A stretch of 64,000 nucleotides of DNA from Planctomycetota bacterium (GTDB lineage Bacteria > Planctomycetota > Phycisphaerae > Phycisphaerales > SM1A02): assembly GCA_016873255.1 (NCBI GenBank), contig VGXR01000004.1, positions 1-64,000 of the forward strand, written 5' to 3'. The notes beneath the pieces were generated by a model. The model did not search any database and was not told the DNA's origin. It saw only the letters and a program-made list of their open reading frames with translations. Shown one piece after another: positions 1 to 64,000 of the stretch (its first letter is position 1; each line of letters starts with the position of its first letter). The translations under genes and the position numbers were made by a program.

Positions 1-870
1 GTGGTGGCGGTGATCGCGGCGCTCGTCGGCATCCTGCTGCCGGCGCTCGGCATCCTGCGGCGCAACGGGCAGCTGGTTTCCAGCCAGAGCAATCTGCGCT
101 CGATCGGAGCGCTGATGACTGCGTACTCGCTCGACAACCGCGACCACATCGTTCCCAGCCAGTTCGACTACGCGGGGCAGTTCGCGAAGACCATCGTGCG
201 CACGGCATCGCCTGCGGGCACCACGCCCAACACCGGCGAGCTGCGCAAGGGCTCGTGGACGGACATCCTCTGGACCACGGGGAAGTTCGGCCCGCTGGTG
301 CCCGTGGGCAACCCCAACGACCCGGGCGGCGAGCCCGCCGAGGTGCCGAGCCCCACCTGGGACTATCGCTACGACTCGCCCGACTACTGGGCGTACACGA
401 ACCCGGGCATGGTTGACACGGACCCGTTCCGTTCGAAGGTCGGCATCCAGAAGGCCATGCCCACCGACGCCGACACGGACGCGCGGCCGTTCGGCGCGGG
501 CGCGTCGATCCGTGAGCAGGGGCAGCCCGGCTACTTCGCGGCGAACGACTTCTTCAGCGCGGTGCCCAACGCCGCCGGCAGCAGCAACTGGTACACGAAC
601 GCGATGATCAAGTACCCCGGCATGTCGTTGTACGCCGTCGACAGCCGTGCGGGCGAGACCATCCCGCTTCCGGACCCGAGCAACCCGCAGACGCAGAACA
701 TCTGGCTCCCCGCATCGCCCGAGTGCGAGGTGGAGTTCCGCTACGTCGGCGACGTGTGCTGCATGCTGTACCTCGACGCCCACGTGGCCACCATGGGCAA
801 GTGGCTGAACCTGCAGGACCTCCGCAACAACCGCCAGACGCGCGTGGAGCGCCTCGACCAGCAGAACTGA
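1..870 (+). CDS. Type II secretion-like pseudopilin, 5' end outside window
   Basis: The window opens inside the N-terminal hydrophobic helix of a prepilin-like protein: the first residues (VVAVIAALVGILLPALG) match the stretch that follows the GFTLIELL cleavage motif in type IV pilin-like proteins, so the true start lies upstream. About 289 residues are visible. After the helix comes a globular domain rich in Asn, Asp and Pro, with SQSNLRSIGALMTAYSLDNRD right after the helix, typical of the large planctomycete pseudopilin family (DUF1559-like, H-X9-DG type). The C-terminus has a CCMLYLDAHVATM segment resembling the DGHV motif of that family. Such proteins are exported and probably form pseudopilus or surface structures. 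The identity of the family is a good guess; the precise role is unknown. Confidence 0.75.
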   Translation: MVAVIAALVGILLPALGILRRNGQLVSSQSNLRSIGALMTAYSLDNRDHIVPSQFDYAGQFAKTIVRTASPAGTTPNTGELRKGSWTDILWTTGKFGPLVPVGNPNDPGGEPAEVPSPTWDYRYDSPDYWAYTNPGMVDTDPFRSKVGIQKAMPTDADTDARPFGAGASIREQGQPGYFAANDFFSAVPNAAGSSNWYTNAMIKYPGMSLYAVDSRAGETIPLPDPSNPQTQNIWLPASPECEVEFRYVGDVCCMLYLDAHVATMGKWLNLQDLRNNRQTRVERLDQQN

Positions 871-981
871 GCGTGGGTCAGGGGCGGCGTCTTTATTGGC
901 CTTTGCCCGTTCCTTGCGAACCTGGCGCGGCGCAGACTCGGAATTCACGGGAATCCGAGCGGGCGCCATGTGGCCGGACGC

Positions 982-1010
982 TTGAATCCGGGGCGGGGTT
1001 TCGGTAGTCT
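982..1010 (+). promoter_or_regulatory. Promoter for tRNA-Thr/tuf
   Basis: TTGAAT (982-987) and TAGTCT (1005-1010) are separated by exactly 17 nt, a sigma70-like arrangement ending 43 nt before tRNA-Thr. It is the best candidate promoter for the tRNA-Thr-tuf transcript. The interval 871-981 shows nothing else. Confidence 0.55.
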
Positions 1011-1053
1011 TTCCGGTTCGCCGCTCGTGCAACGGGCGGCGTTGTCATCGTTG

Positions 1054-1125
1054 GCCACCGTAGCTCAGTGGTAGAGCACACCCTTGGTAAGGGTGAGGTC
1101 GAGGGTTCAAGCCCCTTCGGTGGCT
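1054..1125 (+). tRNA. tRNA-Thr (anticodon GGT)
   Basis: Complete cloverleaf of 72 nt. The acceptor stem GCCACCG pairs with CGGTGGC (1118-1124), the D-loop has GTAGCTCAGTGGTAGAGC, the anticodon stem CACCC/GGGTG encloses TTGGTAA with anticodon GGT, and the T-arm GAGGGTTCAAGCCCC is standard. CCA is not encoded. It lies 107 nt upstream of tuf, the same neighbourhood as thrT-tufB in enterobacteria. Confidence 0.95.
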
Positions 1126-1232
1126 TAGGTCTGGCAGGCGCGGCCGCACCTGTCACCTTCTTCCAGAACGCGCGGCCAGCACACCAGCGCCCCGCGCGCA
1201 TCAACACCCTTCTTTCGGAGCACTGAACAGCC

Positions 1233-2441
1233 ATGGCAAAGGGAACGTTCACCCGCACCAAGCCCCACGTCAACGTCGGCACGATCGGCCACGTCGACCA
1301 CGGCAAGACCACGCTGACCGCCGCGATCACCGCCGTGCAGGCCGCGAAGGGCCTGAGCGCGCCGGTGGCCTATGACCAGGTCGCCAAGGCGTCCGAGTCC
1401 GAGGGCCGCCGCGACCCGACCAAGATCGTGACGATCGCCACCTCGCACGTCGAGTACGAGACCCCGAACCGCCACTACGCGCACGTCGACTGCCCCGGCC
1501 ACGCCGACTACGTGAAGAACATGATCACCGGCGCCGCGCAGATGGACGGCGCGATCCTGGTGGTCTCGGCCGCCGACGGCCCGATGCCGCAGACGCGCGA
1601 GCACATCCTCCTGGCCCGCCAGGTCGGCGTGCCCAAGATCGTGGTCTTCCTGAACAAGATCGACCTCGTCGACGACGCCGAGCTCCTCGACCTCATCGAG
1701 GTCGAGGTGCGCGACCTGCTGTCCAAGTACGGCTTCCCCGGCGACGAGACCCCGGTGGTGCGCGGCGCGGCCTTCCCGGCCCTGTCCAACCCCGGCGACG
1801 CGAAGGCCTCGGAGTGCATCACCAAGCTGATGGAGGCCATCGACACCTACATCCCCGAGCCGCAGCGCGAGGTCGACAAGCCGTTCCTCATGAGCGTCGA
1901 GGACGTGTTCAGCATCAAGGGCCGCGGCACCGTGTGCACCGGCCGCATCGAGCGCGGCGTGGTCAAGGTCGGCGACGAGGTCGAGATCGTCGGCCTCCGC
2001 CCGAACCAGAAGACCACCATCACCGGCGTCGAGATGTTCCAGAAGACGCTCGACCAGGGCATCGCCGGCGACAACGTCGGCTGCCTGATGCGCGGCATCG
2101 AGAAGGACGACATCGAGCGCGGACAGGTGCTGTGCAAGCCCGGCTCGATCAAGCCCCACACCAAGTTCGAGTCGCAGGTGTACGTGCTCACGAAGGAGGA
2201 GGGTGGCCGCCACACTCCGTTCTTCAAGGGCTACAAGCCGCAGTTCTACTTCCGCACCACCGACATCACCGGCCAGATCGCGGAGCTCAAGGGCGCCGAG
2301 ATGTGCATGCCCGGCGACAACATCACCATGGTCGTGGACCTCGGTGACAAGGGCGTGGCCATGGAAGAGGGCGTCCGCTTCGCCGTGCGCGAGGGTGGCC
2401 GCACCGTGGGCTCGGGCGTCGTGACCAAGATCCTGGCCTGA
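1233..2441 (+). CDS. tuf: Elongation factor Tu
   Basis: Full-length EF-Tu (402 residues) that delivers aminoacyl-tRNA to the ribosome as a GTP complex. The P-loop GHVDHGKT is at residues 19-26, DCPGH at 86-90, and NKID in the NKxD position follows [16 protein letters not shown]. Domains 2 and 3 are intact and the protein ends [15 protein letters not shown], a classic EF-Tu end. The switch-I (effector) region is unusual: where most bacteria have EEKARGITI, this protein has [14 protein letters not shown], about five residues longer, with the GTP-binding Thr kept (T67). The expanded loop resembles what I recall of planctomycete EF-Tu. The gene follows tRNA-Thr and precedes rpmG, as in the classic tuf-secE-nusG block. 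Confidence 0.98.
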
Positions 2442-2461
2442 CATTGACCGACATGCCGTCC

Positions 2462-2493
2462 GGGCCCGCCGCGCAGTTCCGCGCGGCGGGCCC
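2462..2493 (+). terminator. 13-bp hairpin after tuf
   Basis: A perfect stem GGGCCCGCCGCGC (2462-2474) / GCGCGGCGGGCCC (2481-2493) with the 6-nt loop AGTTCC sits between tuf and rpmG. There is no T-tract, so it may be an attenuator, a processing site or an mRNA stabiliser rather than a full intrinsic terminator. Confidence 0.5.
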
Positions 2494-2520
2494 CGGACCG
2501 GCTGACCCGAGGTACGAACG

Positions 2521-2700
2521 ATGGCAAAGCGCGCTCTCGACCGCGAATATGTGTGGCTCCAGTGCACGGAGACCGGCGACCTGAACTACCGGACCGAGAT
2601 CCGGGTGAAGGGCGGCATCTCCGAGAAGGTGAAGGAGGGCTTCATGAAGTACAGCCCCCGTCTCCGCAAGCACACGCTGCACAAGATCAAGCGCAAGTGA
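2521..2700 (+). CDS. rpmG: 50S ribosomal protein L33
   Basis: A 59-residue basic protein beginning MAKRALDREYVWLQCTETGD and ending RLRKHTLHKIKRK, which matches L33 throughout (REYVWL.CTETGDLNYRT and the HTLHK tail). L33 lies near the ribosomal E site. It belongs to the version without the CxxC zinc pairs (a single Cys). It starts with ATG 79 nt after tuf and is followed 48 nt later by tRNA-Trp, the order common in many bacteria. Confidence 0.95.
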   Translation: MAKRALDREYVWLQCTETGDLNYRTEIRVKGGISEKVKEGFMKYSPRLRKHTLHKIKRK

Positions 2701-2748
2701 CCGTCGCGCGGCGCGGCCCCCGGCCGTTCCCCGCGGCGCTACGCATGG

Positions 2749-2821
<73 letters not shown>

Positions 2822-2845
2822 TTCGAAACGGAAGGACTGCAGACC

Positions 2846-3268
2846 ATGGCATCAGAGGCCATCTACAAGAGCGGGCAGGGGTACTGGACGCGGATGATCT
2901 CCGCGTCGGCCTTCGGCCTGCTCATCGCCCAGGGCACGTACTGGACGTGGTCGAAGCTCGGCTCGGGCGGCGGCGACGTCGCCGGGTACGTGGCCATCGG
3001 CGCCGCGCTGGTGTTCTTCGCGGGCCTGGGCTCGCTGGTGTTCTGGCTGCTCGGGCGCAACCCGCGCTCGGTGGACTTCCTGATCGCCACCGAGGCCGAG
3101 ATGCGCAAGGTGAACTGGTCCACGCGGCGCGAGATCACCAACTCGACCGGCGTGGTGATCGTCACGATGCTCGCCATCGCGATGTTCTGCTTCGTGTGCG
3201 ACCGTGCGTTCGCGTGGGGATTCCTGCAGGTCGGCGTGCTCGACAGCAGCGTCCTGGAGTCGGAGTGA
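2846..3268 (+). CDS. secE: Preprotein translocase subunit SecE
   Basis: A 140-residue membrane protein, part of the SecYEG channel. Two predicted membrane spans occupy roughly residues 17-35 and 47-72. The conserved SecE core follows: an amphipathic helix with EAEMRKVNWSTRREI (the family signature around E..KV.WP.+.E) and then a third span about 107-125. The three-span form is like that of Escherichia coli rather than the minimal one-span form. The ATG at 2846 lies just after tRNA-Trp, and nusG follows 31 nt downstream. Confidence 0.93.
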   Translation: MASEAIYKSGQGYWTRMISASAFGLLIAQGTYWTWSKLGSGGGDVAGYVAIGAALVFFAGLGSLVFWLLGRNPRSVDFLIATEAEMRKVNWSTRREITNSTGVVIVTMLAIAMFCFVCDRAFAWGFLQVGVLDSSVLESE

Positions 3269-3299
3269 CGGCGCCGTCCGGCGCGCGGAGGATCGAACG

Positions 3300-4115
3300 A
3301 TGGACCTGAGCAACGAGACCCACGAGCACGAGCACGCGGACGCCCACGAGGGCGCCCACGAGGGCGCCATGACCCGTACCGACGGCGGCAAGACGCTGGC
3401 CCGCGGCCGCGACGCGCTGCAGAAGATCGCCGGCCCGCGCCTGAGCGACTTCGGCGTCGAGACCGGCAAGGCGCTCGAGCCCTCGCGTCGCGGCAAGAAG
3501 GCCGCGGAGCCCGTGGTGGCGGTGCCGCCGCAGGACGAGTCGGAACTCCCGATGTTCCGTCCGGGCTTCAACTGGTTCGTGCTGCGCGTGGCCTCCAACA
3601 AGGAGGACTCGGTCCGCAACACGCTGCTGCGCAAGGTGCAGATCGAGGGACTGGAGCAGTCCGTCGGCCGCATCATGGTGCCGACCGAGAAGACCAAGAC
3701 GCTCAAGGCCGGCAAGCAGAAGATCACCGAGACCAAGCTCTATCCGGGCTACGTGTTCGTGGAGATGCGCCTCGAGGCCGATGGCCGCATCCCGCAGGAC
3801 GTGTTCTTCCTGATCAAGGAGACCACGGGCGTCGGCGACTTCGTCGGCACCGCGGGACGTCCCACCCCGATGGGCCCGGCCGAGGTCGAGAAGATGCTGT
3901 TCGACAGCCGCCCCGCGGAGCAGGCCCCGCAGGTCAAGATGGACTTCGCCGCCGGCGACGCCGTCACGATCAAGGAAGGCCCGTTCCAGAACTACGAGGG
4001 CACCGTCGACAGCACCGTGCCGGACAAGGGCATCGTGCGCGTGCTGGTGACGATCTTCGGTCGGCAGGTGCCGGTCGACGTCGAGTACTGGCAGGTGGCG
4101 AAGGCCGGCTCGTAA
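3300..4115 (+). CDS. nusG: Transcription antitermination factor NusG with long N-terminal extension
   Basis: The NGN domain starts near residue 90 (FNWFVLRVASNKEDSVR) and contains the YPGYVFVEM signature. A KOW domain with GDAVTIKEGPFQNYEGTVD lies near residue 217, so the 271-residue protein is a full NusG that binds RNA polymerase. The first ~85 residues are extra: a His/Glu/Asp-rich start (NETHEHEHADAHEGAHEGAM) and a basic linker. An alternative start at Met24 would remove the His-rich part only. GGAG at 3287-3290 supports ATG 3300. The stop codon TAA (4113-4115) is already inside the left terminal repeat of the adjoining element, and no rplK follows. Confidence 0.95.
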   Translation: MDLSNETHEHEHADAHEGAHEGAMTRTDGGKTLARGRDALQKIAGPRLSDFGVETGKALEPSRRGKKAAEPVVAVPPQDESELPMFRPGFNWFVLRVASNKEDSVRNTLLRKVQIEGLEQSVGRIMVPTEKTKTLKAGKQKITETKLYPGYVFVEMRLEADGRIPQDVFFLIKETTGVGDFVGTAGRPTPMGPAEVEKMLFDSRPAEQAPQVKMDFAAGDAVTIKEGPFQNYEGTVDSTVPDKGIVRVLVTIFGRQVPVDVEYWQVAKAGS

Positions 4116-4418
4116 ATCCGCTCCTGGTTCCTTTGGCACCAGTTGTTTTCTCTAGGGAAATCGCCGTGGGTGCTCTGACGTCGGGCGGTTGACGGGTTGC
4201 GGTGGTTCCGGCGGTGGCCGCGCCCCTTCGTTGCGCCGGGACCCCCGTCTCGCGCACGGCCTTGCTCCACCAGGTTCCGCTGCGGCCTCGATATGCATGC
4301 GTTCGTCCGGGATGCACCCGGGAGTAGTCGGTACCGCAGCTGCCGGACTTCTCGCCTGCATACGGCGCTGCGCCGGGGGTTCCCGTGCTCACTGCGGGGC
4401 GCTCGCCGAGTGACGGAA

Positions 4419-4520
4419 GGCGCCCCCCATTCGACCGCCTGTTGAAGCTCGACAGCCGGCGCCCGACCGCCTGCTGATGAACGACAGCTGGCGCCCGACC
4501 GCCTCCCGACGTTCGGCGCC
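4419..4520. repeat. Degenerate tandem repeat inside the 4.1-kb element
   Basis: Three adjoining units begin GGCGCCC (4419, 4458, 4490), share CGACCGCCT, and the first two end GACAGCC or GACAGCT. The clean middle unit is 32 nt. The meaning is unknown. Confidence 0.6.
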
Positions 4521-4633
4521 CCGAGCCGACAGCGAACGGTGGTGGCCTCATCAAGCGAGTTGTTGCACGCCCCGGCCGCGCGCTCCTCGCCGCAGATGCA
4601 CCCGTTGCGTGCAACTTGTCCGAGCGACTGAGG

Positions 4634-4712
4634 CCACCGCCGGTCGCCGAGGCGCCCAGGCACTCACTACGCCGAGCGACCGCCCCCACCGCCGGTCGCC
4701 GAGGCGTCCAGG
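4634..4712. repeat. 27-nt direct repeat pair, 52-nt period
   Basis: A 27-nt block beginning CCACCGCCGGTCGCCGAGG occurs at 4634-4660 and 4686-4712 with one difference. A more degraded third version lies near 4738 (CCACCGCC then GAGGCACC). These lie inside the inverted-repeat element. Confidence 0.65.
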
Positions 4713-4862
4713 TGCACACCGCACCGCGCAACCGACCCCACCGCCTTTCGCAGAGGCACCTCGGCACCCTGGACCCCACATCTCACTTCCCGCACCGCGT
4801 TTCTCTGGAGAAAGAAATTGGTGCCAAAGTAACCAGGAACGGATTTACCTACACTTCGCGGC

Positions 4863-5531
4863 ATGGCTTCGCACTCCATGGATCGGATCGTGCCGGCTCG
4901 CATCGCTTCGTGGGCAACGGGTGCCGCGCTGGTGGCCTCGCTTGCGGCGTGCTCGGCGCCGCGCACGTGGCCGTCGATGGGCGGGGCGCCCGGGATCTCG
5001 ACGGACACGCCGCCGCTTCCGCAGGTGGTGATCAGCGCGGTGAAGTTCGCGCACGAGCAGATCGCCAAGGACAGCCCGCTGGTCTACAACCTGCCCTCGG
5101 AGATGAACGTCGCGGCGTTCTCGACATTCGAGCGAGGGCTTGCGCCGGGCAAGCCGATGTGCCCCGGTGACACGAACGTCTGGACGGTCCGCCAGGCCCG
5201 CATCGACGGCAGCAAGGCGCAGGTCGACATCGAGTACCCCTCGCGCGACGGCTTCTACCAGACCGTCACGGTGCACCTCGGCGGCGCATCCGGCGGCTTC
5301 GACTACAAGCCGAGCTACCTGCAGTACTGGAAGGTGCCCGTGAAGGACCCGGTCTGCACGCAGCCGATCGAGGTGGTCGAGCGCATGTGCGGCAAGGCCG
5401 CGGCCGACGAGCTGCGGGCGCGCCGCGCCGCCTCGGCCCCTGCGCCGGCCGCCGCGGGGACCGCACCCGCGTCCGCCGCGCAGCCCCCGCGTGCCGCGCC
5501 GGCCGCGGGCGGCGAGGAGCCCTCGAAGTGA
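4863..5531 (+). CDS. Putative lipoprotein of unknown function
   Basis: This 222-residue protein has an N-terminal signal with lipobox LAAC (Cys30), so it should be an acylated envelope lipoprotein. The middle part (VVISAVKFAHEQIAKDSPLVYNLP ... GLAPGKPMCPGDTNVWTVRQARIDGSKAQVDIEYP) looks like a compact beta-rich domain I cannot assign. The last ~40 residues are Ala/Pro-rich and disordered. Met1 and Met6 are both possible starts. The next gene overlaps its stop by 3 nt (GTGA), so the two are translationally coupled. No function is proposed. Confidence 0.7.
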   Translation: MASHSMDRIVPARIASWATGAALVASLAACSAPRTWPSMGGAPGISTDTPPLPQVVISAVKFAHEQIAKDSPLVYNLPSEMNVAAFSTFERGLAPGKPMCPGDTNVWTVRQARIDGSKAQVDIEYPSRDGFYQTVTVHLGGASGGFDYKPSYLQYWKVPVKDPVCTQPIEVVERMCGKAAADELRARRAASAPAPAAAGTAPASAAQPPRAAPAAGGEEPSK

Positions 5532-6439
5532 CGGCTGCCGGTCTCGCCGCCGCACGCGAGATCGCGAAGGACATCAAGCTCTCGCACTCGGTGTTCGCAC
5601 TGCCGTTCGCGCTCCTCGGCGCGGCGATGGCCGTGGGCACCGAGCGCCCCGCGCCGCGCGACGTGGCCGTGCTCGCTGCGCTCGTGGTGGGCTGCATGGT
5701 GAGCGCTCGCACCGCGGCCATGGTGGCGAACCGCCTGCTTGACCGCGACATCGACGCACGCAACCCGCGGACCGCCGGACGCGCGCTTCCTGCCGGGCGC
5801 ATCTCGTTGGCGCAGGCGCGCGCGGCGTTCGTGCTTGCCTCGGCTGCGTTCGTGGCGCTCTGCGCTGCGTTCGTGCCGCTCTTCGGGAACCGTTGGCCGC
5901 TGTGGCTCTCCTTGCCCGTCCTTGCCTGGATCTCGGCCTACGGGCTGCTGAAGCGCTTCAGCATGCTGTGCCACGTGTGGCTGGGCGCGAGCCTTGCCAT
6001 GAGCCCGCTCGCCGCGGCCATCGCCGTGCGTCCGGAGGCGCTCGCGGAACCCGCGCCGTGGTTCCTCGCCGGCGCCGTGATCCTGTGGGTTGCCGGCTTC
6101 GACGTGCTCTACGCGATGCAGGACACCCAGGTGGACGTCCGCGAGGGCCTGCACAGCATGCCGTCGCGCCTTGGGGACGCGCGCGCCGCGTGGGTCTCGC
6201 GCGCGATGCACGCGGGGAGCGTTGCGTGCCTCGTGGCGTGCTGGCGCGCGGACCCTCGGCTCGGGCCCGCGTTCGGCGCGGCTGTGCTGGTGGCGGCCGC
6301 GGTGATCTGCATGGAGCACGTGCTCCTGGCCACGGGCGGCGCGCCGCGCTTCGCGCGGCACTTCACGCTGCTCAACGGCGTCGTGTCGATCGTGCTGGGG
6401 GCCACCGGCATCGTGGCGGTGGCGATGCGGCATGGGTGA
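5528..6439 (+). CDS. UbiA-family polyprenyltransferase, possibly MqnP-type
   Basis: This 303-residue multi-span membrane protein transfers a polyprenyl chain to an aromatic acceptor in quinone synthesis. The first Asp motif is NRLLDRDID (Asn68, Asp72, Asp76; NxxxDxxxD), followed by RTAGRALPAG. The second is YAMQDTQVDVREGLHSMP, very close to the YxxQDxxxDxxxGxxS pattern of 4-hydroxybenzoate prenyltransferases and of MqnP in the futalosine menaquinone route. The start is GTG 5528, overlapping the upstream lipoprotein's TGA; an earlier in-frame start would add a non-homologous tail. Whether the organism makes menaquinone by futalosine cannot be decided here. Confidence 0.85.
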   Translation: MTAAGLAAAREIAKDIKLSHSVFALPFALLGAAMAVGTERPAPRDVAVLAALVVGCMVSARTAAMVANRLLDRDIDARNPRTAGRALPAGRISLAQARAAFVLASAAFVALCAAFVPLFGNRWPLWLSLPVLAWISAYGLLKRFSMLCHVWLGASLAMSPLAAAIAVRPEALAEPAPWFLAGAVILWVAGFDVLYAMQDTQVDVREGLHSMPSRLGDARAAWVSRAMHAGSVACLVACWRADPRLGPAFGAAVLVAAAVICMEHVLLATGGAPRFARHFTLLNGVVSIVLGATGIVAVAMRHG

Positions 6440-7370
6440 CGGCGACGAGCGCTCGCGGCTGCCGGCGCGCGTGCGCCCGGCGGAGGACCTGGGCGAGTCG
6501 CTGCGCGATGCGCTGCTCGCCGAGATCGACACGGCCCTCCTCGAGTGCGATGACCTCGCCAGCTGGGAGCAGCCGCGCCGCCGCCGCGCGGTGCATGAGC
6601 TGCGCCGTGCGCTGAAGCGCTTCCGGGCGGGCGCCAGCCTGTGCAAGGGCGCGGTGGATGCCGTGGAGGTGCGCGCGGTGCAGGAGGAGGTGCGCGCCAC
6701 CGCCGAGCGCCTCTCCGCCACGCGCGACCGCGACGTGCTCATCGAGACCATCACCGACGTGTGCGAGGTGCTTCCGCCGGCGCTCCGCCGCAGCACCGGT
6801 GCCATCGCGGTGGCGGTGCTCGCGCCCGACAAGGCCACCACGGCATCCGCCGACTGGCACCAGGCCGCGGCCATCATCCGGGGACAGCTCGAGGGCCTGC
6901 GCGCGCGCATGCTCGCGGCGGACCTGCGCGCGGTCGGGCCGGATTCGATCGCCTCGGCCATCGCGCGCCGCTGGCGCCGCGCCCGCCGGCAGGCGGCGGT
7001 GCCGTGGAACGCGGGCCACCTCGACGCGCTGCACGAGGTCCGCAAGGAATGCCAGCGGCTCGCGCTGCAGCTCGTGCTCGTGTCGCGCCTCGGTCCGCGG
7101 CGCCGCATCGAGCGCCTCGCCTCGAGCCTCGGGCGCGTGGTGTCGGCCATCGGCGAGGACCGCGACCTCGGCCTGCTCGAGGGACTGCTCTCGGAGCGGC
7201 GCGCGGAGTTCCCCGACCCGCGGCAGGTGGACGATCTCCTCCGCGAGGTGCGTTCGCGTCGGCAGCAGCTCCTGCGCGCGGCGCGCCGGCGCGCGCGCAA
7301 GGTGCTCGAGCCCAAGGCGGGCGAGGTGCGTCGCCTGGTGTCGACGGGCCGCGGCCGCCGCCGTCGCTGA
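6432..7370 (+). CDS. CHAD domain protein
   Basis: CHAD (conserved histidine alpha-helical) domains are helical bundles that bind polyphosphate. This 312-residue protein shows the repeated signature: VHELRRALKRFRA near residue 54 and LHEVRKECQRLAL near residue 200, both with the conserved His and surrounding Arg/Lys. It is very Arg-rich, as expected for a polyanion binder, and ends in a basic tail (STGRGRRRR). The start overlaps the stop of the prenyltransferase gene by 8 nt, so the two are coupled. No CYTH domain is fused to it. Confidence 0.85.
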   Translation: MGDGDERSRLPARVRPAEDLGESLRDALLAEIDTALLECDDLASWEQPRRRRAVHELRRALKRFRAGASLCKGAVDAVEVRAVQEEVRATAERLSATRDRDVLIETITDVCEVLPPALRRSTGAIAVAVLAPDKATTASADWHQAAAIIRGQLEGLRARMLAADLRAVGPDSIASAIARRWRRARRQAAVPWNAGHLDALHEVRKECQRLALQLVLVSRLGPRRRIERLASSLGRVVSAIGEDRDLGLLEGLLSERRAEFPDPRQVDDLLREVRSRRQQLLRAARRRARKVLEPKAGEVRRLVSTGRGRRRR

Positions 7371-7394
7371 GTGCGTGCGCCGCGGGGGCGCGTG

Positions 7395-7400
7395 TACCCT
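7395..7400 (+). promoter_or_regulatory. -10 box, probable leaderless start of proS
   Basis: TACCCT ends 9 nt before the proS ATG; there is no Shine-Dalgarno sequence. Confidence 0.5.
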
Positions 7401-7409
7401 GTTCCCCCC

Positions 7410-8978
7410 ATGAGCGGCAACGAGAAGCAGAAGGGCGCGCCCCAGGGCGGCGCCGCCAAGACGGCCATCACCCCCACCCGCGAGGAGAACTACTCCGAGT
7501 GGTACCAGCAGGTGGTGCGCGCGGGCGACCTTGCCGAGAACAGCCCGGTCCGCGGCTGCATGGTGATCAAGCCGTGGGGCTACGCGATCTGGGAGAACGT
7601 GCAGCGCGTGCTCGACGGCATGTTCAAGGCCACCGGGCACCGCAACGCCTACTTCCCGCTCTTCATCCCGCTGAGCTTCCTCGAGAAGGAGGCGCAGCAC
7701 GTCGACGGGTTCGCGAAGGAGTGCGCGGTGGTCACGCACCACCGCCTGAAGGCCGGCCCCGACGGGAAGCTCGTCCCCGACGGCGAGCTCGAGGAGCCGC
7801 TCATCGTCCGCCCGACGAGCGAGACGATCATCGGCGCCACGTTCGCCAAGTGGGTGCAGAGCTACCGAGACCTCCCGCTCCTCATCAACCAGTGGGCGAA
7901 CGTGGTGCGCTGGGAGATGCGCACGCGCCTCTTCCTGCGCACCGCCGAGTTCCTCTGGCAGGAGGGCCACACCGCGCACGCCACGCGCGAGGAGGCGGAG
8001 GAGGAGACGATGCGGATGCTCGGCGTCTACGCCGACTTCGCCGAGAACTGGATGGCCATGCCCGTGCTGCAGGGGCGCAAGACCGAGGGCGAGCGGTTTC
8101 CCGGCGCAGAGGAGACGTACTGCATCGAGGCCATGATGCAGGACCGCAAGGCGCTGCAGGCCGGGACCAGCCACTTCCTGGGGCAGAACTTCTCCAAGGC
8201 CAGCGAGATCCAGTTCCTCGATGCCGACGGGCAGCAGAAGTACGCATGGACCACGAGCTGGGGCGTCAGCACCCGGCTGATCGGCGCGATGATCATGACG
8301 CATTCGGACGACGACGGCCTCTGCGTGCCGCCGCGCCTGGCGCCGACGCACGTGGTGATCCTGCCGGTGGCGCACAAGCCCGAGACCGCGCAGCAGGTGC
8401 TCGACCACTGCCGGAAGCTGGCCGAGGACCTGCGTGCGCAGCAGTTCGCGGGCCGGCCGATCGAGGTCGAGGTGGACGCGCGCGACCTGCGCGGCGGCGA
8501 CAAGATGTGGCAGTGGGTGAAGAAGGGCGTGCCCGTGCGCATCGAGGTGGGGCCGCGCGACATCGAGCAGGGCTCGGTGTTCGTGGGGCGCCGCGACCGC
8601 GGCACGAAGGACAAGCAGTCGATGCCGCGCGACGAGTTCGTTCGCGGCGCGGCCGCGCTGCTGCAGGAGATCCAGGACGGCATGCTCGCCAAGGCGCGGG
8701 CGTTCCGAGATGCGCACACGCGCACCATCGACACGACCGCGGAGTTCGAGGCGTTCTTCACCCCCACGCGCACGGGCGACGAGAACGCGTCGCCAGAGAT
8801 CCATGGCGGCTTTGCGCTGGCGCACTTCTGCGGCGACGCCGCGGTGGAGGCCGAGGTGAAGGACCGCCTTGGCGTCACGATCCGGTGCATTCCGCTCGAG
8901 GCATCCTCAGAGACCGGAAAGTGCGTGATTACTGGACGTCCAAGTACGGGCCGCGTGGTCTGGGCAAAGTCGTACTGA
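7410..8978 (+). CDS. proS: Prolyl-tRNA synthetase (archaeal/eukaryote-type)
   Basis: This 522-residue class II synthetase charges tRNA-Pro. It is the short type without the editing insert: the catalytic core runs from NYSEWYQQVV through the motif 2 region (INQWANVVRWEMRTRLFLRTAEFLWQEGHTAH), motif 3 is seen in SWGVSTRLIGAMIM, the anticodon-binding domain begins around PTHVVILPVAHK, and a C-terminal zinc-like domain ends in WAKSY with the terminal Tyr typical of this type. The ATG at 7410 is preferred because a TACCCT box ends 9 nt upstream; the in-frame upstream codons have no homology. Confidence 0.96.
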   Translation: MSGNEKQKGAPQGGAAKTAITPTREENYSEWYQQVVRAGDLAENSPVRGCMVIKPWGYAIWENVQRVLDGMFKATGHRNAYFPLFIPLSFLEKEAQHVDGFAKECAVVTHHRLKAGPDGKLVPDGELEEPLIVRPTSETIIGATFAKWVQSYRDLPLLINQWANVVRWEMRTRLFLRTAEFLWQEGHTAHATREEAEEETMRMLGVYADFAENWMAMPVLQGRKTEGERFPGAEETYCIEAMMQDRKALQAGTSHFLGQNFSKASEIQFLDADGQQKYAWTTSWGVSTRLIGAMIMTHSDDDGLCVPPRLAPTHVVILPVAHKPETAQQVLDHCRKLAEDLRAQQFAGRPIEVEVDARDLRGGDKMWQWVKKGVPVRIEVGPRDIEQGSVFVGRRDRGTKDKQSMPRDEFVRGAAALLQEIQDGMLAKARAFRDAHTRTIDTTAEFEAFFTPTRTGDENASPEIHGGFALAHFCGDAAVEAEVKDRLGVTIRCIPLEASSETGKCVITGRPSTGRVVWAKSY

Positions 8979-9153
8979 CGCGCGCCGTCGGACCCCGCTG
9001 CGTCCCATAGGGCCATTTTCATCGTCCGAGAGTCGGAATCCCGATCCGACGTGATCCCTTTTGGTGGCGCAATGCGCTTCACAGGGCACGGTTCACTTGC
9101 CAGGCGCTGCCGCCCGGCGATCGGTTCTTGAAGTCTTGAGAGAGGAAAAGGTC

Positions 9154-9798
9154 ATGCGCGTTATTGCGTCATCAGTCGCTGCGTTCGTCGCCGTCGCATC
9201 CGCACAAGGGGGGCTCGTCAATCCGCTGATTCCGGCGTGGGCAGGGAGCGTCAACTCCCAGTTCGCCGCGTGGGAGTCGTTCACGCAGGCCAGCGGCGGC
9301 GCCAACCTGCCCGACCAGGCCGGCAGCTCGCCGTTCTCGCTCATGAACTTCGCACCGGGCTCGTTCATCACGGGCACGGGCAACATCTACAGCATCAACG
9401 CGCCGCTCTACATCATGATCATGGGCGGCACGCTCGCAAACGCAAACAGCCCGGTCCAGGTGGTGATGAACGTCGCCACCGCCGGTACCCTCATCTCGGC
9501 CGGCAGCGTCCGCCTGTCGCTCTTCGACAACGCGGGCAACAGCCTCTCGCTCGCGCCGGCGCTCTCGGAGATCCGCGCCGACGCCCCCGCGCAGCCGCAG
9601 GGCAACATCCGCACCATGGCGTACACGTGGAACACCGCGTCCGTGCCGTTCGCGGCCACGGGCTTCCGCGTGGAGTTTGCCGCCGCCTCCGGCAGCATGT
9701 CGCTCGATGCGGTGCGCCTGGACCTGAACTACGTGCCCGCGCCCGGCGCGATTGCGCTCATCGGACTCGCGGCCTTCACGGCCCGCCGCCGCCGCTGA
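9154..9798 (+). CDS. Secreted protein with PEP-CTERM-like sorting tail
   Basis: This 214-residue protein has a short signal peptide (MRVIASSVAAFVAVASAQ), a beta-rich body with regular TGTGNIYSINAPLYIMIMGG-type strands, and the C-terminal signature VPAPG followed by a hydrophobic stretch (AIALIGLAAF) and TARRRR. This is the planctomycete form of the PEP-CTERM signal, recognised by an exosortase and removed at the envelope. RBS-like GAGAGGAAAAGG lies just upstream of ATG 9154. No exosortase is in the window. The body's function is unknown. Confidence 0.75.
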   Translation: MRVIASSVAAFVAVASAQGGLVNPLIPAWAGSVNSQFAAWESFTQASGGANLPDQAGSSPFSLMNFAPGSFITGTGNIYSINAPLYIMIMGGTLANANSPVQVVMNVATAGTLISAGSVRLSLFDNAGNSLSLAPALSEIRADAPAQPQGNIRTMAYTWNTASVPFAATGFRVEFAAASGSMSLDAVRLDLNYVPAPGAIALIGLAAFTARRRR

Positions 9799-9831
9799 GA
9801 CCGTCCGCGCGCCACCCAAGCCACGCCCCCG

Positions 9832-9862
9832 CCCGACCGCATGCATTGCGGCGGGTGGTTTT
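9832..9862 (+). terminator. Intrinsic terminator after the PEP-CTERM gene
   Basis: CCCG-A-CCGCA pairs with TGCGG-CGGG (9 bp with one bulge, 5-nt loop TGCAT), followed by TGGTTTTGCTTT. This is the usual G+C stem plus T-tract. Confidence 0.7.
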
Positions 9863-9929
9863 GCTTTGGGACCGCGTGATCCGGGACTCCCGGGGCCACG
9901 GCAGGTATCACATCCGCGAGGAGCCAACC

Positions 9930-11339
9930 ATGCTGCTGCGACAGATCGAGGACCCGAAGCTCGCTCAGTACGCCTACCTGATCGGCTGCCAGCGCACGGG
10001 CGAGGCCATCGTGTTCGACCCCGAGCGCGACGTGGACCGCTACGAGGCCATCGCGGCGGCCAACGGCCTGCGCATCGTGGCCGTCGCCGAGACCCACATC
10101 CATGCCGACTTCCTGAGCGGCGCGCGCGAGCTGGCCGAGCGCACGGGGGCGCGCGTCTACGCGAGCGGGCAGGGTGGAAGCGAGTGGCAGTCGAGGTGGC
10201 TGGGCCCCTACAAGCACACGCTGCTCGCGGACGGCACGGAGTTCCGCGTGGGAAACATCGGCTTCCGTGCGGTGCACACGCCGGGCCACACGCCCGAGCA
10301 CATGAGCTTCCTGGTGACCGACCACGGCGGCGGCGCCACCGAGCCCATGGGCATGATCACCGGCGACTTCGTGTTCGTCGGCGACCTCGGGCGGCCGGAC
10401 CTCCTCGAGAGCGCGGCGGGGGTGGAAGGCATCGCCGAGCCGAGCGCGCACGCCCTGTGGCGCAGCGCTGCGCGCTTCGTGAAGCTGCCCGGCCATGTGC
10501 AGGTGTGGCCGGCGCACGGTGCCGGAAGTGCCTGCGGAAAGGCGCTCGGCGCGATCCCGCAGTCGACCGTGGGCTACGAGGTGGCAAACAGCCCGGCGCT
10601 GAAGCTGGTGGGCGACGAGGCTGCGTTCGTGAAGGACATCCTGAGCGGCCAGCCGGAGCCGCCCCTCTACTTCGCGCGCATGAAGGCGATGAACCGCGAC
10701 GGCGTGCCGGTGCTCGGTTCCATGCCCGCGCCGCCGGTGGTGACGGACGCCGCGGCGCACGCGGCCGAGTGGGAGCGGGCGGGCACCGTGGTGGTGGACA
10801 CGCGGCCGTGGGCGGCGTTCCGCGACGGGCACCTGCCGGGATCGATCCAGGCTCCCGTTGGCAAGATGCTGCCGATGGTGGTGGGTTCGTACCTCAAGCC
10901 CGAGGAGCGCATCGTGCTGGTGTGCGAACCGGGGCGCGCGGACGAGATCATCCGCGACCTGGTGCGCATCGGCTACGACCGGTTCGAGGCCGTGGTTCCG
11001 CCGGCGGCCGTGGCCTCGGCACCGCGCCTGGCCACGGCGCCCGAGGTGAGCGTGCATGAGGCCGATGCGCATCGACGCCAGGCATTCGTGCTCGACGTAC
11101 GCGGCGCGTCGGAGCATGCGGCCGGGTGCCTCGAGGGTTCGACCAACATCGCGTACACGCGGCTTGCGCCTCGGCTCGCGGTGCTTCCGCGCGGGCAGCG
11201 GATCCTGGTGCACTGCGCGCTCGGCGGCCGCAGCGCCGCGGCCACCAGCATGCTGCGCCGGGCAGGGTTCGACGCCGTGAACGTGGCCGGCGGGTTCGAG
11301 GCCTGGAAGAAGGCGGGGTTGCCGACGGCGCGGAAATGA
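9930..11339 (+). CDS. Persulfide dioxygenase-rhodanese fusion (MBL fold)
   Basis: This 469-residue protein combines an ETHE1-like metallo-beta-lactamase domain with two rhodanese domains, a set that oxidises glutathione persulfide and moves sulfane sulfur. Metal-binding residues are visible in THIHADFLSGA (His56, His58, Asp60), HTPGHTPEH, and TGDFVFVGDLGRPDL. Rhodanese 1 (about 270-360) keeps a Cys in LVCEPGR. Rhodanese 2 (about 380-469) has the active loop CALGGR with Cys429. A GAGGAG Shine-Dalgarno lies before ATG 9930. The convergent neighbour encodes a DUF2892 membrane protein, a frequent partner of rhodaneses, which supports a role in sulfide detoxification. Confidence 0.92.
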   Translation: MLLRQIEDPKLAQYAYLIGCQRTGEAIVFDPERDVDRYEAIAAANGLRIVAVAETHIHADFLSGARELAERTGARVYASGQGGSEWQSRWLGPYKHTLLADGTEFRVGNIGFRAVHTPGHTPEHMSFLVTDHGGGATEPMGMITGDFVFVGDLGRPDLLESAAGVEGIAEPSAHALWRSAARFVKLPGHVQVWPAHGAGSACGKALGAIPQSTVGYEVANSPALKLVGDEAAFVKDILSGQPEPPLYFARMKAMNRDGVPVLGSMPAPPVVTDAAAHAAEWERAGTVVVDTRPWAAFRDGHLPGSIQAPVGKMLPMVVGSYLKPEERIVLVCEPGRADEIIRDLVRIGYDRFEAVVPPAAVASAPRLATAPEVSVHEADAHRRQAFVLDVRGASEHAAGCLEGSTNIAYTRLAPRLAVLPRGQRILVHCALGGRSAAATSMLRRAGFDAVNVAGGFEAWKKAGLPTARK

Positions 11340-11373
11340 AGCGGCGCCCGGCGTCTTTCGACGGGGCGCCGCT
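11340..11373. terminator. Bidirectional hairpin between convergent genes
   Basis: AGCGGCGCCC (11340-11349) pairs with GGGCGCCGCT (11364-11373), a 10-bp perfect stem with a 14-nt loop, immediately after the persulfide dioxygenase stop codon and 26 nt before the stop of the convergent DUF2892 gene. T-tracts are weak. Confidence 0.5.
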
Positions 11374-11399
11374 CCTCGTGGGGGCCTGGGGTCCGCGTG

Positions 11400-11696
11400 T
11401 CAGCTGCAGCAGGACTTGCTGGAGCAGGCAGCCCGGGACTTGTTCGCAGTCTTCGGCGCCGCGGTTGCACGGCCCCACGGCATTTTGGAAAGCACCGTGG
11501 CCATGGGGCAGATTCCGGTGAGGCCAGCGATGAAGAGGCCCATGCCGACGAAGCCGGTGCCGGCGAGGAACCATGGATTGACCAGCGCGGCCAGCGCGGT
11601 GAACGTCGCGAGCATCGCGCCCGCGGCCATCATCACCTCGCGGACCAAGGGCACCGGAGCCTTGGCGGGGGCGGTGGCTTTGTCCGTGGTTCCCAT
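11400..11696 (-). CDS. DUF2892-like inner-membrane protein with Cys-rich tail
   Basis: This 98-residue protein starts with a short Lys/Ala/Pro tail, then has two closely spaced membrane helices (about MMAAGAMLATFTALAALV and GTGFVGMGLFIAGLTGICPM), the layout of the YgaP-type DUF2892 domain. In other bacteria this domain is fused to or sits next to rhodaneses. The C-terminus ends AACSSKSCCS, so three Cys residues lie within the last eight residues. It faces the rhodanese gene tail to tail. Binding of persulfide sulfur or metal by the tail is only an inference. Confidence 0.75.
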   Translation of the reverse strand: MGTTDKATAPAKAPVPLVREVMMAAGAMLATFTALAALVNPWFLAGTGFVGMGLFIAGLTGICPMATVLSKMPWGRATAAPKTANKSRAACSSKSCCS

Positions 11697-11778
11697 TGAA
11701 CCCGAGGGTGCCCGTTCCGGGGCGGCTCGCGGCGCGCCGTAACATCAGAATGGTCCGGGAGGAACGGGGCCATTTTCC

Positions 11779-12612
11779 ATGCTCGGTCGACGCAATCTCC
11801 TGACGGTCGCGCGCATCGCGGATGCGGGTGCGTACCTCGACGCGGGCGCGCTCGGGGAGGTGCTGCTGCCGCGGCGGTACGTGACCGGCGCGATGCGGCC
11901 GGGTGCGCAGGTGGACGCGTTCCTCTACCGGGATTCGGAGGATCGGCTGGTGGCCACCACCGAGCGCCCGCTTGCGATGGTGGGCGAGTTTGCCTGCATG
12001 GAGGTGCGCGACATCAGCGAGCGCGCCGGTGCGTTCCTGGGATGGGGGCTGCCAAAGGACCTGCTGCTTCCGTTCCGCGAGCAGGGCAAGCCGGTGAAGC
12101 TGGGGCAGCGCGTGGTGGTGGCGGTGATCATCGACGGCCGCACCGACCGCATCATCGCCAGCGCGAAGGTGGACGACCACCTGCGCGGCGGCGTGCCGAT
12201 GTACCGCGCCGGGCAGGAGGTGGACGCGCTGGTGTTCGCGAAGTCGCCGCTCGGGTTCGGCGTGGTGGTGGAGAACGCGCACCGCGGACTGCTGTTCACG
12301 GACGGTGCGCCGCGCGAGGTGCGCTACGGCGAGCGCCTGCGCGCCTTCGTTCGCGCCGTGCGCGATGACGGCAAGGTGGACCTCGGGTTCGATCCCGCGG
12401 GCTACGCGCGCGTGGCGCCGCTGGGGGAACGCATCATGGAGGCGCTCGCCGCCGCCGGGGGCACGCTCCCGGTCGGCGACCATTCGACGCCGGCGGACAT
12501 CCGCGTGCGCTTCGGCGCCAGCAAGAAGGCGTTCAAGCAGGCGATCGGCGCGCTGTACCGCGAGCGGCGGATCGAGCTGTCCGACGGCGGGATCCGCCAA
12601 GGTCCGCGATAA
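11779..12612 (+). CDS. CvfB-like S1-domain RNA-binding protein
   Basis: This 277-residue protein matches the CvfB/YitL family of S1-type proteins. It begins LGRRNLLTVARIADAGAYLDAG, has the LPRRYV segment at the end of the first OB fold, a second OB fold around FFGWGLPKD-like sequence (FLGWGLPKDLLLPF), and repeats of the S1 type before a C-terminal winged-helix-like region (FGASKKAFKQAIGALYRERRIELSDGGI) that is diagnostic for the family. CvfB proteins bind RNA and influence translation or virulence genes in firmicutes. GGAGG precedes ATG 11779. It ends on a short repeat motif shared with 45.9 kb. Confidence 0.88.
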   Translation: MLGRRNLLTVARIADAGAYLDAGALGEVLLPRRYVTGAMRPGAQVDAFLYRDSEDRLVATTERPLAMVGEFACMEVRDISERAGAFLGWGLPKDLLLPFREQGKPVKLGQRVVVAVIIDGRTDRIIASAKVDDHLRGGVPMYRAGQEVDALVFAKSPLGFGVVVENAHRGLLFTDGAPREVRYGERLRAFVRAVRDDGKVDLGFDPAGYARVAPLGERIMEALAAAGGTLPVGDHSTPADIRVRFGASKKAFKQAIGALYRERRIELSDGGIRQGPR

Positions 12613-12644
12613 GGGAGTGCGGGGTTACCCCGGACACCATTTCA
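12613..12644. repeat. Short intergenic motif, copy 1
   Basis: The block reads GGGAGTGCGGGGTTACC then CCGGACACCATTTCA and fills the 30-bp gap between the CvfB stop and the metG stop, overlapping the latter. A close relative is at 45900-45933, also at a convergent junction. It contains a weak GGGG-TTA-CCCC hairpin. It resembles the ends seen near Y1-transposase (REP-type) sequences in other genomes, but no such enzyme is present. Confidence 0.45.
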
Positions 12645-14171
12645 CACCCGCGGGAAGAGCGCGCACTTGGCCAGTGCGGTGCCGGGCGCGATTCCGCCCC
12701 AGGCGGTGCGCTGCGCGAACGGCAGGTCGGCCGAGGTGCCCAGCGCCGCGCGCAGTTCCGCCATCTTCTGCGGCAGGAACGGCTCGAGCATGACGCCCGC
12801 GATGCGCACGGCCTCGGCGCACTGCGCGAGGATGCTCGCGAGCTCGCCGGCGCGCGCGGGGTCCTTCGCCACCTTGAACGGCTCGGTGCGGTTGATGAAT
12901 GCGTCCACCTCGCGCAGGAGCGTCATCGGCGCATGGGCCGCGGCGGCGAGGTCGAGCTCGTCGATCGCCTTCGACCACTCGGCCGCGAGCGCCGCGCACC
13001 GCGCCGGCCACTCGCCGCCGCGCTGCGCGTCGGCGGGCATCCTGCCCTCGAAGTACTTGCCGATCATGGCCGTCACCCGGCTCGGGCAGTTGCCGACCAC
13101 GTTCACCAGCTCGCTGGTGTAGGTGTCGTGGAAGTGCTGCGCGCGGAAGTCGGAGTCGCTTGCCTGCAGCGGGCCCTGCGTGGCCATGTACCAGCGCCAG
13201 GCATCGAGCCCGTACTTGGCGAAGTAGCCCTCGATGGTGGGGAGGTCGACGAAGTTGCCCATCGACTTCGACATCTTCTGCCCGTCGGCGATCCAGAAGC
13301 TGTGCGCGTGGATGCGCCGCGGCATGGGCAGTTCCAGCGCCATCAGGAGCGCCGGCCAGATGACCGCGTGGAACCACAGGATCTCCTTGCCGATCACGTG
13401 GTACTGCGCGGGCCAGAACCCGGCGCGCTGCTTGGCGAGCTCGCCGCCCGGCTCGCCGAGGCCGAGCGCCGTCACGTAGTTGAAGAGCGCATCGATCCAC
13501 ACGTAGATCACGTGCTTCTCGTCTCCCGGGAACGGGATGCCCCACGTGAAGTTGGTGCGCGTGATGGGCACGTCCTGGAGCCCATCGCGCAGCCGGCCAA
13601 GCACCTCGTTCTGCCGGGCAGCCGGCTGCACGAAGCCCGGGTTGGCGGCGAAGAACTGCTCCAGCCTGCCCTGCAACGCGCTGAGGCGGAAGTAGTAGTT
13701 CTGCTCGGTGGCGCGCGCGAGCGGTCGGCCGCTGATGGGGCTCCGGTAGTCGAGTTCCTTGGCCTTGGTCTCGGTGTAGTACTCCTCCTGGCCCTCGTCG
13801 TACCAGCCCTCGAAGGTGCCGAGGTACACGCTGCCGGAGTCCAGGAGCCGCTTCACGAACGCCTGCACCTGCCGCTCGTGGCGCGGCTCGGTGGTGCGGA
13901 TGAAGTCGTCGTTCGACAGCCCGAACACCTGCAGCACGCGGCGGAACTCCGCGGCGTTCTCGTCGGCGAGCGCCTGCGGCGTGACGCCCTTGGCGGCGGC
14001 GCTCTTCTCGACCTTCACGCCGTGCTCGTCGGTGCCGGTGAGGAAGAAGACGTCCTCGCCGCGCAGCCGCATGGCGCGCGCCCACACGTCGCACACCGTG
14101 GTGGTGTAGGCGTGGCCGATGTGCGGCCGGTCGTTGACGTAGTAGATGGGCGTGGTGATGTAGGCGGCCAT
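12642..14171 (-). CDS. metG: Methionyl-tRNA synthetase
   Basis: This 509-residue class I synthetase charges tRNA-Met. HIGH is at residues 17-20 (RPHIGHAYTTT) and KMSKS at 299-303 (DGQKMSKSMGNFVDL). Other family landmarks include TGTDEHG, the WIDALFNYVT helix and WFHAVIWPALLMAL. There are no Cys pairs of the zinc knuckle, and no C-terminal tRNA-binding domain, so it is the short zinc-free form. ATG 14171 lies 14 nt after the stop of an upstream anti-sigma-like gene, so the two probably share a transcript, although TAGCCT lies 11 nt before the ATG. Confidence 0.97.
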   Translation of the reverse strand: MAAYITTPIYYVNDRPHIGHAYTTTVCDVWARAMRLRGEDVFFLTGTDEHGVKVEKSAAAKGVTPQALADENAAEFRRVLQVFGLSNDDFIRTTEPRHERQVQAFVKRLLDSGSVYLGTFEGWYDEGQEEYYTETKAKELDYRSPISGRPLARATEQNYYFRLSALQGRLEQFFAANPGFVQPAARQNEVLGRLRDGLQDVPITRTNFTWGIPFPGDEKHVIYVWIDALFNYVTALGLGEPGGELAKQRAGFWPAQYHVIGKEILWFHAVIWPALLMALELPMPRRIHAHSFWIADGQKMSKSMGNFVDLPTIEGYFAKYGLDAWRWYMATQGPLQASDSDFRAQHFHDTYTSELVNVVGNCPSRVTAMIGKYFEGRMPADAQRGGEWPARCAALAAEWSKAIDELDLAAAAHAPMTLLREVDAFINRTEPFKVAKDPARAGELASILAQCAEAVRIAGVMLEPFLPQKMAELRAALGTSADLPFAQRTAWGGIAPGTALAKCALFPRV

Positions 14172-14185
14172 GCGGGCGCGTGAGG

Positions 14186-14791
14186 CTACTTGAGGAGCGG
14201 CGCCACCACGGCCACGTCCTGCTCGCGCTCGGCGAGCACCAGCCAGAGCACGCGCCCGTCGGCGAGCGCCCACGCCACGCGCGCGGGACCGCGGCCGGAG
14301 GGCTCGAGGCGCCCGAGCCATTCGTGGCCCGGCGCGATGGGCGCCGCGCGGCCGAAGCCGTCGAGGCGCACCGCATGCCCGGCGTCCGGGAGCATGGTGA
14401 TGCTCAGGCGCGTGGGCCGCTCGGGCGATCGGTAGAGGAGCATCGTGCCCGTCAGCCCGGGCGCCAGCTCGACGTTGCGCACGTCGTCGAGCGACCACGC
14501 CGTGGACGCCAGGTCCGGAGCGGTGCGCGTGCCCACGGTCGCGGCGGTGAGTTCCGCGAGGGCTTCGATGGCGCGCCCGCGCTCACGCCCGGCCGCGGCG
14601 TCTTCCTCGGCGCGCGACTCATGGATGGCGGCGATGGCGGCCAGGTCACCGAGCGGCAGGTCCTGCTGCGGCGAGCCGTGCCGGTCGCGCAGCCGCGGCG
14701 CCGTCATGCCCACCGCCACCGCGAACGCCACCGCGGCCAGCGTGAGGGCGGTGGCGAGCGGGCTGATGGTGCGCGGGGCCGTTTGCTGCAT
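14186..14791 (-). CDS. Single-pass membrane protein, anti-sigma-like C-terminal domain
   Basis: This 201-residue protein has one N-terminal membrane helix (about residues 10-31) followed by a long helix rich in Ala/Glu/Arg (LAAIAAIHESRAEEDAAAGRERGRAIEALAEL) and a beta-rich domain ending DGRVLWLVLAEREQDVAVVAPLL. The end resembles the extracytoplasmic part of transmembrane anti-sigma factors. The cytoplasmic zinc-finger domain that such proteins normally carry is absent, so it may be a degenerate or partner subunit. It lies just upstream of metG. Function unproven. Confidence 0.5.
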   Translation of the reverse strand: MQQTAPRTISPLATALTLAAVAFAVAVGMTAPRLRDRHGSPQQDLPLGDLAAIAAIHESRAEEDAAAGRERGRAIEALAELTAATVGTRTAPDLASTAWSLDDVRNVELAPGLTGTMLLYRSPERPTRLSITMLPDAGHAVRLDGFGRAAPIAPGHEWLGRLEPSGRGPARVAWALADGRVLWLVLAEREQDVAVVAPLLK

Positions 14792-14812
14792 CGGGAATCG
14801 GCGCGTCGATGC

Positions 14813-14818
14813 TACGCT
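14813..14818 (+). promoter_or_regulatory. -10 box, leaderless start of the gene at 14825
   Basis: TACGCT ends 6 nt before ATG 14825. The opposite strand shows TAGCAT in the overlapping position, which could serve the divergent gene starting at 14791. Confidence 0.5.
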
Positions 14819-14824
14819 TTCGCC

Positions 14825-16570
14825 ATGCGCCTGACGCTGATCCCGGCTTCGATCGCGGCCTCCGTGGCCCTGTGCCAGCCCACCTGCCACGCGCAGACCG
14901 CGCTTGGCGGCGGCGACGCGCTGTCGCGCGACACGCGCCACTCCGACCCCAAGCGCACCTCCAACTACGGCGTGCTCGATGCCAACACGCGCGTCGGCGG
15001 GTCCGGCGACAACGGCCAGGCGGCCAAGGTCGACTACTACTCGCGCAACCTCATCGTGACGGGCGACGTTGGCGGCGGCCGTGAGTTCCGCGGCAGCGTG
15101 GGCTACCGCGAGCAGTCGGAGTTCACGGGCCAGACCGGCTCCGACGACAACCGCTTCTGGCGCGCGTACAGCGTCTACTCCAGCCCGTACATGGCGCAGG
15201 CCAACTACGACCCGCTGAAGGCCAGCCAGCAGTTCGGGGCCATCATGTACACGCGTACCTACGCCAACGCCTCGGCGCGCGACATCCTGACCGACCAGCA
15301 GCCGCTCGACGCGCGCATCGCCTTCGACCGCTTCAGCGCCGACGGCGCCAAGAAGATGAAGCGGCAGGCCGACATCATCGACCCCGCGAACGTGCGCGAC
15401 GTGAGCGAGCGCCTGAACTGGCGCGTCACGCAGGCCATCTCCGAGTCCACGGGCCGATCGCGCCGCAACGAGGTCGAGCTCGACGACACGCTCGCGGGCC
15501 TGGGGCTCTCCACGTACGACCGGCAGCGCCTGAAGCAGGACATCCTGCAGGGCCGCACGCAGCGCGACATGGTGGTGGGCCAGCCGCTCTCGGAGACGGC
15601 GCTCCTTCCCGGCTCCAACCTCGCCGATGCCGCGCGCGTGCAGCCGATCCTGGTGCCCGAGTACACGTCGATCTACGATGCGCTGCGCGCGCGCGCGGCC
15701 GACAAGGTGCCCGAGCCGACCACCGACGAGCAGCGCAAGGCGCGCGCCGAGTCCATCAACCGGACGCTGGGGACCGACATGGACTGGCTGCGTGGCCAGC
15801 TGATCCGCAGCGGCGTGGAGCAGGGGCCCCGCGGCGGCACCGGCCCGCGTCGCGAGACCGGCGCCGAGCGGCCCGGCGAGGGCACCGAGGTCCCCGGCAC
15901 GGAGCCCGGCCAGCAGGGCGGCGCGGGCGCGAAGGGAAGCGGCGAGGCGAAGGACGGCAAGGACGAGCCCAAGGCGCCGAGCATCGACGACCTCGCGTAC
16001 GTGCTTCGCCACGGGCGCAAGCTGCAGTCGCTGGTGCCGGAGGATTCCTCGGCCATCAAGGACATGATGGAACTCGGCGCCGTGGCGATGGGCCGCGGCG
16101 ACTTCTTCCGCGCCGAGGAGCGCTACGCGTCGGTGCTGGCGGTGGTGCCCGGCAGCGCGGCTGCGCTCGCGGGCGTGGCCAACGCGCAGATCGGTGCCGG
16201 CCTCCCCGTCAGCGCGGCCCTCTCGCTGCACAAGCTGTTCGCGTCGCACCCCGAGATGATCGACACGCACCTGGGCGCGGAGGTGCTCCCGCCGCCCGCG
16301 CGGCTCGACGCCGCGCTCGGCATGTCGCGCGAGCGCATCGCCGCGGGCGCTGCCCCCGGCGCGCCCGGGCAGGTGAGCGCGGACCGCTACGACTTCGGCC
16401 TGGTGGTCGGCTACATCGGCTACCAGACCGATCGCCCCGACGTCATCCGAGAGGGACTTGCCGCCATGCGCGCGGTGCGTCCCGACGACGCGCTGGTTCA
16501 GCTCCTTCAGCGGGTCTGGCTGCCGGAAGCCACCGAACCGACGCGGCCCTCCAGCCCCAGCGACCGGTAG
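14825..16570 (+). CDS. Secreted protein with TPR-like C-terminal region
   Basis: This 581-residue protein begins with a signal peptide (to about HAQ24). Residues ~25-130 form a repeated GGGDAL/GGSGD-containing segment, 130-330 a mixed region with many charged helices, and 330-400 a Gly/Glu/Pro-rich linker. The last ~180 residues look like TPR units (MELGAVAMGRGDFFRAEERYASVLAVVPGSAAALAGVANAQIGAG). No catalytic motif is recognisable. The last 64 nt overlap the 3' end of metF on the other strand. Function unknown; a scaffold role in the envelope is a guess. Confidence 0.75.
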   Translation: MRLTLIPASIAASVALCQPTCHAQTALGGGDALSRDTRHSDPKRTSNYGVLDANTRVGGSGDNGQAAKVDYYSRNLIVTGDVGGGREFRGSVGYREQSEFTGQTGSDDNRFWRAYSVYSSPYMAQANYDPLKASQQFGAIMYTRTYANASARDILTDQQPLDARIAFDRFSADGAKKMKRQADIIDPANVRDVSERLNWRVTQAISESTGRSRRNEVELDDTLAGLGLSTYDRQRLKQDILQGRTQRDMVVGQPLSETALLPGSNLADAARVQPILVPEYTSIYDALRARAADKVPEPTTDEQRKARAESINRTLGTDMDWLRGQLIRSGVEQGPRGGTGPRRETGAERPGEGTEVPGTEPGQQGGAGAKGSGEAKDGKDEPKAPSIDDLAYVLRHGRKLQSLVPEDSSAIKDMMELGAVAMGRGDFFRAEERYASVLAVVPGSAAALAGVANAQIGAGLPVSAALSLHKLFASHPEMIDTHLGAEVLPPPARLDAALGMSRERIAAGAAPGAPGQVSADRYDFGLVVGYIGYQTDRPDVIREGLAAMRAVRPDDALVQLLQRVWLPEATEPTRPSSPSDR

Positions 16571-17436
16571 ATCTGCCGCGTCGCGTCGCTCTTGTTGAGC
16601 GTGTAGAAGTGGATCCCTTCCACGCCGCTGTCCATGAGGTCGCGTGCCTGCTCCGCGGCCCAGTGGACGCCGGCGCGCGCCACGGCATCGGCGCTGTCCT
16701 CGCAGCGCTTGAGGTGCCGCAGCAGCGCGGCGGGGAACCGGGTGCCCGCGGCGAGGTCGGCCATGCGCTTCATGCCCGCGAGAGACGTGATCGGCATGAT
16801 GCCCGCGATGATGGGCACCTTGATGCCGGCGAGCCGGCAGCGGTCGCGCCAGTCGAAGAACGCGCGGTTGTCGAAGAAGAGCTGGGTGATGACGAAGTCC
16901 GCGCCCGCGTCCACCTTGGCGCGCAGGTGGTCCATCTGCACCAGCGTGTTGGGCGTCTCGGGGTGGCCTTCCGGGAACCCGGCGACGCCGATCCCGAACC
17001 CGCGCGCGTCACGGTGGCGGCCGCCCGAGCCGAAGGCCCGGACGGTGCGCACGAGGTCGGCAGCGTGGCGGAAGTGGCCGGGCTCCGATGACGCCTGCCC
17101 GCGCGGCGCGTCGCCGCGGAGCGCGAGGATGTTCGAGACGCCGCGCCCCGCGTAGCGCTCGAGGATGCCCTCGATCTCGGCGACGGTGTGGCCCACGCAC
17201 GTGAGGTGCGGGATGGGGTCGAGCGTCCCCGCTTCCGCAAGGCGCGCCACCAGCGCGTCGGTGCGGTCGCGCGTGCTGCCGCCGGCGCCGTAGGTCACGC
17301 TGACGAACGAGGGCTTGAGCGCCTCGAACTCGTGGAGCGACGCCGTGAAGTCCGCCCACGCGGTTTCCGTCTTCGGGGGGAAGAACTCGAAGCTGGCGGT
17401 CATGCCGTCCCGCGCGAGGGCGTCGGTGAAATGCAT
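16507..17436 (-). CDS. metF: Methylenetetrahydrofolate reductase
   Basis: This 309-residue flavoenzyme reduces 5,10-methylene-THF to 5-methyl-THF for methionine synthesis. Family blocks are clear: FEFFPPKTE (Glu near residue 17), VSVTYGAGGSTRDRT, PHLTCVGH, NILALRGDAP, ADFVITQLFFDN, and PIIAGIMPITS. The start ATG at 17436 is chosen because TAGACT (17444-17449, opposite strand) ends 7 nt before it. The C-terminal coding end overlaps the convergent TPR gene by 64 nt. It is divergent from rex with only 44 nt between starts. Confidence 0.95.
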   Translation of the reverse strand: MHFTDALARDGMTASFEFFPPKTETAWADFTASLHEFEALKPSFVSVTYGAGGSTRDRTDALVARLAEAGTLDPIPHLTCVGHTVAEIEGILERYAGRGVSNILALRGDAPRGQASSEPGHFRHAADLVRTVRAFGSGGRHRDARGFGIGVAGFPEGHPETPNTLVQMDHLRAKVDAGADFVITQLFFDNRAFFDWRDRCRLAGIKVPIIAGIMPITSLAGMKRMADLAAGTRFPAALLRHLKRCEDSADAVARAGVHWAAEQARDLMDSGVEGIHFYTLNKSDATRQIYRSLGLEGRVGSVASGSQTR

Positions 17437-17443
17437 GTCGCGC

Positions 17444-17449
17444 AGTCTA
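17444..17449 (-). promoter_or_regulatory. -10 box, leaderless start of metF
   Basis: TAGACT on the minus strand ends 7 nt before the metF ATG. Confidence 0.5.
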
Positions 17450-17468
17450 GGCCGCGGTCGTGGGGGGC

Positions 17469-17474
17469 TACACT
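17469..17474 (+). promoter_or_regulatory. -10 box, leaderless start of rex
   Basis: TACACT ends 6 nt before GTG 17481. It lies 19 bp from the metF box, so the two promoters are back to back. Confidence 0.55.
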
Positions 17475-17480
17475 CGTGTC

Positions 17481-18152
17481 GTGGCTGTGCGCGCTCGCGT
17501 CTCCTCACCCACGGCCCACCGGCTCAGCCTCTACCTGCGCGAGTTGGAGCGACTGGCCGCCTCGGGGCGTGCCACGGTGTCGAGCCGGCAGCTGGGGGTC
17601 GCCGCGGGCGCCGCGGAGGCGCAGGTGCGCAAGGACCTGGGCGTGATCGGCACCGCCGGGCTGCCGGGCGTGGGATACGTGGTGGAGTCGCTTGGCGATG
17701 CCATCCGCGCCGCCATCGGCGTGCACCGCAGCTGGCGGGCGGTGCTGGTGGGAGCCGGCAACATCGGCCGGGCGCTGGCCGCGTACCGGAGCTTCCGCGA
17801 GGAGGGCTTCGAGATCGCTGCCGTGTTCGATGCCGATCCGTCGGTGGCCGGCCGGCGCATCTCGGGCACCAAGGTACAGCCGATGGATGCGCTCGCCGAG
17901 TGCGTGCGAAGGCAGGAGATCGAGATCGGGATCATCGCGGTGCCGCCCGAGTCCGCGCAGGAGGTGGCGGACCGCCTGGTGGCCGCGGGCGTGCAAGGCA
18001 TCCTCAACTTCGCGCCGCGCCGGGTGCGGGTGCCCGACCGCGTGCCCGCCATCGGCGTCGACTTCCGTGCGGCGCTGGAGCGGTTGGTGCTGGAGGTCTC
18101 GCAGCGCGACGAAGGGCCGGTGCCCGCGCGTCGCCGGGGGAGGTCGGCATGA
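17481..18152 (+). CDS. rex: Redox-sensing transcriptional repressor Rex
   Basis: Rex proteins bind DNA and release it when NADH/NAD+ rises. This 223-residue protein has the N-terminal winged helix (SSPTAHRLSLYLRELERLAASGRATVSSRQLGVAAGAAEAQVRKDLG), which is the Rex signature, followed by a Rossmann domain with GAGNIG at residues 91-96. The usual R-KDL... helix and a domain-swapped C-terminal helix are visible. The GTG start at 17481 follows a TACACT box by 6 nt. It overlaps the next gene by ATGA. Confidence 0.93.
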   Translation: MAVRARVSSPTAHRLSLYLRELERLAASGRATVSSRQLGVAAGAAEAQVRKDLGVIGTAGLPGVGYVVESLGDAIRAAIGVHRSWRAVLVGAGNIGRALAAYRSFREEGFEIAAVFDADPSVAGRRISGTKVQPMDALAECVRRQEIEIGIIAVPPESAQEVADRLVAAGVQGILNFAPRRVRVPDRVPAIGVDFRAALERLVLEVSQRDEGPVPARRRGRSA

Positions 18153-18802
18153 CGGCGGTCGGTGGATGGCGACGGTGGTCCGTGCTGCTGCTGCTTGCGG
18201 CCCCGGCCGCCTGCACGGCGACCGTGGTTCCCCCCGACGGGCTGAGCGATGCGCGGAGCCGCGCCATGGAACTCGAGCGCCGCGTGGCAGCGCTGGAGGC
18301 GCGCAATGCCGAGTTGGCCGCGCAGCTTGCCGCCGCGCGCGACGTGGAGGCCGCGCCGCCCGGTGCTGCGGGGCCCGATGCCGAGGTGCTCGAGGCCACG
18401 CCGCGGCTGGTCTCGCTCTCGGGCGGCGGGGCGTCGAGCGAATGGAGCGGCGATGCCGCGGGCGACGCGCGTCCCGCGGTGGTGCACGTGGCGGTGGAGC
18501 CCCGCGACGGGATGTCGCGGGTGATCCAGGTGTCGGGCGCGTGCGAGGTGAACGTGGCGTTCGTGGACCCGGCGGGCGAGGTGCGATCGCTCGGGCGGCG
18601 TGCCTACCGGCCGAAGGAGCTCCGTGCCGCGTGGCGGTCGGGGTTCATGGGCATGCACTACGCGCTCGAGGTGCCGGTGCAGGTGCCGGCGGGCATGGCA
18701 CGTGGGCCGTGGAGCGTGTCGGTGTCGGTCACCGACGGCTGGACCGGGCGCGTCGTGCGGTGGGCGGGCACCGTGGCGCCGCCCGCTGCTTCACCGCACT
18801 GA
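18149..18802 (+). CDS. Putative lipoprotein with coiled coil
   Basis: This 217-residue protein begins with a basic start and hydrophobic stretch ending PAAC (Cys22), a likely lipobox. Residues about 35-60 (ARSRAMELERRVAALEARNAELAAQLAAARD) form a coiled coil, then a linker, and a C-terminal domain with strands (VVHVAVEPRDGMSRVIQVSGACEVNVAFVDPAGE, YALEVPVQVPAGM). The ATG overlaps the rex stop (ATGA), so it is coupled to rex. No function is assigned. Confidence 0.7.
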   Translation: MTAVGGWRRWSVLLLLAAPAACTATVVPPDGLSDARSRAMELERRVAALEARNAELAAQLAAARDVEAAPPGAAGPDAEVLEATPRLVSLSGGGASSEWSGDAAGDARPAVVHVAVEPRDGMSRVIQVSGACEVNVAFVDPAGEVRSLGRRAYRPKELRAAWRSGFMGMHYALEVPVQVPAGMARGPWSVSVSVTDGWTGRVVRWAGTVAPPAASPH

Positions 18803-18809
18803 GCCGGGC

Positions 18810-18815
18810 TACCAT
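18810..18815 (+). promoter_or_regulatory. -10 box upstream of small lipoprotein
   Basis: TACCAT ends 6 nt before ATG 18822. Confidence 0.45.
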
Positions 18816-18821
18816 GGGCGC

Positions 18822-19085
18822 ATGATGGGTCCGAGCCCCACCGCCTGCCGCGCGTCGCGGCGTTTACCGGCCGCCCGCGCAGCCGTGCTGCTGGCTGCGG
18901 TGGGGGCCGTGGCCTGCGCCGCAGCCGGGTGCCAGAAGCCGCTCTTCCCCGAGAACGCTCCTCGGACGCAGTTCGAGCGGTTCGACACCATGCGGTCGGG
19001 CGCCGCCCCGAAGGAAGAGCTGGACGTGTTCGGCACGCCGCAGCCGGCGCTGCGCGCGCGGCTTACGCCCACGACGCAGGACTGA
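18822..19085 (+). CDS. Small putative lipoprotein
   Basis: This 87-residue protein has a basic N-terminus, a hydrophobic helix and the lipobox AAGC (Cys37), leaving a 50-residue mature part (QKPLFPENAPRTQFERFDTMR...) of no known family. Pro and Arg are common, and it ends LTPTTQD. The motif PRTQFERFDTMR resembles short lipoproteins that follow envelope genes in planctomycetes, but that is only an impression. Its -10 box supports ATG 18822. Confidence 0.6.
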   Translation: MMGPSPTACRASRRLPAARAAVLLAAVGAVACAAAGCQKPLFPENAPRTQFERFDTMRSGAAPKEELDVFGTPQPALRARLTPTTQD

Positions 19086-19151
19086 CGCAGGACGGACCGA
19101 TCTCGGCTTGAGGCGGAGGCCGCCGCGTGCCGATGATCAGGCCGGAGGTGG

Positions 19152-19907
19152 GTGCCACGGCCGGCGCCTTGGATTGAAGTGAGCACGGACGCCGCCACCC
19201 AACAACCGCAGTCACTGCCCGCCCGCCCCCGCATGCCGCGCGCCGTGGTGGTCTGGACGGCATTCGCCGCCTCGTCAGCGGTGGCCGTGGGCGCCCTCTG
19301 GCTGGCGGCCCCCGCGCGTCGCGTCGACGCCGGGCTGGAGCGCACGCCGAGCGAGGCGTCTGCTGGCGCGCTGGTGGGCGCCGGGCTCGCTGCGGCGCCG
19401 CGGATCGCCCCGCGCGACGCCACGATCGACCGCACTCGCTGGAGGGCCATCGTCATCCACGACAGCCGGTCGCCGGCCGGTGACTTGGCATCCATCGAGC
19501 GCCGGCACCTCGATGCCGGGCTTGCGGGGCTCGGCTACCACTTCGTGATCGGCAATGGGCAGGGGATGGACGACGGCGGCGTCGCCGTGGGCTACCGGTG
19601 GGAGCGCCAGCTGCCCGGCGCGCACGCCAGCGCCTCGATGCGCGCCCCGCGCGCAACCCGGGCCAATCCGGTTGCGCTTGACGCGGCGGCGATCAATCGT
19701 TCCGCCGTGGCGGTGTGCCTGGTGGGCAACGGCGACCGGCGCCCGTTCACCGAGCGCCAGGTGCGGGAACTGGCGGCGCTGGTGCGTGCGCTGCAGACGG
19801 AGTTTGGCATCGGATCGGCGGACGTCCTGCTGCGGTCCGAGCTCGCCGCGGACGGCTCGATGGCGCACTTCCCGGCGACGGAATTCCGCTCGGCGCTGCT
19901 TCCTTGA
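19152..19907 (+). CDS. PGRP/amidase_2-like protein with altered zinc site
   Basis: After an N-terminal anchor helix (VVWTAFAASSAVAVGALWLA) comes a domain of the N-acetylmuramoyl-L-alanine amidase / PGRP family: RWRAIVIHDSRSPAG, YHFVIGNGQGMDDGGVAVGYRWERQLPGAH and VAVCLVGNGDRRPFTERQ. These normally cleave the amide of peptidoglycan. The first zinc His (IVIHDS) is kept. The second His-containing block (GHRD-type) reads LLRSEL, and the TxCPG end reads MAHFPATEF, so the second His and the Cys are replaced. It may be a binder rather than an active amidase. GTG 19152 has GGAGG upstream; GTG 19179 is an alternative. About 251 residues. Confidence 0.7.
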   Translation: MPRPAPWIEVSTDAATQQPQSLPARPRMPRAVVVWTAFAASSAVAVGALWLAAPARRVDAGLERTPSEASAGALVGAGLAAAPRIAPRDATIDRTRWRAIVIHDSRSPAGDLASIERRHLDAGLAGLGYHFVIGNGQGMDDGGVAVGYRWERQLPGAHASASMRAPRATRANPVALDAAAINRSAVAVCLVGNGDRRPFTERQVRELAALVRALQTEFGIGSADVLLRSELAADGSMAHFPATEFRSALLP

Positions 19908-19951
19908 CCGTTCGCGCCGCGGGGCGAAAAGCGCCGGGATTTGCTGAAATG

Positions 19952-19980
19952 TTGCGGGTTTCGCGGCGTCTTGCTACTCT
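19952..19980 (+). promoter_or_regulatory. Promoter of the Ser/Thr kinase gene
   Basis: TTGCGG (19952-19957) and TACTCT (19975-19980) with a 17-nt spacer. The leader to the ATG is about 117 nt; it contains GGTCACGTCCC and other unassigned sequence. Confidence 0.55.
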
Positions 19981-20103
19981 GCGGAACCTCGCCGTCCGCC
20001 CCCAAAGGGGTCACGTCCCACGGCAGTCCCCGACGCGCGCCGCCCCCCACGCCTGCGCCGGGCCTCCCTTCCGGAGGGACCGCACGAAGGGGTGTTGCCT
20101 GCC

Positions 20104-21054
20104 ATGTCCCCCGTGATGTCGAGTTCCTCCGCCATCCCCGCCGAGCTCTTCGGCTACAAGGTCGTGGAGCGGATCGGGGAAGGGGCCGCGAGCGTGGTCT
20201 ATGCGGTGATGGACCCGAAGTCGCGCCAGGTGATGGCCCTCAAGCACGTGATCCGGCGGTCGGACAAGGACCAGCGCTTCATCGACCAGGTGGAGCAGGA
20301 GCACAAGGTCGGCTCCAAGCTCGACCACGTGAACATCCGCGGCATCAAGCGGTTCATGAAGAACAACAAGTTCATGTTCGGCGCGACGCTCGACGCGGCG
20401 CTGCTGATGGAACTGGTGGACGCGTCCACGCTCGAGGGCCCGTTCCGCCCCTCGGGCGCGCAGATCGGCCACTACTTCGCGCAGGCGGCGCGCGCGCTCA
20501 CGCACATGCACGAGCGCGGGTTCGTGCACGCGGACATGAAGCCCTCCAACATGATGGTCTGCGAGGACGGCACCGTGAAGGTGATCGACCTCGGGCAGGC
20601 ATGCGTGGTGGGCACCGTCAAGAAGCGCGTGCAGGGGACGCCCGGCTACATCGCGCCCGAGCAGGCGCAGCGCCGCGAGATCACGCCCGTCACCGACGTC
20701 TACAACTTCGGCGCCACGCTCTACTGGGTGCTGATGCGCGACGAGATCCCGTGCATCCTGCCCTCGGGCAGCTCGCGCGTGTCGAGGACGGGCGATCCGT
20801 CGACGCTCAAGCTCCCGAAGCCGCTGCACGAGCAGGACCCGCGCGTGCCCGCCGAGTTCAGCGACCTGGTCATGCAGTGCATCCATATGGACCCCGGGGC
20901 CCGCATCCAGTCGATGCAGCTGGTGGCCGACCGCCTTGACGTTATCGCCGCGAACTGCCGCCGCACCGGCGCGGGCCGCGAGCTCGAGGGGCGCATGGGT
21001 GTCGGCAGCGCGCCGGACCGCGCCTACGACAGCGAGCCCTCGCGCGGCAGCTGA
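20104..21054 (+). CDS. Serine/threonine protein kinase, catalytic domain only
   Basis: This 316-residue protein is a Hanks-type kinase. The glycine loop is IGEGAASVV (residues 24-32), the ATP Lys is K47 (MALKHV), the catalytic loop is HADMKPSN (142-149, with Asp144, Lys146, Asn149), and the metal-binding Asp162 lies in IDLG, which replaces DFG. The HAD sequence replaces the usual HRD. APE-like GTPGYIAPEQAQ follows. There is no transmembrane helix or sensor domain, so it is soluble. It lies 3 nt upstream of a double protease gene. Target proteins cannot be inferred. Confidence 0.9.
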   Translation: MSPVMSSSSAIPAELFGYKVVERIGEGAASVVYAVMDPKSRQVMALKHVIRRSDKDQRFIDQVEQEHKVGSKLDHVNIRGIKRFMKNNKFMFGATLDAALLMELVDASTLEGPFRPSGAQIGHYFAQAARALTHMHERGFVHADMKPSNMMVCEDGTVKVIDLGQACVVGTVKKRVQGTPGYIAPEQAQRREITPVTDVYNFGATLYWVLMRDEIPCILPSGSSRVSRTGDPSTLKLPKPLHEQDPRVPAEFSDLVMQCIHMDPGARIQSMQLVADRLDVIAANCRRTGAGRELEGRMGVGSAPDRAYDSEPSRGS

Positions 21055-21057
21055 CCG

Positions 21058-23466
21058 ATGCGCGCTCCTCGCGCCATTGACCTGAACCTGCGGACTGCTG
21101 CCCGGGTCCTCGCGTGCTGCGGCGCGGCGTGGATCGCCTGCCGGGCGCCGGGCGCCGACGACGCGATCCGTTCGCCCGAGGACCTGCGCACGCTGGAAGC
21201 GAGGATCCGCGCGGTGGCGCCGAAGGTGCGCGACTGCGTGGTGGGGATCGTGGTCACCGACGACAAGGGCATGGAGGCCGGTTCCGGCAGCGGCACCATC
21301 ATCAGCGCCGACGGATGGGTGCTCACCGCCGGCCACGTGGGACAATCGCCCGGGCGCAAGGTGACGGTGCTGCTTGCGGACGGGACGCCGCTTCCTGCGG
21401 TGACCGTCGGCCAGCACTTCGGCCCGGACGGCGACGTGGGGCTCATCAAGATCTATGCGGGCGCGCGCGCGCTGCCGTTTGCGCCGCTGGGCGCCGCCGC
21501 CGGGCTGGTGACGGGCGAGGTGCTGGTGGCACTCGGCCATCCGCTCGGGCCCGAGCGCAATCCGTGGCGCCCGCCGCCGCTGCGCGTCGGGCACCTGATC
21601 GCCCGCGCGGACTGGCAGTTCGCGCTGGATGCGCCGCTCAGCCCCGGTGACTCGGGCGGCGGCGTCTTCACGCTGGAGGGCGCGCTGGTGGGCGTGAACT
21701 CCGCGGCTTCCGCGCGCCCCGACATGAACCTGGCCGCGACCGTCGAGAGCGCGAAGGAGCGCATGGAGTCGCTGCGGGAGGGCCTGGCCTCGGGCGCTTA
21801 CCTGGCCGATCCCTCGAAGGACCCGATGGAGGTGGCGCGCGGGGAGCGCGGCGGCGCGGGAGATGGCGACGGCGACGAAGGTGAAGGGGACGGCGGCGAT
21901 GCCGAAGCCGGCGCTGCGCCGGAGGCCCCGCCCGCGATGGTCGCGGCCGGTACCGCAGCCGGAGAGCAGTCCGAGCGCCGCCTGGCAACGCTCGAGGCGC
22001 TGGTGGCGCTCAACGACCCCTTCGCCGACAGCATCGTGAACGTGATCGTGGATTCGCGCGATGCGTGCCTGGGGACCTTCGTCGACGACGAAGGGCGCGT
22101 GGTGACGAAGGCCAGCGAGCTCGGCCATGCCGCGCGACGCATCGACGTGCTCCTTGCCGACGGTCTGTCCGTTCCGGGACGCGTGCTTGCGGTGGACCGC
22201 GCGCTGGACCTGGCCATCCTGGACACCGGCGTGACGGACGTGGTGCCGGTGGTGTTCGACGGCGACCACGAGCCCGCGCTCGGCGATGCCGTGGTCACCG
22301 CGGGTCGCGGCATGGCGCCGCTGGCACTCGGTTTCCGCTCGCTCGGGCCGTACGCCTCCGGGCGGTCGGATGCCGCCAGCCGGGCGCTCCTCGGCGTGGC
22401 GCTGCGCCCGCCGACCGAGACCGAGCGCACGCAGATCCCGGGCGGCGTGGGCCAGGTGGTGGCGAAGCTCATGCCCGCGAGCGGCGCGGCGCGCGCGGGC
22501 ATCGCCGAGGGCGACGCGATCATCGCGATCGATGGCGCTCCGCTCGAGTCGGCGGAATCGGCCGCGGTGCCGCTCGGCATGCGCGCACCGGGCGACGAGG
22601 TCCGGGTGCAGTGGTCGCATGCAGGAGAGCGCAGGGAGTCGCAGGTGAAGCTCCTGCGGCCCCCCGGCATGGAGATGCGCCGTGCGCTGAGCACCGGCGC
22701 CGAGCTGAGCCGCCGGGCCACGGGCTTCGGAGAGGTGATCCAGCACGATGGCGTGGTTCCGGCGATGGCCATGGGCGGCCCGGTGCTCGACAGCTCGGGG
22801 CGCGTGGTGGGCCTCAACATCGCGCGCGCGGACCGGATGAAGACGTACGCGCTCTCGGCGGCGCGCGTGAAGGCGAGCGTGGACGAGATGCTCGCCAAGG
22901 TCGCGCGCGGCGAGGTGCTCCCGCCGCCTGACCCGGCCGCGGGGCTCGAGGCGGTGACATTCGGTGCCGATGGCTTCGCCACGCTGCTCCCCGCCGGTGC
23001 GCGCGTCCTCGGGCCGACGTGCGTGGTGGGCGAGGGCGGCGCCATCGAGGGGTGGGGCGACGCCGATGACCTGGCCATCTGGAGGCTGCGCGTGCCGGCG
23101 GCCGGGCGCTACGACTTCTCGCTCGACGCGGCCGGCGAGGGCGGCGGCAAGCTCGACGTCTTCGTGGCCAATGACCTGATGACCGTGGGCGTGCGCGGCG
23201 GTGCGCCGCGCGCCATGGTGCGCGTGGGCGAGACCGTGGTGGACGAGGCAGGCGACGTGGTGGTGCGCGTGCAGCCGCTCGGGCGGCCGTCGGGCGCGGT
23301 GATGACGCTCCACGGCATCCGGGTGCAGCGCACCGACCAGCTGCGCATGGCGGAGGCGGCGTGGCCGCTCCTGCGCTGGAAGGACTTCACGCGCTACAAG
23401 CGCGAGTGGGAGCGCGAGGAGCGCCGGCGCCGGCGCGAGGAAGAACGCAAGGGAGGCCAGCCGTGA
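21058..23466 (+). CDS. Double trypsin-like protease: active S1 domain plus pseudoprotease with nested PDZ
   Basis: This 802-residue protein has an N-terminal signal (about residues 12-32) and two HtrA-like domains. Domain 1 (about 50-240) keeps the triad: His93 in TAGHVG, Asp126 in GDVGLI and Ser199 in SPGDSGGGV. An acidic Gly/Glu/Asp linker follows (261-308). Domain 2 (about 310-610) lacks the triad: KASELG stands where TAGHV is expected, Asp384 is kept in ALDLAI, but the nucleophile position reads AMAMGGPV (Met572). A PDZ domain (about 445-535, ASGAARAGIAEGDAIIAIDG) is inserted within domain 2, between the Asp and Ser segments. A further beta domain (about 625-770) and a charged Arg/Glu tail end the protein. 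It overlaps dCMP deaminase by 4 nt. Confidence 0.88.
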   Translation: MRAPRAIDLNLRTAARVLACCGAAWIACRAPGADDAIRSPEDLRTLEARIRAVAPKVRDCVVGIVVTDDKGMEAGSGSGTIISADGWVLTAGHVGQSPGRKVTVLLADGTPLPAVTVGQHFGPDGDVGLIKIYAGARALPFAPLGAAAGLVTGEVLVALGHPLGPERNPWRPPPLRVGHLIARADWQFALDAPLSPGDSGGGVFTLEGALVGVNSAASARPDMNLAATVESAKERMESLREGLASGAYLADPSKDPMEVARGERGGAGDGDGDEGEGDGGDAEAGAAPEAPPAMVAAGTAAGEQSERRLATLEALVALNDPFADSIVNVIVDSRDACLGTFVDDEGRVVTKASELGHAARRIDVLLADGLSVPGRVLAVDRALDLAILDTGVTDVVPVVFDGDHEPALGDAVVTAGRGMAPLALGFRSLGPYASGRSDAASRALLGVALRPPTETERTQIPGGVGQVVAKLMPASGAARAGIAEGDAIIAIDGAPLESAESAAVPLGMRAPGDEVRVQWSHAGERRESQVKLLRPPGMEMRRALSTGAELSRRATGFGEVIQHDGVVPAMAMGGPVLDSSGRVVGLNIARADRMKTYALSAARVKASVDEMLAKVARGEVLPPPDPAAGLEAVTFGADGFATLLPAGARVLGPTCVVGEGGAIEGWGDADDLAIWRLRVPAAGRYDFSLDAAGEGGGKLDVFVANDLMTVGVRGGAPRAMVRVGETVVDEAGDVVVRVQPLGRPSGAVMTLHGIRVQRTDQLRMAEAAWPLLRWKDFTRYKREWEREERRRRREEERKGGQP

Positions 23467-23930
23467 GCGCGGATTCATCGGAGAAGTGGGACCGCCGTTT
23501 CCTGGCGCTCGCCGACCAGATCGCGGGCTGGTCGAAGGACCCGAGCCGCGGCGTGGGCGCGGTCATCGTGAGCGGGTCGCGGCAGATCGTGGCCACCGGG
23601 TTCAACGGACTGCCCCGGGGCGTGGCCGACCTCCCCGAGCGGCTCGAGCGGCCCGTGAAGTACGACTACGTCTGCCACGCCGAGCTGAACGCGATCATCC
23701 AGTGCGCGCGCAACGGCGTCAGCCCCGTGGGGCACTCGATCTACACCAGCTTCAGCCCCTGCGTTCAGTGCACGCTGGCGATCGTCCAGGCCGGGATCGC
23801 CCGGGTGGTGACCTACCGCTACGGCGGCGACGGCGATGCCCACTGGGAGGAGTCGTTCGCGAAGGCCAAGGCCGTGATGGCCGAGGCGGGCGTGGAGTAT
23901 GCGGCGCTCGGGCGCATCGAGCCGATCTAG
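23463..23930 (+). CDS. Deoxycytidylate deaminase-family protein
   Basis: This 155-residue cytidine-deaminase-fold protein has the zinc motif HAE (His72, Glu74) in YVCHAELNAIIQCARNG and PCxxC (Cys100, Cys103) in SFSPCVQCTLAI, matching ComEB/dCMP deaminase, which makes dUMP for thymidylate synthesis. GFNGLPRG is the typical substrate-loop segment. GTG 23463 overlaps the upstream TGA (GTGA), so it is coupled to the protease. TadA-type is less likely because of the GFNG loop and Y-D-Y before HAE. Confidence 0.9.
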   Translation: MSADSSEKWDRRFLALADQIAGWSKDPSRGVGAVIVSGSRQIVATGFNGLPRGVADLPERLERPVKYDYVCHAELNAIIQCARNGVSPVGHSIYTSFSPCVQCTLAIVQAGIARVVTYRYGGDGDAHWEESFAKAKAVMAEAGVEYAALGRIEPI

Positions 23931-23946
23931 GATCGGTGCGCCCACG

Positions 23947-24204
23947 ATGCCCACGGCACCCGACCCCGCGCTCTCGCACGCCTGCCCGCACCTGGAGAAG
24001 AACGACTCCAGGTGCCAGGAGCGGTTCCGCATGGCGGAGCTCGATGCGATGTACCGCTACTGCATGGGCGGCTTCTACGGATGCCCGCTGTTCCACCGGA
24101 TCAACCGCGAGGAGAAGCACCCGCTGCCCGCGCAGCCGGTGACCGTCCATGGGCGAGCCATGCCGCGAGGTCCCCGCAGCGGAGGCGCCGACGCAGGCGC
24201 CTGA
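23947..24204 (+). CDS. Small Cys-rich protein of unknown function
   Basis: This 85-residue protein has five cysteines arranged C-x8-C, then C-x7-C (CPHLEKNDSRC and YRYCMGGFYGCPLFHRI), a pattern shared by small conserved proteins that bind zinc or an Fe-S cluster. The C-terminal 25 residues are basic and Pro/Gly-rich. ATG 23947 is preferred; the last 56 nt overlap the 5' end of xerD. No function can be given. Confidence 0.6.
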   Translation: MPTAPDPALSHACPHLEKNDSRCQERFRMAELDAMYRYCMGGFYGCPLFHRINREEKHPLPAQPVTVHGRAMPRGPRSGGADAGA

Positions 24205-25147
24205 GCTTGACCGCGCGGTCGACTCGTTCATGTCGTTCGCGCGCGTGGAGGCGGGGCTTGCCGAGAGCACGCTGGAGGCGTACGGCCGCGACCTGTCCGT
24301 GATGTGCGCGTTCCTGGTGGGGCAGGGCGTGCGCGCGCCCGGCGAGGTGACCATGGAGCACCTGGCCGCGCACCTGCGGCATCTCTCGCGCGACCGGGGG
24401 CTCGACGCACGCACCATCGTGCGCCACCTGGCCACCATGCGGGTCCTGTTCCGCTGGCTGCACGCGAACTTCCGAATCGAGCGCGACCCGGCGCGCCTCC
24501 TCGAGCGGCCGACCACCTGGAAGCGGCTCCCGGGGACGCTGACGCCCGGGCAGATGAAGCGGCTGGTGGAGGCGCCGTGCCCGGACCACGGCGTGCTGTG
24601 GCTTCGCGACCGCGCGATGCTGGAGCTGATGTACGCCGCGGGGCTGCGCGCAAGCGAGGTGGGCACGCTGAAGGTGAGCGACTACTCGCGCGACATGGGC
24701 ATCGTGAAGGTGATCGGCAAGGGCAACAAGCAGCGCATCGTGCCGATCGGCACGCCCGCGATCGCGGCGGTGGAGCGGTACATCGCCGAGCTGCGGCCGC
24801 ACCTCGCGCGCCACGGCGACGGGCGCGACCGCTTCCGGCTGCTGCTCTCGGCGACCGGCCGGCCGGTGGAGCGCGTCGCCGTGTGGCAGATCGTCAAGCG
24901 CAACGCGGCGCTCGCCGGGATCCGCGACGTGCACCCGCACCTCCTGCGCCATTCGTTCGCCACGCACCTGGTGGCGGGCGGCGCGGACCTGCGCGTCATC
25001 CAGGAGCTGCTCGGCCACGCGGACATCGGCACCACGCAGGCGTACACGCACGTCGACCGCAGCCACCTGCGCGACACCGTGAAGGCGTTCCACCCGCGCG
25101 AGCGGCACGGTGCGCCCATGCCGCGCGCACGGCGCGGTGCGGCATGA
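24149..25147 (+). CDS. xerD: Tyrosine recombinase XerD/XerC-like
   Basis: This 332-residue tyrosine recombinase resolves chromosome dimers at dif. The N-terminal SAM-like domain (DRAVDSFMSFARVEAGLAESTLEAYGRDL) is followed by the catalytic set Arg167 (AAGLRASEVG), Lys191 (GKGNKQR), His264 and Arg267 (HPHLLRHSFATHL), His290 (LLGHADIGTTQAYT) and the nucleophile Tyr299. The order and length fit XerD. The start overlaps the upstream Cys-rich gene by 56 nt; no later start keeps the N-terminal domain complete. No phage or integron context is seen. Confidence 0.93.
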   Translation: MGEPCREVPAAEAPTQAPELDRAVDSFMSFARVEAGLAESTLEAYGRDLSVMCAFLVGQGVRAPGEVTMEHLAAHLRHLSRDRGLDARTIVRHLATMRVLFRWLHANFRIERDPARLLERPTTWKRLPGTLTPGQMKRLVEAPCPDHGVLWLRDRAMLELMYAAGLRASEVGTLKVSDYSRDMGIVKVIGKGNKQRIVPIGTPAIAAVERYIAELRPHLARHGDGRDRFRLLLSATGRPVERVAVWQIVKRNAALAGIRDVHPHLLRHSFATHLVAGGADLRVIQELLGHADIGTTQAYTHVDRSHLRDTVKAFHPRERHGAPMPRARRGAA

Positions 25148-25155
25148 GCGTGGGC

Positions 25156-25161
25156 TAGCAT
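25156..25161 (+). promoter_or_regulatory. -10 box, leaderless start of zwf
   Basis: TAGCAT ends 7 nt before GTG 25169. Confidence 0.5.
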
Positions 25162-25168
25162 CCCGCCC

Positions 25169-26689
25169 GTGCCAAGCGCGGACCCCTGCGTCATCGTCAT
25201 CCTCGGAGCCTCGGGCGACCTCACGCACCGCAAGCTGGTGCCGGCGCTCTACGAGATGAACCGCCGCGGCGCGATCGACCCGCGCACGCGCATCGTGGGA
25301 GTGAGCCGGCGCCCGAAGTCCGACGCGCAGTTCCGCGACGAGCTGGCCGAGGGTGCGCGCCGTGCGCTGGGGGCCGAGTTCCGCGTCGACGCGTGGCGGC
25401 CGCTCGCCGAGCGCATCCACTACATCGCGGGCGACGCGGCCACGGGGGATGCCTGGCACGAGATCGCACGCGTCGTGCACGAGCTCGACGCGAAGGCCGG
25501 CACGTGCGGCAACGTGCTCTTCTACCTGTCCGTGGCGCCGGAGCTCTACGAGCCGATCATCGCGCAGATCGACGCCGCGGGGATGGTGACCGAGGGCAAG
25601 CGCTGGTGCAGCATCGATCCCGCCAGGCGCAGCTGGCAGCGGATCGTGGTGGAGAAGCCGTTCGGGCACGACCTCGACTCGGCGCGCGCGCTGAACCGCG
25701 CGCTCGGGCGGGTGTTCGAGGAGGAGGCCGTCTACCGGATCGACCATTACCTCGGCAAGGAGGTGGTGCAGAACCTGCTCGCGTTCCGCTTCGCGAACGC
25801 GATCTTCGAGCCCGTCTGGAACGCGAGCTTCGTGGACCATGTGCAGATCACCGCGGCGGAGACGCTCGGTGTCGGCACGCGAACGGCGTTCTACGACCAG
25901 ACCGGCGCGATCCGCGACATGGTGCAGAGCCACCTGCTGCAGATCCTGGCGTTCGTGGCCATGGACCCGCCCTCGAGCTGGACGCCCGCGATGATCAACG
26001 CGGAGAAGCGCAAGATCGTGGAGAGCATCCAGGTGCCCGGCGCGTCCGAGGCGGCGCGGTGCGCGGCGCTGGGGCAGTATGCGGGCGGTGCCCTCGACGG
26101 CGTGGACGAGCCGGCGTACGACCGGCTTGAGGGCGTGGCGGCGGGAAGCCGCACCGAGACCTTCGCCGCGCTGCGGTTCACGTTCGACAACTGGCGCTGG
26201 GGCGGCACGCCGTTCTACGTGCGCACGGGCAAGCGCCTTGCCGCCAAGCGCACGGAGGTGGTGGTGCAGTTCAAGGAACCGCCTGCAAACCTGTTCCGCT
26301 CGCTGACGGGCGCTCGGATCCCGGCCGACCGCATGGTGATCCAGATCGCGCCGGGCGAGAGCTTCAGCCTGCGCTTCAACAGCAAGGTGCCGGGTGCGGG
26401 CTTCTCGCTGCGGCCGGTCGAGATGGTGATGGACTACCGCAGGGAGTTCGGCAACGACGCCGTGGAGGCGTATGGGCCGCTGCTCGTGGACGCGATGCGC
26501 GGCGACCAGACGCTCTACAAGACGCGCGAGGAGACCGAGGACGCGTGGCGCGCGGTGATGCCGTTCCTCGGTCCGGCGAGCGATGCGATGCGCGCCGGCA
26601 TCGCGGCCAACTACGCGCCGGGATCGTGGGGGCCGAGGTCGTCGGTCGAGCTGCTCGCGCGCGACGGCCGCGCGTGGCACGACGGCTGA
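25169..26689 (+). CDS. zwf: Glucose-6-phosphate 1-dehydrogenase
   Basis: This 506-residue enzyme oxidises glucose-6-phosphate with NADP to 6-phosphogluconolactone, the first step of the pentose phosphate pathway. Coenzyme loop GASGDLTHRKL starts at residue 13, EKPFGHDL is at 162-169, and the active-site block RIDHYLGKE is at 190-198. The pattern FYDQTGAIRDMVQSHLLQIL is also standard. GTG 25169 is decided by a TAGCAT box 7 nt upstream. pgl, the next enzyme in the route, is 4.5 kb downstream rather than adjacent. Convergent with the CPBP gene by 9 nt. Confidence 0.97.
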   Translation: MPSADPCVIVILGASGDLTHRKLVPALYEMNRRGAIDPRTRIVGVSRRPKSDAQFRDELAEGARRALGAEFRVDAWRPLAERIHYIAGDAATGDAWHEIARVVHELDAKAGTCGNVLFYLSVAPELYEPIIAQIDAAGMVTEGKRWCSIDPARRSWQRIVVEKPFGHDLDSARALNRALGRVFEEEAVYRIDHYLGKEVVQNLLAFRFANAIFEPVWNASFVDHVQITAAETLGVGTRTAFYDQTGAIRDMVQSHLLQILAFVAMDPPSSWTPAMINAEKRKIVESIQVPGASEAARCAALGQYAGGALDGVDEPAYDRLEGVAAGSRTETFAALRFTFDNWRWGGTPFYVRTGKRLAAKRTEVVVQFKEPPANLFRSLTGARIPADRMVIQIAPGESFSLRFNSKVPGAGFSLRPVEMVMDYRREFGNDAVEAYGPLLVDAMRGDQTLYKTREETEDAWRAVMPFLGPASDAMRAGIAANYAPGSWGPRSSVELLARDGRAWHDG

Positions 26690-26698
26690 CGGCGCGGC

Positions 26699-27631
26699 TC
26701 AGGCCTGCTGCGCGGCGAACAGGTTTGCCGCGTTGAACAGCGAGTGCGCGATGACCGCCGCGGAGATCCGGCCCGAGCGCTCCAGGAGCGCGCCCCAGCC
26801 CGCCGAGAGCGTGAAGAGGGTCACGAGCCCGGCCGCGCGCGCGCCGTCGGTGAGCGCGCTCCAGTGCATCAGCGCGAAGAGCGCGGAGGTGAGCGCCACC
26901 GCGAGCCACGCGGGGAGCCCCGTGGCCTTGAGCCCCTGCTGCAGCAGGCCGCGGTAGGCGAGTTCCTCCGCGAGCGGGGCAAGCAGCACGGCGCTGGCGA
27001 CGGCGCCCCACCACCATGGGTCGGCGGTGCCCGAGTCGGACATCGCCTCCAGCGTGGCATGCCCGAGCGCGGGGCGTGCACCGCCGAACCACGTCTCGAC
27101 GGCGCCCGCGATGCCGCCCGCCGCCTGCGCGATCGGCCACAGCAGGGCGGCGAACGCGATGGCCAGCGCGACGGACTCGGCGTGGCCGCGCGGCTGCCGA
27201 TGCACGCCGCCGCGCCCGGCCACGGACGACGCGCCGCGGGTCCGGAAGGCCGGCACGAGGAGCGCCGCGCCCACCACGGCCAGCTGCGCCGCGTGGACGC
27301 CGATGGACGATGCGACGGTGCGTGCGAGCGCTGGCGATGCGTCGTCGATCCGGAACGCGGTGGTCGCCGCGGCGGCGCCGATGGCGGTGGCGAGGAAGGC
27401 GGCGCCGAAGCAGAGCACGCTCGGCTCGGCGCGCAGCGGCCAGGCCGGACCGACGCGCGGCATGGCACGCAGCCACGGCACGCGTGCGATGGCGGCGACC
27501 GCGAGGATGGCCGCGACGGACCACGCCGCCAGCGGCCACCATGCGGTGCCCTGCGTAGACTGTGTGGCCCCGTCCTGCGCCGCGGCGATCGTTGCCGCCG
27601 CGAGCGCCGGGACCGATGCCAGCGCAGCCAT
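26699..27631 (-). CDS. CPBP-family intramembrane metalloprotease
   Basis: This 310-residue protein has 7-8 predicted membrane helices and the CPBP (CAAX protease and bacteriocin-processing) signature: EELAYRGLLQQ with Glu222, Glu223 and Arg227, then FALMHW with His256. These residues form the metalloprotease site. The N-terminus (MAALASVPALAAATIAAAQ) may be a signal or first helix. It is divergent from trpC, and the two ATG codons overlap in CATG (27629-27632). The substrate is unknown. Confidence 0.85.
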   Translation of the reverse strand: MAALASVPALAAATIAAAQDGATQSTQGTAWWPLAAWSVAAILAVAAIARVPWLRAMPRVGPAWPLRAEPSVLCFGAAFLATAIGAAAATTAFRIDDASPALARTVASSIGVHAAQLAVVGAALLVPAFRTRGASSVAGRGGVHRQPRGHAESVALAIAFAALLWPIAQAAGGIAGAVETWFGGARPALGHATLEAMSDSGTADPWWWGAVASAVLLAPLAEELAYRGLLQQGLKATGLPAWLAVALTSALFALMHWSALTDGARAAGLVTLFTLSAGWGALLERSGRISAAVIAHSLFNAANLFAAQQA

Positions 27632-28442
27632 GGTTCCCGTCCTCAGGCACATCGTCGAGCACAAGCGCCGGGAGGTGGCGGAGTCGAAGCGGCACGTGCC
27701 GCTCGCGGAGCTCAAGGAGCGCATCTCCGAGCTCGGCCGCCCGCGCAACTTCTTCCGCAGCGTGGTGGACGACCGGCACCCGGACGCCATGCGCGTCATC
27801 GCCGAGGTGAAGCGCAAGAGCCCGTCCGCGGGCGTGATCCGCGAGGACTTCGATCCGGTCGCCATCGCCCGAAGTTACTACGAGGCGGGCGCGGCCGCGA
27901 TCAGCTGCCTCACCGACGCCGAGTTCTTCGGCGGGGACCTCGCGTACATCCATGCGATCCGCGATGCCGTGCCGCTCCCCGTGCTGCGCAAGGACTTCAT
28001 CATCGACGACTACCAGGTGTGGGAGGCCCGGGCTGCCGGCGCCGACGCCATCCTCCTGATCGCCGAGTGCCTGCACGAGCGCGAGATCATCGACTTCCAG
28101 ATCCTTGCCACCGAGCTGCAGATGACCACGATCCTCGAGGTCCACTCGCCGGACAGCCTTTGGCGCGTCGTGAACCACGTGGGGTTCCCGCACGCGGGCT
28201 ACGGGCTGCTCGGCGTGAACAACCGGGACCTCGGGACCATGCGCACGGACTTCGGCAACGCCCTCCGCATCGCGGACATGCTGGAGGCGCCGATGCGGCG
28301 CGTCATGGTCGCCGAGAGCGGGATCCGCTCGCCGGACGACATGCGCAGGCTGCATTCGCACGGCGTGCACATCGCGCTGGTGGGTGAGAGCCTGATGCGG
28401 GAACCCGACCCCGGCGCGGCGCTGCGGGCGCTGCTGGCCTGA
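27630..28442 (+). CDS. trpC: Indole-3-glycerol phosphate synthase
   Basis: This 270-residue TIM-barrel enzyme makes indole-3-glycerol phosphate in tryptophan synthesis. MVPVLRHIVEHKRREVAESKRHVPLAELKER is the classic start; catalytic blocks are AEVKRKSPSAGVI, SCLTDAEFFGG, PVLRKDFIIDDYQVWEARAAGADAILLI, GVNNRDLGTMRTD and VAESGI. No other trp genes lie here, so the gene is alone. The ATG overlaps the CPBP start codon on the other strand. Confidence 0.97.
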   Translation: MVPVLRHIVEHKRREVAESKRHVPLAELKERISELGRPRNFFRSVVDDRHPDAMRVIAEVKRKSPSAGVIREDFDPVAIARSYYEAGAAAISCLTDAEFFGGDLAYIHAIRDAVPLPVLRKDFIIDDYQVWEARAAGADAILLIAECLHEREIIDFQILATELQMTTILEVHSPDSLWRVVNHVGFPHAGYGLLGVNNRDLGTMRTDFGNALRIADMLEAPMRRVMVAESGIRSPDDMRRLHSHGVHIALVGESLMREPDPGAALRALLA

Positions 28443-28515
28443 GCGCGCCTTGCCCGTGCCCGCGATCCCGCCTGCGCCCGACGGATTCCCCGCTCGGGGC
28501 GCGTGCTCGCCTTCC

Positions 28516-28521
28516 TATACT
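28516..28521 (+). promoter_or_regulatory. -10 box, leaderless start of apaG
   Basis: TATACT ends 6 nt before GTG 28528. Confidence 0.55.
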
Positions 28522-28527
28522 CGGGCC

Positions 28528-28953
28528 GTGATGACCGTCTCCCCAGGTGCTCCCGCGAAGTTCGGTTCCGATGCCCTCACCAACGGCATCCGGGTGCAGG
28601 TGCGCCCGCGCTTCATCGCCGAGACGAGCGATCCCGTCGGCGGCCGCTACAACTTCGAGTACCACGTGGTGATCACCAACGAGGGTGCCGAGCGCGTCAC
28701 GCTGCGCCACCGCCACTGGCGCATCGTGGACGGAGACGGCGACGCGCACGAGGTCGACGGCGATGGCGTCGTCGGGCAGCAGCCCGAGCTCGGCCCCGGC
28801 GAGCGCTTCGAGTACCAGAGCTTCGCGCCGCTCATGACGCACTGGGGCACGATGGAGGGATCGTTCACCTTCGAGCGCGCCGACCACTCGGCGTTCGATG
28901 CGCAGGTGGCGCGCTTCTTCCTCGTCGGCCCCGAGTCCAAGCGGCGCCCCTGA
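28528..28953 (+). CDS. apaG: ApaG-domain protein
   Basis: This 141-residue protein is a fibronectin-like ApaG: GIRVQVRPRFIAETSDPVGGRYNFEYHVVITNEG, VTLRHRHWRIVDGDG and GVVGQQPELGPGERFEYQSFAPL with the GxVxGxxP pyrophosphate-binding pattern in slightly changed form (GVVGQQP). The final block MEGSFTFERADHSAFDAQVARFFL is typical. ApaG binds phosphorylated compounds; its cellular function is poorly known. The GTG at 28528 is 6 nt from a TATACT box; ATG follows directly. asd starts 1 nt after the stop. Confidence 0.93.
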   Translation: MMTVSPGAPAKFGSDALTNGIRVQVRPRFIAETSDPVGGRYNFEYHVVITNEGAERVTLRHRHWRIVDGDGDAHEVDGDGVVGQQPELGPGERFEYQSFAPLMTHWGTMEGSFTFERADHSAFDAQVARFFLVGPESKRRP

Positions 28954-28954
28954 C

Positions 28955-29992
28955 GTGCCGGGCCTCGACGCAAGCCCCGCCATCGCGGTGGTCGGCGCCA
29001 CCGGAGCGGTGGGCGCCGAGCTGCTCGCGCTGCTCGAGTCGCGCGGCTTCCCGGCACGCAGCGTGAGGCTGTTCGCGAGCGCGCGGAGCGTGGGCAAGGC
29101 CGTGCGGGTGATCGGCCGCGACGTGGCGGTCGAGCCGCTGGTGCCCGGGTGCTTCGAGGGGACGGATCTCGCGTTCTTCGCCGCGAATGCGGGCACCAGC
29201 CGCGAGTGGGCGCCGCAGGCGGTGCGCTCCGGCGCGTGGGTGGTGGACAAGTCGAGCGCGTTCCGGATGGATCCCGCATGTGCGCTCGTGATCCCGGAGG
29301 TGAACGGCGGCGAGCTCGACGCGCTGCGGTCGCCCGCGATCGTGGCGGTGCCGAACTGCTCGACGATCATCGCGCTGATGGCCGCGTCGCCGCTCCATCG
29401 CGAGGCGGGCGTCGCGCGCATGGTGGTGTCGACCTACCAGGCGGCGAGCGGCGCGGGCGCGGCGGCGATGGAGGAACTGGCGCAGCAGGCGCGCGACTGG
29501 GCCGCGGGCCGCCCGCTCGACACGCGGATCTTCGGGCGGCAGTGCCTGTTCAACGTGTTCAGCCACAACAGCGCGGTGGGCGACGACGGGCAGAACGACG
29601 AGGAGCGAAAGCTCGTGGACGAGACGCGCCGCATCTGGCGCGACGCGTCCGTGCAGGTGAGCGCCACCTGCGTGCGCGTGCCCGTGCTGCGCGCGCACAG
29701 CGAATCGATCAATCTCGCGTTCCGGCGGCCGATCACCGAGGCGCGCGCGCGCGAGGTGCTTGCCGCCGCCCCGGGACTGCGGGTGGTGGACGACCGCGCC
29801 GCGAACCGCTTTCCCGAGCCGATCGAGGCGTCCGGCCGCGACGAGGTGCTCGTGGGACGCATCCGCGCGGACCTGAGCCAGCCGGAGGGCATGGGCCTCA
29901 GCCTGTTCGTGAGCGGCGACCAGGTCCGCAAGGGCGCGGCGCTCAACGGCATCCAGATCGCCGAGCACCTCCTGAAATCCGTTCCTCGTTAG
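28955..29992 (+). CDS. asd: Aspartate-semialdehyde dehydrogenase
   Basis: This 345-residue enzyme makes aspartate semialdehyde for lysine, threonine and methionine synthesis. GATGAVG is at residues 14-20, DKSSAFRMD at 98-106, and the active-site Cys135 sits in VAVPNCSTI. STYQAASGAG and a late His in RVPVLRAHSESINL complete the active site. GTG 28955 follows the apaG stop by 1 nt. The last codons (KSVPR then TAG) come from the left arm of an inverted-repeat element, so the original C-terminus may have been altered by a few residues. Confidence 0.96.
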   Translation: MPGLDASPAIAVVGATGAVGAELLALLESRGFPARSVRLFASARSVGKAVRVIGRDVAVEPLVPGCFEGTDLAFFAANAGTSREWAPQAVRSGAWVVDKSSAFRMDPACALVIPEVNGGELDALRSPAIVAVPNCSTIIALMAASPLHREAGVARMVVSTYQAASGAGAAAMEELAQQARDWAAGRPLDTRIFGRQCLFNVFSHNSAVGDDGQNDEERKLVDETRRIWRDASVQVSATCVRVPVLRAHSESINLAFRRPITEARAREVLAAAPGLRVVDDRAANRFPEPIEASGRDEVLVGRIRADLSQPEGMGLSLFVSGDQVRKGAALNGIQIAEHLLKSVPR

Positions 29993-30075
29993 TTTGGCAC
30001 CAATGTCCTTCTCCAGAGAACGATCGTTTCTCCGGAGGGTTTGTCCGGTGCCAAACCAACCAGGAACGGATTCAG
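29972..30075. repeat. 104-bp palindrome, short member of the 4.1-kb inverted-repeat family
   Basis: The left arm (CTGAAATCCGTTCCTCGTT..., 29972-30020) and right arm (reverse complement of 30027-30075) carry the same ATCCGTTCCTGGTT, TTTGGCACC and TCTCC..GA blocks as the element at 4112-4848, here separated by only a few bases around CGATCG. It fills the convergent gap between asd and trpS, holds the asd stop codon and overlaps the trpS stop. As RNA it would form a long hairpin and could act as a two-way terminator. Confidence 0.7.
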
Positions 30076-31136
30076 CGATACGCGATGGCGCGGGGGAAGA
30101 AGTGGACGCCGGCGGCCGTGCGGGCGCGCTCGAGCGTCTCCTCGGCCACGGCGTTGGCGCGCTGGCAGCCCTTCTTCAGGATGTCGAGCACCAGCGCGTC
30201 GTCATCGCCGATCCGGGCGCGACGCTCCCGCATGGGCTCGAGCAGCCGATTGATCGCCGCGGCCACCTCGACCTTGACATGCCCGTCGCCGAGGTTGTCG
30301 CCCGCGGCGTAGCGCCGCTTGAGCTCCGCCACGCGGTCGGGGTCGTCGATGAACGCGTCCACGTACTGGAAGAGCGCGTTCGTGACGTCCCCCGGCTCGG
30401 TCGGGCTCTGGCGGCCGGTGAAGATCTTCTTCACCTTGTTCTCGACCTCCTTGGGCGAGTCGCTGACGAAGATCGCGTTGCCGAGGCTCTTGGACATCTT
30501 GTTCTTGCCGTCGATGCCGACGAGACGACCCACCTTGCCGACCTCCGCGCGCGGCACGGGCCACACCCCGCCGAGCCTCACGTGGTCGCCGTCCTCGGCA
30601 TCGGTCGGAACGCCGCAGTACATCTGGTTGAAGCGCCGGCCCACCTCGCGCGTGAGCTCGAGGTGCGGCACCTGGTCCTCGCCCACGGGCACGCCCACCG
30701 GCCGGAACGCGAGGATGTCCGCGCACTGGCCCACCGCGTACAGCGGGAACCCGAACGAGTACGTGTCGCCGAGGCCCTTGGTCTCGATCTCCGTCTTGAG
30801 CGTCGGGTTGCGCATCACCCGGTTGAAGGGGAGGAGCATCGCGAACAGGAACGTGAGCTCGTGGATCGCCGGGACCTCGCTCTGCAGGAAGATCGTGGAG
30901 CGCTCGGGGTCGATGCCCATCGCCAGGTAGTCCTTGACGATCGACAGCGTGTCGCGGCGGATCTCGGCCGGCTTGTCCGACCGCGTCGTGAACGCGTGGT
31001 AGTTGGCAAGGATGAAGTAGCAGTCGTGCGAGTCCTGCAGCTCGACGCGGCGCTTGACGCTGCCCACCCAGTGCCCGAGGTGAAGCTGCCCGGTGGGCGT
31101 GTCTCCGGTGAGGATGCGCGGGCGTTCGGCGGTCAT
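30072..31136 (-). CDS. trpS: Tryptophanyl-tRNA synthetase
   Basis: This 354-residue class I synthetase charges tRNA-Trp. The HIGH-like motif is HLGH (residues 19-22, in TPTGQLHLGHWVGSVK), and KMSKS occurs in IDGKNKMSKSLGN. ALLLPFNRVMRNPTLK and SFGFPLYAVGQCADIL are also family blocks. ATG 31136 follows TATCCT (minus strand 31146-31151) by 9 nt. The stop codon overlaps the right arm of the palindrome at 30.0 kb. Divergent from pgl, 41 nt between starts. Confidence 0.96.
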   Translation of the reverse strand: MTAERPRILTGDTPTGQLHLGHWVGSVKRRVELQDSHDCYFILANYHAFTTRSDKPAEIRRDTLSIVKDYLAMGIDPERSTIFLQSEVPAIHELTFLFAMLLPFNRVMRNPTLKTEIETKGLGDTYSFGFPLYAVGQCADILAFRPVGVPVGEDQVPHLELTREVGRRFNQMYCGVPTDAEDGDHVRLGGVWPVPRAEVGKVGRLVGIDGKNKMSKSLGNAIFVSDSPKEVENKVKKIFTGRQSPTEPGDVTNALFQYVDAFIDDPDRVAELKRRYAAGDNLGDGHVKVEVAAAINRLLEPMRERRARIGDDDALVLDILKKGCQRANAVAEETLERARTAAGVHFFPRAIAYR

Positions 31137-31145
31137 GGAGGGAGG

Positions 31146-31151
31146 AGGATA
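31146..31151 (-). promoter_or_regulatory. -10 box, leaderless start of trpS
   Basis: TATCCT on the minus strand ends 9 nt before ATG 31136. Confidence 0.5.
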
Positions 31152-31165
31152 CGGGCGCGCATGGC

Positions 31166-31171
31166 TACGAT
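31166..31171 (+). promoter_or_regulatory. -10 box, leaderless start of pgl
   Basis: TACGAT ends 6 nt before ATG 31178. It is 14 bp from the trpS box on the other strand. Confidence 0.5.
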
Positions 31172-31177
31172 CCCTGC

Positions 31178-31972
31178 ATGGATGCAGGCGGCAAGGACGA
31201 GATCGAGGTCGAGGGAGTCGAGGCACCCATCGCGCCCCCGGCGCTGCGCGGGCGCGTGGTGGCGCGCCACGCCGATGAGGAGCTCTACGACGCGCTCGCA
31301 TCCGACCTGCTGGTGCACGCATCGAACTGCGTCCGCGAGTTCGGCGACTTCCACCTTGCCGTCTCGGGCGGGCGCACGCCGTTCCCGCTCTACGAGCGGC
31401 TGATGTACGACCCGCGCTACCGGGCGCTGCCGTGGCCGCGCACCCACCTCTGGATGGTCGACGAGCGCTGCGTGCCGTTCGAGGACGAGCGCTCGAATTT
31501 CGGCCGGATCCGCGAGGTGATCGTCGACCACTCCGGCATCCCGCCCGAGCAGGTGCACCCGATGCTGGCCGCGATGCCCGGCGCAGCCGACCGCTACGAG
31601 CGCGAGCTGCGCGAGGCGCTCGGCTGGCGACCGAAGGGCCACGACCGCCTCGACTTCGTGCTCTTGGGCATGGGCGCCGACGGGCACACGGCGAGCGTCT
31701 TCCCGGGCTCGCCCGCGCTGCACGACCTCGAGCGCCTGGCGATGGACGTTCCCGCGCCGACGACCGTCGCGCCCGCGGTGCCGCGCTGCACGCTCACCAT
31801 GCGCACCGTCAACGCCGCGCGCTTCGTCGCGCCGCTGGTGATGGGCGCGGACAAGGCCGCGACGCTCGCGCGCGTCGCCGCCGGCGCATCGCTCGACGAC
31901 CTGCCCGTCGCGGGCCTGCGCCCCGTCGCGGGCGAGCTGCGCTGGTACCTCGACGCCGCCGCGTGCGGCTGA
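31178..31972 (+). CDS. pgl: 6-phosphogluconolactonase
   Basis: This 264-residue protein matches Pgl/DevB: VSGGRTPFPLYERL (sugar-phosphate loop), PWPRTHLWMVDERCVPFEDERSNFGRIREVIVD and LLGMGADGHTASVFPGSPAL. It hydrolyses the lactone produced by Zwf, so the two genes serve consecutive steps although they are 4.5 kb apart. The ATG at 31178 is 6 nt after a TACGAT box. A short N-terminal acidic tail precedes the domain. Confidence 0.95.
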   Translation: MDAGGKDEIEVEGVEAPIAPPALRGRVVARHADEELYDALASDLLVHASNCVREFGDFHLAVSGGRTPFPLYERLMYDPRYRALPWPRTHLWMVDERCVPFEDERSNFGRIREVIVDHSGIPPEQVHPMLAAMPGAADRYERELREALGWRPKGHDRLDFVLLGMGADGHTASVFPGSPALHDLERLAMDVPAPTTVAPAVPRCTLTMRTVNAARFVAPLVMGADKAATLARVAAGASLDDLPVAGLRPVAGELRWYLDAAACG

Positions 31973-32063
31973 CCGCGTGATTCTCGGTCACGCGCCCCGA
32001 TCCCGGCATCCCCCGGCAAACGCCCCTAATCTCCCGGGTCGTCTTGCACGATAGGGGATCCCG

Positions 32064-35000
32064 ATGGCCTACCGACGCCCGCTGCCTCTCTTCATCGCCT
32101 CGCCCTCGGCGGCCCGGTGGGTGCCGCTTGCCACCCTGACGCTGGCGGGCTGGCTCTCGCAGGGCGCGCGCGCGCAGACGGTGGTCGCCGGCGGCACCAC
32201 GACGACGATCTCGGTCGCGGACCTTCTCACCGCCGGCAACCTGGAGTTCACGCAGGGCGACGGCACCGCCGGCACGCTGCAGCTCACCACCGGCGGCACG
32301 TTCAGCAATTCGTGGAGCCTCGCCGACGCGATCGCGCGCTTCGACCTCGGGGGCAACGCGCTCACCATCAGCTCGCTCAACCCTGCCGGCAACACGGCCT
32401 CCGGCACGTGCGCGATCGAGGTCATCAACGGAACGCTCACGCTCGGGAACAACAGCTTCCTCGCGGGATTCACCGGCTCGCTGACGGCAAGCGGCGGCGG
32501 CTCGCTCGTCCTTCGCCAGTCCGACTGGCTGACCGCCGCCACCGCGATCAACCTCGGCGGGACCGCCGGCACGCCGACGCTGACCTGGGACAGCAGCGCC
32601 GCGGTGACGTACGCGGGCGCGCTCAACCTCCTCGGCGGCAGTGTCTCCACGATCGCGACCACGCAGGACACCGGCGTGCTCACGCTCAACGGCGCGGTCT
32701 CGGGCACGGGCGACCTCACGCTCCAGCACACGAGCGTCACCGCGGGCCCGACGATCGTCCTGGGCCTGACGGGCGGCTTCACCGGACGCACCATCCTCGA
32801 CACCGCGAACGTTCGCGTGAACACCCAGCAGTCGATCGGCTCGGACGGGCTGACGCTCAACGGTGCGACGCTGACCGCGGGCGCATCGCTCGAGATCGGC
32901 GCGGGGCAGACGCTGGTGGTCGGCTCCACGTCGACGATCGCAGGCACCGGAGCACCGGGCGCCCTCACCGCGATGACGGTGGTCGGCGAGATGCAGGGTG
33001 CCGCGGACCTCACGCTCACCGCGATGGACTTCGCGGTTAACGGCGCCGCCGCGACCTACTCCGGCGACGTCTCGCTGCGCGGCGGGTCGCGGCTCTCGGT
33101 GTCCAACGACACCTGGCTCACCACGGTGGGCACCATCGCGATGAACGCGGACGGAGCGGCCTCTGCGTTCCGGTACACGGGCGCTGCCGCCGGCGCGTTC
33201 GCCGGCACGCTCAGCCTGGGCAACGGCACCGCGACCGTCTCCTCGACCCAGGACTTCGCGCTCACCGGGACCATCGGCGGAACGGGCGACCTGCTGGTGA
33301 CGCGCGCCGCCGGGTCTTCGGCGGAGATCGGCCTCGGCTTCTCCGCGGGCTCGTTCACCGGCACGACCATCGTCAGCTCCACCGAGGCGCGGCTCCTCAC
33401 GGCCAACTCGGTCGGCGACGCGGGCCTGACCCTGTCGACCGGCGACCTCACCATCGACGCGGGCCTCGGTTCGCTCACGATCGGCGCGGCGCAGGCATTC
33501 ACCGTCACGGGTGCCTCCTCCGTCACCGGCGACGGCGGCGCCCTGCCGCTGACGGTGGACGGCACGATGGCGGGCAACGGCACGCTGACGCTCAACGACA
33601 TCACGATGACCGTGAACGGCGCGGCATCGACCTTCACGGGCGGCGTTCGCCTCGCCGCGGGCTCCGGCCTGACCGTGGCGAACGGCGCGTGGGTCGGCTC
33701 GCTCGGCGCGCTGACCTTCGATGCCGCCTCCACCGTCGCCTACACCGGTGCGACCGCGGCGACCTACGACGGCTCGCTGACGCTCACCGCCGACGCGACG
33801 ATCCAGACCTCGGGCGCCGCCGCGGCCGCGCTGACCCTCACCGGCGCCGTGAGCGGCACGGGCGACCTGACGCTCGAGGCCGCCGCCGGCTCGACCGCGG
33901 GATTCACGCTCGGCCTGACCGGCTCGTTCGCGGGCTCGACCATCGTGAACGATGCGGACGTGCGCATCAACACGAACGCGTCGATCGGCCAGGGCGGGCT
34001 CGAGCTCAACGACCTCGACCTGACCGGGCTCGCCGCGACGATCGGCAGCAACCTGACCCTCGGGAATGCGCAGGCGCTGACCGTCGCCGGCACCGTCACG
34101 ATGACCGGCGCCGCGAGCGGCCGGCTGGTGAACGCGCAGGGCGGCCTTCGGTCCGCCGTCGCCGCGACGCTCGCGCTCGACGGCATCGCGCTCAAGGTCG
34201 GCGACGGCGCGGCCTCGACGTTCACGGGCGACATCACGCTCACCGACGGCGCCACGCTGACGCTCGACGGCGCCGACCTCTCCGGCACCGACGTCGGCTC
34301 GATCGCGGGCGGCACCGCGGTCACGTTCGGCGGCATCGGCACGATCGGCTCGCTCGGCTCCGTGGCGACGCCGTTCGCGGGCAACCTGAACCTCGGCGAC
34401 CTCGGCGCCTCGGCAACCTCCGTGCTCAACGTCGCGGGCGATGCGCGGCTCGCCGCCGCGTCGACGCTGCGCTCGTACTTCCTCGAGTCGTCGGGCGGCG
34501 CCGGCACGGCCGACCTCCTCGCGGCCACCGGCTCGTTCACCGCCGGAAGCGCGACCGCAAGCCTCGTCTTCGACCCCAACATCTTCACCGGGACCTGGAT
34601 CCCCGCGGCCGGCCAGACCGAGACGTACACCATCGTCACCGCCGCCGGCGGCCTCTCCGGCACGTTCGCGACCGTGAACGTCGTGACCATCGACCCGGTG
34701 ACCGGGCTCCCGACCACGCGCACGCTCGACCAGTCCGGGGAGACGCGATTCCTCGGCGGCGGCTTCTCCGTGGACTACGGGGCGGACTCGTTCTCGGTGT
34801 CGATCCTCGGCATCGGCGGGCCGGATCCGCTGCCGCCCGCCGGCACCACGGACACGAACGTGGTCGTGCCGGTCCAGGTCGGCGCCACCACCGTCAACCG
34901 CAACGCGAACGTCGGCGTCGTCAGCAACGCGCAGATCAACGCCTCGGTCGACGCGATGAACGACCTGCTCGTCGACCCCGCCGCATCGGCCGACGCGAAG

Positions 35001-36170
35001 TTCGTCGCCACGCAGCTCCTCCTGAACGACGCTCCTGCCTACGCGAGCGCGGTGGTCGCCTCGAGCGGACCGGCGAACCCGCAGGCGCTCCCGACCTCGC
35101 TGATGCTCGGGATGTTCGACACCGGCGACGTGTCGATGCGACGCCTCATGCAGCTGCGACCGCCCTCGAACCGCACCGTGTCCGCGGGCGCGGTCCGCGG
35201 CCAGGATCGCCCGGCCGCGCAGCAGGCACCGGGCACCGCCGGCACCGCGATCGCCTCGCCCGTTGCCGTCTCGCGGCGCCGCTCCTTCGGCGCCGAGCTC
35301 TACGGCCCCTCGCCGGACACGGGCATCCGCGGATGGGCGCGCGGCTTCGGCTGGTCGGGCTCGTTCGACAGCCAGCCCTGGGCGCAGACCTCGTACAACT
35401 CCGTGATCGGCGGCGCGATGGCGGGCGCGGACGTCTCGGTCGGCAGCGGCGGCATCCTCGGCGCGTTCGTGGGCTACATGCCCGGATCCGTCGACGTGAC
35501 CGGCGGCCTCGTCGACGAGTCCATGACGCTCAACGGCGTCAACTTCGGCCTGTACGGCAGCTGGGTCCCGAACAACGGCGACTGGTACCTCGCGGGATCT
35601 GCCACGGGCGCCTGGGCGTCGATCGACCGCACTCGCACGCTGTACGTGCCTGGCGCCGTCCGCACCGCGGACTCGAGCAGCACCGCATGGTCCGTGGCCG
35701 GGATGGGCGAGACAGGCTGGAACGTCTGGCTCGGCGGCGACACCTACATCGATCCCTACGTCCGCGCCGCGTTCGGGTACTTCAACCAGGGCAGCTACAC
35801 CGAGACCGGTGCTGGCAGCCTCAGCCTTTCGGTGGGCGACCAGCAGGCCTATGCGCTGCAGCCCTCCGTCGGCGCGCGATTCATGCACGGCATCCGGTCC
35901 GGCGGAAGCGTCATCACGCCCTACGTCGGGGGCGCGTTCACCGCGGTGATCCCGATGGGCGACTGGTCGGTGACGGCGACGAACTCGTTCACGTCGCTGC
36001 CGCTCATCCAGGCCTACGGCGATCCCGAGACGCAGTATGGCGGCAGCGTCGAGGCCGGCGTCGAGTGGGCGATGCCCAGCGGATTCACGGTGTTCGCCGC
36101 GTTCAACGGCATGTTCCTCTCGGAAGGGCAGGTGCTCGGCGGCTCCGCCGGCATCGTGATCCCCTTCTGA
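32064..36170 (+). CDS. Large autotransporter with beta-barrel C-terminus
   Basis: This 1368-residue protein has a long signal peptide (to about residue 37, RAQ), a Gly/Thr/Ala/Leu-rich passenger and a C-terminal autotransporter beta-domain (about 1085-1368, beginning near GIRGWARGFGWSGSF, ending in Phe). The passenger has a triplicated module of ~190 residues, each with a GTGDLTL-type line, a SIGxxGLxLN line and a TLxI/LxVxG line, starting near residues 210, 400 and 595, consistent with a beta-helix. The region 880-1070 is Pro/Ala-rich. It is most likely a type Va surface protein; the ligand is unknown. The ATG lies 38 nt after a TAATCT box (32026-32031), with weak Shine-Dalgarno AGGGGA. Confidence 0.85.
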   Translation: MAYRRPLPLFIASPSAARWVPLATLTLAGWLSQGARAQTVVAGGTTTTISVADLLTAGNLEFTQGDGTAGTLQLTTGGTFSNSWSLADAIARFDLGGNALTISSLNPAGNTASGTCAIEVINGTLTLGNNSFLAGFTGSLTASGGGSLVLRQSDWLTAATAINLGGTAGTPTLTWDSSAAVTYAGALNLLGGSVSTIATTQDTGVLTLNGAVSGTGDLTLQHTSVTAGPTIVLGLTGGFTGRTILDTANVRVNTQQSIGSDGLTLNGATLTAGASLEIGAGQTLVVGSTSTIAGTGAPGALTAMTVVGEMQGAADLTLTAMDFAVNGAAATYSGDVSLRGGSRLSVSNDTWLTTVGTIAMNADGAASAFRYTGAAAGAFAGTLSLGNGTATVSSTQDFALTGTIGGTGDLLVTRAAGSSAEIGLGFSAGSFTGTTIVSSTEARLLTANSVGDAGLTLSTGDLTIDAGLGSLTIGAAQAFTVTGASSVTGDGGALPLTVDGTMAGNGTLTLNDITMTVNGAASTFTGGVRLAAGSGLTVANGAWVGSLGALTFDAASTVAYTGATAATYDGSLTLTADATIQTSGAAAAALTLTGAVSGTGDLTLEAAAGSTAGFTLGLTGSFAGSTIVNDADVRINTNASIGQGGLELNDLDLTGLAATIGSNLTLGNAQALTVAGTVTMTGAASGRLVNAQGGLRSAVAATLALDGIALKVGDGAASTFTGDITLTDGATLTLDGADLSGTDVGSIAGGTAVTFGGIGTIGSLGSVATPFAGNLNLGDLGASATSVLNVAGDARLAAASTLRSYFLESSGGAGTADLLAATGSFTAGSATASLVFDPNIFTGTWIPAAGQTETYTIVTAAGGLSGTFATVNVVTIDPVTGLPTTRTLDQSGETRFLGGGFSVDYGADSFSVSILGIGGPDPLPPAGTTDTNVVVPVQVGATTVNRNANVGVVSNAQINASVDAMNDLLVDPAASADAKFVATQLLLNDAPAYASAVVASSGPANPQALPTSLMLGMFDTGDVSMRRLMQLRPPSNRTVSAGAVRGQDRPAAQQAPGTAGTAIASPVAVSRRRSFGAELYGPSPDTGIRGWARGFGWSGSFDSQPWAQTSYNSVIGGAMAGADVSVGSGGILGAFVGYMPGSVDVTGGLVDESMTLNGVNFGLYGSWVPNNGDWYLAGSATGAWASIDRTRTLYVPGAVRTADSSSTAWSVAGMGETGWNVWLGGDTYIDPYVRAAFGYFNQGSYTETGAGSLSLSVGDQQAYALQPSVGARFMHGIRSGGSVITPYVGGAFTAVIPMGDWSVTATNSFTSLPLIQAYGDPETQYGGSVEAGVEWAMPSGFTVFAAFNGMFLSEGQVLGGSAGIVIPF

Positions 36171-36174
36171 CGGC

Positions 36175-36579
36175 CTACCGCGCCAGGAATCCCTCGAGGA
36201 TGGCGCACGCCGCGAGCGCGTCGCGCAGCTCGCGCTTCTCGCGGTGCGTGCGGCCGGAACGCGCCATGCGCTCGTCGGCCTCGAAGCTGGTGAGGCGCTC
36301 GTCCTGGTAGTGCACCGGCAGGCGCGTCCGCTCCGCGATCAGCGCGCCGAACTCGCGCACCGACCGAGCCGAGCCGCCCTCCGTGCCGTCCATGTTGAGC
36401 GGCAGCCCCACCACCAGCGCATCGGGGCCGTGCCGGTCGACCGCGCGCGCGAGGGCATCGAGCAGCGCCGGCCCGCGCGGCACCTGCAGCACCTCGACCG
36501 GCTGCACGAGCCGCACGACGTCGTCCCCGGCCGCGAGGCCCGTGCGCCTGTCGCCGAGATCGATCGCGAGGTACCGCAT
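36175..36579 (-). CDS. ruvX: YqgF/RuvX-family nuclease (pre-16S rRNA)
   Basis: This 134-residue RNase H-fold protein has MRYLAIDLGDRRTGLA at the start (catalytic Asp), VVGLPLNMDGTEGGSA, and the conserved DERLTSFEADE near the end. YqgF/RuvX acts in 16S rRNA maturation and was proposed as a Holliday junction resolvase. It follows manC by 4 nt in the same direction, so the two may be co-transcribed. Only 4 nt separate its stop from the convergent autotransporter stop. Confidence 0.92.
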   Translation of the reverse strand: MRYLAIDLGDRRTGLAAGDDVVRLVQPVEVLQVPRGPALLDALARAVDRHGPDALVVGLPLNMDGTEGGSARSVREFGALIAERTRLPVHYQDERLTSFEADERMARSGRTHREKRELRDALAACAILEGFLAR

Positions 36580-36583
36580 GCGC

Positions 36584-37663
36584 TCAGCGCAGCGCCTCCG
36601 GCACCAGGCCCGCGATGTCCTTCACCTTCTCGGCGAGGTCCGCGCGCACCACGAGCGTGGCGTCCTTGGTGCGCACCACGATCAGGTCCTGCAGCCCGAC
36701 CGTGGCGATGACGTGCGACGGGTCGTCGCTCAGCGCGAGCACGCCGCGGCTCCCTGCGTGCACCGCCACGGCGTTCGTGCGGTTGCCGTCGGTATCGGCC
36801 GGAAGCGTCTCGCCGTAGCTCGGCCAGCTGCCCACGTCCTTCCAGTCGACGGACATCGGCACCACGCACACCGAGAGCGACGGGTCCTTCGACGCGGGCT
36901 CCATCAGCGCGTAGTCGACGCTGATCTTCGGGAGCTGCGGGTACACGCGGTCGACCGTGGCCTGCGCCGACGGCGTGCCCCATGCGGCGCGGATCTCATG
37001 CATGCCTGCCGCGGTCTCGGGCCTGAAGCGCTCGAGCGCCTCGAGCACGGTGCGCGCGCTGAAGACGAACATGCCGCTGTTCCAGCCGAAGCCGCCCGAG
37101 GCCAGGTACTCCTCGGCGCGCGCGCGGTCCGGCTTCTCGACGAAGCGCCTCGCCCGGAACGCGCCCTCGAAACCCGCGATCGCGTCCCCGCGCTCGACGT
37201 AGCCGAAGCCCGTGGCCGGGAAGGTGGGCGTGATGGCGAACGTCGCGAGGCGCGATCGGTCCGCCTCGACCAACCGGAAGCCGAGGTCCATGGCGCGCTC
37301 GAACTCCGCCTGTGGCGTGATGAGGTGGTCGCTCGTGAGCACCGCGAACACCGCGTCGGGATCGTCCTTGCCGACCACGGCCGCGCCGAACGCGACGGCG
37401 TTCACGGTGTCGCGGCCCATCGGCTCGCCGAGCACGTGCGCGTCGTCGATCCACGGGATGTCCGCGCGGATCAGGTTCCGGTACTTCTCGCCGGCGCACA
37501 CGTACCGGTTGCGCTCGGGCACCAGCGTGCGGATGCGCTCGGCCGCCACCGACAGGAGGCTGCGCCCGCCGATGAAGCGCAGCAGCTGCTTGGGCACGGC
37601 CTGGCGGCTCATGGGCCACAGTCGCGTGCCGGAGCCGCCTGCCATGATCATCGCGTAGCGCAT
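36584..37663 (-). CDS. manC: Mannose-1-phosphate guanylyltransferase
   Basis: This 359-residue enzyme makes GDP-mannose from GTP and mannose-1-phosphate for polysaccharide synthesis. The nucleotide signature GGSGTRLWPMSR is at residues 9-20, followed by KQLLRFIGGRSLL. FVEKPDRARAEEYLASGGFGWNSGMFVF and DVGSWPSYGE are hallmarks of the ManC-type catalytic domain. No C-terminal isomerase domain is present. ATG 37663 is 6 nt after TATCCT on the minus strand (37670-37675). It is divergent from ruvA with 32 nt between starts. Confidence 0.94.
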   Translation of the reverse strand: MRYAMIMAGGSGTRLWPMSRQAVPKQLLRFIGGRSLLSVAAERIRTLVPERNRYVCAGEKYRNLIRADIPWIDDAHVLGEPMGRDTVNAVAFGAAVVGKDDPDAVFAVLTSDHLITPQAEFERAMDLGFRLVEADRSRLATFAITPTFPATGFGYVERGDAIAGFEGAFRARRFVEKPDRARAEEYLASGGFGWNSGMFVFSARTVLEALERFRPETAAGMHEIRAAWGTPSAQATVDRVYPQLPKISVDYALMEPASKDPSLSVCVVPMSVDWKDVGSWPSYGETLPADTDGNRTNAVAVHAGSRGVLALSDDPSHVIATVGLQDLIVVRTKDATLVVRADLAEKVKDIAGLVPEALR

Positions 37664-37668
37664 GGCCG

Positions 37669-37675
37669 TAGGATA
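37669..37675. promoter_or_regulatory. Two-way -10 element between manC and ruvA
   Basis: TAGGATA reads TAGGAT on the plus strand (towards ruvA) and TATCCT on the minus strand (towards manC). The minus box ends 6 nt before the manC ATG. The plus box would give a leader of about 14 nt carrying the AAGGA Shine-Dalgarno of ruvA. Confidence 0.5.
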
Positions 37676-37695
37676 GGGTGCGGCAAGGAACGCCC

Positions 37696-38355
37696 ATGAT
37701 CACGCAGCTCTCCGGAACCCTGGTGGCGATCGAGGACGGCGCGGCGCACGTGCGGTGCGGCGAGCTGACCTACGAGGTGCTGGTGCCCGCCGCCGACGGC
37801 ATGGCGCTGGCGGCGCGCATCGGGCAGGACGTCCGCTTCCACACGCTGCACTACCTGGAAGGCCAGGGGCAGGGCTCGAGCTTCTGGCCGCGGCTGGTCG
37901 GCTTCCAGAACCCCGCGGACCGCGCGTTCTTCGAGCTCTTCACCACCGTGAAGGGCATCGGCAACCGCAAGGCGCTGCGCTCCCTGCAGCTGCCGTTTGC
38001 GCAGGTGGCCGAGGCCATCTCCATGTGCGACCACGCGCTGCTGCAGTCCCTGCCCGAGATCGGCAAGCGAACGGCCGAGGCGATCTGCGTGGAGCTCAAG
38101 GGCAAGGTCGATCCGTTCGTGCGGGGCATCGCCGGCGCCGTGCCCGGCCAGGGCCGTGCGGGCGGCAAGGGCGCGCCCCGTGCCGCCACGCCCGAGGGCG
38201 CGCTGATGGCCGCCGCGCACGACGCGGTCGAGGTGCTTGCGCAGCTCGGCCACCCCAAGGCGGTGGCGCGCGAGATGGTCGAGCGCGCGCTGTCGCGCAG
38301 CGACGTCCCCGAGAAGCCGACGCCGGAGGCGATCGTGGAGCTGGCGCTGCGCTGA
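37696..38355 (+). CDS. ruvA: Holliday junction DNA helicase subunit RuvA
   Basis: RuvA binds four-way junctions and loads RuvB. This 219-residue protein has the OB-fold start (MITQLSGTLVAIEDGAAHVRCGELTYEVLVP), the HhH motif FFELFTTVKGIGNRKALRSLQ, the second HhH (LLQSLPEIGKRTAEAICVELKGK) and a C-terminal RuvB-contact domain (HDAVEVLAQLGHPKAVAREMVERAL). ATG 37696 has AAGGAA upstream. The ruvB and ruvC genes are not in the window; ruvX is nearby. Confidence 0.95.
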   Translation: MITQLSGTLVAIEDGAAHVRCGELTYEVLVPAADGMALAARIGQDVRFHTLHYLEGQGQGSSFWPRLVGFQNPADRAFFELFTTVKGIGNRKALRSLQLPFAQVAEAISMCDHALLQSLPEIGKRTAEAICVELKGKVDPFVRGIAGAVPGQGRAGGKGAPRAATPEGALMAAAHDAVEVLAQLGHPKAVAREMVERALSRSDVPEKPTPEAIVELALR

Positions 38356-38412
38356 GCGAAGGCGGTTGAGGCGCGGAGATCCTGCAAGCCCGGCACGCTT
38401 GAGTCGATCAGA

Positions 38413-39183
38413 TCACCGCGCGGCATCGGCCACCGGCCACCCGCTCGCCTTCGCGATCGCCTCGCGCAGCCGCGCGACGATGGCCGAGGGCTCCCGCACG
38501 CCCTCGGCGGCGAAGTCGATCGTGGCCACGCAGCGAACCACCGCCGGCGTGCGCCGCGGCACGAACGGGTCGAGGAGCGCATTGCCCACCGAGGGCGTGC
38601 CGTGGATCCACAGCACCACCACGGGCGCCTTGGTGAGCGCGACGAGCGTGCCCGTGCCCTCGGCGAACGGCGCGAGCACGCACGGCGGCCGCTCGATGGC
38701 GCCCTCGGGGAACACGCCCACCACGCCGCCCGACCGCACGTGGCGCACGGCCTCGCGAAGCATGCCGGCATCGGCCGCGGTGTAGGTGACCGGCAGCACC
38801 TCGAGCCGGCGCCACAGCCAGTCCATGGCCGGGTGCATCTGCTCCTTGGCCATCATGAAGCGCACGCGCCGCTGCGCCGCGAACTGCATGAGCGGCGGGT
38901 CGAGGCCGCTCGCATGGTTGGCCACGATCACGAACCCGCCCTCGGGCGGGCGGAATCCCTCGAACCCCTCCCAGCGCGTCCGGTGGATGAAGCGCGCGAG
39001 CGGCCGCGCCACGGCCTCGACGCAGCCGACCACGCCGCCCCAGGCAAGGCGCTCGCCGCTGCGGGCGCGCACGGCGAAGCCGATCGCGACGAGGGCGAGG
39101 AGCGCAATGAGCAGCGTGGCGGCCGCCGCCGCGAGCGCAATCCCGATGGCGGCAAGGACCTGCATCGGCACGTCGAGGAGCAT
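38413..39183 (-). CDS. 1-acyl-sn-glycerol-3-phosphate acyltransferase-like
   Basis: This 256-residue protein has a double N-terminal membrane anchor (about 8-38) and a PlsC acyltransferase domain: NHASGLD with His90 and Asp95 (the HxxxxD active site), [18 protein letters not shown], and the substrate block VFPEGAIER. It probably makes or remodels phosphatidic acid or another membrane lipid. The start is uncertain: ATG 39183 gives 256 residues, while GTG or ATG four to six codons later follows TATGCT by about 7 nt, the leaderless pattern seen elsewhere. Confidence 0.85.
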
Positions 39184-39214
39184 ACGAACGGCTGCATTTC
39201 GCTGCGATTTCCGC

Positions 39215-39220
39215 TATCCT
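39215..39220 (+). promoter_or_regulatory. -10 box of carB
   Basis: TATCCT; the leader is about 80 nt and ends in the GGGGAG Shine-Dalgarno. Confidence 0.4.
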
Positions 39221-39307
39221 CCCGCAAGTTTGGCCCGACCTCGCCGCAATGCCCGCGGCCGGGCCCGACGCGCGCACCGGACCCGCCCCACCGCGGGGAG
39301 CCACACG

Positions 39308-42300
39308 ATGCCACGCCGCAACGACATCCGCACGATCCTGATCGTCGGCTCCGGCCCCATCGTCATCGGCCAGGGCTGCGAGTTCGACTACTCCGGCACG
39401 CAGGCCTGCAAGGCGCTGCGCGAGGAGGGGTACCGAGTGGTGCTGGTCAACTCCAACCCGGCCACCATCATGACGGACCCGGCGTTCAGCGACCGGACCT
39501 ACATCGAGCCGATCACGCCCGAGGCGGTCGAGAAGATCATCGTGCGCGAGCGGGAGCTGGGCACTCCCATCGACGCGCTGCTCCCCACGCTCGGCGGCCA
39601 GACCGCGCTCAACTGCGCGTGCGCGCTCTGGGACAAGGGCATCCTGCAGAAGCACGGCGTCGAGATGATCGGTGCCGACCGCGAGGTGATCCACCGCGCC
39701 GAGGACCGCGAGGCGTTCCGGCGCATCGTGGAGCGCCTGGGCCTGAGGCAGCCGCTCAGCCGCACCGTGACCACGCTGGACGAGGCGCGCGAGTTCCTGC
39801 AGGAGTGCGGCCTCCCCGCGATCATCCGCCCGGCGTTCACGCTCGGCGGCACCGGCGGCGGCATCGCCTACAACCTCGAGGAGTTCGAGGAGATCATCCG
39901 CCGCGGCCTGTCCGCGAGCATGATCGGCCAGGTGCTGATCGACAAGAGCGTGCTCGGCTGGAAGGAGTACGAGCTCGAGGTCGTCCGCGACCGCAAGGAC
40001 AACTGCATCGTCGTCTGCGGCATCGAGAACATCGACCCGATGGGCGTGCACACCGGCGACAGCGTGACCGTGGCGCCGATCATGACGCTCTCCGACAAGG
40101 AGTACCAGCGCATGCGCGATGCCGCGTTCGCCATCATGCGCGCGGTCGGCGTGCAGACGGGCGGCAGCAACGTGCAGTTCGGCGTCTGCCCGGAGACGGG
40201 CGAGATGGTCGTCATCGAGATGAACCCGCGCGTCTCGCGCAGCTCCGCGCTCGCGTCGAAGGCCACCGGCTTCCCGATCGCGCGCATCGCAGCGAAGCTG
40301 GCGGTGGGCTACTCGCTCGACGAGCTCACCAACGACATCACCGGCACCACGAGCGCGTGCTTCGAGCCCTCCATCGACTACGTGGTGGTGAAGGTGCCGC
40401 GCTGGACGTTCGAGAAGTTCCCCGAGGCCGACGAGACGCTCACCACGCAGATGAAGTCCGTCGGCGAGGCGATGGCCATCGGGCGCACCTTCAAGGAGGC
40501 GTTCCAGAAGGCGATCCGCAGCATGGAGGTGAAGCGCTTCGGCTTCGGCCTCGACGCCAACGACCGCTGGCTGCGGCACCTGCGCGCGGCCGCGGCGCCC
40601 GCGGGCACGGCCACGAGCAGCGAGGCGCGCGTGGCCCGGCCCACCGAGGCGGCGAGCGCCGACTGGCCGATCCCCGAGGAGACGCTGCTGCGCAAGCTCG
40701 CGGTGCCCAGCCAGGGCCGCCTGTACTTCGTGCGCTACGCGCTGAAGATGGGCTGGTCGGTCGACCGCGTGCACGAGTTGACCCGCATCGACCGCTGGTT
40801 CCTGAGGCAGTTCGCGGAGCTCGCCGCGTTCGAGGACCGGATCACGGCGGTGAAGCGCCCCGAGGACTGCCCGCGCGAGCTCATGTTCGAGGCCAAGCGC
40901 ATGGGCTACAGCGATGCGCAGCTGGCGAACGCGTGGCTCGGGGCGATCAGCTCGCGGAACATCCTCGCGGTGCGCGCGGTGCGCAAGGGCATGGGCATCG
41001 AGCCCGTCTACAAGCTCGTCGACACGTGCGCGGCCGAGTTCGAGGCGGCCACGCCCTACTACTACAGCACCTACGAGGAGCCGTTCACGGTGGCCGGCAG
41101 GACCGTCACCGACGACGAGGTCCGCATCAGCGCCACGCCCAAGGTGATCATCCTCGGCGGCGGCCCCAACCGCGTGGGGCAGGGCATCGAGTTCGACTAC
41201 TGCTGCTGCCAGGCGGCGTTCGCGGCCGACGAGATGGGCCTCGAGAGCGTGATGATCAACTCCAACCCGGAGACGGTCAGCACCGACTTCGACACCAGCG
41301 ACCTGCTGTTCTTCGAGCCGCTGACGCTCGAGGACGTGCTCAACGTGGTGGAGCGCCTCAACGGCGGCGGCATCGAGAAGGCCGACCGCTCGGGAGGCGT
41401 CGTCGGCTGCATCGTGCAGTTCGGCGGGCAGACGCCCCTGAACCTGGCGCACGGGCTGGTGGCGGCCGGCGTGCCGATCATCGGCACCGGCGTCGAGAGC
41501 ATCGACCTCGCCGAGGACCGCGACCGGTTCAAGGCGGTGCTCGACGAGCTGAGGCTGAACCAGCCGCCGTCTGGCATCGCGCGCAGCCTCGACGAGGCGG
41601 TCGCGGAGGCATCGCGCGTGGGCTACCCGGTGCTGGTGCGCCCGAGCTACGTGCTCGGCGGCCGCGGCATGGAGACGTGCTTCGACGAGGCCGCGCTGCG
41701 CCGCTACATGACCACCGCGGTCAACGTGAGCGACCTCGCCAACGCACCGGTGCTGATCGACCGGTTCCTCTCCGACGCCATCGAGGTGGACGTCGACGTG
41801 GTGGCCGACTTCGAGCCGCACGAGTCGAGCCGCCCGCGCCAGGTGGCGCAGTCGAGTGCGCGCCCGCGCGCCGTCGTGTGCGGCGTGATGGAGCACATCG
41901 AGGAGGCAGGCATCCACTCGGGCGACAGCACGTGCACGGTGCCGCCCTACAGCCTGCCGCCGAGCCTCGTGAACCGCATCCGCGAGCAGGCGCGTGCGCT
42001 CGCCGAGCGGCTGCGCGTGCGCGGGCTGATGAACGTGCAGATGGCGGTGAAGGACGAGACTGTCTACATCCTCGAGGTGAACCCGCGCGCCTCGCGCACG
42101 GCGCCGTTCGTCAGCAAGGCGAAGGGCATCCCGTGGGCGAACGTGGCCGCCAAGGTGATGATGGGCGCGTCGCTTGAGGAGCTCGGCGCGAAGGAGGTGC
42201 CCGACGTCGGCTTCTACGCGGTGAAGGAGAGCGTCTTCCCGTTCTCCAAGTTCCCCGGCGTGGACGTGGTGCTCGGCCCCGAGATGCGCTCCACCGGCGA

Positions 42301-42820
42301 GGTGATGGGCGCGGACCGCAGCCTTCCCGTGGCGTTCGCCAAGGCGCAGATGGCCGCGGGCGTGCACCTGCCCGTGCAGGGCCAGGTGTTCCTGAGCGTG
42401 CGCGACTCCGACAAGCAGCAGGCGGTGGAGGTGGCGCGCAGCCTCGCGAGCATGGGATTCACCGTGCTCTGCTCCGAGGGCACCGCGCGCATCCTGCGCA
42501 GCTTCAGCGTGGCGTGCACGCCGGTGCCGAAGATCGCCACCGGGCAGCGCCCCAACGTGCTCGACCTCATGGCGAACGGCGAGGTGCAGCTCGTCATCAA
42601 CACGCCGACGCGCAAGGGCGGCTCCACGGACGAGGGACGCATCCGCGCCCAGGCCGTGCGCGCCAATGTGCCGATCATCACCACCATCGCCGGCGCGCGC
42701 GCCGCGGTGCAGGCCATCCAGGCGCTGCGCGGCGGCTCGTGGCAGGTGACGGCCATCCAGGACTACTTCCCGCACCTCGCGCGGCCCGCGGCGGTCGCCC
42801 GGGAAGCGGTCGGCGTCTGA
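39308..42820 (+). CDS. carB: Carbamoyl-phosphate synthase large subunit
   Basis: This 1170-residue protein makes carbamoyl phosphate for arginine and pyrimidines from bicarbonate, ATP and glutamine-derived ammonia. Both ATP-grasp halves are present: half 1 starts [21 protein letters not shown]; half 2 starts [42 protein letters not shown] marks half 1 and [20 protein letters not shown] half 2. The C-terminal allosteric domain ([23 protein letters not shown]) is complete. It is about 100 residues longer than the E. coli protein, with Ala/Ser-rich insertions near residue 430 and in half 2. carA is not in the window. Confidence 0.98.
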
Positions 42821-42842
42821 TGGCCCGGTCGGTCCCGCGGCG

Positions 42843-44510
42843 CTACCACGACAGCCGGAAGGAGCCGTGGAACCTTCGGTCGGTGAACTCCCAGTGGGCC
42901 GTGGATCGAGGGCGGGAGTCGTGGACGATCGGGGGCGTCGTGGTCACGATCAGTTCCAGCGGGGTGTCGATGGGGAGCCTGGACTCCGCGGTCATGGCCA
43001 TGCGCGTGCCCCAGACGGAGACATCCTTGACTCCCCTGCCGAGGTGGTGCAGCAAGGCGATGATCGCGGCATCCCCGGCGATGCGGACCGCAAGCGGCAT
43101 GGCAATGAGGCCGAGCGGGCTGGTGGCCTGCACGATGAAGCGATAATGGCGATCCTCCAGCTCCTCGACGGAAAGGAACGAGAAGCCGTCCTGTGCAGCG
43201 GTGAGGTGGAGGTAGAGGCTGCCGAGCTGGTCAACGGTCTTCGGGTCCAGCAACTTGCCCGTCGCGGCGGCGGACCGTGGCCACCTGTAGCCGATGGAGC
43301 CGGTCTCGAAGAACCAGTCCTCGGCGCGATGCGTGTGCTCGATGCATTCGCCTGAGTCGTCGATGGCGACATGGCCGGGCCCGAGATGGCCGTTGAAGTG
43401 GTTGGCCAGCGAGAAGCAGTATGCACCGGCATCCTGGATGAGCACGGTGTCGTCGATCTTGAGGCTGCCGAGTTGGGTCTGCGGCAGGAGCACGTCACCG
43501 GCGAAGCAATGGGGACCTCCGATGGCGTCGGGGCCGGTTGACGGGAAGGGCTCGCCGGATGGCCCCATGATCCGGTGCGGCCAGTGGAGAAGGGTCACCT
43601 TCGCCAGCTGATCGGTGCCGACGTCGAGAAGCGCCCAGCGTCGGCCTCGAATCTGCTTGATTTCCCTGACCCTTGCCAGCAGTGCCACGGCATTGCCGAC
43701 GAGGGCATGCCCCGGCTCGACGAGGTAGCGGCACTCGGGCCGCAGGGTCGGCCGCAGTGCCTCGACATAGGCGGCGGCGGCGGGGAACTGCTGGCCGGGC
43801 TGGAAGCTGATGCCGAGGCCGCCGCCGATGTTGAGCATCGAGAGCGGGCTTCCCGTGCGCGCGGCCACCTCGTCGGCAAGGCGGTGGAGCAGCGCCACGG
43901 TCCGCGTGAAGGGCGCAAGATGGTCCATCTGCGTCCCGACATGGATGTGCAGCCCGTCGACAGGCAGCGGGCACCCGGCGGCAACGCCCGGAATCTCCTC
44001 GGCGGGAATGCCGAACTTCGCGGAGGAAGACGCGTGGCAGGTGAGCGACTGCCAGTCCTCGCGGTGGAGGTACTCGATCGGTTCGCTCGGGTTGACGCGC
44101 AGCAGCAGCTTGCCGCTGCCTGGGTCCGCCGCAACACGGGTCGCGAGGTCGCGCAGGATGGACTCGGAATCGGCGACGACGGTGGCGCCGGCCATGTAGA
44201 GACTGGCCAGCAGGGGCCTGTTCGGGACAGGCGAGTTGTAGACGATGGAGCGGTAGTGAACGCCCGCCATCAGCGCGAGGCGTACCTCCGTCTCGGAGGC
44301 GCAGTCGGCCGCACATCCGAGGTCTGCGAGAACGCGAAGCACGGCGAGCGAGGGATTGGACTTGACGGGGAAGGCGACATTCGCGGGGTCACCCGTCAGG
44401 GCGATGAATTCCTCTGCATTGCGCCTGAGCTGCTGGGTATTCAGAACATAGAGGGGCGTTCCGAACTGCTTGGCCAGCGTTTCCTGCGGTACTCGTTCGG
44501 ACCAACTCAT
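42843..44510 (-). CDS. PLP-dependent decarboxylase with large C-terminal extension
   Basis: Residues 1-385 match the alanine racemase-fold (type III) decarboxylases such as diaminopimelate or ornithine decarboxylases: the PLP Lys50 in FPVKSNPS, HIHVGTQMDHLAPF at 188-201, GGGLGISF at 229-236, EPGHA at 265-269, Cys335 (GPHCFAGDVLLP) and Tyr364 (DAGAYCFSLANHFNG). A ~155-residue extension (about 400-555) ends TDRRFHGSFRLSW and may be a hot-dog-type fold; I cannot assign it firmly. Codon choice is clearly less GC-biased than in neighbouring genes, suggesting recent transfer. The ATG is preceded by an AAGGGCAAAGG leader with TACACT 26 nt upstream. No pathway partners are adjacent. Confidence 0.8.
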   Translation of the reverse strand: MSWSERVPQETLAKQFGTPLYVLNTQQLRRNAEEFIALTGDPANVAFPVKSNPSLAVLRVLADLGCAADCASETEVRLALMAGVHYRSIVYNSPVPNRPLLASLYMAGATVVADSESILRDLATRVAADPGSGKLLLRVNPSEPIEYLHREDWQSLTCHASSSAKFGIPAEEIPGVAAGCPLPVDGLHIHVGTQMDHLAPFTRTVALLHRLADEVAARTGSPLSMLNIGGGLGISFQPGQQFPAAAAYVEALRPTLRPECRYLVEPGHALVGNAVALLARVREIKQIRGRRWALLDVGTDQLAKVTLLHWPHRIMGPSGEPFPSTGPDAIGGPHCFAGDVLLPQTQLGSLKIDDTVLIQDAGAYCFSLANHFNGHLGPGHVAIDDSGECIEHTHRAEDWFFETGSIGYRWPRSAAATGKLLDPKTVDQLGSLYLHLTAAQDGFSFLSVEELEDRHYRFIVQATSPLGLIAMPLAVRIAGDAAIIALLHHLGRGVKDVSVWGTRMAMTAESRLPIDTPLELIVTTTPPIVHDSRPRSTAHWEFTDRRFHGSFRLSW

Positions 44511-44608
44511 TGAATGCCTTTGCCCTTGGATCCCGAAGTGTACGGCGAGGCGCTTCGCCCGCGATCCGTACCGCCGCCGCCCATGCACCGCATGCCCGTG
44601 CGGACTCC

Positions 44609-44614
44609 TATACT
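44609..44614 (+). promoter_or_regulatory. -10 box of nuoH
   Basis: TATACT ends 10 nt before ATG 44625. Confidence 0.5.
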
Positions 44615-44624
44615 CCTGCGTCCC

Positions 44625-45869
44625 ATGCAGTCGCTGCAGACCATCACCGACTACCTGCCCGCCTGGTTCCCCCGCGGGGACTCGCTCGCGCAGCTCGTGA
44701 CCAGCGCGGTGGTGCTCTTCACGGCGCTGCAAGTCATCCTGGTGTCGTGCGCCTACGCCATCTGGCTGGAGCGGCGCCTCTCGGCATGGATGCAGGACCG
44801 CGTCGGCCCCAACCGTGTCGGCCCGTGGGGCCTGCTGCAGCCGATCGCGGACGGCCTGAAGTTCTTCCTCAAGGAGGACTACACGCCCAACCACGTGGAC
44901 CGCGCGCTCTTCACCGCCGCGCCGGCGCTGCTTGCCATCCCGTCGATGATCGGGTTCGTGGTCATCCCGTGGGGCGGCGTGCTCGACCTCTCAAGCATCC
45001 CGTTCCTCGGCCTCACCGGCCAGGTGCGCATCGTGGGCGCCGACGTCAACATCGGCGTCGTCTACATGCTGGCGATGGCCAGCCTGTCGGTGTACGGCGT
45101 GGCGCTCGGCAGCTGGGCGTCGAACAACAAGTTCGCGTTCCTCGGCGGCCTGCGCGCGTCGGCGCAGATCATCAGCTACGAGATCCCGATGGGCGTGTGC
45201 ATGCTCGCCGTCATCCTGATGTCGGGCAGCTTCACCCCGGGCGAGATCATCGCCGGCCAGCAGCAGGGCGTGTGGAACATCATCCAGCACCCGGTGGCGG
45301 CCATCCTCTTCTACACCTGCATGCTGGCCGAGACCAACCGGCTGCCGTTCGACCTCGCCGAGTGCGAGAGCGAGCTGGTGGGCGGCTACCACACCGAGTA
45401 CTCGAGCATGCGCTTCGCGCTGTTCTTCCTGGCCGAGTACTTCAACATGATCGCGAGCTCGGCGCTGTTCTGCGTCCTGTTCCTGGGCGGCTGGAGCGTG
45501 AATCCGCTGGGCGCGCTGGTGCCCGGTGACCTGCCGTTCGTCGGCGGCCTGCCGGTGGTGCTGGCGCAGATCGCGGTGATGGCCGGCAAGACCGCGGCGG
45601 TGGTGACGCTCGGCATCGCGCTGCGCTGGACGCTGCCGCGCTTCCGGTTCGATCAGCTGATGCGCCTGGCCTGGGAAGGCATGATCCCGTCCTCGCTGCT
45701 GGTGCTCACGTGCACCGCGGTGTTCATGTACTTCGGGCTGGGCCAGTGGATGTGGGCCGGCAGCCTGCTGTGCCTCGCGGTGATCTGGTTCGTCGGTCCG
45801 CGGCTTCCGAGGGGCGCAAGCCCCAATGCCAAGATCGCGATGCTCGGCAGCCGGTTCAGCCCGGCGTGA
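44625..45869 (+). CDS. nuoH: NADH-quinone oxidoreductase subunit H
   Basis: This 414-residue membrane protein has about eight spans and lies at the quinone-binding junction of complex I. Family blocks: [86 protein letters not shown], and [28 protein letters not shown]. All are complete. No other nuo gene is in the window, so this is an isolated copy; complex I genes are usually clustered. ATG 44625 is 10 nt after TATACT. Confidence 0.97.
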
Positions 45870-45899
45870 TCGCCGTGACTGCGTCGGCAGTGGCCGGAT

Positions 45900-45933
45900 A
45901 GAGAAGTGCGGGGATACCTTGGACCCTATTTCA
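45900..45933. repeat. Short intergenic motif, copy 2
   Basis: The block reads AGAGAAGTGCGGGGATACC then TTGGACCCTATTTCA, related to 12613-12644 (shared GTGCGGGG.TACC, GGAC.C and ATTTCA). It lies between nuoH and the convergent 65-residue gene and overlaps that gene's stop codon. Confidence 0.45.
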
Positions 45934-46123
45934 GGCGGCGCATCTGGCCGACCCACGCGCCGTACTCGAGCGCGGCGCGGCGGCGCTCGCGCGCCGACGG
46001 CCACCTGGAGCGATCGGCGCCGAAGGCGGTCTCCATCCGCCACGACCAGTACTTGCCGCGCAGCCTGAAGCGCGTGGCAAGGCCGAGCAGGAAGAGGTTC
46101 CAGGCACCGCGGATGGCGTGCAT
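45926..46123 (-). CDS. Small conserved protein, function unknown
   Basis: This 65-residue basic protein (MHAIRGAWNLFLLGLATRF then RLRGKYWSWRMETAFG...) has one amphipathic/hydrophobic N-terminal helix and an Arg/Trp-rich remainder. The RFRLRGKYWSWR segment looks like a conserved core; I think similar short proteins occur next to other planctomycete genes but cannot confirm it. Its stop codon TAG is supplied by the short intergenic motif. It is divergent from radA. Confidence 0.5.
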   Translation of the reverse strand: MHAIRGAWNLFLLGLATRFRLRGKYWSWRMETAFGADRSRWPSARERRRAALEYGAWVGQMRRLK

Positions 46124-46187
46124 GCGGGAAGGTTAGCCCGCGGCGCGCGGTTTGGCCGCGTGAAGCAGTTGCTGCACCGCGCACCCC

Positions 46188-46193
46188 TACACT
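46188..46193 (+). promoter_or_regulatory. -10 box, leaderless start of radA
   Basis: TACACT ends 7 nt before GTG 46201. Confidence 0.5.
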
Positions 46194-46200
46194 CGGCCGC

Positions 46201-47640
46201 GTGGCCAAGGTGAAGACCAGCTGGGTCTGCCGTGACTGCGGCAACGTCCAGCCCAAGTGGATGGGCAAGTGCCCCGACTGCGGGGCCTGGGACGCGCTGC
46301 AGCGGTTCACGGAGCACGCCTCCGCCGCGGATGCGCCGGCGCCGGGTGCGCTGGTGCTGTCTGCGGGCGCGGGCGATGCCGCGCGCACATCGCCGGCCGT
46401 GCGCCGCGCCACGCCCATCGCGGAGGTGAAGCCGCTCGACGTCCCGCGCATCTCGACCGGCATCGCCGAGTTCGACCGCGTGCTCGGCGGCGGGCTGGTG
46501 CCGGGCAGCGTGTCGCTCCTCGGCGGCGACCCGGGGATCGGCAAGAGCACGCTCCTCCTGCAGGTCGCGGCGGCGCTCGCAGGCCGCGGGCACCGGGTGC
46601 TCTACGCCACCAGCGAGGAGAGCGCCGCGCAGGTGAAGCTGCGCGCCGACCGGCTCGAGGGCAGCGCCGACGTGCGCCGCGGCGAGCACCTCCTGCTCCT
46701 CGCGGAACCGAACCTCGCCGTGGTGGCCGAGGAGGCCCGCCGCACGCGCCCGGACGTCCTGGTGCTCGATTCCATCCAGCTTGCCTACCGCGGCGACATC
46801 GATGCCGTGCCCGGCAGCCTGCAGCAGCTGCGCCGATGCTGCCTGGACCTGGTGACGCTTGCCAAGACCACGGGAACCGCCGTGGCCGTGGTGGGCCACG
46901 TCACCAAGGAAGGCGACCTCGCCGGCCCCAAGCTCCTCGAGCACCTGGTGGACGTGGTGCTTGCCTTCGAGGGCGACCGCCACCACGCCTACCGCGTGGT
47001 GCGCGCGGTGAAGAACCGCTTCGGCAGCACGCAGGAACTGGGCCTCTTCGAGATGACCGGCGGCGGGCTTGCCGAGGTGGAGGAGGCGTCGCTCGCGCCC
47101 GACGCGGCCGCGGGGGCACGCGCCGCACGGCGGGCGGGCACGATCTTTGCGCCGGTGCTTGCCGGGTCGCGCGTGCTGGTGGCCGAGATCCAGGCACTCA
47201 CGGCCACCGGATTCCTCGGGGCCGCCAAGCGCCGCGCGAGCGGGCTCGACGGCGCCCGGCTGGCCATGCTCATCGCGGTGCTCGAGAAGCACGGCGGGCT
47301 GCGCCTTGCCGACCAGGATGTCTACGCATCGGTGCTCGGGGGCGTGCGCGTCACCGAACCGGCGGCCGACCTACCGGTGGCCCTCGCGGTGGCGGGGGCC
47401 TTCTATGGACGCGCACCGAGCCCTGCCACCGCGGCTCTCGGCGAGATTGCCCTCTCCGGCGAGGTGCGCGCCGTCCGACAACTCGACCTTCGCGTCCAGT
47501 CGGCAGTCCGGCGCGGTGCCCGCACGCTGCTGGTGCCTGCCTCGCAGTCTGCCGCCGCCGTGGCCTGCGTCGGCGCGGGTTCCGGGGTGCAGGTGTTGCC
47601 CGTCGGGTCGGTGGGCGACGGCATTGCGCATCTCTCCTGA
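46201..47640 (+). CDS. radA: DNA repair protein RadA (Sms)
   Basis: RadA is a RecA-like helicase for recombination intermediates. This 479-residue protein has the N-terminal zinc finger (Cys10, 13, 24, 27; CRDCGNVQPKWMGKCPDC), Walker A GDPGIGKS at 109-116, the RadA-specific KNRFGS block (near residue 270), and a C-terminal Lon-like domain with ALGEIALSGEVRAVRQLDLRVQ. GTG 46201 is 7 nt after TACACT. It is directly followed by the porin remnant. Confidence 0.97.
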   Translation: MAKVKTSWVCRDCGNVQPKWMGKCPDCGAWDALQRFTEHASAADAPAPGALVLSAGAGDAARTSPAVRRATPIAEVKPLDVPRISTGIAEFDRVLGGGLVPGSVSLLGGDPGIGKSTLLLQVAAALAGRGHRVLYATSEESAAQVKLRADRLEGSADVRRGEHLLLLAEPNLAVVAEEARRTRPDVLVLDSIQLAYRGDIDAVPGSLQQLRRCCLDLVTLAKTTGTAVAVVGHVTKEGDLAGPKLLEHLVDVVLAFEGDRHHAYRVVRAVKNRFGSTQELGLFEMTGGGLAEVEEASLAPDAAAGARAARRAGTIFAPVLAGSRVLVAEIQALTATGFLGAAKRRASGLDGARLAMLIAVLEKHGGLRLADQDVYASVLGGVRVTEPAADLPVALAVAGAFYGRAPSPATAALGEIALSGEVRAVRQLDLRVQSAVRRGARTLLVPASQSAAAVACVGAGSGVQVLPVGSVGDGIAHLS

Positions 47641-47662
47641 GCGGATCCTGATGAGAAGCTGA

Positions 47663-48121
47663 GCAATCTGTTCTTGCTCCAGCCGGCCGCTCACCCTCGA
47701 GGACGGCTTTGTCCAGAAGGCCTTCGGCGGCGGCGACGCCGCGGCGGCGCGAGGCGTCGACGGCGTACTCTCCCTCGGGTCCATCGTGCAGGGCGGTTTC
47801 TTCGTCACCGACTCGGTCGAGCTGTTCGCGCGCTGGGAAGGGATCTGGGTGTCCTCCGACAACGACGGCATCGTCGTCGGCGTGTTCGTGCCCAATGCCC
47901 TCGTGCAGCAGCGGATCAACGCCGTGACGCTCGGAGCGTGCTGGTGCTTCGCGAAGAACGCCGCCAAGTTCGCCGTCGACGGCGGCTGGGCCATGAGCCC
48001 GGTCCGCTTCACGCAGGGGCTGTTCGGCGAGTCGATCAACGGCGCCGATTGGCGGGCAAGCCCCAGCGGCGAGGGCGCCGGCGAGGTCGTGGTGCGGGCA
48101 CAGCTCCAGGTGCTCTTCTGA
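47663..48121 (+). pseudogene. 5'-truncated porin remnant
   Basis: A frame open from 47663 (a stop lies at 47660) to TGA 48121 encodes about 152 residues resembling only the C-terminal strands of the porins that follow: GGFFVTDSVELFARWEG (compare GGAFVSDDLEFFGAWCW), LGACWCFAKNAAKF, and the terminal VVVRAQLQVLF with final Phe. There is no signal peptide, no coiled-coil start and no N-terminal barrel. It is probably the 3' end of a fourth porin lost by deletion against radA. A GTG at 47786 could start a 111-residue frame, but that would not make a barrel. Confidence 0.7.
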
Positions 48122-48485
48122 GGACCGGCCCGCGTTCACGGGGTGGAGGTGCCCGTGGTGGCAGGCAATCTTTGCCGATCGAACGGCCGATTCCGCGGGG
48201 CCAGTCGCGGGAGTTTCCGTAAGTCATTGTGCGGTCATGTTTTGCGGCAGCAGTTCAATGTGCCGTTTATGGCCCGCGCGCGGGAGTCACGGCCTTTTTG
48301 CCTGCTCACTCCACGCACCCCTTGACCTTGCTATCATCTGCCCTTCAACCGAACGGCCGCAGTTGGCCGATAGGGGTTGAATCCCATGTCCGCCCACCGC
48401 GTTGGTGGGCACCAAGGCTTGGGACTTCTCACTGGGACCGCGGGTAGAACGTCAGAGCCCCGGCCCGAAACAAGGAGCGAACGAC
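48122..48485 (+). other. Porin leader and intergenic region
   Basis: No gene is seen in these 364 nt. It is less GC-rich in part (48225-48290). TATCAT (48332-48337) is the likely -10 of the next porin, giving a leader near 140 nt. A hairpin GCCCACC-GCGTT-GGTGGGC lies at 48392-48410. The AAGGAG Shine-Dalgarno is at 48472-48477, 8 nt before the ATG. Confidence 0.5.
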
Positions 48486-49892
48486 ATGAGTCTGACCAAG
48501 TTTGTTGGGCTCCTCGCGGGCTCGACCCTCACGCTGACCGGCGTGAGCTACGGAGCCGTCGAGGCGAACAACGACACCGCCGCCCAGATCAATGAGCTCA
48601 AGGCCGAAATCGCGGCCCTCAAGGCTCAGCAGGGTGGGGAGCAGTGGTTGACCGAAGCCCGCGCGGACGCGATCCGCGGCGTCGTCCAGGACGTCCTGGC
48701 CGACAGCAGCACCCGTTCCAGCTTCCAGCAGGCTGGCGCGACAGCTGGCTACAACAACGGCTTCTTCCTGTCGAGCGCCGACGGCAACTACACGCTGAAG
48801 ATCAACGCCCTCGAGCAGGTGCGCTTCGTGTGGAACAACACCTATGCGGACAATTCGCCCGGCACGGGCGCGGTTCAAAACAAGTGGGGCTTCGAGAACC
48901 GTCGCACCCAGGCCTTCTTCTCGGGCAATGTCGTTGACCCGAGCTGGAAGTACCTGGTCGGCATGGCGTTCGACGCCCAGCCGGATCCGTACGTTCAGAC
49001 CGCCGAGCAATTCCAGCTCTTCTACGCCAACGTGAGCAAGTCGTTCGGCAACGGCTTCTCGGTCACCGTCGGCCAGCAGAACGTGCCCTGGACGGTCGAG
49101 AGCCAGCTCTTCAACGCCGGCAGCACCCAGATGGGTGATTACTCGATCTTCGAGTACGTCTTCGGCGCAGGCCAGCAGGTCGGCGCGCTCGCCTCGTACG
49201 AGCAGGACGCGTGGCGCGTGAAGGGCGGCTGGTTCAACGCTATCCAGGAGTCCAATATTGGCCCCCCGACGCCCCCCGTCACGTGGAACAGCATCGACAA
49301 CCAGAGCATCGCCGTTGCGGCGCGCGCTGAGATCAAGGTCGCCGGCACCTGGGAGCAGTTCTCCAAGGAGTCGAGCTTCAAGGGCGAGGAGTTCGGCCTG
49401 CTCGTCGGCGGCGGCGTGATCTGGCAGAACGGCCGAGCCCAGAACGGCCCAAACACCAAGGGCGCCAACCCGGTCGGCCTGACGGCTGATGCCCGCGCGA
49501 TGTTCGGCGGCTTCAACCTGATCGGCCAGTTCGTGTGGCAGGACGGCTACCCCGGGACCACCCTTGGTACCACTAATGACAGCGTGTACGGCCTGAACGT
49601 CCAGGGCGGCGCGTTCGTCTCCGACGACCTCGAGTTCTTCGGCGCGTGGTGCTGGTCGGACGTTGGTCCGTCTGGTAACCGCTCGGTGGAGAACTTCCTC
49701 CAGGCTGGCGCGAACTGGTACTTCGCGAAGAACAACGTGAAGATGACCGTCATGGGCATCGTCCCCATGAACAAGGGCGCGACGACTGCGGACAACCTCC
49801 GCGGCTTCGAGTCTGGTATCGGCCTGTCCGGTCCGGGTCCGAACGCCAGCAACAACTTCTCGCTCGTCGTCCAGCTCCAGGTCATGTTCTGA
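48486..49892 (+). CDS. Porin 1 of a tandem set (OprP/OprO-like)
   Basis: This 468-residue protein has a signal peptide (about to residue 22), a coiled coil (TAAQINELKAEIAALKAQQ), then the family start EARADAIRGVVQDVLADSSTRSS and GYNNGFFLSSADGNY before a barrel with alternating strands and the terminal Phe (VVQLQVMF). The pattern matches the phosphate-selective porin (OprP/OprO) superfamily used widely in planctomycetes, with unknown solute. The strong Shine-Dalgarno and long leader suggest high expression. It is the first of three tandem copies after a truncated one. Confidence 0.85.
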   Translation: MSLTKFVGLLAGSTLTLTGVSYGAVEANNDTAAQINELKAEIAALKAQQGGEQWLTEARADAIRGVVQDVLADSSTRSSFQQAGATAGYNNGFFLSSADGNYTLKINALEQVRFVWNNTYADNSPGTGAVQNKWGFENRRTQAFFSGNVVDPSWKYLVGMAFDAQPDPYVQTAEQFQLFYANVSKSFGNGFSVTVGQQNVPWTVESQLFNAGSTQMGDYSIFEYVFGAGQQVGALASYEQDAWRVKGGWFNAIQESNIGPPTPPVTWNSIDNQSIAVAARAEIKVAGTWEQFSKESSFKGEEFGLLVGGGVIWQNGRAQNGPNTKGANPVGLTADARAMFGGFNLIGQFVWQDGYPGTTLGTTNDSVYGLNVQGGAFVSDDLEFFGAWCWSDVGPSGNRSVENFLQAGANWYFAKNNVKMTVMGIVPMNKGATTADNLRGFESGIGLSGPGPNASNNFSLVVQLQVMF

Positions 49893-49941
49893 TCCTCGGA
49901 TCAGCCTGACCCGCAGCACAGACCACGTCAAGCGAACCTTC

Positions 49942-49978
49942 CATCGGACCCGGCCTCGGCCGGGTCCGATGTGCTTTT
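49942..49978 (+). terminator. Intrinsic terminator after porin 1
   Basis: CATCGGACCCGGCC pairs with GGCCGGGTCCGATG (49942-49971), a 13-14 bp stem with a very short loop, followed by GCTTTTGC. Confidence 0.75.
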
Positions 49979-49989
49979 GCTCGGCTCGT

Positions 49990-49995
49990 TAGCCT
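49990..49995 (+). promoter_or_regulatory. -10 box upstream of porin 2
   Basis: TAGCCT ends 7 nt before GTG 50003. Confidence 0.45.
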
Positions 49996-50002
49996 TGGGC
50001 GC

Positions 50003-51337
50003 GTGCTTGCCCTTGCGCCCGCGGTGCTGGATGTCTCTGCCGAGCTCGCGCAGCTGCGCGCCGAGCTGGCGTCCATTCGCCGCGCGCGCGACGACGCGTG
50101 GGTGGAAGAGGCTCGCGCCGCCGAGGTGCGTGCGCTGGTGGCCGATGTGCTTGCCGACAGCGGCTCGCGCGCATCGTGGGCGGGCACCGGCGGCGGGGCG
50201 TCGTCCGCGGTGGTCACAGGCTACGACGATGCGCGCGGGTTCTTCATCGGGCTCGACGGCGCGGGCGACTCGATCCGTGCATTCGGGTTCGGGCAGGTCC
50301 GGTTCGTGTGGAACCAGGGCTACGACGCCGCGCAGCGCACGCCGGCCTCGGAGAGCGTGTGGGGCGCCGAGGTGCGGCGCATGCAGCTCTTCGTCACCGG
50401 AAACCTCGGCGGGCCCGACCTCACGTGGCTAATCGGCTTCAGCATCGGCGCGTGGAGCGACCCGGTGGAGATGCAGCTCGTGCGCGCCGACCCGGCCTCG
50501 ATCGACGGCACCCCGCCGCAGATCAGCTACCTCACCGTGACCAAGCAGCTCGGTGCCGGCTGGTACCTGCAGGCCGGGTCCGTCTTCACCCCGTTCACCT
50601 ACGAAAGCCACCTCTTCTCCACGGCCCAGACGCAGATGGGCGAGTGCTCGATGCTGGAGTGGCTGTTCACCGCCGACTTCACCACCGGTGCCTCGGTGGG
50701 CTTCAAAGGCGACCACGTGCGCTGGCAGGCCGTGGCCGGCAACCAGGTCGGCGGTTCGCCCGGCGCCTGGGACCAGGACACCAACCAGAGCGTGGCCGTC
50801 AGCGGGCGCGTCAACTGGCGCCTGTGCGGCACGTGGGACCAGTACGCGCTGGAGACCAGCTTCCCCGGGCAGCCCTTCGGTGCGTTCATCGGCGTCGGCG
50901 GGCGCCTGCAGAACGGGCGCGCCATCAACCCCGCGGTGCTCGGCGGCGTGAACCCGCGCGCCGTCACGGCGGACCTGGCGCTGATGTTCGGCGGCGCCAA
51001 CCTCATCGTGCAGGGCGTGGTCGCCGACCAGTGGGTGTCCCGCGACACCACCAGCTGGGGCGCACTGGTGCAGGGCGGCGTGTTCGTGGCGCCCGCCGTG
51101 GAGGTGTTCGCGAGCGGTGCGGCCGCCGATGTCGGCGGCAGCGAGGGGCGGCTCAACGTTGGCGCCAACTGGTACATCGCGCGGCAAGCGCTCAAGCTCA
51201 CGGCGATGGCGGTGGTGCCGCTCTGGGGCAACCCTGCGGGACCGGCCGCCGATGTGCTTCCGCCGCAGGGGCTCGGCGGAGGAGCTGACCCGAACAACAA
51301 CGTGTCGCTCGTGATGCAGCTGCAGGCCGAGTTCTGA
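50003..51337 (+). CDS. Porin 2 of the tandem set
   Basis: This 444-residue protein is homologous to porins 1 and 3: EEARAAEVRALVADVLADSGSRAS, FFIGLDGAGDSIRAFGFGQVRFVWNQGY, and VMQLQAEF at the end. The GTG 50003 start leaves a very short hydrophobic lead (MLALAPAVLDVSA), weak as a signal peptide. The open frame continues further upstream through non-start codons, so the N-terminus may be mis-set. The 7-nt spacing from TAGCCT supports this GTG. Solute unknown. Confidence 0.8.
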   Translation: MLALAPAVLDVSAELAQLRAELASIRRARDDAWVEEARAAEVRALVADVLADSGSRASWAGTGGGASSAVVTGYDDARGFFIGLDGAGDSIRAFGFGQVRFVWNQGYDAAQRTPASESVWGAEVRRMQLFVTGNLGGPDLTWLIGFSIGAWSDPVEMQLVRADPASIDGTPPQISYLTVTKQLGAGWYLQAGSVFTPFTYESHLFSTAQTQMGECSMLEWLFTADFTTGASVGFKGDHVRWQAVAGNQVGGSPGAWDQDTNQSVAVSGRVNWRLCGTWDQYALETSFPGQPFGAFIGVGGRLQNGRAINPAVLGGVNPRAVTADLALMFGGANLIVQGVVADQWVSRDTTSWGALVQGGVFVAPAVEVFASGAAADVGGSEGRLNVGANWYIARQALKLTAMAVVPLWGNPAGPAADVLPPQGLGGGADPNNNVSLVMQLQAEF

Positions 51338-51425
51338 CGGAATTCGACCGGACTTCCCGGACCCCGGCTGAAGGGGGGGTGGTGCCCCGGCCGATGAACC
51401 CCCTGCGATAGGATTCGCCCGACCC

Positions 51426-53063
51426 ATGCCCCGACGCCCGGGACAACTCGCCGCCGCCCTCGCCGCCGCCGCCATGGCGGGCGTGGCCGTGGCGCAGGAT
51501 GCGGTGGCCACGGGCGGTGTCCTCGACCAGCCCGCGCCCAGCGTCGATGACCTGATGAAGCGGCTCGAGAGCCTCGAGGACCGCAACCGCGAGCTGGAGG
51601 CACGCGTCACCGACCTCTCCCGCCAGCAGGGCGAGGAGTGGCTCGGCGAGCAGCGCGCCAGCCAGATCCGCGACATCGTGCGCGACGTGCTTGCCGACAG
51701 CGAGCAGCGCTCGAGCCTGCGCGACGGCGGCATGACCGCCGGCTGGAACGACGGCTTCTTCATGGCCAGCGCCGATGGCCGGTTCCGGATGAACATCGGC
51801 GGGTTCGTGCAGAGCCGGTTCATCTGGAGCTCGATCCATGCGGGCTCGTACAACGTGGCGGACCCGCAGCAGCAGTACGTGTTCGACCGCGAGGTCAACC
51901 GCTACGGGTTCGACATCCCGGACATGCAGCTGTGGGCCGACGGCCACGTGTTCAGCCGCGACTTCCAGTACATGGTGAAGGCGCGCTTCTACCAGCAGAT
52001 CACCACCAACGTGAACAAGGGCGCCAACGGCTCGGCCGTGGGCGGTGCGGCGGACTTCCAGGACTTCGAGCTGATGGATGCGTGGATCCGCATCAATCTC
52101 GACGACAACTGGTCGTTCCGCGCGGGGCAGTTCCGCAGCCCTTTCTCGCGCGGGTTCCTGGTGCTCGAGCAGTACCAGATGTCCGCGTCGCGGTCGGTGG
52201 TGGACTTCCACTACGCGCTCGGCTACACCCAGGGCATCGAGGCCGAGTACATGAACGACGAGTTCCGCATGCGGAGCTCGCTGAACAGCGGCGCGCCCGA
52301 CGTGCTCCTCGGCGACACCAACGCGGCGTACGGCGCGCAGGCCTTCGTGATCTACCCGTCCGGCACGTACGGCGGGCAGAACAGCCCGTGGTGGTCGCAG
52401 AACGCAAACATCAGCTTCACGGGCCGCGTCGACTGGAAGCCGGCCGGCAGCTGGGAGCAGTTCCGCAGCTACACCAGCCCCGCGGGCGAGACCTTCGCGT
52501 TCCTGACGGGCTTCGGGTTCCACTACCAGGAGTCGCAGGGCTACCAGCCCAACGACGGCACCCCGGGGCAGGCCAACCCGAACAACCAGTGGATCTCCGC
52601 GACGCTCGATGCGCAGGCCAACTTCGGCGGCGCCTCCGTGTACGGCGCGCTGTTCTACAACTACCTGAACGCCACGGGCTCCACCATCCCGGCCTTCGGC
52701 GGCGCGGGCCCCGCGCTGCAGCGCGACCTGGGCAACCTGAACATCTTCGCGGCGCAGCTCGAGGGCGGTGTCTACCTGATGCCCAAGGTCGAGCTGTTCG
52801 GGCGCTACGAGTTTGCCTACATCTCCGGCTACGACGCCGCCGAGGTGACGGCTACCAACGATCAGCTGGGCGACGTGGCGCCGATGAACCTGCTCACCGC
52901 GGGCATCAACTGGTACCTCGACGGGCAGGACCTGAAGTGGACCACCGACCTGGGCTGGTCGATCACCGACCTGCACCCGTGGTTCGCCGACCTGAACGCG
53001 GGCTGGCGCCCCTCGCGCGCCAACGAGATCGTGTTCAGGACGCAGCTGCAGCTGATGTTCTGA
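51426..53063 (+). CDS. Porin 3 of the tandem set
   Basis: The largest copy (545 residues), with signal peptide (MPRRPGQLAAALAAAAMAGVAVAQ), coiled coil (MKRLESLEDRNRELEARVTDLSRQQ), the family block EEWLGEQRASQIRDIVRDVLADSEQRSS, GWNDGFFMASADGRFRMNIGG, and terminal Phe (TQLQLMF). It has about 80-100 residues more in the loop region than its neighbours. TAGGAT (51409-51414) is 11 nt before the ATG. The three copies likely arose by tandem duplication. Confidence 0.85.
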   Translation: MPRRPGQLAAALAAAAMAGVAVAQDAVATGGVLDQPAPSVDDLMKRLESLEDRNRELEARVTDLSRQQGEEWLGEQRASQIRDIVRDVLADSEQRSSLRDGGMTAGWNDGFFMASADGRFRMNIGGFVQSRFIWSSIHAGSYNVADPQQQYVFDREVNRYGFDIPDMQLWADGHVFSRDFQYMVKARFYQQITTNVNKGANGSAVGGAADFQDFELMDAWIRINLDDNWSFRAGQFRSPFSRGFLVLEQYQMSASRSVVDFHYALGYTQGIEAEYMNDEFRMRSSLNSGAPDVLLGDTNAAYGAQAFVIYPSGTYGGQNSPWWSQNANISFTGRVDWKPAGSWEQFRSYTSPAGETFAFLTGFGFHYQESQGYQPNDGTPGQANPNNQWISATLDAQANFGGASVYGALFYNYLNATGSTIPAFGGAGPALQRDLGNLNIFAAQLEGGVYLMPKVELFGRYEFAYISGYDAAEVTATNDQLGDVAPMNLLTAGINWYLDGQDLKWTTDLGWSITDLHPWFADLNAGWRPSRANEIVFRTQLQLMF

Positions 53064-53100
53064 TCGTTTCCGCAGGAATCGGTGCGCCGCCGGGGTTCCC

Positions 53101-53106
53101 TATCAT
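53101..53106 (+). promoter_or_regulatory. -10 box of purL
   Basis: TATCAT ends 9 nt before ATG 53116. Confidence 0.5.
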
Positions 53107-53115
53107 GCGGGGTCC

Positions 53116-56112
53116 ATGGCCGCTGTCCATCGCGTCGAGGTCCGTCCGAGGCAGGGGCAGCGGGACACGCGCGCCGATGCGGCGCTGCGGCAGGCTTCCG
53201 CGCTGGGACTCCCGGTGCCATCGGCCGCGCAGCATGCAAGCGTCTACCTGCTCGAGGGCGAACTGACCGAGGCGGACGTGCGGCGCATCGCCGGCGAGCT
53301 GCTCGCCGACCCCGTGACGCAGGTGGCCGAGGTGCAGCGGCGCGGCGAGGCCCGCCCGCGTCTGGACGCGCTGGTCGAGGTGCATCCGCTCCCGGGCGTG
53401 ACCGACCCCGCGGCCGAGAGCGTGGAGATGGCCGTCGAGGCGCTGCTCGGCGTGAAGGTGCGGGTGCGCACCGGCGACCGGTACGACCTGGCGGGCGTCG
53501 ATGCCCGCGCCGCGGCGGCGCTCGGCGAGCGCGGCGTGGCGAACCCCGTCATCCACGGCATCCACGCCGAGCCATGGCACCCGGAGCGGTTCCCGTCCGG
53601 GCGCCGCTACGAGCTCCGCATCGTCGAGGTGCCGATCCGCGACCTCGCCGACGCGCAGCTCGAGCGGCTGAGCCGAGACGCGCACCTCTTCCTGTCGCTC
53701 GACGAGATGCGCGCGGTGCAGGCCGAGTACCGGCGCCTCGGGCGCGAGCCGCGCGAGATCGAGCTGGAGACCATCGCGCAGACCTGGAGCGAGCACTGCG
53801 TCCACAAGACGCTGAAGAGCACCGTGCGCTACCGCGAGGCGAACCTCGCGCCCGGGCAGAAGTCGCTCGTGGGCGATTCCGCGCGCGGGCGACCCAACCA
53901 CGAGCCCGCCGCCGACGGCAGCGTGACCGTGCGCAACCTGCTCAAGAGCACCGTGGCCGCGGGTACCTTCGCGCTGATCGACGAGAAGCGCGCGGACCGC
54001 ATCGACTGGTGCCTCTCCGTGTTCGTCGACAACTCCGGCGTGATCGCCTTCGACGAGCACCACGCCGTGTGCTTCAAGTGCGAGACGCACAACCGCCCCA
54101 GCGCCATCGAGCCCTACGGCGGCGCGGCCACCGGGATCGGCGGCTGCATCCGCGACATCATGGGCACCGGCCTCGGCGCCAAGCCCGTGGCGGCGACCGA
54201 CGTCTTCTGCGTCGCGCCGCTCGATGGCACCGATGTGCCCGCGGGCTGCCTCCCTCCGCGGCGCATCCTCGGCCAGGTGGTGGCCGGCGTGCGCGACTAC
54301 GGCAACCGGATGGGCATCCCCACGGTGAACGGTGCCGTGTGGTTCGATCCGCGCTACGTTGGCAACCCGCTCGTCTACTGCGGCGTGGTGGGCACCATGC
54401 CGCGCACCATGGTGAAGGGCCGCGTGGAGCGCGGCGACCGCATCGTGGCGATGGGCGGCCGCACGGGGCGCGACGGCATCCACGGCGCCACGTTCTCGAG
54501 CGCCGAGGTGGAGCACGGCCACAGCAGCGAGTTCAGCCACGCGGTGCAGATCGGGAACGCGATCACCGAGAAGACCATGCTCGATGCGCTGCTCGCCGCG
54601 CGCGACCAGCCCGACGGTCCGCTCTACCGCGCGCTGACCGACTGCGGCGCGGGCGGCTTCTCGAGCGCCGTGGGCGAGATGGGCAAGGACATCGGCGCCA
54701 CCGTGCACCTCGAGCGCGCGCCCGTGAAGTACGACGGCCTCAGCCCCACGGAGGTGTGGATCTCCGAGGCGCAGGAGCGCATGGTGCTTGCGGTGCCGGA
54801 GGAGAGGCTGCCGAGGCTGCGCGCGGCGTGCGCGGCGCACGGCGTGGAGATGTGCGAGCTCGGCGTGTTCGGCACCGACGACGGCGCCATCCGCCTGCTC
54901 TGGCACGGGACCGAGGTGGGCGCGCTCGACACGCACTTCCTGCACGAGGGCGTGCCCATGCCCACGCGCGAGGCAACCTGGGACGCGGCATGGAGCGCGT
55001 CGCAGCAGCCGCCCGCGGGCGACGGACGCGGCGTCGGCCCGCGGCTCGTGGACACGGCGTGCACGCTCCTTGCGCACCCGAACCTGGCGAGCAAGGAGTG
55101 GATCATCCGCCAGTACGACCACGAGGTGCAGGGCGGCAGCGTCGTGAAGCCGCTGGTCGGCGTCGGCAGCGGCGGCCCCTCGGACGCCGCCGTCATCCAC
55201 CCGGTGCCGGGCTCGGCGCGCGCGCTGGCGATCGGCAATGGCCTGGCCACCGGCTGGTGCGGCGATCCGTACGCGATGACCCTCGCGGCGATCGACGAGT
55301 GCATCCGCAACCTGGTGTGCGTGGGCGCGGATCCGTCGCGCATCGCCATCCTCGACAACTTCTGCTGGCCGTCGTGCGACGAGCCGCGCAACATGGGTGC
55401 CCTGGTGCGCGCGGCCGAGGCGTGCCTCGACGGCGCGCTTGCCTACCGCGCCCCGTTCATCAGCGGCAAGGACAGCCTGAAGAACCAGTTCCGCACGCAG
55501 GGCGGCCGGACGATCATGATCCCGCCGACGCTCCTGGTGTCGGGCTTCGGCATCGTGCCCGACGCCGTGCATGCGTGCACCATGGACCTGAAGGCCCCCG
55601 GCAACCTGCTGGTGCTGGTGGGCACGACGGGCGCGCGCATGGGCGGGAGCCACCGCGCCATGCTCGGTGCCTGCGCGCATGCCGACCGGCGGCTCCCCGA
55701 GGTCGACCCTGCGCTCGGGGCCCGGACCGCGCGTGCCGTGGCCGCATGCATCGCCAAGGGCGCCGTGCGCAGCGCGCATGACCCGAGCGAGGGCGGGCTG
55801 CTGCCGGCGGTCGCGGAGATGTGCATCGGCGGCGCGCTGGGCGCGCACGTGGACCTGTCGGCGGTCCCCGCCGCGGCGGGCGGCGTGGGCGACGAGTGCC
55901 GAGCGTTCGCGGAGGACCCGCACCGCTACCTGCTGGAGGTGGAGCCGGGACGGCTCTCCGTGGTGCAGGCGCACCTCGACGGAATCCCGCACGCGGTGAT
56001 CGGCACCGTGACCGAGGCTGCGTTCCTCGAGGTGGTGGGGACGGCAACGCCGCGCGAGAGCGTGGCCGTCGAGGCGCTTCGGGCGGCGTGGAGCACGCCG
56101 ACGGGAGGATGA
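53116..56112 (+). CDS. purL: Phosphoribosylformylglycinamidine synthase, PurS-PurL fusion
   Basis: This 998-residue enzyme makes FGAM from FGAR and glutamine-derived ammonia. The first ~190 residues are two PurS-like units (ASVYLLEGELTEADVRRIAGELLADPVTQ, then LVEVHPLPGVTDPAAESVEMAVEALLG), followed by the PurL core with TWSEHCVHKT, GGAATGIGGCIRDIMGTGLGAKPVAATDVFCVAP, GGRTGRDGIHGATFSSAEV and VVKPLVGVGSGGPSDAAVI. PurS is normally a separate gene in systems with stand-alone PurQ; here it is fused. PurQ follows with a 4-nt overlap (ATGA), so the complete FGAM synthase is encoded here. Confidence 0.95.
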   Translation: MAAVHRVEVRPRQGQRDTRADAALRQASALGLPVPSAAQHASVYLLEGELTEADVRRIAGELLADPVTQVAEVQRRGEARPRLDALVEVHPLPGVTDPAAESVEMAVEALLGVKVRVRTGDRYDLAGVDARAAAALGERGVANPVIHGIHAEPWHPERFPSGRRYELRIVEVPIRDLADAQLERLSRDAHLFLSLDEMRAVQAEYRRLGREPREIELETIAQTWSEHCVHKTLKSTVRYREANLAPGQKSLVGDSARGRPNHEPAADGSVTVRNLLKSTVAAGTFALIDEKRADRIDWCLSVFVDNSGVIAFDEHHAVCFKCETHNRPSAIEPYGGAATGIGGCIRDIMGTGLGAKPVAATDVFCVAPLDGTDVPAGCLPPRRILGQVVAGVRDYGNRMGIPTVNGAVWFDPRYVGNPLVYCGVVGTMPRTMVKGRVERGDRIVAMGGRTGRDGIHGATFSSAEVEHGHSSEFSHAVQIGNAITEKTMLDALLAARDQPDGPLYRALTDCGAGGFSSAVGEMGKDIGATVHLERAPVKYDGLSPTEVWISEAQERMVLAVPEERLPRLRAACAAHGVEMCELGVFGTDDGAIRLLWHGTEVGALDTHFLHEGVPMPTREATWDAAWSASQQPPAGDGRGVGPRLVDTACTLLAHPNLASKEWIIRQYDHEVQGGSVVKPLVGVGSGGPSDAAVIHPVPGSARALAIGNGLATGWCGDPYAMTLAAIDECIRNLVCVGADPSRIAILDNFCWPSCDEPRNMGALVRAAEACLDGALAYRAPFISGKDSLKNQFRTQGGRTIMIPPTLLVSGFGIVPDAVHACTMDLKAPGNLLVLVGTTGARMGGSHRAMLGACAHADRRLPEVDPALGARTARAVAACIAKGAVRSAHDPSEGGLLPAVAEMCIGGALGAHVDLSAVPAAAGGVGDECRAFAEDPHRYLLEVEPGRLSVVQAHLDGIPHAVIGTVTEAAFLEVVGTATPRESVAVEALRAAWSTPTGG

Positions 56113-56915
56113 TCATGCACGGACCCAGGGCGCTCGTCATCACCGCGGCCGGCATCAACTGCGAGCTCGAGCTCGCGCTCTCCTTCAAGGCGGCGGGTGC
56201 CGAGCCTGACTGCGTGCTGCTGGGCGAGCTCCTGCGCGACCCGTCGCGCGTGGACCGCTACCAGCTGGTGGGCCTGCCCGGCGGTTTCAGCTTCGGCGAC
56301 GACGTGGCCGCGGGACGCATCATGGGCGCGCTGATGCGCCGCACGCTGTATCCGGCGCTTGCCGCGGCGGTGGAGCGCGGCGTGCCGATCATCTGCCCGT
56401 GCAACGGCTTCCAGATCGCGGTGCAGGCGGGGCTGCTGCCCGGCCCGTCGGCCGGCGACGCGTGGCCCGCCGAGGCCGCCGCGCCCACGGTGGCGCTGGC
56501 GCAGAACGCCGAGGGCCGCTTCCGCGACGCGTGGACGCGCGTCGAGATCCCCGCGGACACGCGCTGCGTGTGGACGCAGGGCCTGGAGCTCGACGACTCG
56601 ACCGGCCTCCTGCCGAGCGCGCACGGAGAGGGCCGGCTGGTGGCCGACGAAGGGCTGCTCGACGCCCTTGAGGCCAACGGCCAGGTGGCCGTGCGCTACC
56701 ACGCCGCCGACCACTTCAACGGCAGCATGCGGCGCATCGCCGGCATCTGCGACCCGAGCGGGCTGGTGTTCGGTCTGATGCCGCACCCGGAGCGATACAT
56801 CCGCTGGACGCAGCACCCGCGCTGGACGCGGCTGACCGAGCACCAGCGCCACGGCGAGCCGCTGGGGCTGCGCATGTTCAGGAACGCGGTGGAACGCGTC
56901 CTGGTGAACGCCTGA
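56109..56915 (+). CDS. purQ: Phosphoribosylformylglycinamidine synthase subunit PurQ
   Basis: This 268-residue class I glutamine amidotransferase supplies ammonia to PurL. The nucleophile Cys98 lies in IICPCNGFQIAV, and LMPHPER holds the His/Glu pair. GLPGGFSFGDDVAAGRIM is the conserved first block. The ATG overlaps the purL stop; a second ATG two codons on is possible. Co-translation with purL fits the PurLQ complex. Confidence 0.95.
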   Translation: MIMHGPRALVITAAGINCELELALSFKAAGAEPDCVLLGELLRDPSRVDRYQLVGLPGGFSFGDDVAAGRIMGALMRRTLYPALAAAVERGVPIICPCNGFQIAVQAGLLPGPSAGDAWPAEAAAPTVALAQNAEGRFRDAWTRVEIPADTRCVWTQGLELDDSTGLLPSAHGEGRLVADEGLLDALEANGQVAVRYHAADHFNGSMRRIAGICDPSGLVFGLMPHPERYIRWTQHPRWTRLTEHQRHGEPLGLRMFRNAVERVLVNA

Positions 56916-56931
56916 GACCCGAGGAACGACC

Positions 56932-57966
56932 ATGAGCACCACCACCGCCACCCTCCGCTGCGGCGTCGTCGGCGTCGGCAAGATGGGACGCCACCACGCA
57001 CGCCTCTGGACGCAGGTGGCAGGCTGCGACCTCGTGGGCGTGGTCGACTCCAGCGCCGAGCGCCGGCAGCAGGTGACCGACCAGTACGGCGGCAAGGGCC
57101 ATGCGGACGTGGAGTCGCTCATCGAGGCCGGCGTGGACGTGGTGACCATCGCCACCCCGACGGTCGCGCACCGCGCCGCCGCGGAGAAGCTTCTCGCCGC
57201 CGGGGTGCACTGCCTGATCGAGAAGCCGCTCGCGCCGACGCCCGCCGAGGCGCGCGCCATCGCCGATGCCGCCGCGAGGAGCGGCGCCATGCTTCAGGTC
57301 GGGCACGTGGTGCGCTATGACCCGGTGATGGTGGCGGTGCGCAAGCTCGGGCTGGTGCCGCGCTTCGTGGAGGTCGACCGCGTCAGCCCCATGACCTTCC
57401 GGAGCGTCGACGTGGGCGTGGTCCTCGACATGATGATCCACGACATCGACGTGCTGCTGATGCTCTTCGGTGCCGAGCCAGTCGAGGTGAAGGCGAGTGC
57501 GGTGAGCGTGCTCGGCGAGGCCGAGGACGTGTGCAACGCGCGGCTCGAGTTCCCGCGCATGGCCGACGGCTACACGCCCGTGGCCAACGTCACCGCGAGC
57601 CGCCTCGCCATGAAGACCGAGCGCAAGATCCGCGTGATGAGCGACGACACCTACGTGAGCGCCGACTTCGTGGACCGCAAGGGCACGGTGGCGCGCAAGG
57701 GGCCGAACATCGCGAAGATCGCCGAGGTGCGCGAGCTGCTGAAGCAGGGCGCCGACCTCAGCCACCTGAACTTCCTCGACCTGCTGCAGGTGGAGCCGCT
57801 CGGCGTGGAGGCCGGCGAGCCCCTGCGGCTGCAGGCCGAGGACTTCGTCGACGCCATCCGCACCGGGCGGCGCCCGTTCGTCGATGCCGAGGACGGGTTT
57901 GCCGCGGTGCGCACCGCGGACCGCATCGTCGCCGCGGCGCGCGCCGCGGGCTCGCGCATGGTGTGA
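56932..57966 (+). CDS. Gfo/Idh/MocA-family oxidoreductase
   Basis: This 344-residue NAD-dependent dehydrogenase has the Rossmann block GVVGVGKMGRHHARLW, the VTIATPTVAHRAAAEKLLAAGVHCLIEKPLA segment (with the conserved EKP) and the substrate-domain motif DVGVVLDMMIHDIDVLLMLFG. The combination with the lipid/envelope context resembles UDP-GlcNAc 3-dehydrogenase-type members (GnnA), but this assignment is tentative and no GnnB or lpx gene lies next to it. It begins 16 nt after purQ. Confidence 0.82.
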   Translation: MSTTTATLRCGVVGVGKMGRHHARLWTQVAGCDLVGVVDSSAERRQQVTDQYGGKGHADVESLIEAGVDVVTIATPTVAHRAAAEKLLAAGVHCLIEKPLAPTPAEARAIADAAARSGAMLQVGHVVRYDPVMVAVRKLGLVPRFVEVDRVSPMTFRSVDVGVVLDMMIHDIDVLLMLFGAEPVEVKASAVSVLGEAEDVCNARLEFPRMADGYTPVANVTASRLAMKTERKIRVMSDDTYVSADFVDRKGTVARKGPNIAKIAEVRELLKQGADLSHLNFLDLLQVEPLGVEAGEPLRLQAEDFVDAIRTGRRPFVDAEDGFAAVRTADRIVAAARAAGSRMV

Positions 57967-57988
57967 GCGTTCACGAGGCGACCGACCC

Positions 57989-59473
57989 ATGAGCGACGAC
58001 CGCGACCCCACGACCCTCCGCTGGACCGACGAGGTGCCGCCCGAGGTCGATGTCGCCGTCGTCGGCGGCGGGTTCAGCGGCCTGATGTCGCTCGTGCACC
58101 TGTGCCGCGCGCTCCCGGGCGGCCGGTTCGCGCTGCTCGAGCGGCGCCCGCTGCCGTTCCCGGGCATCGCGTACGGCGGGTGCGATGCGCGCCACCTGCT
58201 CAATGTCCCGGCCGGGAGGATGGGTGCGTTTCCGGATGACCCATCGGCGTTTCATCGCTGGCTGGAGGGCCGCGCGCCCGGGCGGTTCGGGGCGCACGAG
58301 TTCGTGCCCCGGGCGATGTTCGGCGAGTACCTGCTCGAGACCGTCGGCCGCGAGCTCCGCGCCGCGAGCGCACGCGTGTGCCTGGTGCGCGATGCGGTCG
58401 TGCACCTGGAGCGCCTGCCGTCGGCGATGGAGCTGCTCCTCGCCTCGGGCCGGTCCATGGTGGCGCATGCGGTGATCATGGCGCCGGGGCTTCCGCCCGC
58501 GCGCGCGCCGTGGAGCCGCGTGGACCACCGCGTGCCGCGCCGTGCGCTGGTGGCCAATCCCTGGGAGCCCGGCGCGTTCCGGGTGGAGCCTTCCGCTGCC
58601 GAGGTGCTTGTCGTCGGCAGCGGGCTCACCGCGATCGACGTGGTGCAGGGACTGCGGCGTGCCGGTCACCGCGGGACGATCCGCATGGTGTCGCGCAAGG
58701 GGCGCCTGCCGCTCGCGCATGCGCTGCCGGGGGATGCACCGCCGCAGGTGCCGCTCGAGCGGTTCACCGGCGGGCCCGCGCGCGTCCTGCGCGCGCTCCG
58801 CGAGCTGGCGCACGAGCAGATGCGCGCCGGCAGGTCGTGGCAGGCAGGGCTCGATGCGATCCGGCCCCACGTCACGGCCGTGTGGCGGTCGTGGACGCCG
58901 GTGCAGCGCCGCAGGTTCCTCCGGCACGCCCGGCCGCTGTGGGAGATCCACCGCCACCGCGCGCCTGCGGCCGTGCTGCAGGACATGACCAATGAGATGA
59001 AGGCCGGCTCCCTGACGATCGAGTGCGGCGACATCGCGGCCATGCACCCCGGGCCAGGTGGGTCGGTCGAGGCGCTCGTCCGTGGCGCCGATGGCTTGGA
59101 GCGCGTGCACCGCGTTGCGCGGGTGTTCAACTGCATCGGGCCGGGCATGAGCGTCCGTGACACGGTGGATCCGCTGATCGGCTCGATGCTGCGCTCGGGC
59201 CTGGCCGTCGCGGACGAGGTGGGGCTTGGGCTCCGCACCGATGCGGCCGGTCGCCTCCTCGGCGCCGACGAGTGGCCCGACGAACGGCTGTTCCTGGTCG
59301 GCGCGTTCCGCCGCGGCGAGCTCTGGGAGTCGACCGCCGTTCCGGAGCTGCGCGCGCAGGCCGCGGTGGCGGCCGGCGCGGCGGCGGAGCTCGTCGCGCG
59401 GGAACTGCCCGGCGCCAAGGTCGCCCGTGTCGCGACTCGCGCGGGCCGAAGCGAACCCGCGGGCTGCGACTGA
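57989..59473 (+). CDS. FAD/NAD(P)-binding protein (HcaB/YdhS-like)
   Basis: This 494-residue flavoprotein begins with VDVAVVGGGFSGLMSLVHL, a dinucleotide fold, followed by the ERRPLPFPGIAYGGCDARHLLNVPAGRMGAFPDDPSAFHRWL signature of the YdhS-like FAD-NAD(P) family. A second nucleotide loop is VLVVGSGLTAIDVVQGLRRAGH. FNCIGPGMSVRDTVDPLI is also typical. Substrates are unknown for the family. It starts 22 nt after the oxidoreductase stop and overlaps endonuclease IV by one nucleotide (TGATG). Confidence 0.85.
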   Translation: MSDDRDPTTLRWTDEVPPEVDVAVVGGGFSGLMSLVHLCRALPGGRFALLERRPLPFPGIAYGGCDARHLLNVPAGRMGAFPDDPSAFHRWLEGRAPGRFGAHEFVPRAMFGEYLLETVGRELRAASARVCLVRDAVVHLERLPSAMELLLASGRSMVAHAVIMAPGLPPARAPWSRVDHRVPRRALVANPWEPGAFRVEPSAAEVLVVGSGLTAIDVVQGLRRAGHRGTIRMVSRKGRLPLAHALPGDAPPQVPLERFTGGPARVLRALRELAHEQMRAGRSWQAGLDAIRPHVTAVWRSWTPVQRRRFLRHARPLWEIHRHRAPAAVLQDMTNEMKAGSLTIECGDIAAMHPGPGGSVEALVRGADGLERVHRVARVFNCIGPGMSVRDTVDPLIGSMLRSGLAVADEVGLGLRTDAAGRLLGADEWPDERLFLVGAFRRGELWESTAVPELRAQAAVAAGAAAELVARELPGAKVARVATRAGRSEPAGCD

Positions 59474-61347
59474 TGCTCGTCGGCAGCCACCTGAGCATCG
59501 CGGGCGGCATGCACCTTGCGGTGCAGGCGGCCGTGCGGCTGGGGCTGGACTGCCTGCAGGTGTTCACCAAGAACCAGCGGCAGTGGAAGGTGAAGCCGCT
59601 CGCGCAGGCGGACGTGGACGCGTTCCGCGCCGCGGTGCGCGAGGCCGGCTGGCACCGCGACCCGGAGCGCCGGCTGGTGAGCCACAACAGCTACCTCGTG
59701 AACCTGGCATCGCCGGACGGGCGGGCGCGCGCCCGCAGCCGGGCGCTGCAGCTCGAGGAAACGGAGCGCTGCGAGGCGCTCGGCATCCCGTGGTGCGTGA
59801 TGCACCCGGGCGCGCACCTCGGCACGGCACGCGACGCGGCGGACGAGGCCGCGGGCATCAGGCGGCTTGCCGCGGAGCTCGATGCGATCCACCGCTCCAC
59901 GGCCGGGTACCGGACGGTGACGTGCATCGAGAACACCGTCGGGAGCGGCACCAACCTCGGCGGCCCGCTCGAGCACCTCGCGGCGATCCGCGGCGCGGTG
60001 CGCGACCCGGGGCGCACCGCGATCTGCTTTGATACGTGCCATGGCACCGCGTTCGGGCACGACATGTCCACCCCGGAGAAGGCGCGCGCATTCTGGAAGG
60101 CGTTCGATGCAGCGGTCGGGACGGAGCACGTGAAGGTGCTGCACTGCAACGATTCCAAGGGCGCGCTCGGCTCGCGCCTCGACCGCCACGAGCACCTCGG
60201 TGCGGGCGCGTGCGGTCGCGCGTGCTTCGCGGCCATCGCGCACATGCGCGTGCTGGCGAAGGTGCCGGCGATCATGGAGACGCCGAAGGAGGGCAGGCTC
60301 CGCGGGCGCGACCCCGACCGCGCGAACGCGGCATGGCTGCGCGCGCTGGCGCTGGCGGCGTGCGCGTGCGTGTCCGCGGCGTTCCTCGGCGGGTGCAGGC
60401 CATGGGCGAAGCCGGAGTCGGAGGTGCTTGCCGAGCGGTCGGGCGTGGCGGTGGCGCCGACCCCCGAGGAGGCCGAGCGGCTCCGGCGCGCGCAGGACGT
60501 GGCGCGGCGCGGCGAGTACCAGGAGGCGCTCGGTGAGTTCCGGTCGATGCTCGCGGAGAACCCGCGGTTGGCGGCCGCGCAGGTGGGTGCCGGCGCGGTG
60601 ACGCTCGAGCAGGGCGACCTGCGCGCGGCGCAGCGGGCCTACGAGGCGGCGGTGCGCGCGGACCCGCGCAACACGGAGGCGCTGGTGGGGCTGGCGCGCA
60701 CGCACGCCGCGGCGGGCCGCGACGAGGATGCCCTGAAGAACTACCGTGCGGCGCTGGCCGTCAAGGCGGATGACATGCGCGCGGTGGCGGGCATCGCCGA
60801 TGCGCTCGAGCGCACGGGCAACCAGCCGGCGGCCATCCCGTTCCTCGAGCGCCTGTGTGCGGACGCGGGTGCGGACGCGGACGCATGGACGCGGCTCGGG
60901 CGCGCCTACCTCGCGGGCGGGCGCATCGTCGATGCGAGCGCCGCCTTCGAGGAGGCGGTGGCGCTGGGGGAGGTGTCCGAGGCGACCATGGACGGGCTGG
61001 TGTCGGCGTACGGGGCCGAGGCCCGCTGGAGCGAGGCGGCGAGCGCGGCCGGCGAGTTCGCGCGGCGCTGGCCGTCGTCCGCGGCCAGCGAGCGGGCGGC
61101 GTGGCTTGCGTTCCGGGCAGGCGACTACGAACGTGCGCTCCTGGCCTACCGCGACGCGGCCGAGCGGGACCCCCGCAGCACCAAGGCGTGGAACGGCGTG
61201 GGCGTCTGCGCGCTCAATGCCTGGCTCCTGAGCGACCGCCTCGACGGCGCGGCGCGCGAGGAGGCGCGGCGTGCGTTCGAGCGCAGCCTCGAGGTGAACG
61301 CCTCGCAGCCGCAGGTGCAGAAATTGCTGCGGACCTACGCACCCTGA
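59473..61347 (+). CDS. nfo: Endonuclease IV fused in frame to a TPR lipoprotein
   Basis: Residues 1-291 are a complete Nfo-type AP endonuclease: VGSHLSIAGGMHLAVQAA, FTKNQRQWKVKPL, SHNSYLVNLASP (metal His), MHPGAHLG, CIENTVGSGTNLG, CFDTCHGTAFGHD, DRHEHLGAG and METPKEG. The normal end of Nfo comes near NAAWLRAL. The frame then continues without a stop into a hydrophobic stretch LALAACACVSAAFLGGC (Cys308, a lipobox) and a TPR-rich region (about 325-624; AGAVTLEQGDLRAAQRAYEAAVRADPRN). A cytosolic repair enzyme joined to an exported lipoprotein is odd; an internal start at CTG or GTG before the lipobox would separate them. No ATG is available there. 624 residues in all. Confidence 0.8.
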   Translation: MLVGSHLSIAGGMHLAVQAAVRLGLDCLQVFTKNQRQWKVKPLAQADVDAFRAAVREAGWHRDPERRLVSHNSYLVNLASPDGRARARSRALQLEETERCEALGIPWCVMHPGAHLGTARDAADEAAGIRRLAAELDAIHRSTAGYRTVTCIENTVGSGTNLGGPLEHLAAIRGAVRDPGRTAICFDTCHGTAFGHDMSTPEKARAFWKAFDAAVGTEHVKVLHCNDSKGALGSRLDRHEHLGAGACGRACFAAIAHMRVLAKVPAIMETPKEGRLRGRDPDRANAAWLRALALAACACVSAAFLGGCRPWAKPESEVLAERSGVAVAPTPEEAERLRRAQDVARRGEYQEALGEFRSMLAENPRLAAAQVGAGAVTLEQGDLRAAQRAYEAAVRADPRNTEALVGLARTHAAAGRDEDALKNYRAALAVKADDMRAVAGIADALERTGNQPAAIPFLERLCADAGADADAWTRLGRAYLAGGRIVDASAAFEEAVALGEVSEATMDGLVSAYGAEARWSEAASAAGEFARRWPSSAASERAAWLAFRAGDYERALLAYRDAAERDPRSTKAWNGVGVCALNAWLLSDRLDGAAREEARRAFERSLEVNASQPQVQKLLRTYAP

Positions 61348-61402
61348 GTCAGCGGGATTCAGGGGATTGCGCGCGGGTTCCCCTTGCGCGGCCCGCCGCG
61401 CA

Positions 61403-61408
61403 TACGAT
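61403..61408 (+). promoter_or_regulatory. -10 box, leaderless start of queF
   Basis: TACGAT ends 7 nt before ATG 61416. No preQ1 riboswitch fold is apparent in the short upstream region (61348-61402). Confidence 0.5.
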
Positions 61409-61415
61409 TTTCGCC

Positions 61416-61784
61416 ATGCCCGACCCGAAGCTCCTCGAGTGCTTTCCATCGCCCACGGCCACGCCGTTCGTCATCGAGCACGTGAACGAGGAGTTCACCT
61501 CCGTGTGCCCGAAGACCGGGCACCCGGACTTCGCGCGGATCATCGTCCGCTACCAGCCCGGCGACAGGTGCGTGGAGCTCAAGAGCCTGAAGCTCTACCA
61601 CCAGAGCTTCCGCAACGAGGGGATCTTCTACGAGGCGGTGACCAACCGCATGCGCGACGACCTGGCCGCGGCCATGAAGCCCGCATGGATGCAGGTGATC
61701 ACCGAGTGGAAGGGTCGCGGCGGCATCCACAGCCGCATCACCGCGACGCACGGCCCCGTGCCCGCGGAGTGGTCGCGCGGCTGA
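61416..61784 (+). CDS. queF: NADPH-dependent 7-cyano-7-deazaguanine reductase
   Basis: This 122-residue QueF reduces preQ0 to preQ1 for queuosine modification of tRNA. Cys31 (TSVCPKTGHPDF) is the covalent-adduct residue and Asp38 the acid; ELKSLKLYHQSFRNEGIFYE is the NADPH/substrate block. It is the short single-domain type. The stop faces the end of the large protein on the other strand, 6 nt apart. No other queuosine genes are seen. Confidence 0.95.
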   Translation: MPDPKLLECFPSPTATPFVIEHVNEEFTSVCPKTGHPDFARIIVRYQPGDRCVELKSLKLYHQSFRNEGIFYEAVTNRMRDDLAAAMKPAWMQVITEWKGRGGIHSRITATHGPVPAEWSRG

Positions 61785-61790
61785 GGCGCG

Positions 61791-63989
61791 CTAGATCCCC
61801 ACGGCCTTCCGCTGGTCCTCGGAGAGGATGCTGCGCAGGCGGCGCAGCGTGCGCGCGTTGAGCTCGGCGCGCTCGAAGCGGCCGTCGGAGACCTGGATGT
61901 TGATGTCCTTCGGGCGTTCCATGCCGAGCCCCTTCGCGCCGCCGGGCTTGGTGGCCACCACCGCCATCGCGATGCGGCTGCACACGGACCCGTGGCGCGC
62001 CGCGTGCTCGCCGCGGAGCGCGTCGACCTGCTGCCGCTGCTGGGGACTCAGCGTGGCGAGCACGAGTGCCGCGTCGAGCTTGGCCATGGCGTCGCGCGCG
62101 TCGGCGTAGACCTTCGGGGCCGCTGCGCGCAGCCATGCCGCGTCGAACGCCGGGCGCGAGGCCTCGGGCAGCGCAGCGAGCACGGCGGCGCGGCCGGCGA
62201 GCGCGGCCTCGTTGATGGCGACAAGCGCGGCGGACGCCTGCTGCATGAGGTCGTCGCGGCGCTTCACGTCGTCCTCGTCCATGGCGATGGCCACGGCGCC
62301 CTCGGGGATGCCGGGCGCGTCGCCGCCGAGGTCCATCGCCTGCGAACGCATGCGCGCCTCGTCGGCGGCCATCTGCGGTGCGACGCTGCGCTCCGTGGCG
62401 AGCCAGCGCTCGCAGGCGCCGCGCATCGACGGCGCCCACGCGACCCACGCCTGCAGCGCGAGCTCGCGGTCGATGCCCGCGAGTCCCGACGCGGCGATGC
62501 AGCCTCCGAGGTCCACGGAGCAGACGCCGGTCGGGCCGAGGTCGTTCATCAGGCCCGTCGCGTGGCGCGTGCAGCGCGCGCGCTCGGCGGCGCGCTCGTC
62601 GCGCGCGGCATCGGCGATGGAAGGCGCGGTGCCGGCGAGCGTGGCCATGTCGCGGACGAGCGCGTCCTCGGCCTCGGCGAGGCGCGCGAGGAAGTCGTCC
62701 ACGCGCGCCGCGGCCGTGGCGGCGTCTTCGAGCGCGACGAAGTCCGTGCCGTTGCGTGCGGCGCCGGAGTCGCCGAAGCCCTGCCGCAGCGCGGCGACCC
62801 TCGATTCGTGGTCGACCATCAGTGCCACGAGCCCCGGGTTCGCCGGGTCCAGGCCGAGCACGCGGGCCATGGCGTCGATGCGATCCTTGCCGAGCCGCGA
62901 CGGGATGCCGACGGTCGCCTTGCCATCGGCCTGCGGGTCCCCCATGCTGATGCCGGAGAAATCGAGGTTGCCGCCCATCCCGTCGCCGAAGCGGTCGCCG
63001 AAGGTGATGGGTCCGTCCTCGCCTGCGACCATGATCATTCCGCCGCCCACGAGGTCGTCCGCGTCGGCGGTGAAGACCATGGTGTCTTCCCCTTCGCCGC
63101 CGGGCCCGTCGGCGGGAACGCCGTCCTCGACCGACGTGATCACCGTGGCGATGGAAACGGCGGCGCCCATCTGCACGTTGGCGCCGCCCTCGACCGCTTC
63201 GGCGAGGCTGATGTTCACTCCCTCCGGCGTGGTGCCGCCGTCCGCCGGAAGCCCGGGCGGAACGCCGAAGAGGGTGTCGCGTGCGGGCATCTTGGCCATG
63301 CCGAGGTGGAAGTCCTTGCGCGACGGGTCGGCGCCCGCGAGCGCCTTCCACGCATCGCGGTCCGCGGCGGAGCGCTCCTCGCGCAGTTCGCGCAGCTGCA
63401 GCTTGGCGCGCGCGGCGCCCTCGTCGGGGGGCGCTCCCAGGTTGAGGATGGGCGAATTGCCGCGCAGCGCATCCTCGGCGGCCGTCATGCGCAGGGTGAG
63501 CGACCACCAGCGCGGCTGCCATGCGTCGCGGATGGCCTCGATGGCGGTGCGCGCCGCGGCATCGAGCTCCTTGCGGAGCAGCTGGTCGATGGCGGTCGCC
63601 GGCGACAGCGGGTCCATGGCGGTGCGAGGCCACACGCGGCGGAGCACCTGCTCTCGCACCTTGGCAAGCTCGGCGGGGGAGAGGTGCGTGGCCACAAGCC
63701 CGAGCGCGTCGCGGTGCGCGGCGGCGAGCTGCGTCACCGTCTCGCGCTGCGCAGCCTGCGCCTCGGCCATGCGGCGGACCGACTCCAGTGACACCCCGCC
63801 CTCGGGCGCGTCCTCGGCCGGGGCCGGCTGCCTGGCCTTTGCGCCGCGGCGCGGCTGCGCGATCGAGTCATCGAGCATGCGCTGCAGCAGCGACCCGATG
63901 CGCTGGCGATAGGCGCCGAGCTGCGCAAGCGCCGGGGCCGCACGCTCCGCGGCGACGTCGGCCTTGCGCATCGCGCCCTCCACGTCCAC
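61791..63989 (-). CDS. Large Ala/Arg-rich protein of unknown function, 5' end likely outside window
   Basis: The frame is open from TAG at 61791 to the right edge of the window (a GTG at 63989 is the last start seen). The visible ~732 residues are mostly helical and Ala/Asp/Glu-rich, with a Gly/Asp-rich middle (VFTADADDLVGGGMIMVAGEDGP...). The C-terminal LSPQQRQQVDALRGEHA and the earlier LSPAELAKVREQVLRR look like the LTxxQ-type helices of Spy/CpxP proteins. Export seems likely but the N-terminus is missing. Function unknown. Confidence 0.6.
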   Translation of the reverse strand: MDVEGAMRKADVAAERAAPALAQLGAYRQRIGSLLQRMLDDSIAQPRRGAKARQPAPAEDAPEGGVSLESVRRMAEAQAAQRETVTQLAAAHRDALGLVATHLSPAELAKVREQVLRRVWPRTAMDPLSPATAIDQLLRKELDAAARTAIEAIRDAWQPRWWSLTLRMTAAEDALRGNSPILNLGAPPDEGAARAKLQLRELREERSAADRDAWKALAGADPSRKDFHLGMAKMPARDTLFGVPPGLPADGGTTPEGVNISLAEAVEGGANVQMGAAVSIATVITSVEDGVPADGPGGEGEDTMVFTADADDLVGGGMIMVAGEDGPITFGDRFGDGMGGNLDFSGISMGDPQADGKATVGIPSRLGKDRIDAMARVLGLDPANPGLVALMVDHESRVAALRQGFGDSGAARNGTDFVALEDAATAAARVDDFLARLAEAEDALVRDMATLAGTAPSIADAARDERAAERARCTRHATGLMNDLGPTGVCSVDLGGCIAASGLAGIDRELALQAWVAWAPSMRGACERWLATERSVAPQMAADEARMRSQAMDLGGDAPGIPEGAVAIAMDEDDVKRRDDLMQQASAALVAINEAALAGRAAVLAALPEASRPAFDAAWLRAAAPKVYADARDAMAKLDAALVLATLSPQQRQQVDALRGEHAARHGSVCSRIAMAVVATKPGGAKGLGMERPKDINIQVSDGRFERAELNARTLRRLRSILSEDQRKAVGI

Positions 63990-64000
63990 CTGTGCGGCGC

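Follow-up and report, generated by a model that had tools for sequence, protein, structure and literature searches.

The inverted-repeat elements that sit at gene ends in this Phycisphaerales-like genome (2.78 Mb, 97.5% complete; labeled G000) are probably REP/REPIN-type elements of one non-autonomous family, and their transposase is missing from the assembly. REP and REPIN repeats are normally moved by a single-strand-cutting transposase, and we regard the arms of the family as REPs of the kind that flank Y1 transposase genes because of their homology to, and shared layout with, such repeats in the sister species of the genus (labeled G001 to G013).

The window, by which we mean the whole stretch of 64,000 nucleotides that was analyzed, contains four matches to the 16-nt head of the arms where 0.07 would be expected, which is not a chance result. 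A long copy (4112-4848) lies after nusG, and its arms (4112-4160 and 4800-4848, 49 nt each) are 86% complementary and 639 nt apart, much as the original prediction had it (~46-bp terminal inverted repeats around ~640 bp of noncoding DNA); when the interior was examined for ORFs, no gene-like one was found. The internal repetitiveness claimed for this copy is also real and comes from two tandem arrays, with units of 52 nt (4620-4775) and 32 nt (4432-4527). Every arm begins with a 32-nt unit, AAAT-N24-ATT(T/G). The parts of the long copy, and the short copy, are as follows (window coordinates):

4114-4145, + strand: REP-like unit of the left arm (32 nt), AAATCCGCTCCTGGTTCCTTTGGCACCAGTTG; the nusG stop TAA (4113-4115) takes its final AA from this unit
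4146-4160, + strand: inner part of the left arm, small palindrome TTTCTCTAGGGAAA
4213-4415, + strand: 5' interior module; long elements of the sister species G001 share it at ~68-70% identity, and in G012 it is part of a longer match
4432-4527, + strand: internal tandem array, three units of 32 nt
4530-4649, + strand: conserved hairpin, in which stem P1 covaries, the internal loop (TCAAGCGAGTT / TGTCCGAGCGAC) is invariant, and stem P2 is variable; best match of model R2 (123 bits)
4620-4775, + strand: three 52-nt tandem repeats, equal to the 3' strand of the hairpin plus its downstream flank
4800-4814, - strand: inner part of the right arm, palindrome TTTCTCTGGAGAAA
4815-4846, - strand: right REP-like unit, inverted
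29975-30073, + strand: short-class REPIN-like element, 99 bp, between convergent asd and trpS, with stop overlaps at both genes

The short copy had been predicted as a second family member of 104 bp at 29972-30075; it is real, at slightly different borders. Arms had also been placed on or beside the stop codons of nusG, asd, and trpS, which is correct for two of these genes. Both nusG and trpS terminate on the first bases of their arm: the TAA of nusG consists of T4113 and element bases, and the TGA of trpS (complement of 30072-30074) lies on the right-hand border of the short element, with its last bases in common. The third gene, asd, reads past the TGA beside the arm and terminates within the arm itself, at TAG 29990-29992.

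The family had been predicted to stand or fall with the presence of further genomic copies, and these exist: with up to two mismatches, the 16-nt arm head matched the genome 60 times and its reversed control 0 times. Copy numbers, which rest on genome searches and on the stretches read rather than on the whole genome at once, came to ~75 arms and 28 paired elements in the stretches read. The elements fall into two size classes, a short one (mostly 98-100 bp) and a long one (178-733 bp) with common interior sequence. The pairing script left 19 arms without a partner, some of which have a partner under the score threshold, while several lie at contig ends, as would be the case if long copies had broken the assembly; single arms were seen near the ends of contigs C12, C14, C29, C32, C50, and C110. 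One arm pair (C6:52731-53320, corresponding to L042 2732-3321) surrounds a gene-like ORF (52823-53248), RidA family-like by eye, in place of the usual interior. A covariance model of 12 short elements (R1) recovered 18 distinct short elements in this genome and further ones in two other members of the genus, G012 and G004. The exact arm pattern had a single match across GTDB genomes (L073), in a metagenome-assembled genome titled Phycisphaera mikurensis, where the sequence around the match is that of G005. Of the 75 arms, 70 are preceded by T or G.

Placement relative to genes was assessed with a simple codon-usage caller made for this analysis. Among the 28 paired elements, 23 lie between convergent genes, 5 between co-directional genes, and 0 between divergent genes, compared with 6 convergent junctions out of 47 for the same caller in the window, the one window from which the background was taken (23/28 versus 6/47, binomial p ~1e-16). 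Most gene stops coincide with position 1, 2, 18, or 33 of the arm, since the arm itself supplies stops there, either as T/AA or TG/A across its edge, as TAG at 16-18, or as TGA at 31-33. The elements are mostly extragenic, as REPINs are. Placement in G012 and G004 is similar, if looser: 18 of 25 elements with both neighbors called are convergent, in a set that contains 3 elements from this genome, and some genes stop 6-18 bp ahead of the arm. Published REPs likewise occur as dimers, are often convergent, lie within 20 bp of both ORFs, and frequently supply the stop codon (PMC3733652). Copies, pairing, and gene-end position together support the predicted non-autonomous inverted-repeat family at gene ends.

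The connection to a transposase comes from the sister species. Y1 transposases (PF01797, IS200-like) are present in nine of them (G001-G008 and G011), while a PF01797 profile search found none in this genome, G012, G009, or G010, and tblastn with the G004 Y1 protein found none in this genome, G012, G013, G009, or G010. Judged by the NCBIfam model NF047646, the sister-species Y1 proteins resemble REP-associated tyrosine transposases: of four proteins scored, one lies above the cut-off of 80 bits (82), one just under it (79), and two clearly under it (60 and 54). When 15 Y1 loci were scanned for inverted repeats, a repeat pair was found to span the gene in 14, and the 15th (L206) has a tight inverted doublet of one common motif on each side. 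These flanking repeats are mostly of the form AAAT-N24-ATTT(T), the exceptions being L220 and L206, with differing sequences, and L199, a Y1 transposase of G001 whose repeat is GTAG headed in a genus where most others are AAAT headed. The repeat nearest to the arm is that of the G004 transposase, with 21 of 32 bases identical, a value reached by 0 of 2000 shuffles; the G004 unit has a 12-bp stem, of which the arm in this genome keeps 8 pairs in a by-hand comparison. The AAATCCG version of the arm was not found flanking any transposase among the loci examined.

A comparison of ten junctions across the genus showed orthologous junctions to be empty in some sister species and filled by other REP families in others, and at least 12 junctions are occupied both here and in G012 or G004. 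Site 3 is empty in G007 (15 bp) and G008 (7 bp), and at site 8 five species have just 29-30 bp. At site 3, G004 contains AAATAGGTGCCGTGTTAAAGCGACACCTATTT twice, inverted, G005 contains a palindrome that includes CCCCGTACGACTTTATC, and a further clade contains arrays of AAATAGGTGCC...CACTGTCCC; the palindromes of G004 and G005 match repeats at the Y1 transposase loci of their own genomes. At site 4, the element lies at the same codon in this genome and G012 and lies ten bases further on in G004, which suggests that the G004 element was inserted independently. Many G012 elements appear to have near-perfect arms that differ from element to element, as would be expected of recently copied units.

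The original prediction had also held that the long copy replaces the rplK junction. This was not borne out, since the same lipoprotein gene, and no rplK, follows nusG in all six sister species read. The spacer between nusG and the lipoprotein gene is short in G002, G006, G008, and G010, longer in G003 but without the element of this genome, and ordinary in G004, where it contains a terminator-like hairpin; a motif search of six order-level outgroup loci gave no L11-like sequence downstream of nusG. NusG itself (3204-4115, 303 aa) has a long N-terminal extension, its NusG domain beginning at residue 123, and SecE (2819-3268, 149 aa) has a long N-terminal extension ahead of the conserved domain. 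Elsewhere in the window, the protein encoded at 32064-36170 (1368 aa) has an autotransporter beta-domain at its C terminus (Pfam PF03797, 131.6 bits).

The interiors of the long elements have homologues in sister species, and they include a hairpin of ~120 nt (4530-4649), in which an invariant, asymmetric internal loop (YCAAGCGAGTT / TGTCYGAGCGAC) separates stem P1 from the variable stem P2. In an alignment of 17 sequences from five genomes, 96.5% of the cells are paired and 16 of 29 pairs have changed on both sides; the covariation score was reached by 0 of 500 shuffles, and slid versions were ~40% paired. These statistics lean toward structure, as near-identical within-genome copies were included and one alignment served both to derive the structure and to score it. 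Nevertheless, the magnitude of the effect argues that the structure is real, as does the hairpin of G004, which lies outside the alignment and combines a wholly different P1 with the same loop. The structured-RNA idea of the original prediction draws support from this hairpin, with its strong covariation, and not from the arms, which lack covariation in this genome. Model R2 found the hairpin in 7 of 14 genus members (this genome, G001, G004, G005, G007, G012, and G013) and not in G002, G003, G006, or G008-G011; beyond the genus, it gave one weak match, in G030 of another genus. A class-wide model search, with 9 candidates scored per genome, gave matches in this genome only, and the class-wide pattern TGTCTGAG, which the copies of this genome (TGTCCGAG) do not fit, gave 3 matches, the control rate. 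Rfam offered nothing convincing for the element at a permissive threshold (best, SNORD66, 16.8 bits versus 32 needed), and over the window it returned two tRNAs and nothing else.

In the reading that we favor, both size classes have the same ends. Two arms, inverted around a short spacer, make up the 99-bp element (29975-30073), and the REP-like ends around a larger cargo (conserved 5' module, hairpin, and tandem repeats) make up the long elements (4114-4846). A RAYT/TIRYT-like enzyme that acts on single strands, without target duplication, may have moved them, and such a transposase may have been lost from this genome or left unassembled. As the arms bring stops into the reading frames, insertions at the 3' ends of convergent genes would have been nearly harmless, and those insertions would for this reason have survived.

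Alternatively, the elements might be MITEs, derived from a classical double-strand transposon of the DDE type whose parent transposase recognizes the 46-bp ends. Long terminal inverted repeats, many copies, and the lack of coding capacity would suit such an origin, yet direct repeats flanking the elements were found for no k from 2 to 9, i.e., the target duplication is missing at all of these lengths, and the layout is common to the repeats around sister-species Y1 transposases; with transposase searches that covered the Y1 type, we consider a DDE-type origin improbable. It is very improbable that the elements are functional bidirectional terminators or 3'-end RNA structures, conserved for the host and persisting since convergent genes need copies of them. 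Although 23 of 28 elements lie at convergent junctions, long stable hairpins are predicted, and at least 12 junctions are shared with sister species, these junctions hold no element in other sisters, one junction holds differing palindromes in different species, and three Ts only follow the stem. Moreover, own-arm Watson-Crick pairing in 12 short elements of this genome (0.70) is no better than that of swapped arms (0.72), and their covariation lies under the shuffled mean, so that an arm helix maintained by compensatory change was rejected for this genome. The predicted role in termination thus found no support; termination or mRNA stabilization may occur as a side effect.

A further alternative, which leaves the interpretation of the ends as REPs intact, applies to the long class: the internal hairpin could be the true spreading RNA or DNA element, with the REP ends as a mere insertion platform. 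The strong covariation of its stems and, by eye, copies without REP ends nearby in G005, G012, and G004 speak for this possibility. However, every complete hairpin copy read in this genome sits within REP ends, and the G001 copies adjoin, or sit between, 32-nt REP-like units of G001's own, at two sites filling junctions that hold a short element in this genome. Given that REP-bounded mobility is likely as well for copies so placed, we think it unlikely that the hairpin spreads on its own. It is tempting to speculate, with some reserve, that the hairpin is a previously undescribed, multi-copy motif of one Phycisphaerales clade, which might act as an RNA or as a single-stranded DNA recognition site that aids the movement or the host action of REP-bounded elements. 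As for the REP/REPIN reading of the family, the RAYT missing from its own genome, the missing GTAG foot, elements that at 300-733 bp far exceed typical REPINs, and arms that match no better within than between elements count against it. Two of these, the GTAG foot and the cognate RAYT, are classical REPIN features, and as both fail, the firmer claim is that the family works like a REPIN.

The opinion of the original prediction that no named family fits was wrong, since layout, dimers, stop-codon position, and Y1 linkage in sister species fit REPINs together with the TIR repeats of TIRtrons. REPINs are REP doublets that form hairpins (Bertels and Rainey 2011, PMC3116915). The elements resemble them in consisting of two short conserved inverted units and a spacer on the 70- to 110-bp scale, extragenic, non-autonomous, and present in many copies (PMC3116915), with a spacer less conserved than the ends. 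They differ in that the arms start with AAAT and lack a GTAG or GT[AG]G foot, in that the cognate RAYT, present in sister species, was found neither by PF01797 nor by tblastn in this genome, and in that long-class elements are several times larger. TIRYTs, or TIRtrons, are IS200-like tyrosine transposase genes with non-GTAG flanking inverted repeats whose genomic copies occur as dimers (PMC3733652). Their TIR repeats are alike in forming dispersed dimers, related repeats flank Y1 genes in sister species, and the published GGGGWSAS motif (PMC3733652) is matched by some of the repeats in sister species (GGGGACAG in G007), whereas the AAATCCG family is without this motif, and none of its copies was seen at the sides of a transposase. 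The TnpA-Y1 genes of class 3 and subclass 2.6, which include Planctomycetes, are associated with atypical secondary structures, and their flanking structures without GT[AG]G, with genomic copies, are similar, but the published foot of class 3 is CnGA rather than AAAT (PMC6006769).

Insertion without target duplication is shared with mobility of the IS200/605 type. Like BIMEs, the long-class elements are mosaics, here of REP-like ends and other internal repeats, although their internal modules are, to our knowledge, unrelated to E. coli BIME motifs. No paper on REPs in Phycisphaera was found in the set of literature searched. The present family carries REP/REPIN biology into a planctomycete order that has received little study, with ends other than GTAG. 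The sister species form a natural comparison, with the same junctions empty or holding other REP families, some of which match their own transposase, so that target choice and the lineage-specific turnover of REPINs become testable; the covarying hairpin adds a concrete new motif with a testable function. Among known systems, the short class probably belongs with the REPIN/TIR elements, and the long class is new in its cargo and its hairpin.
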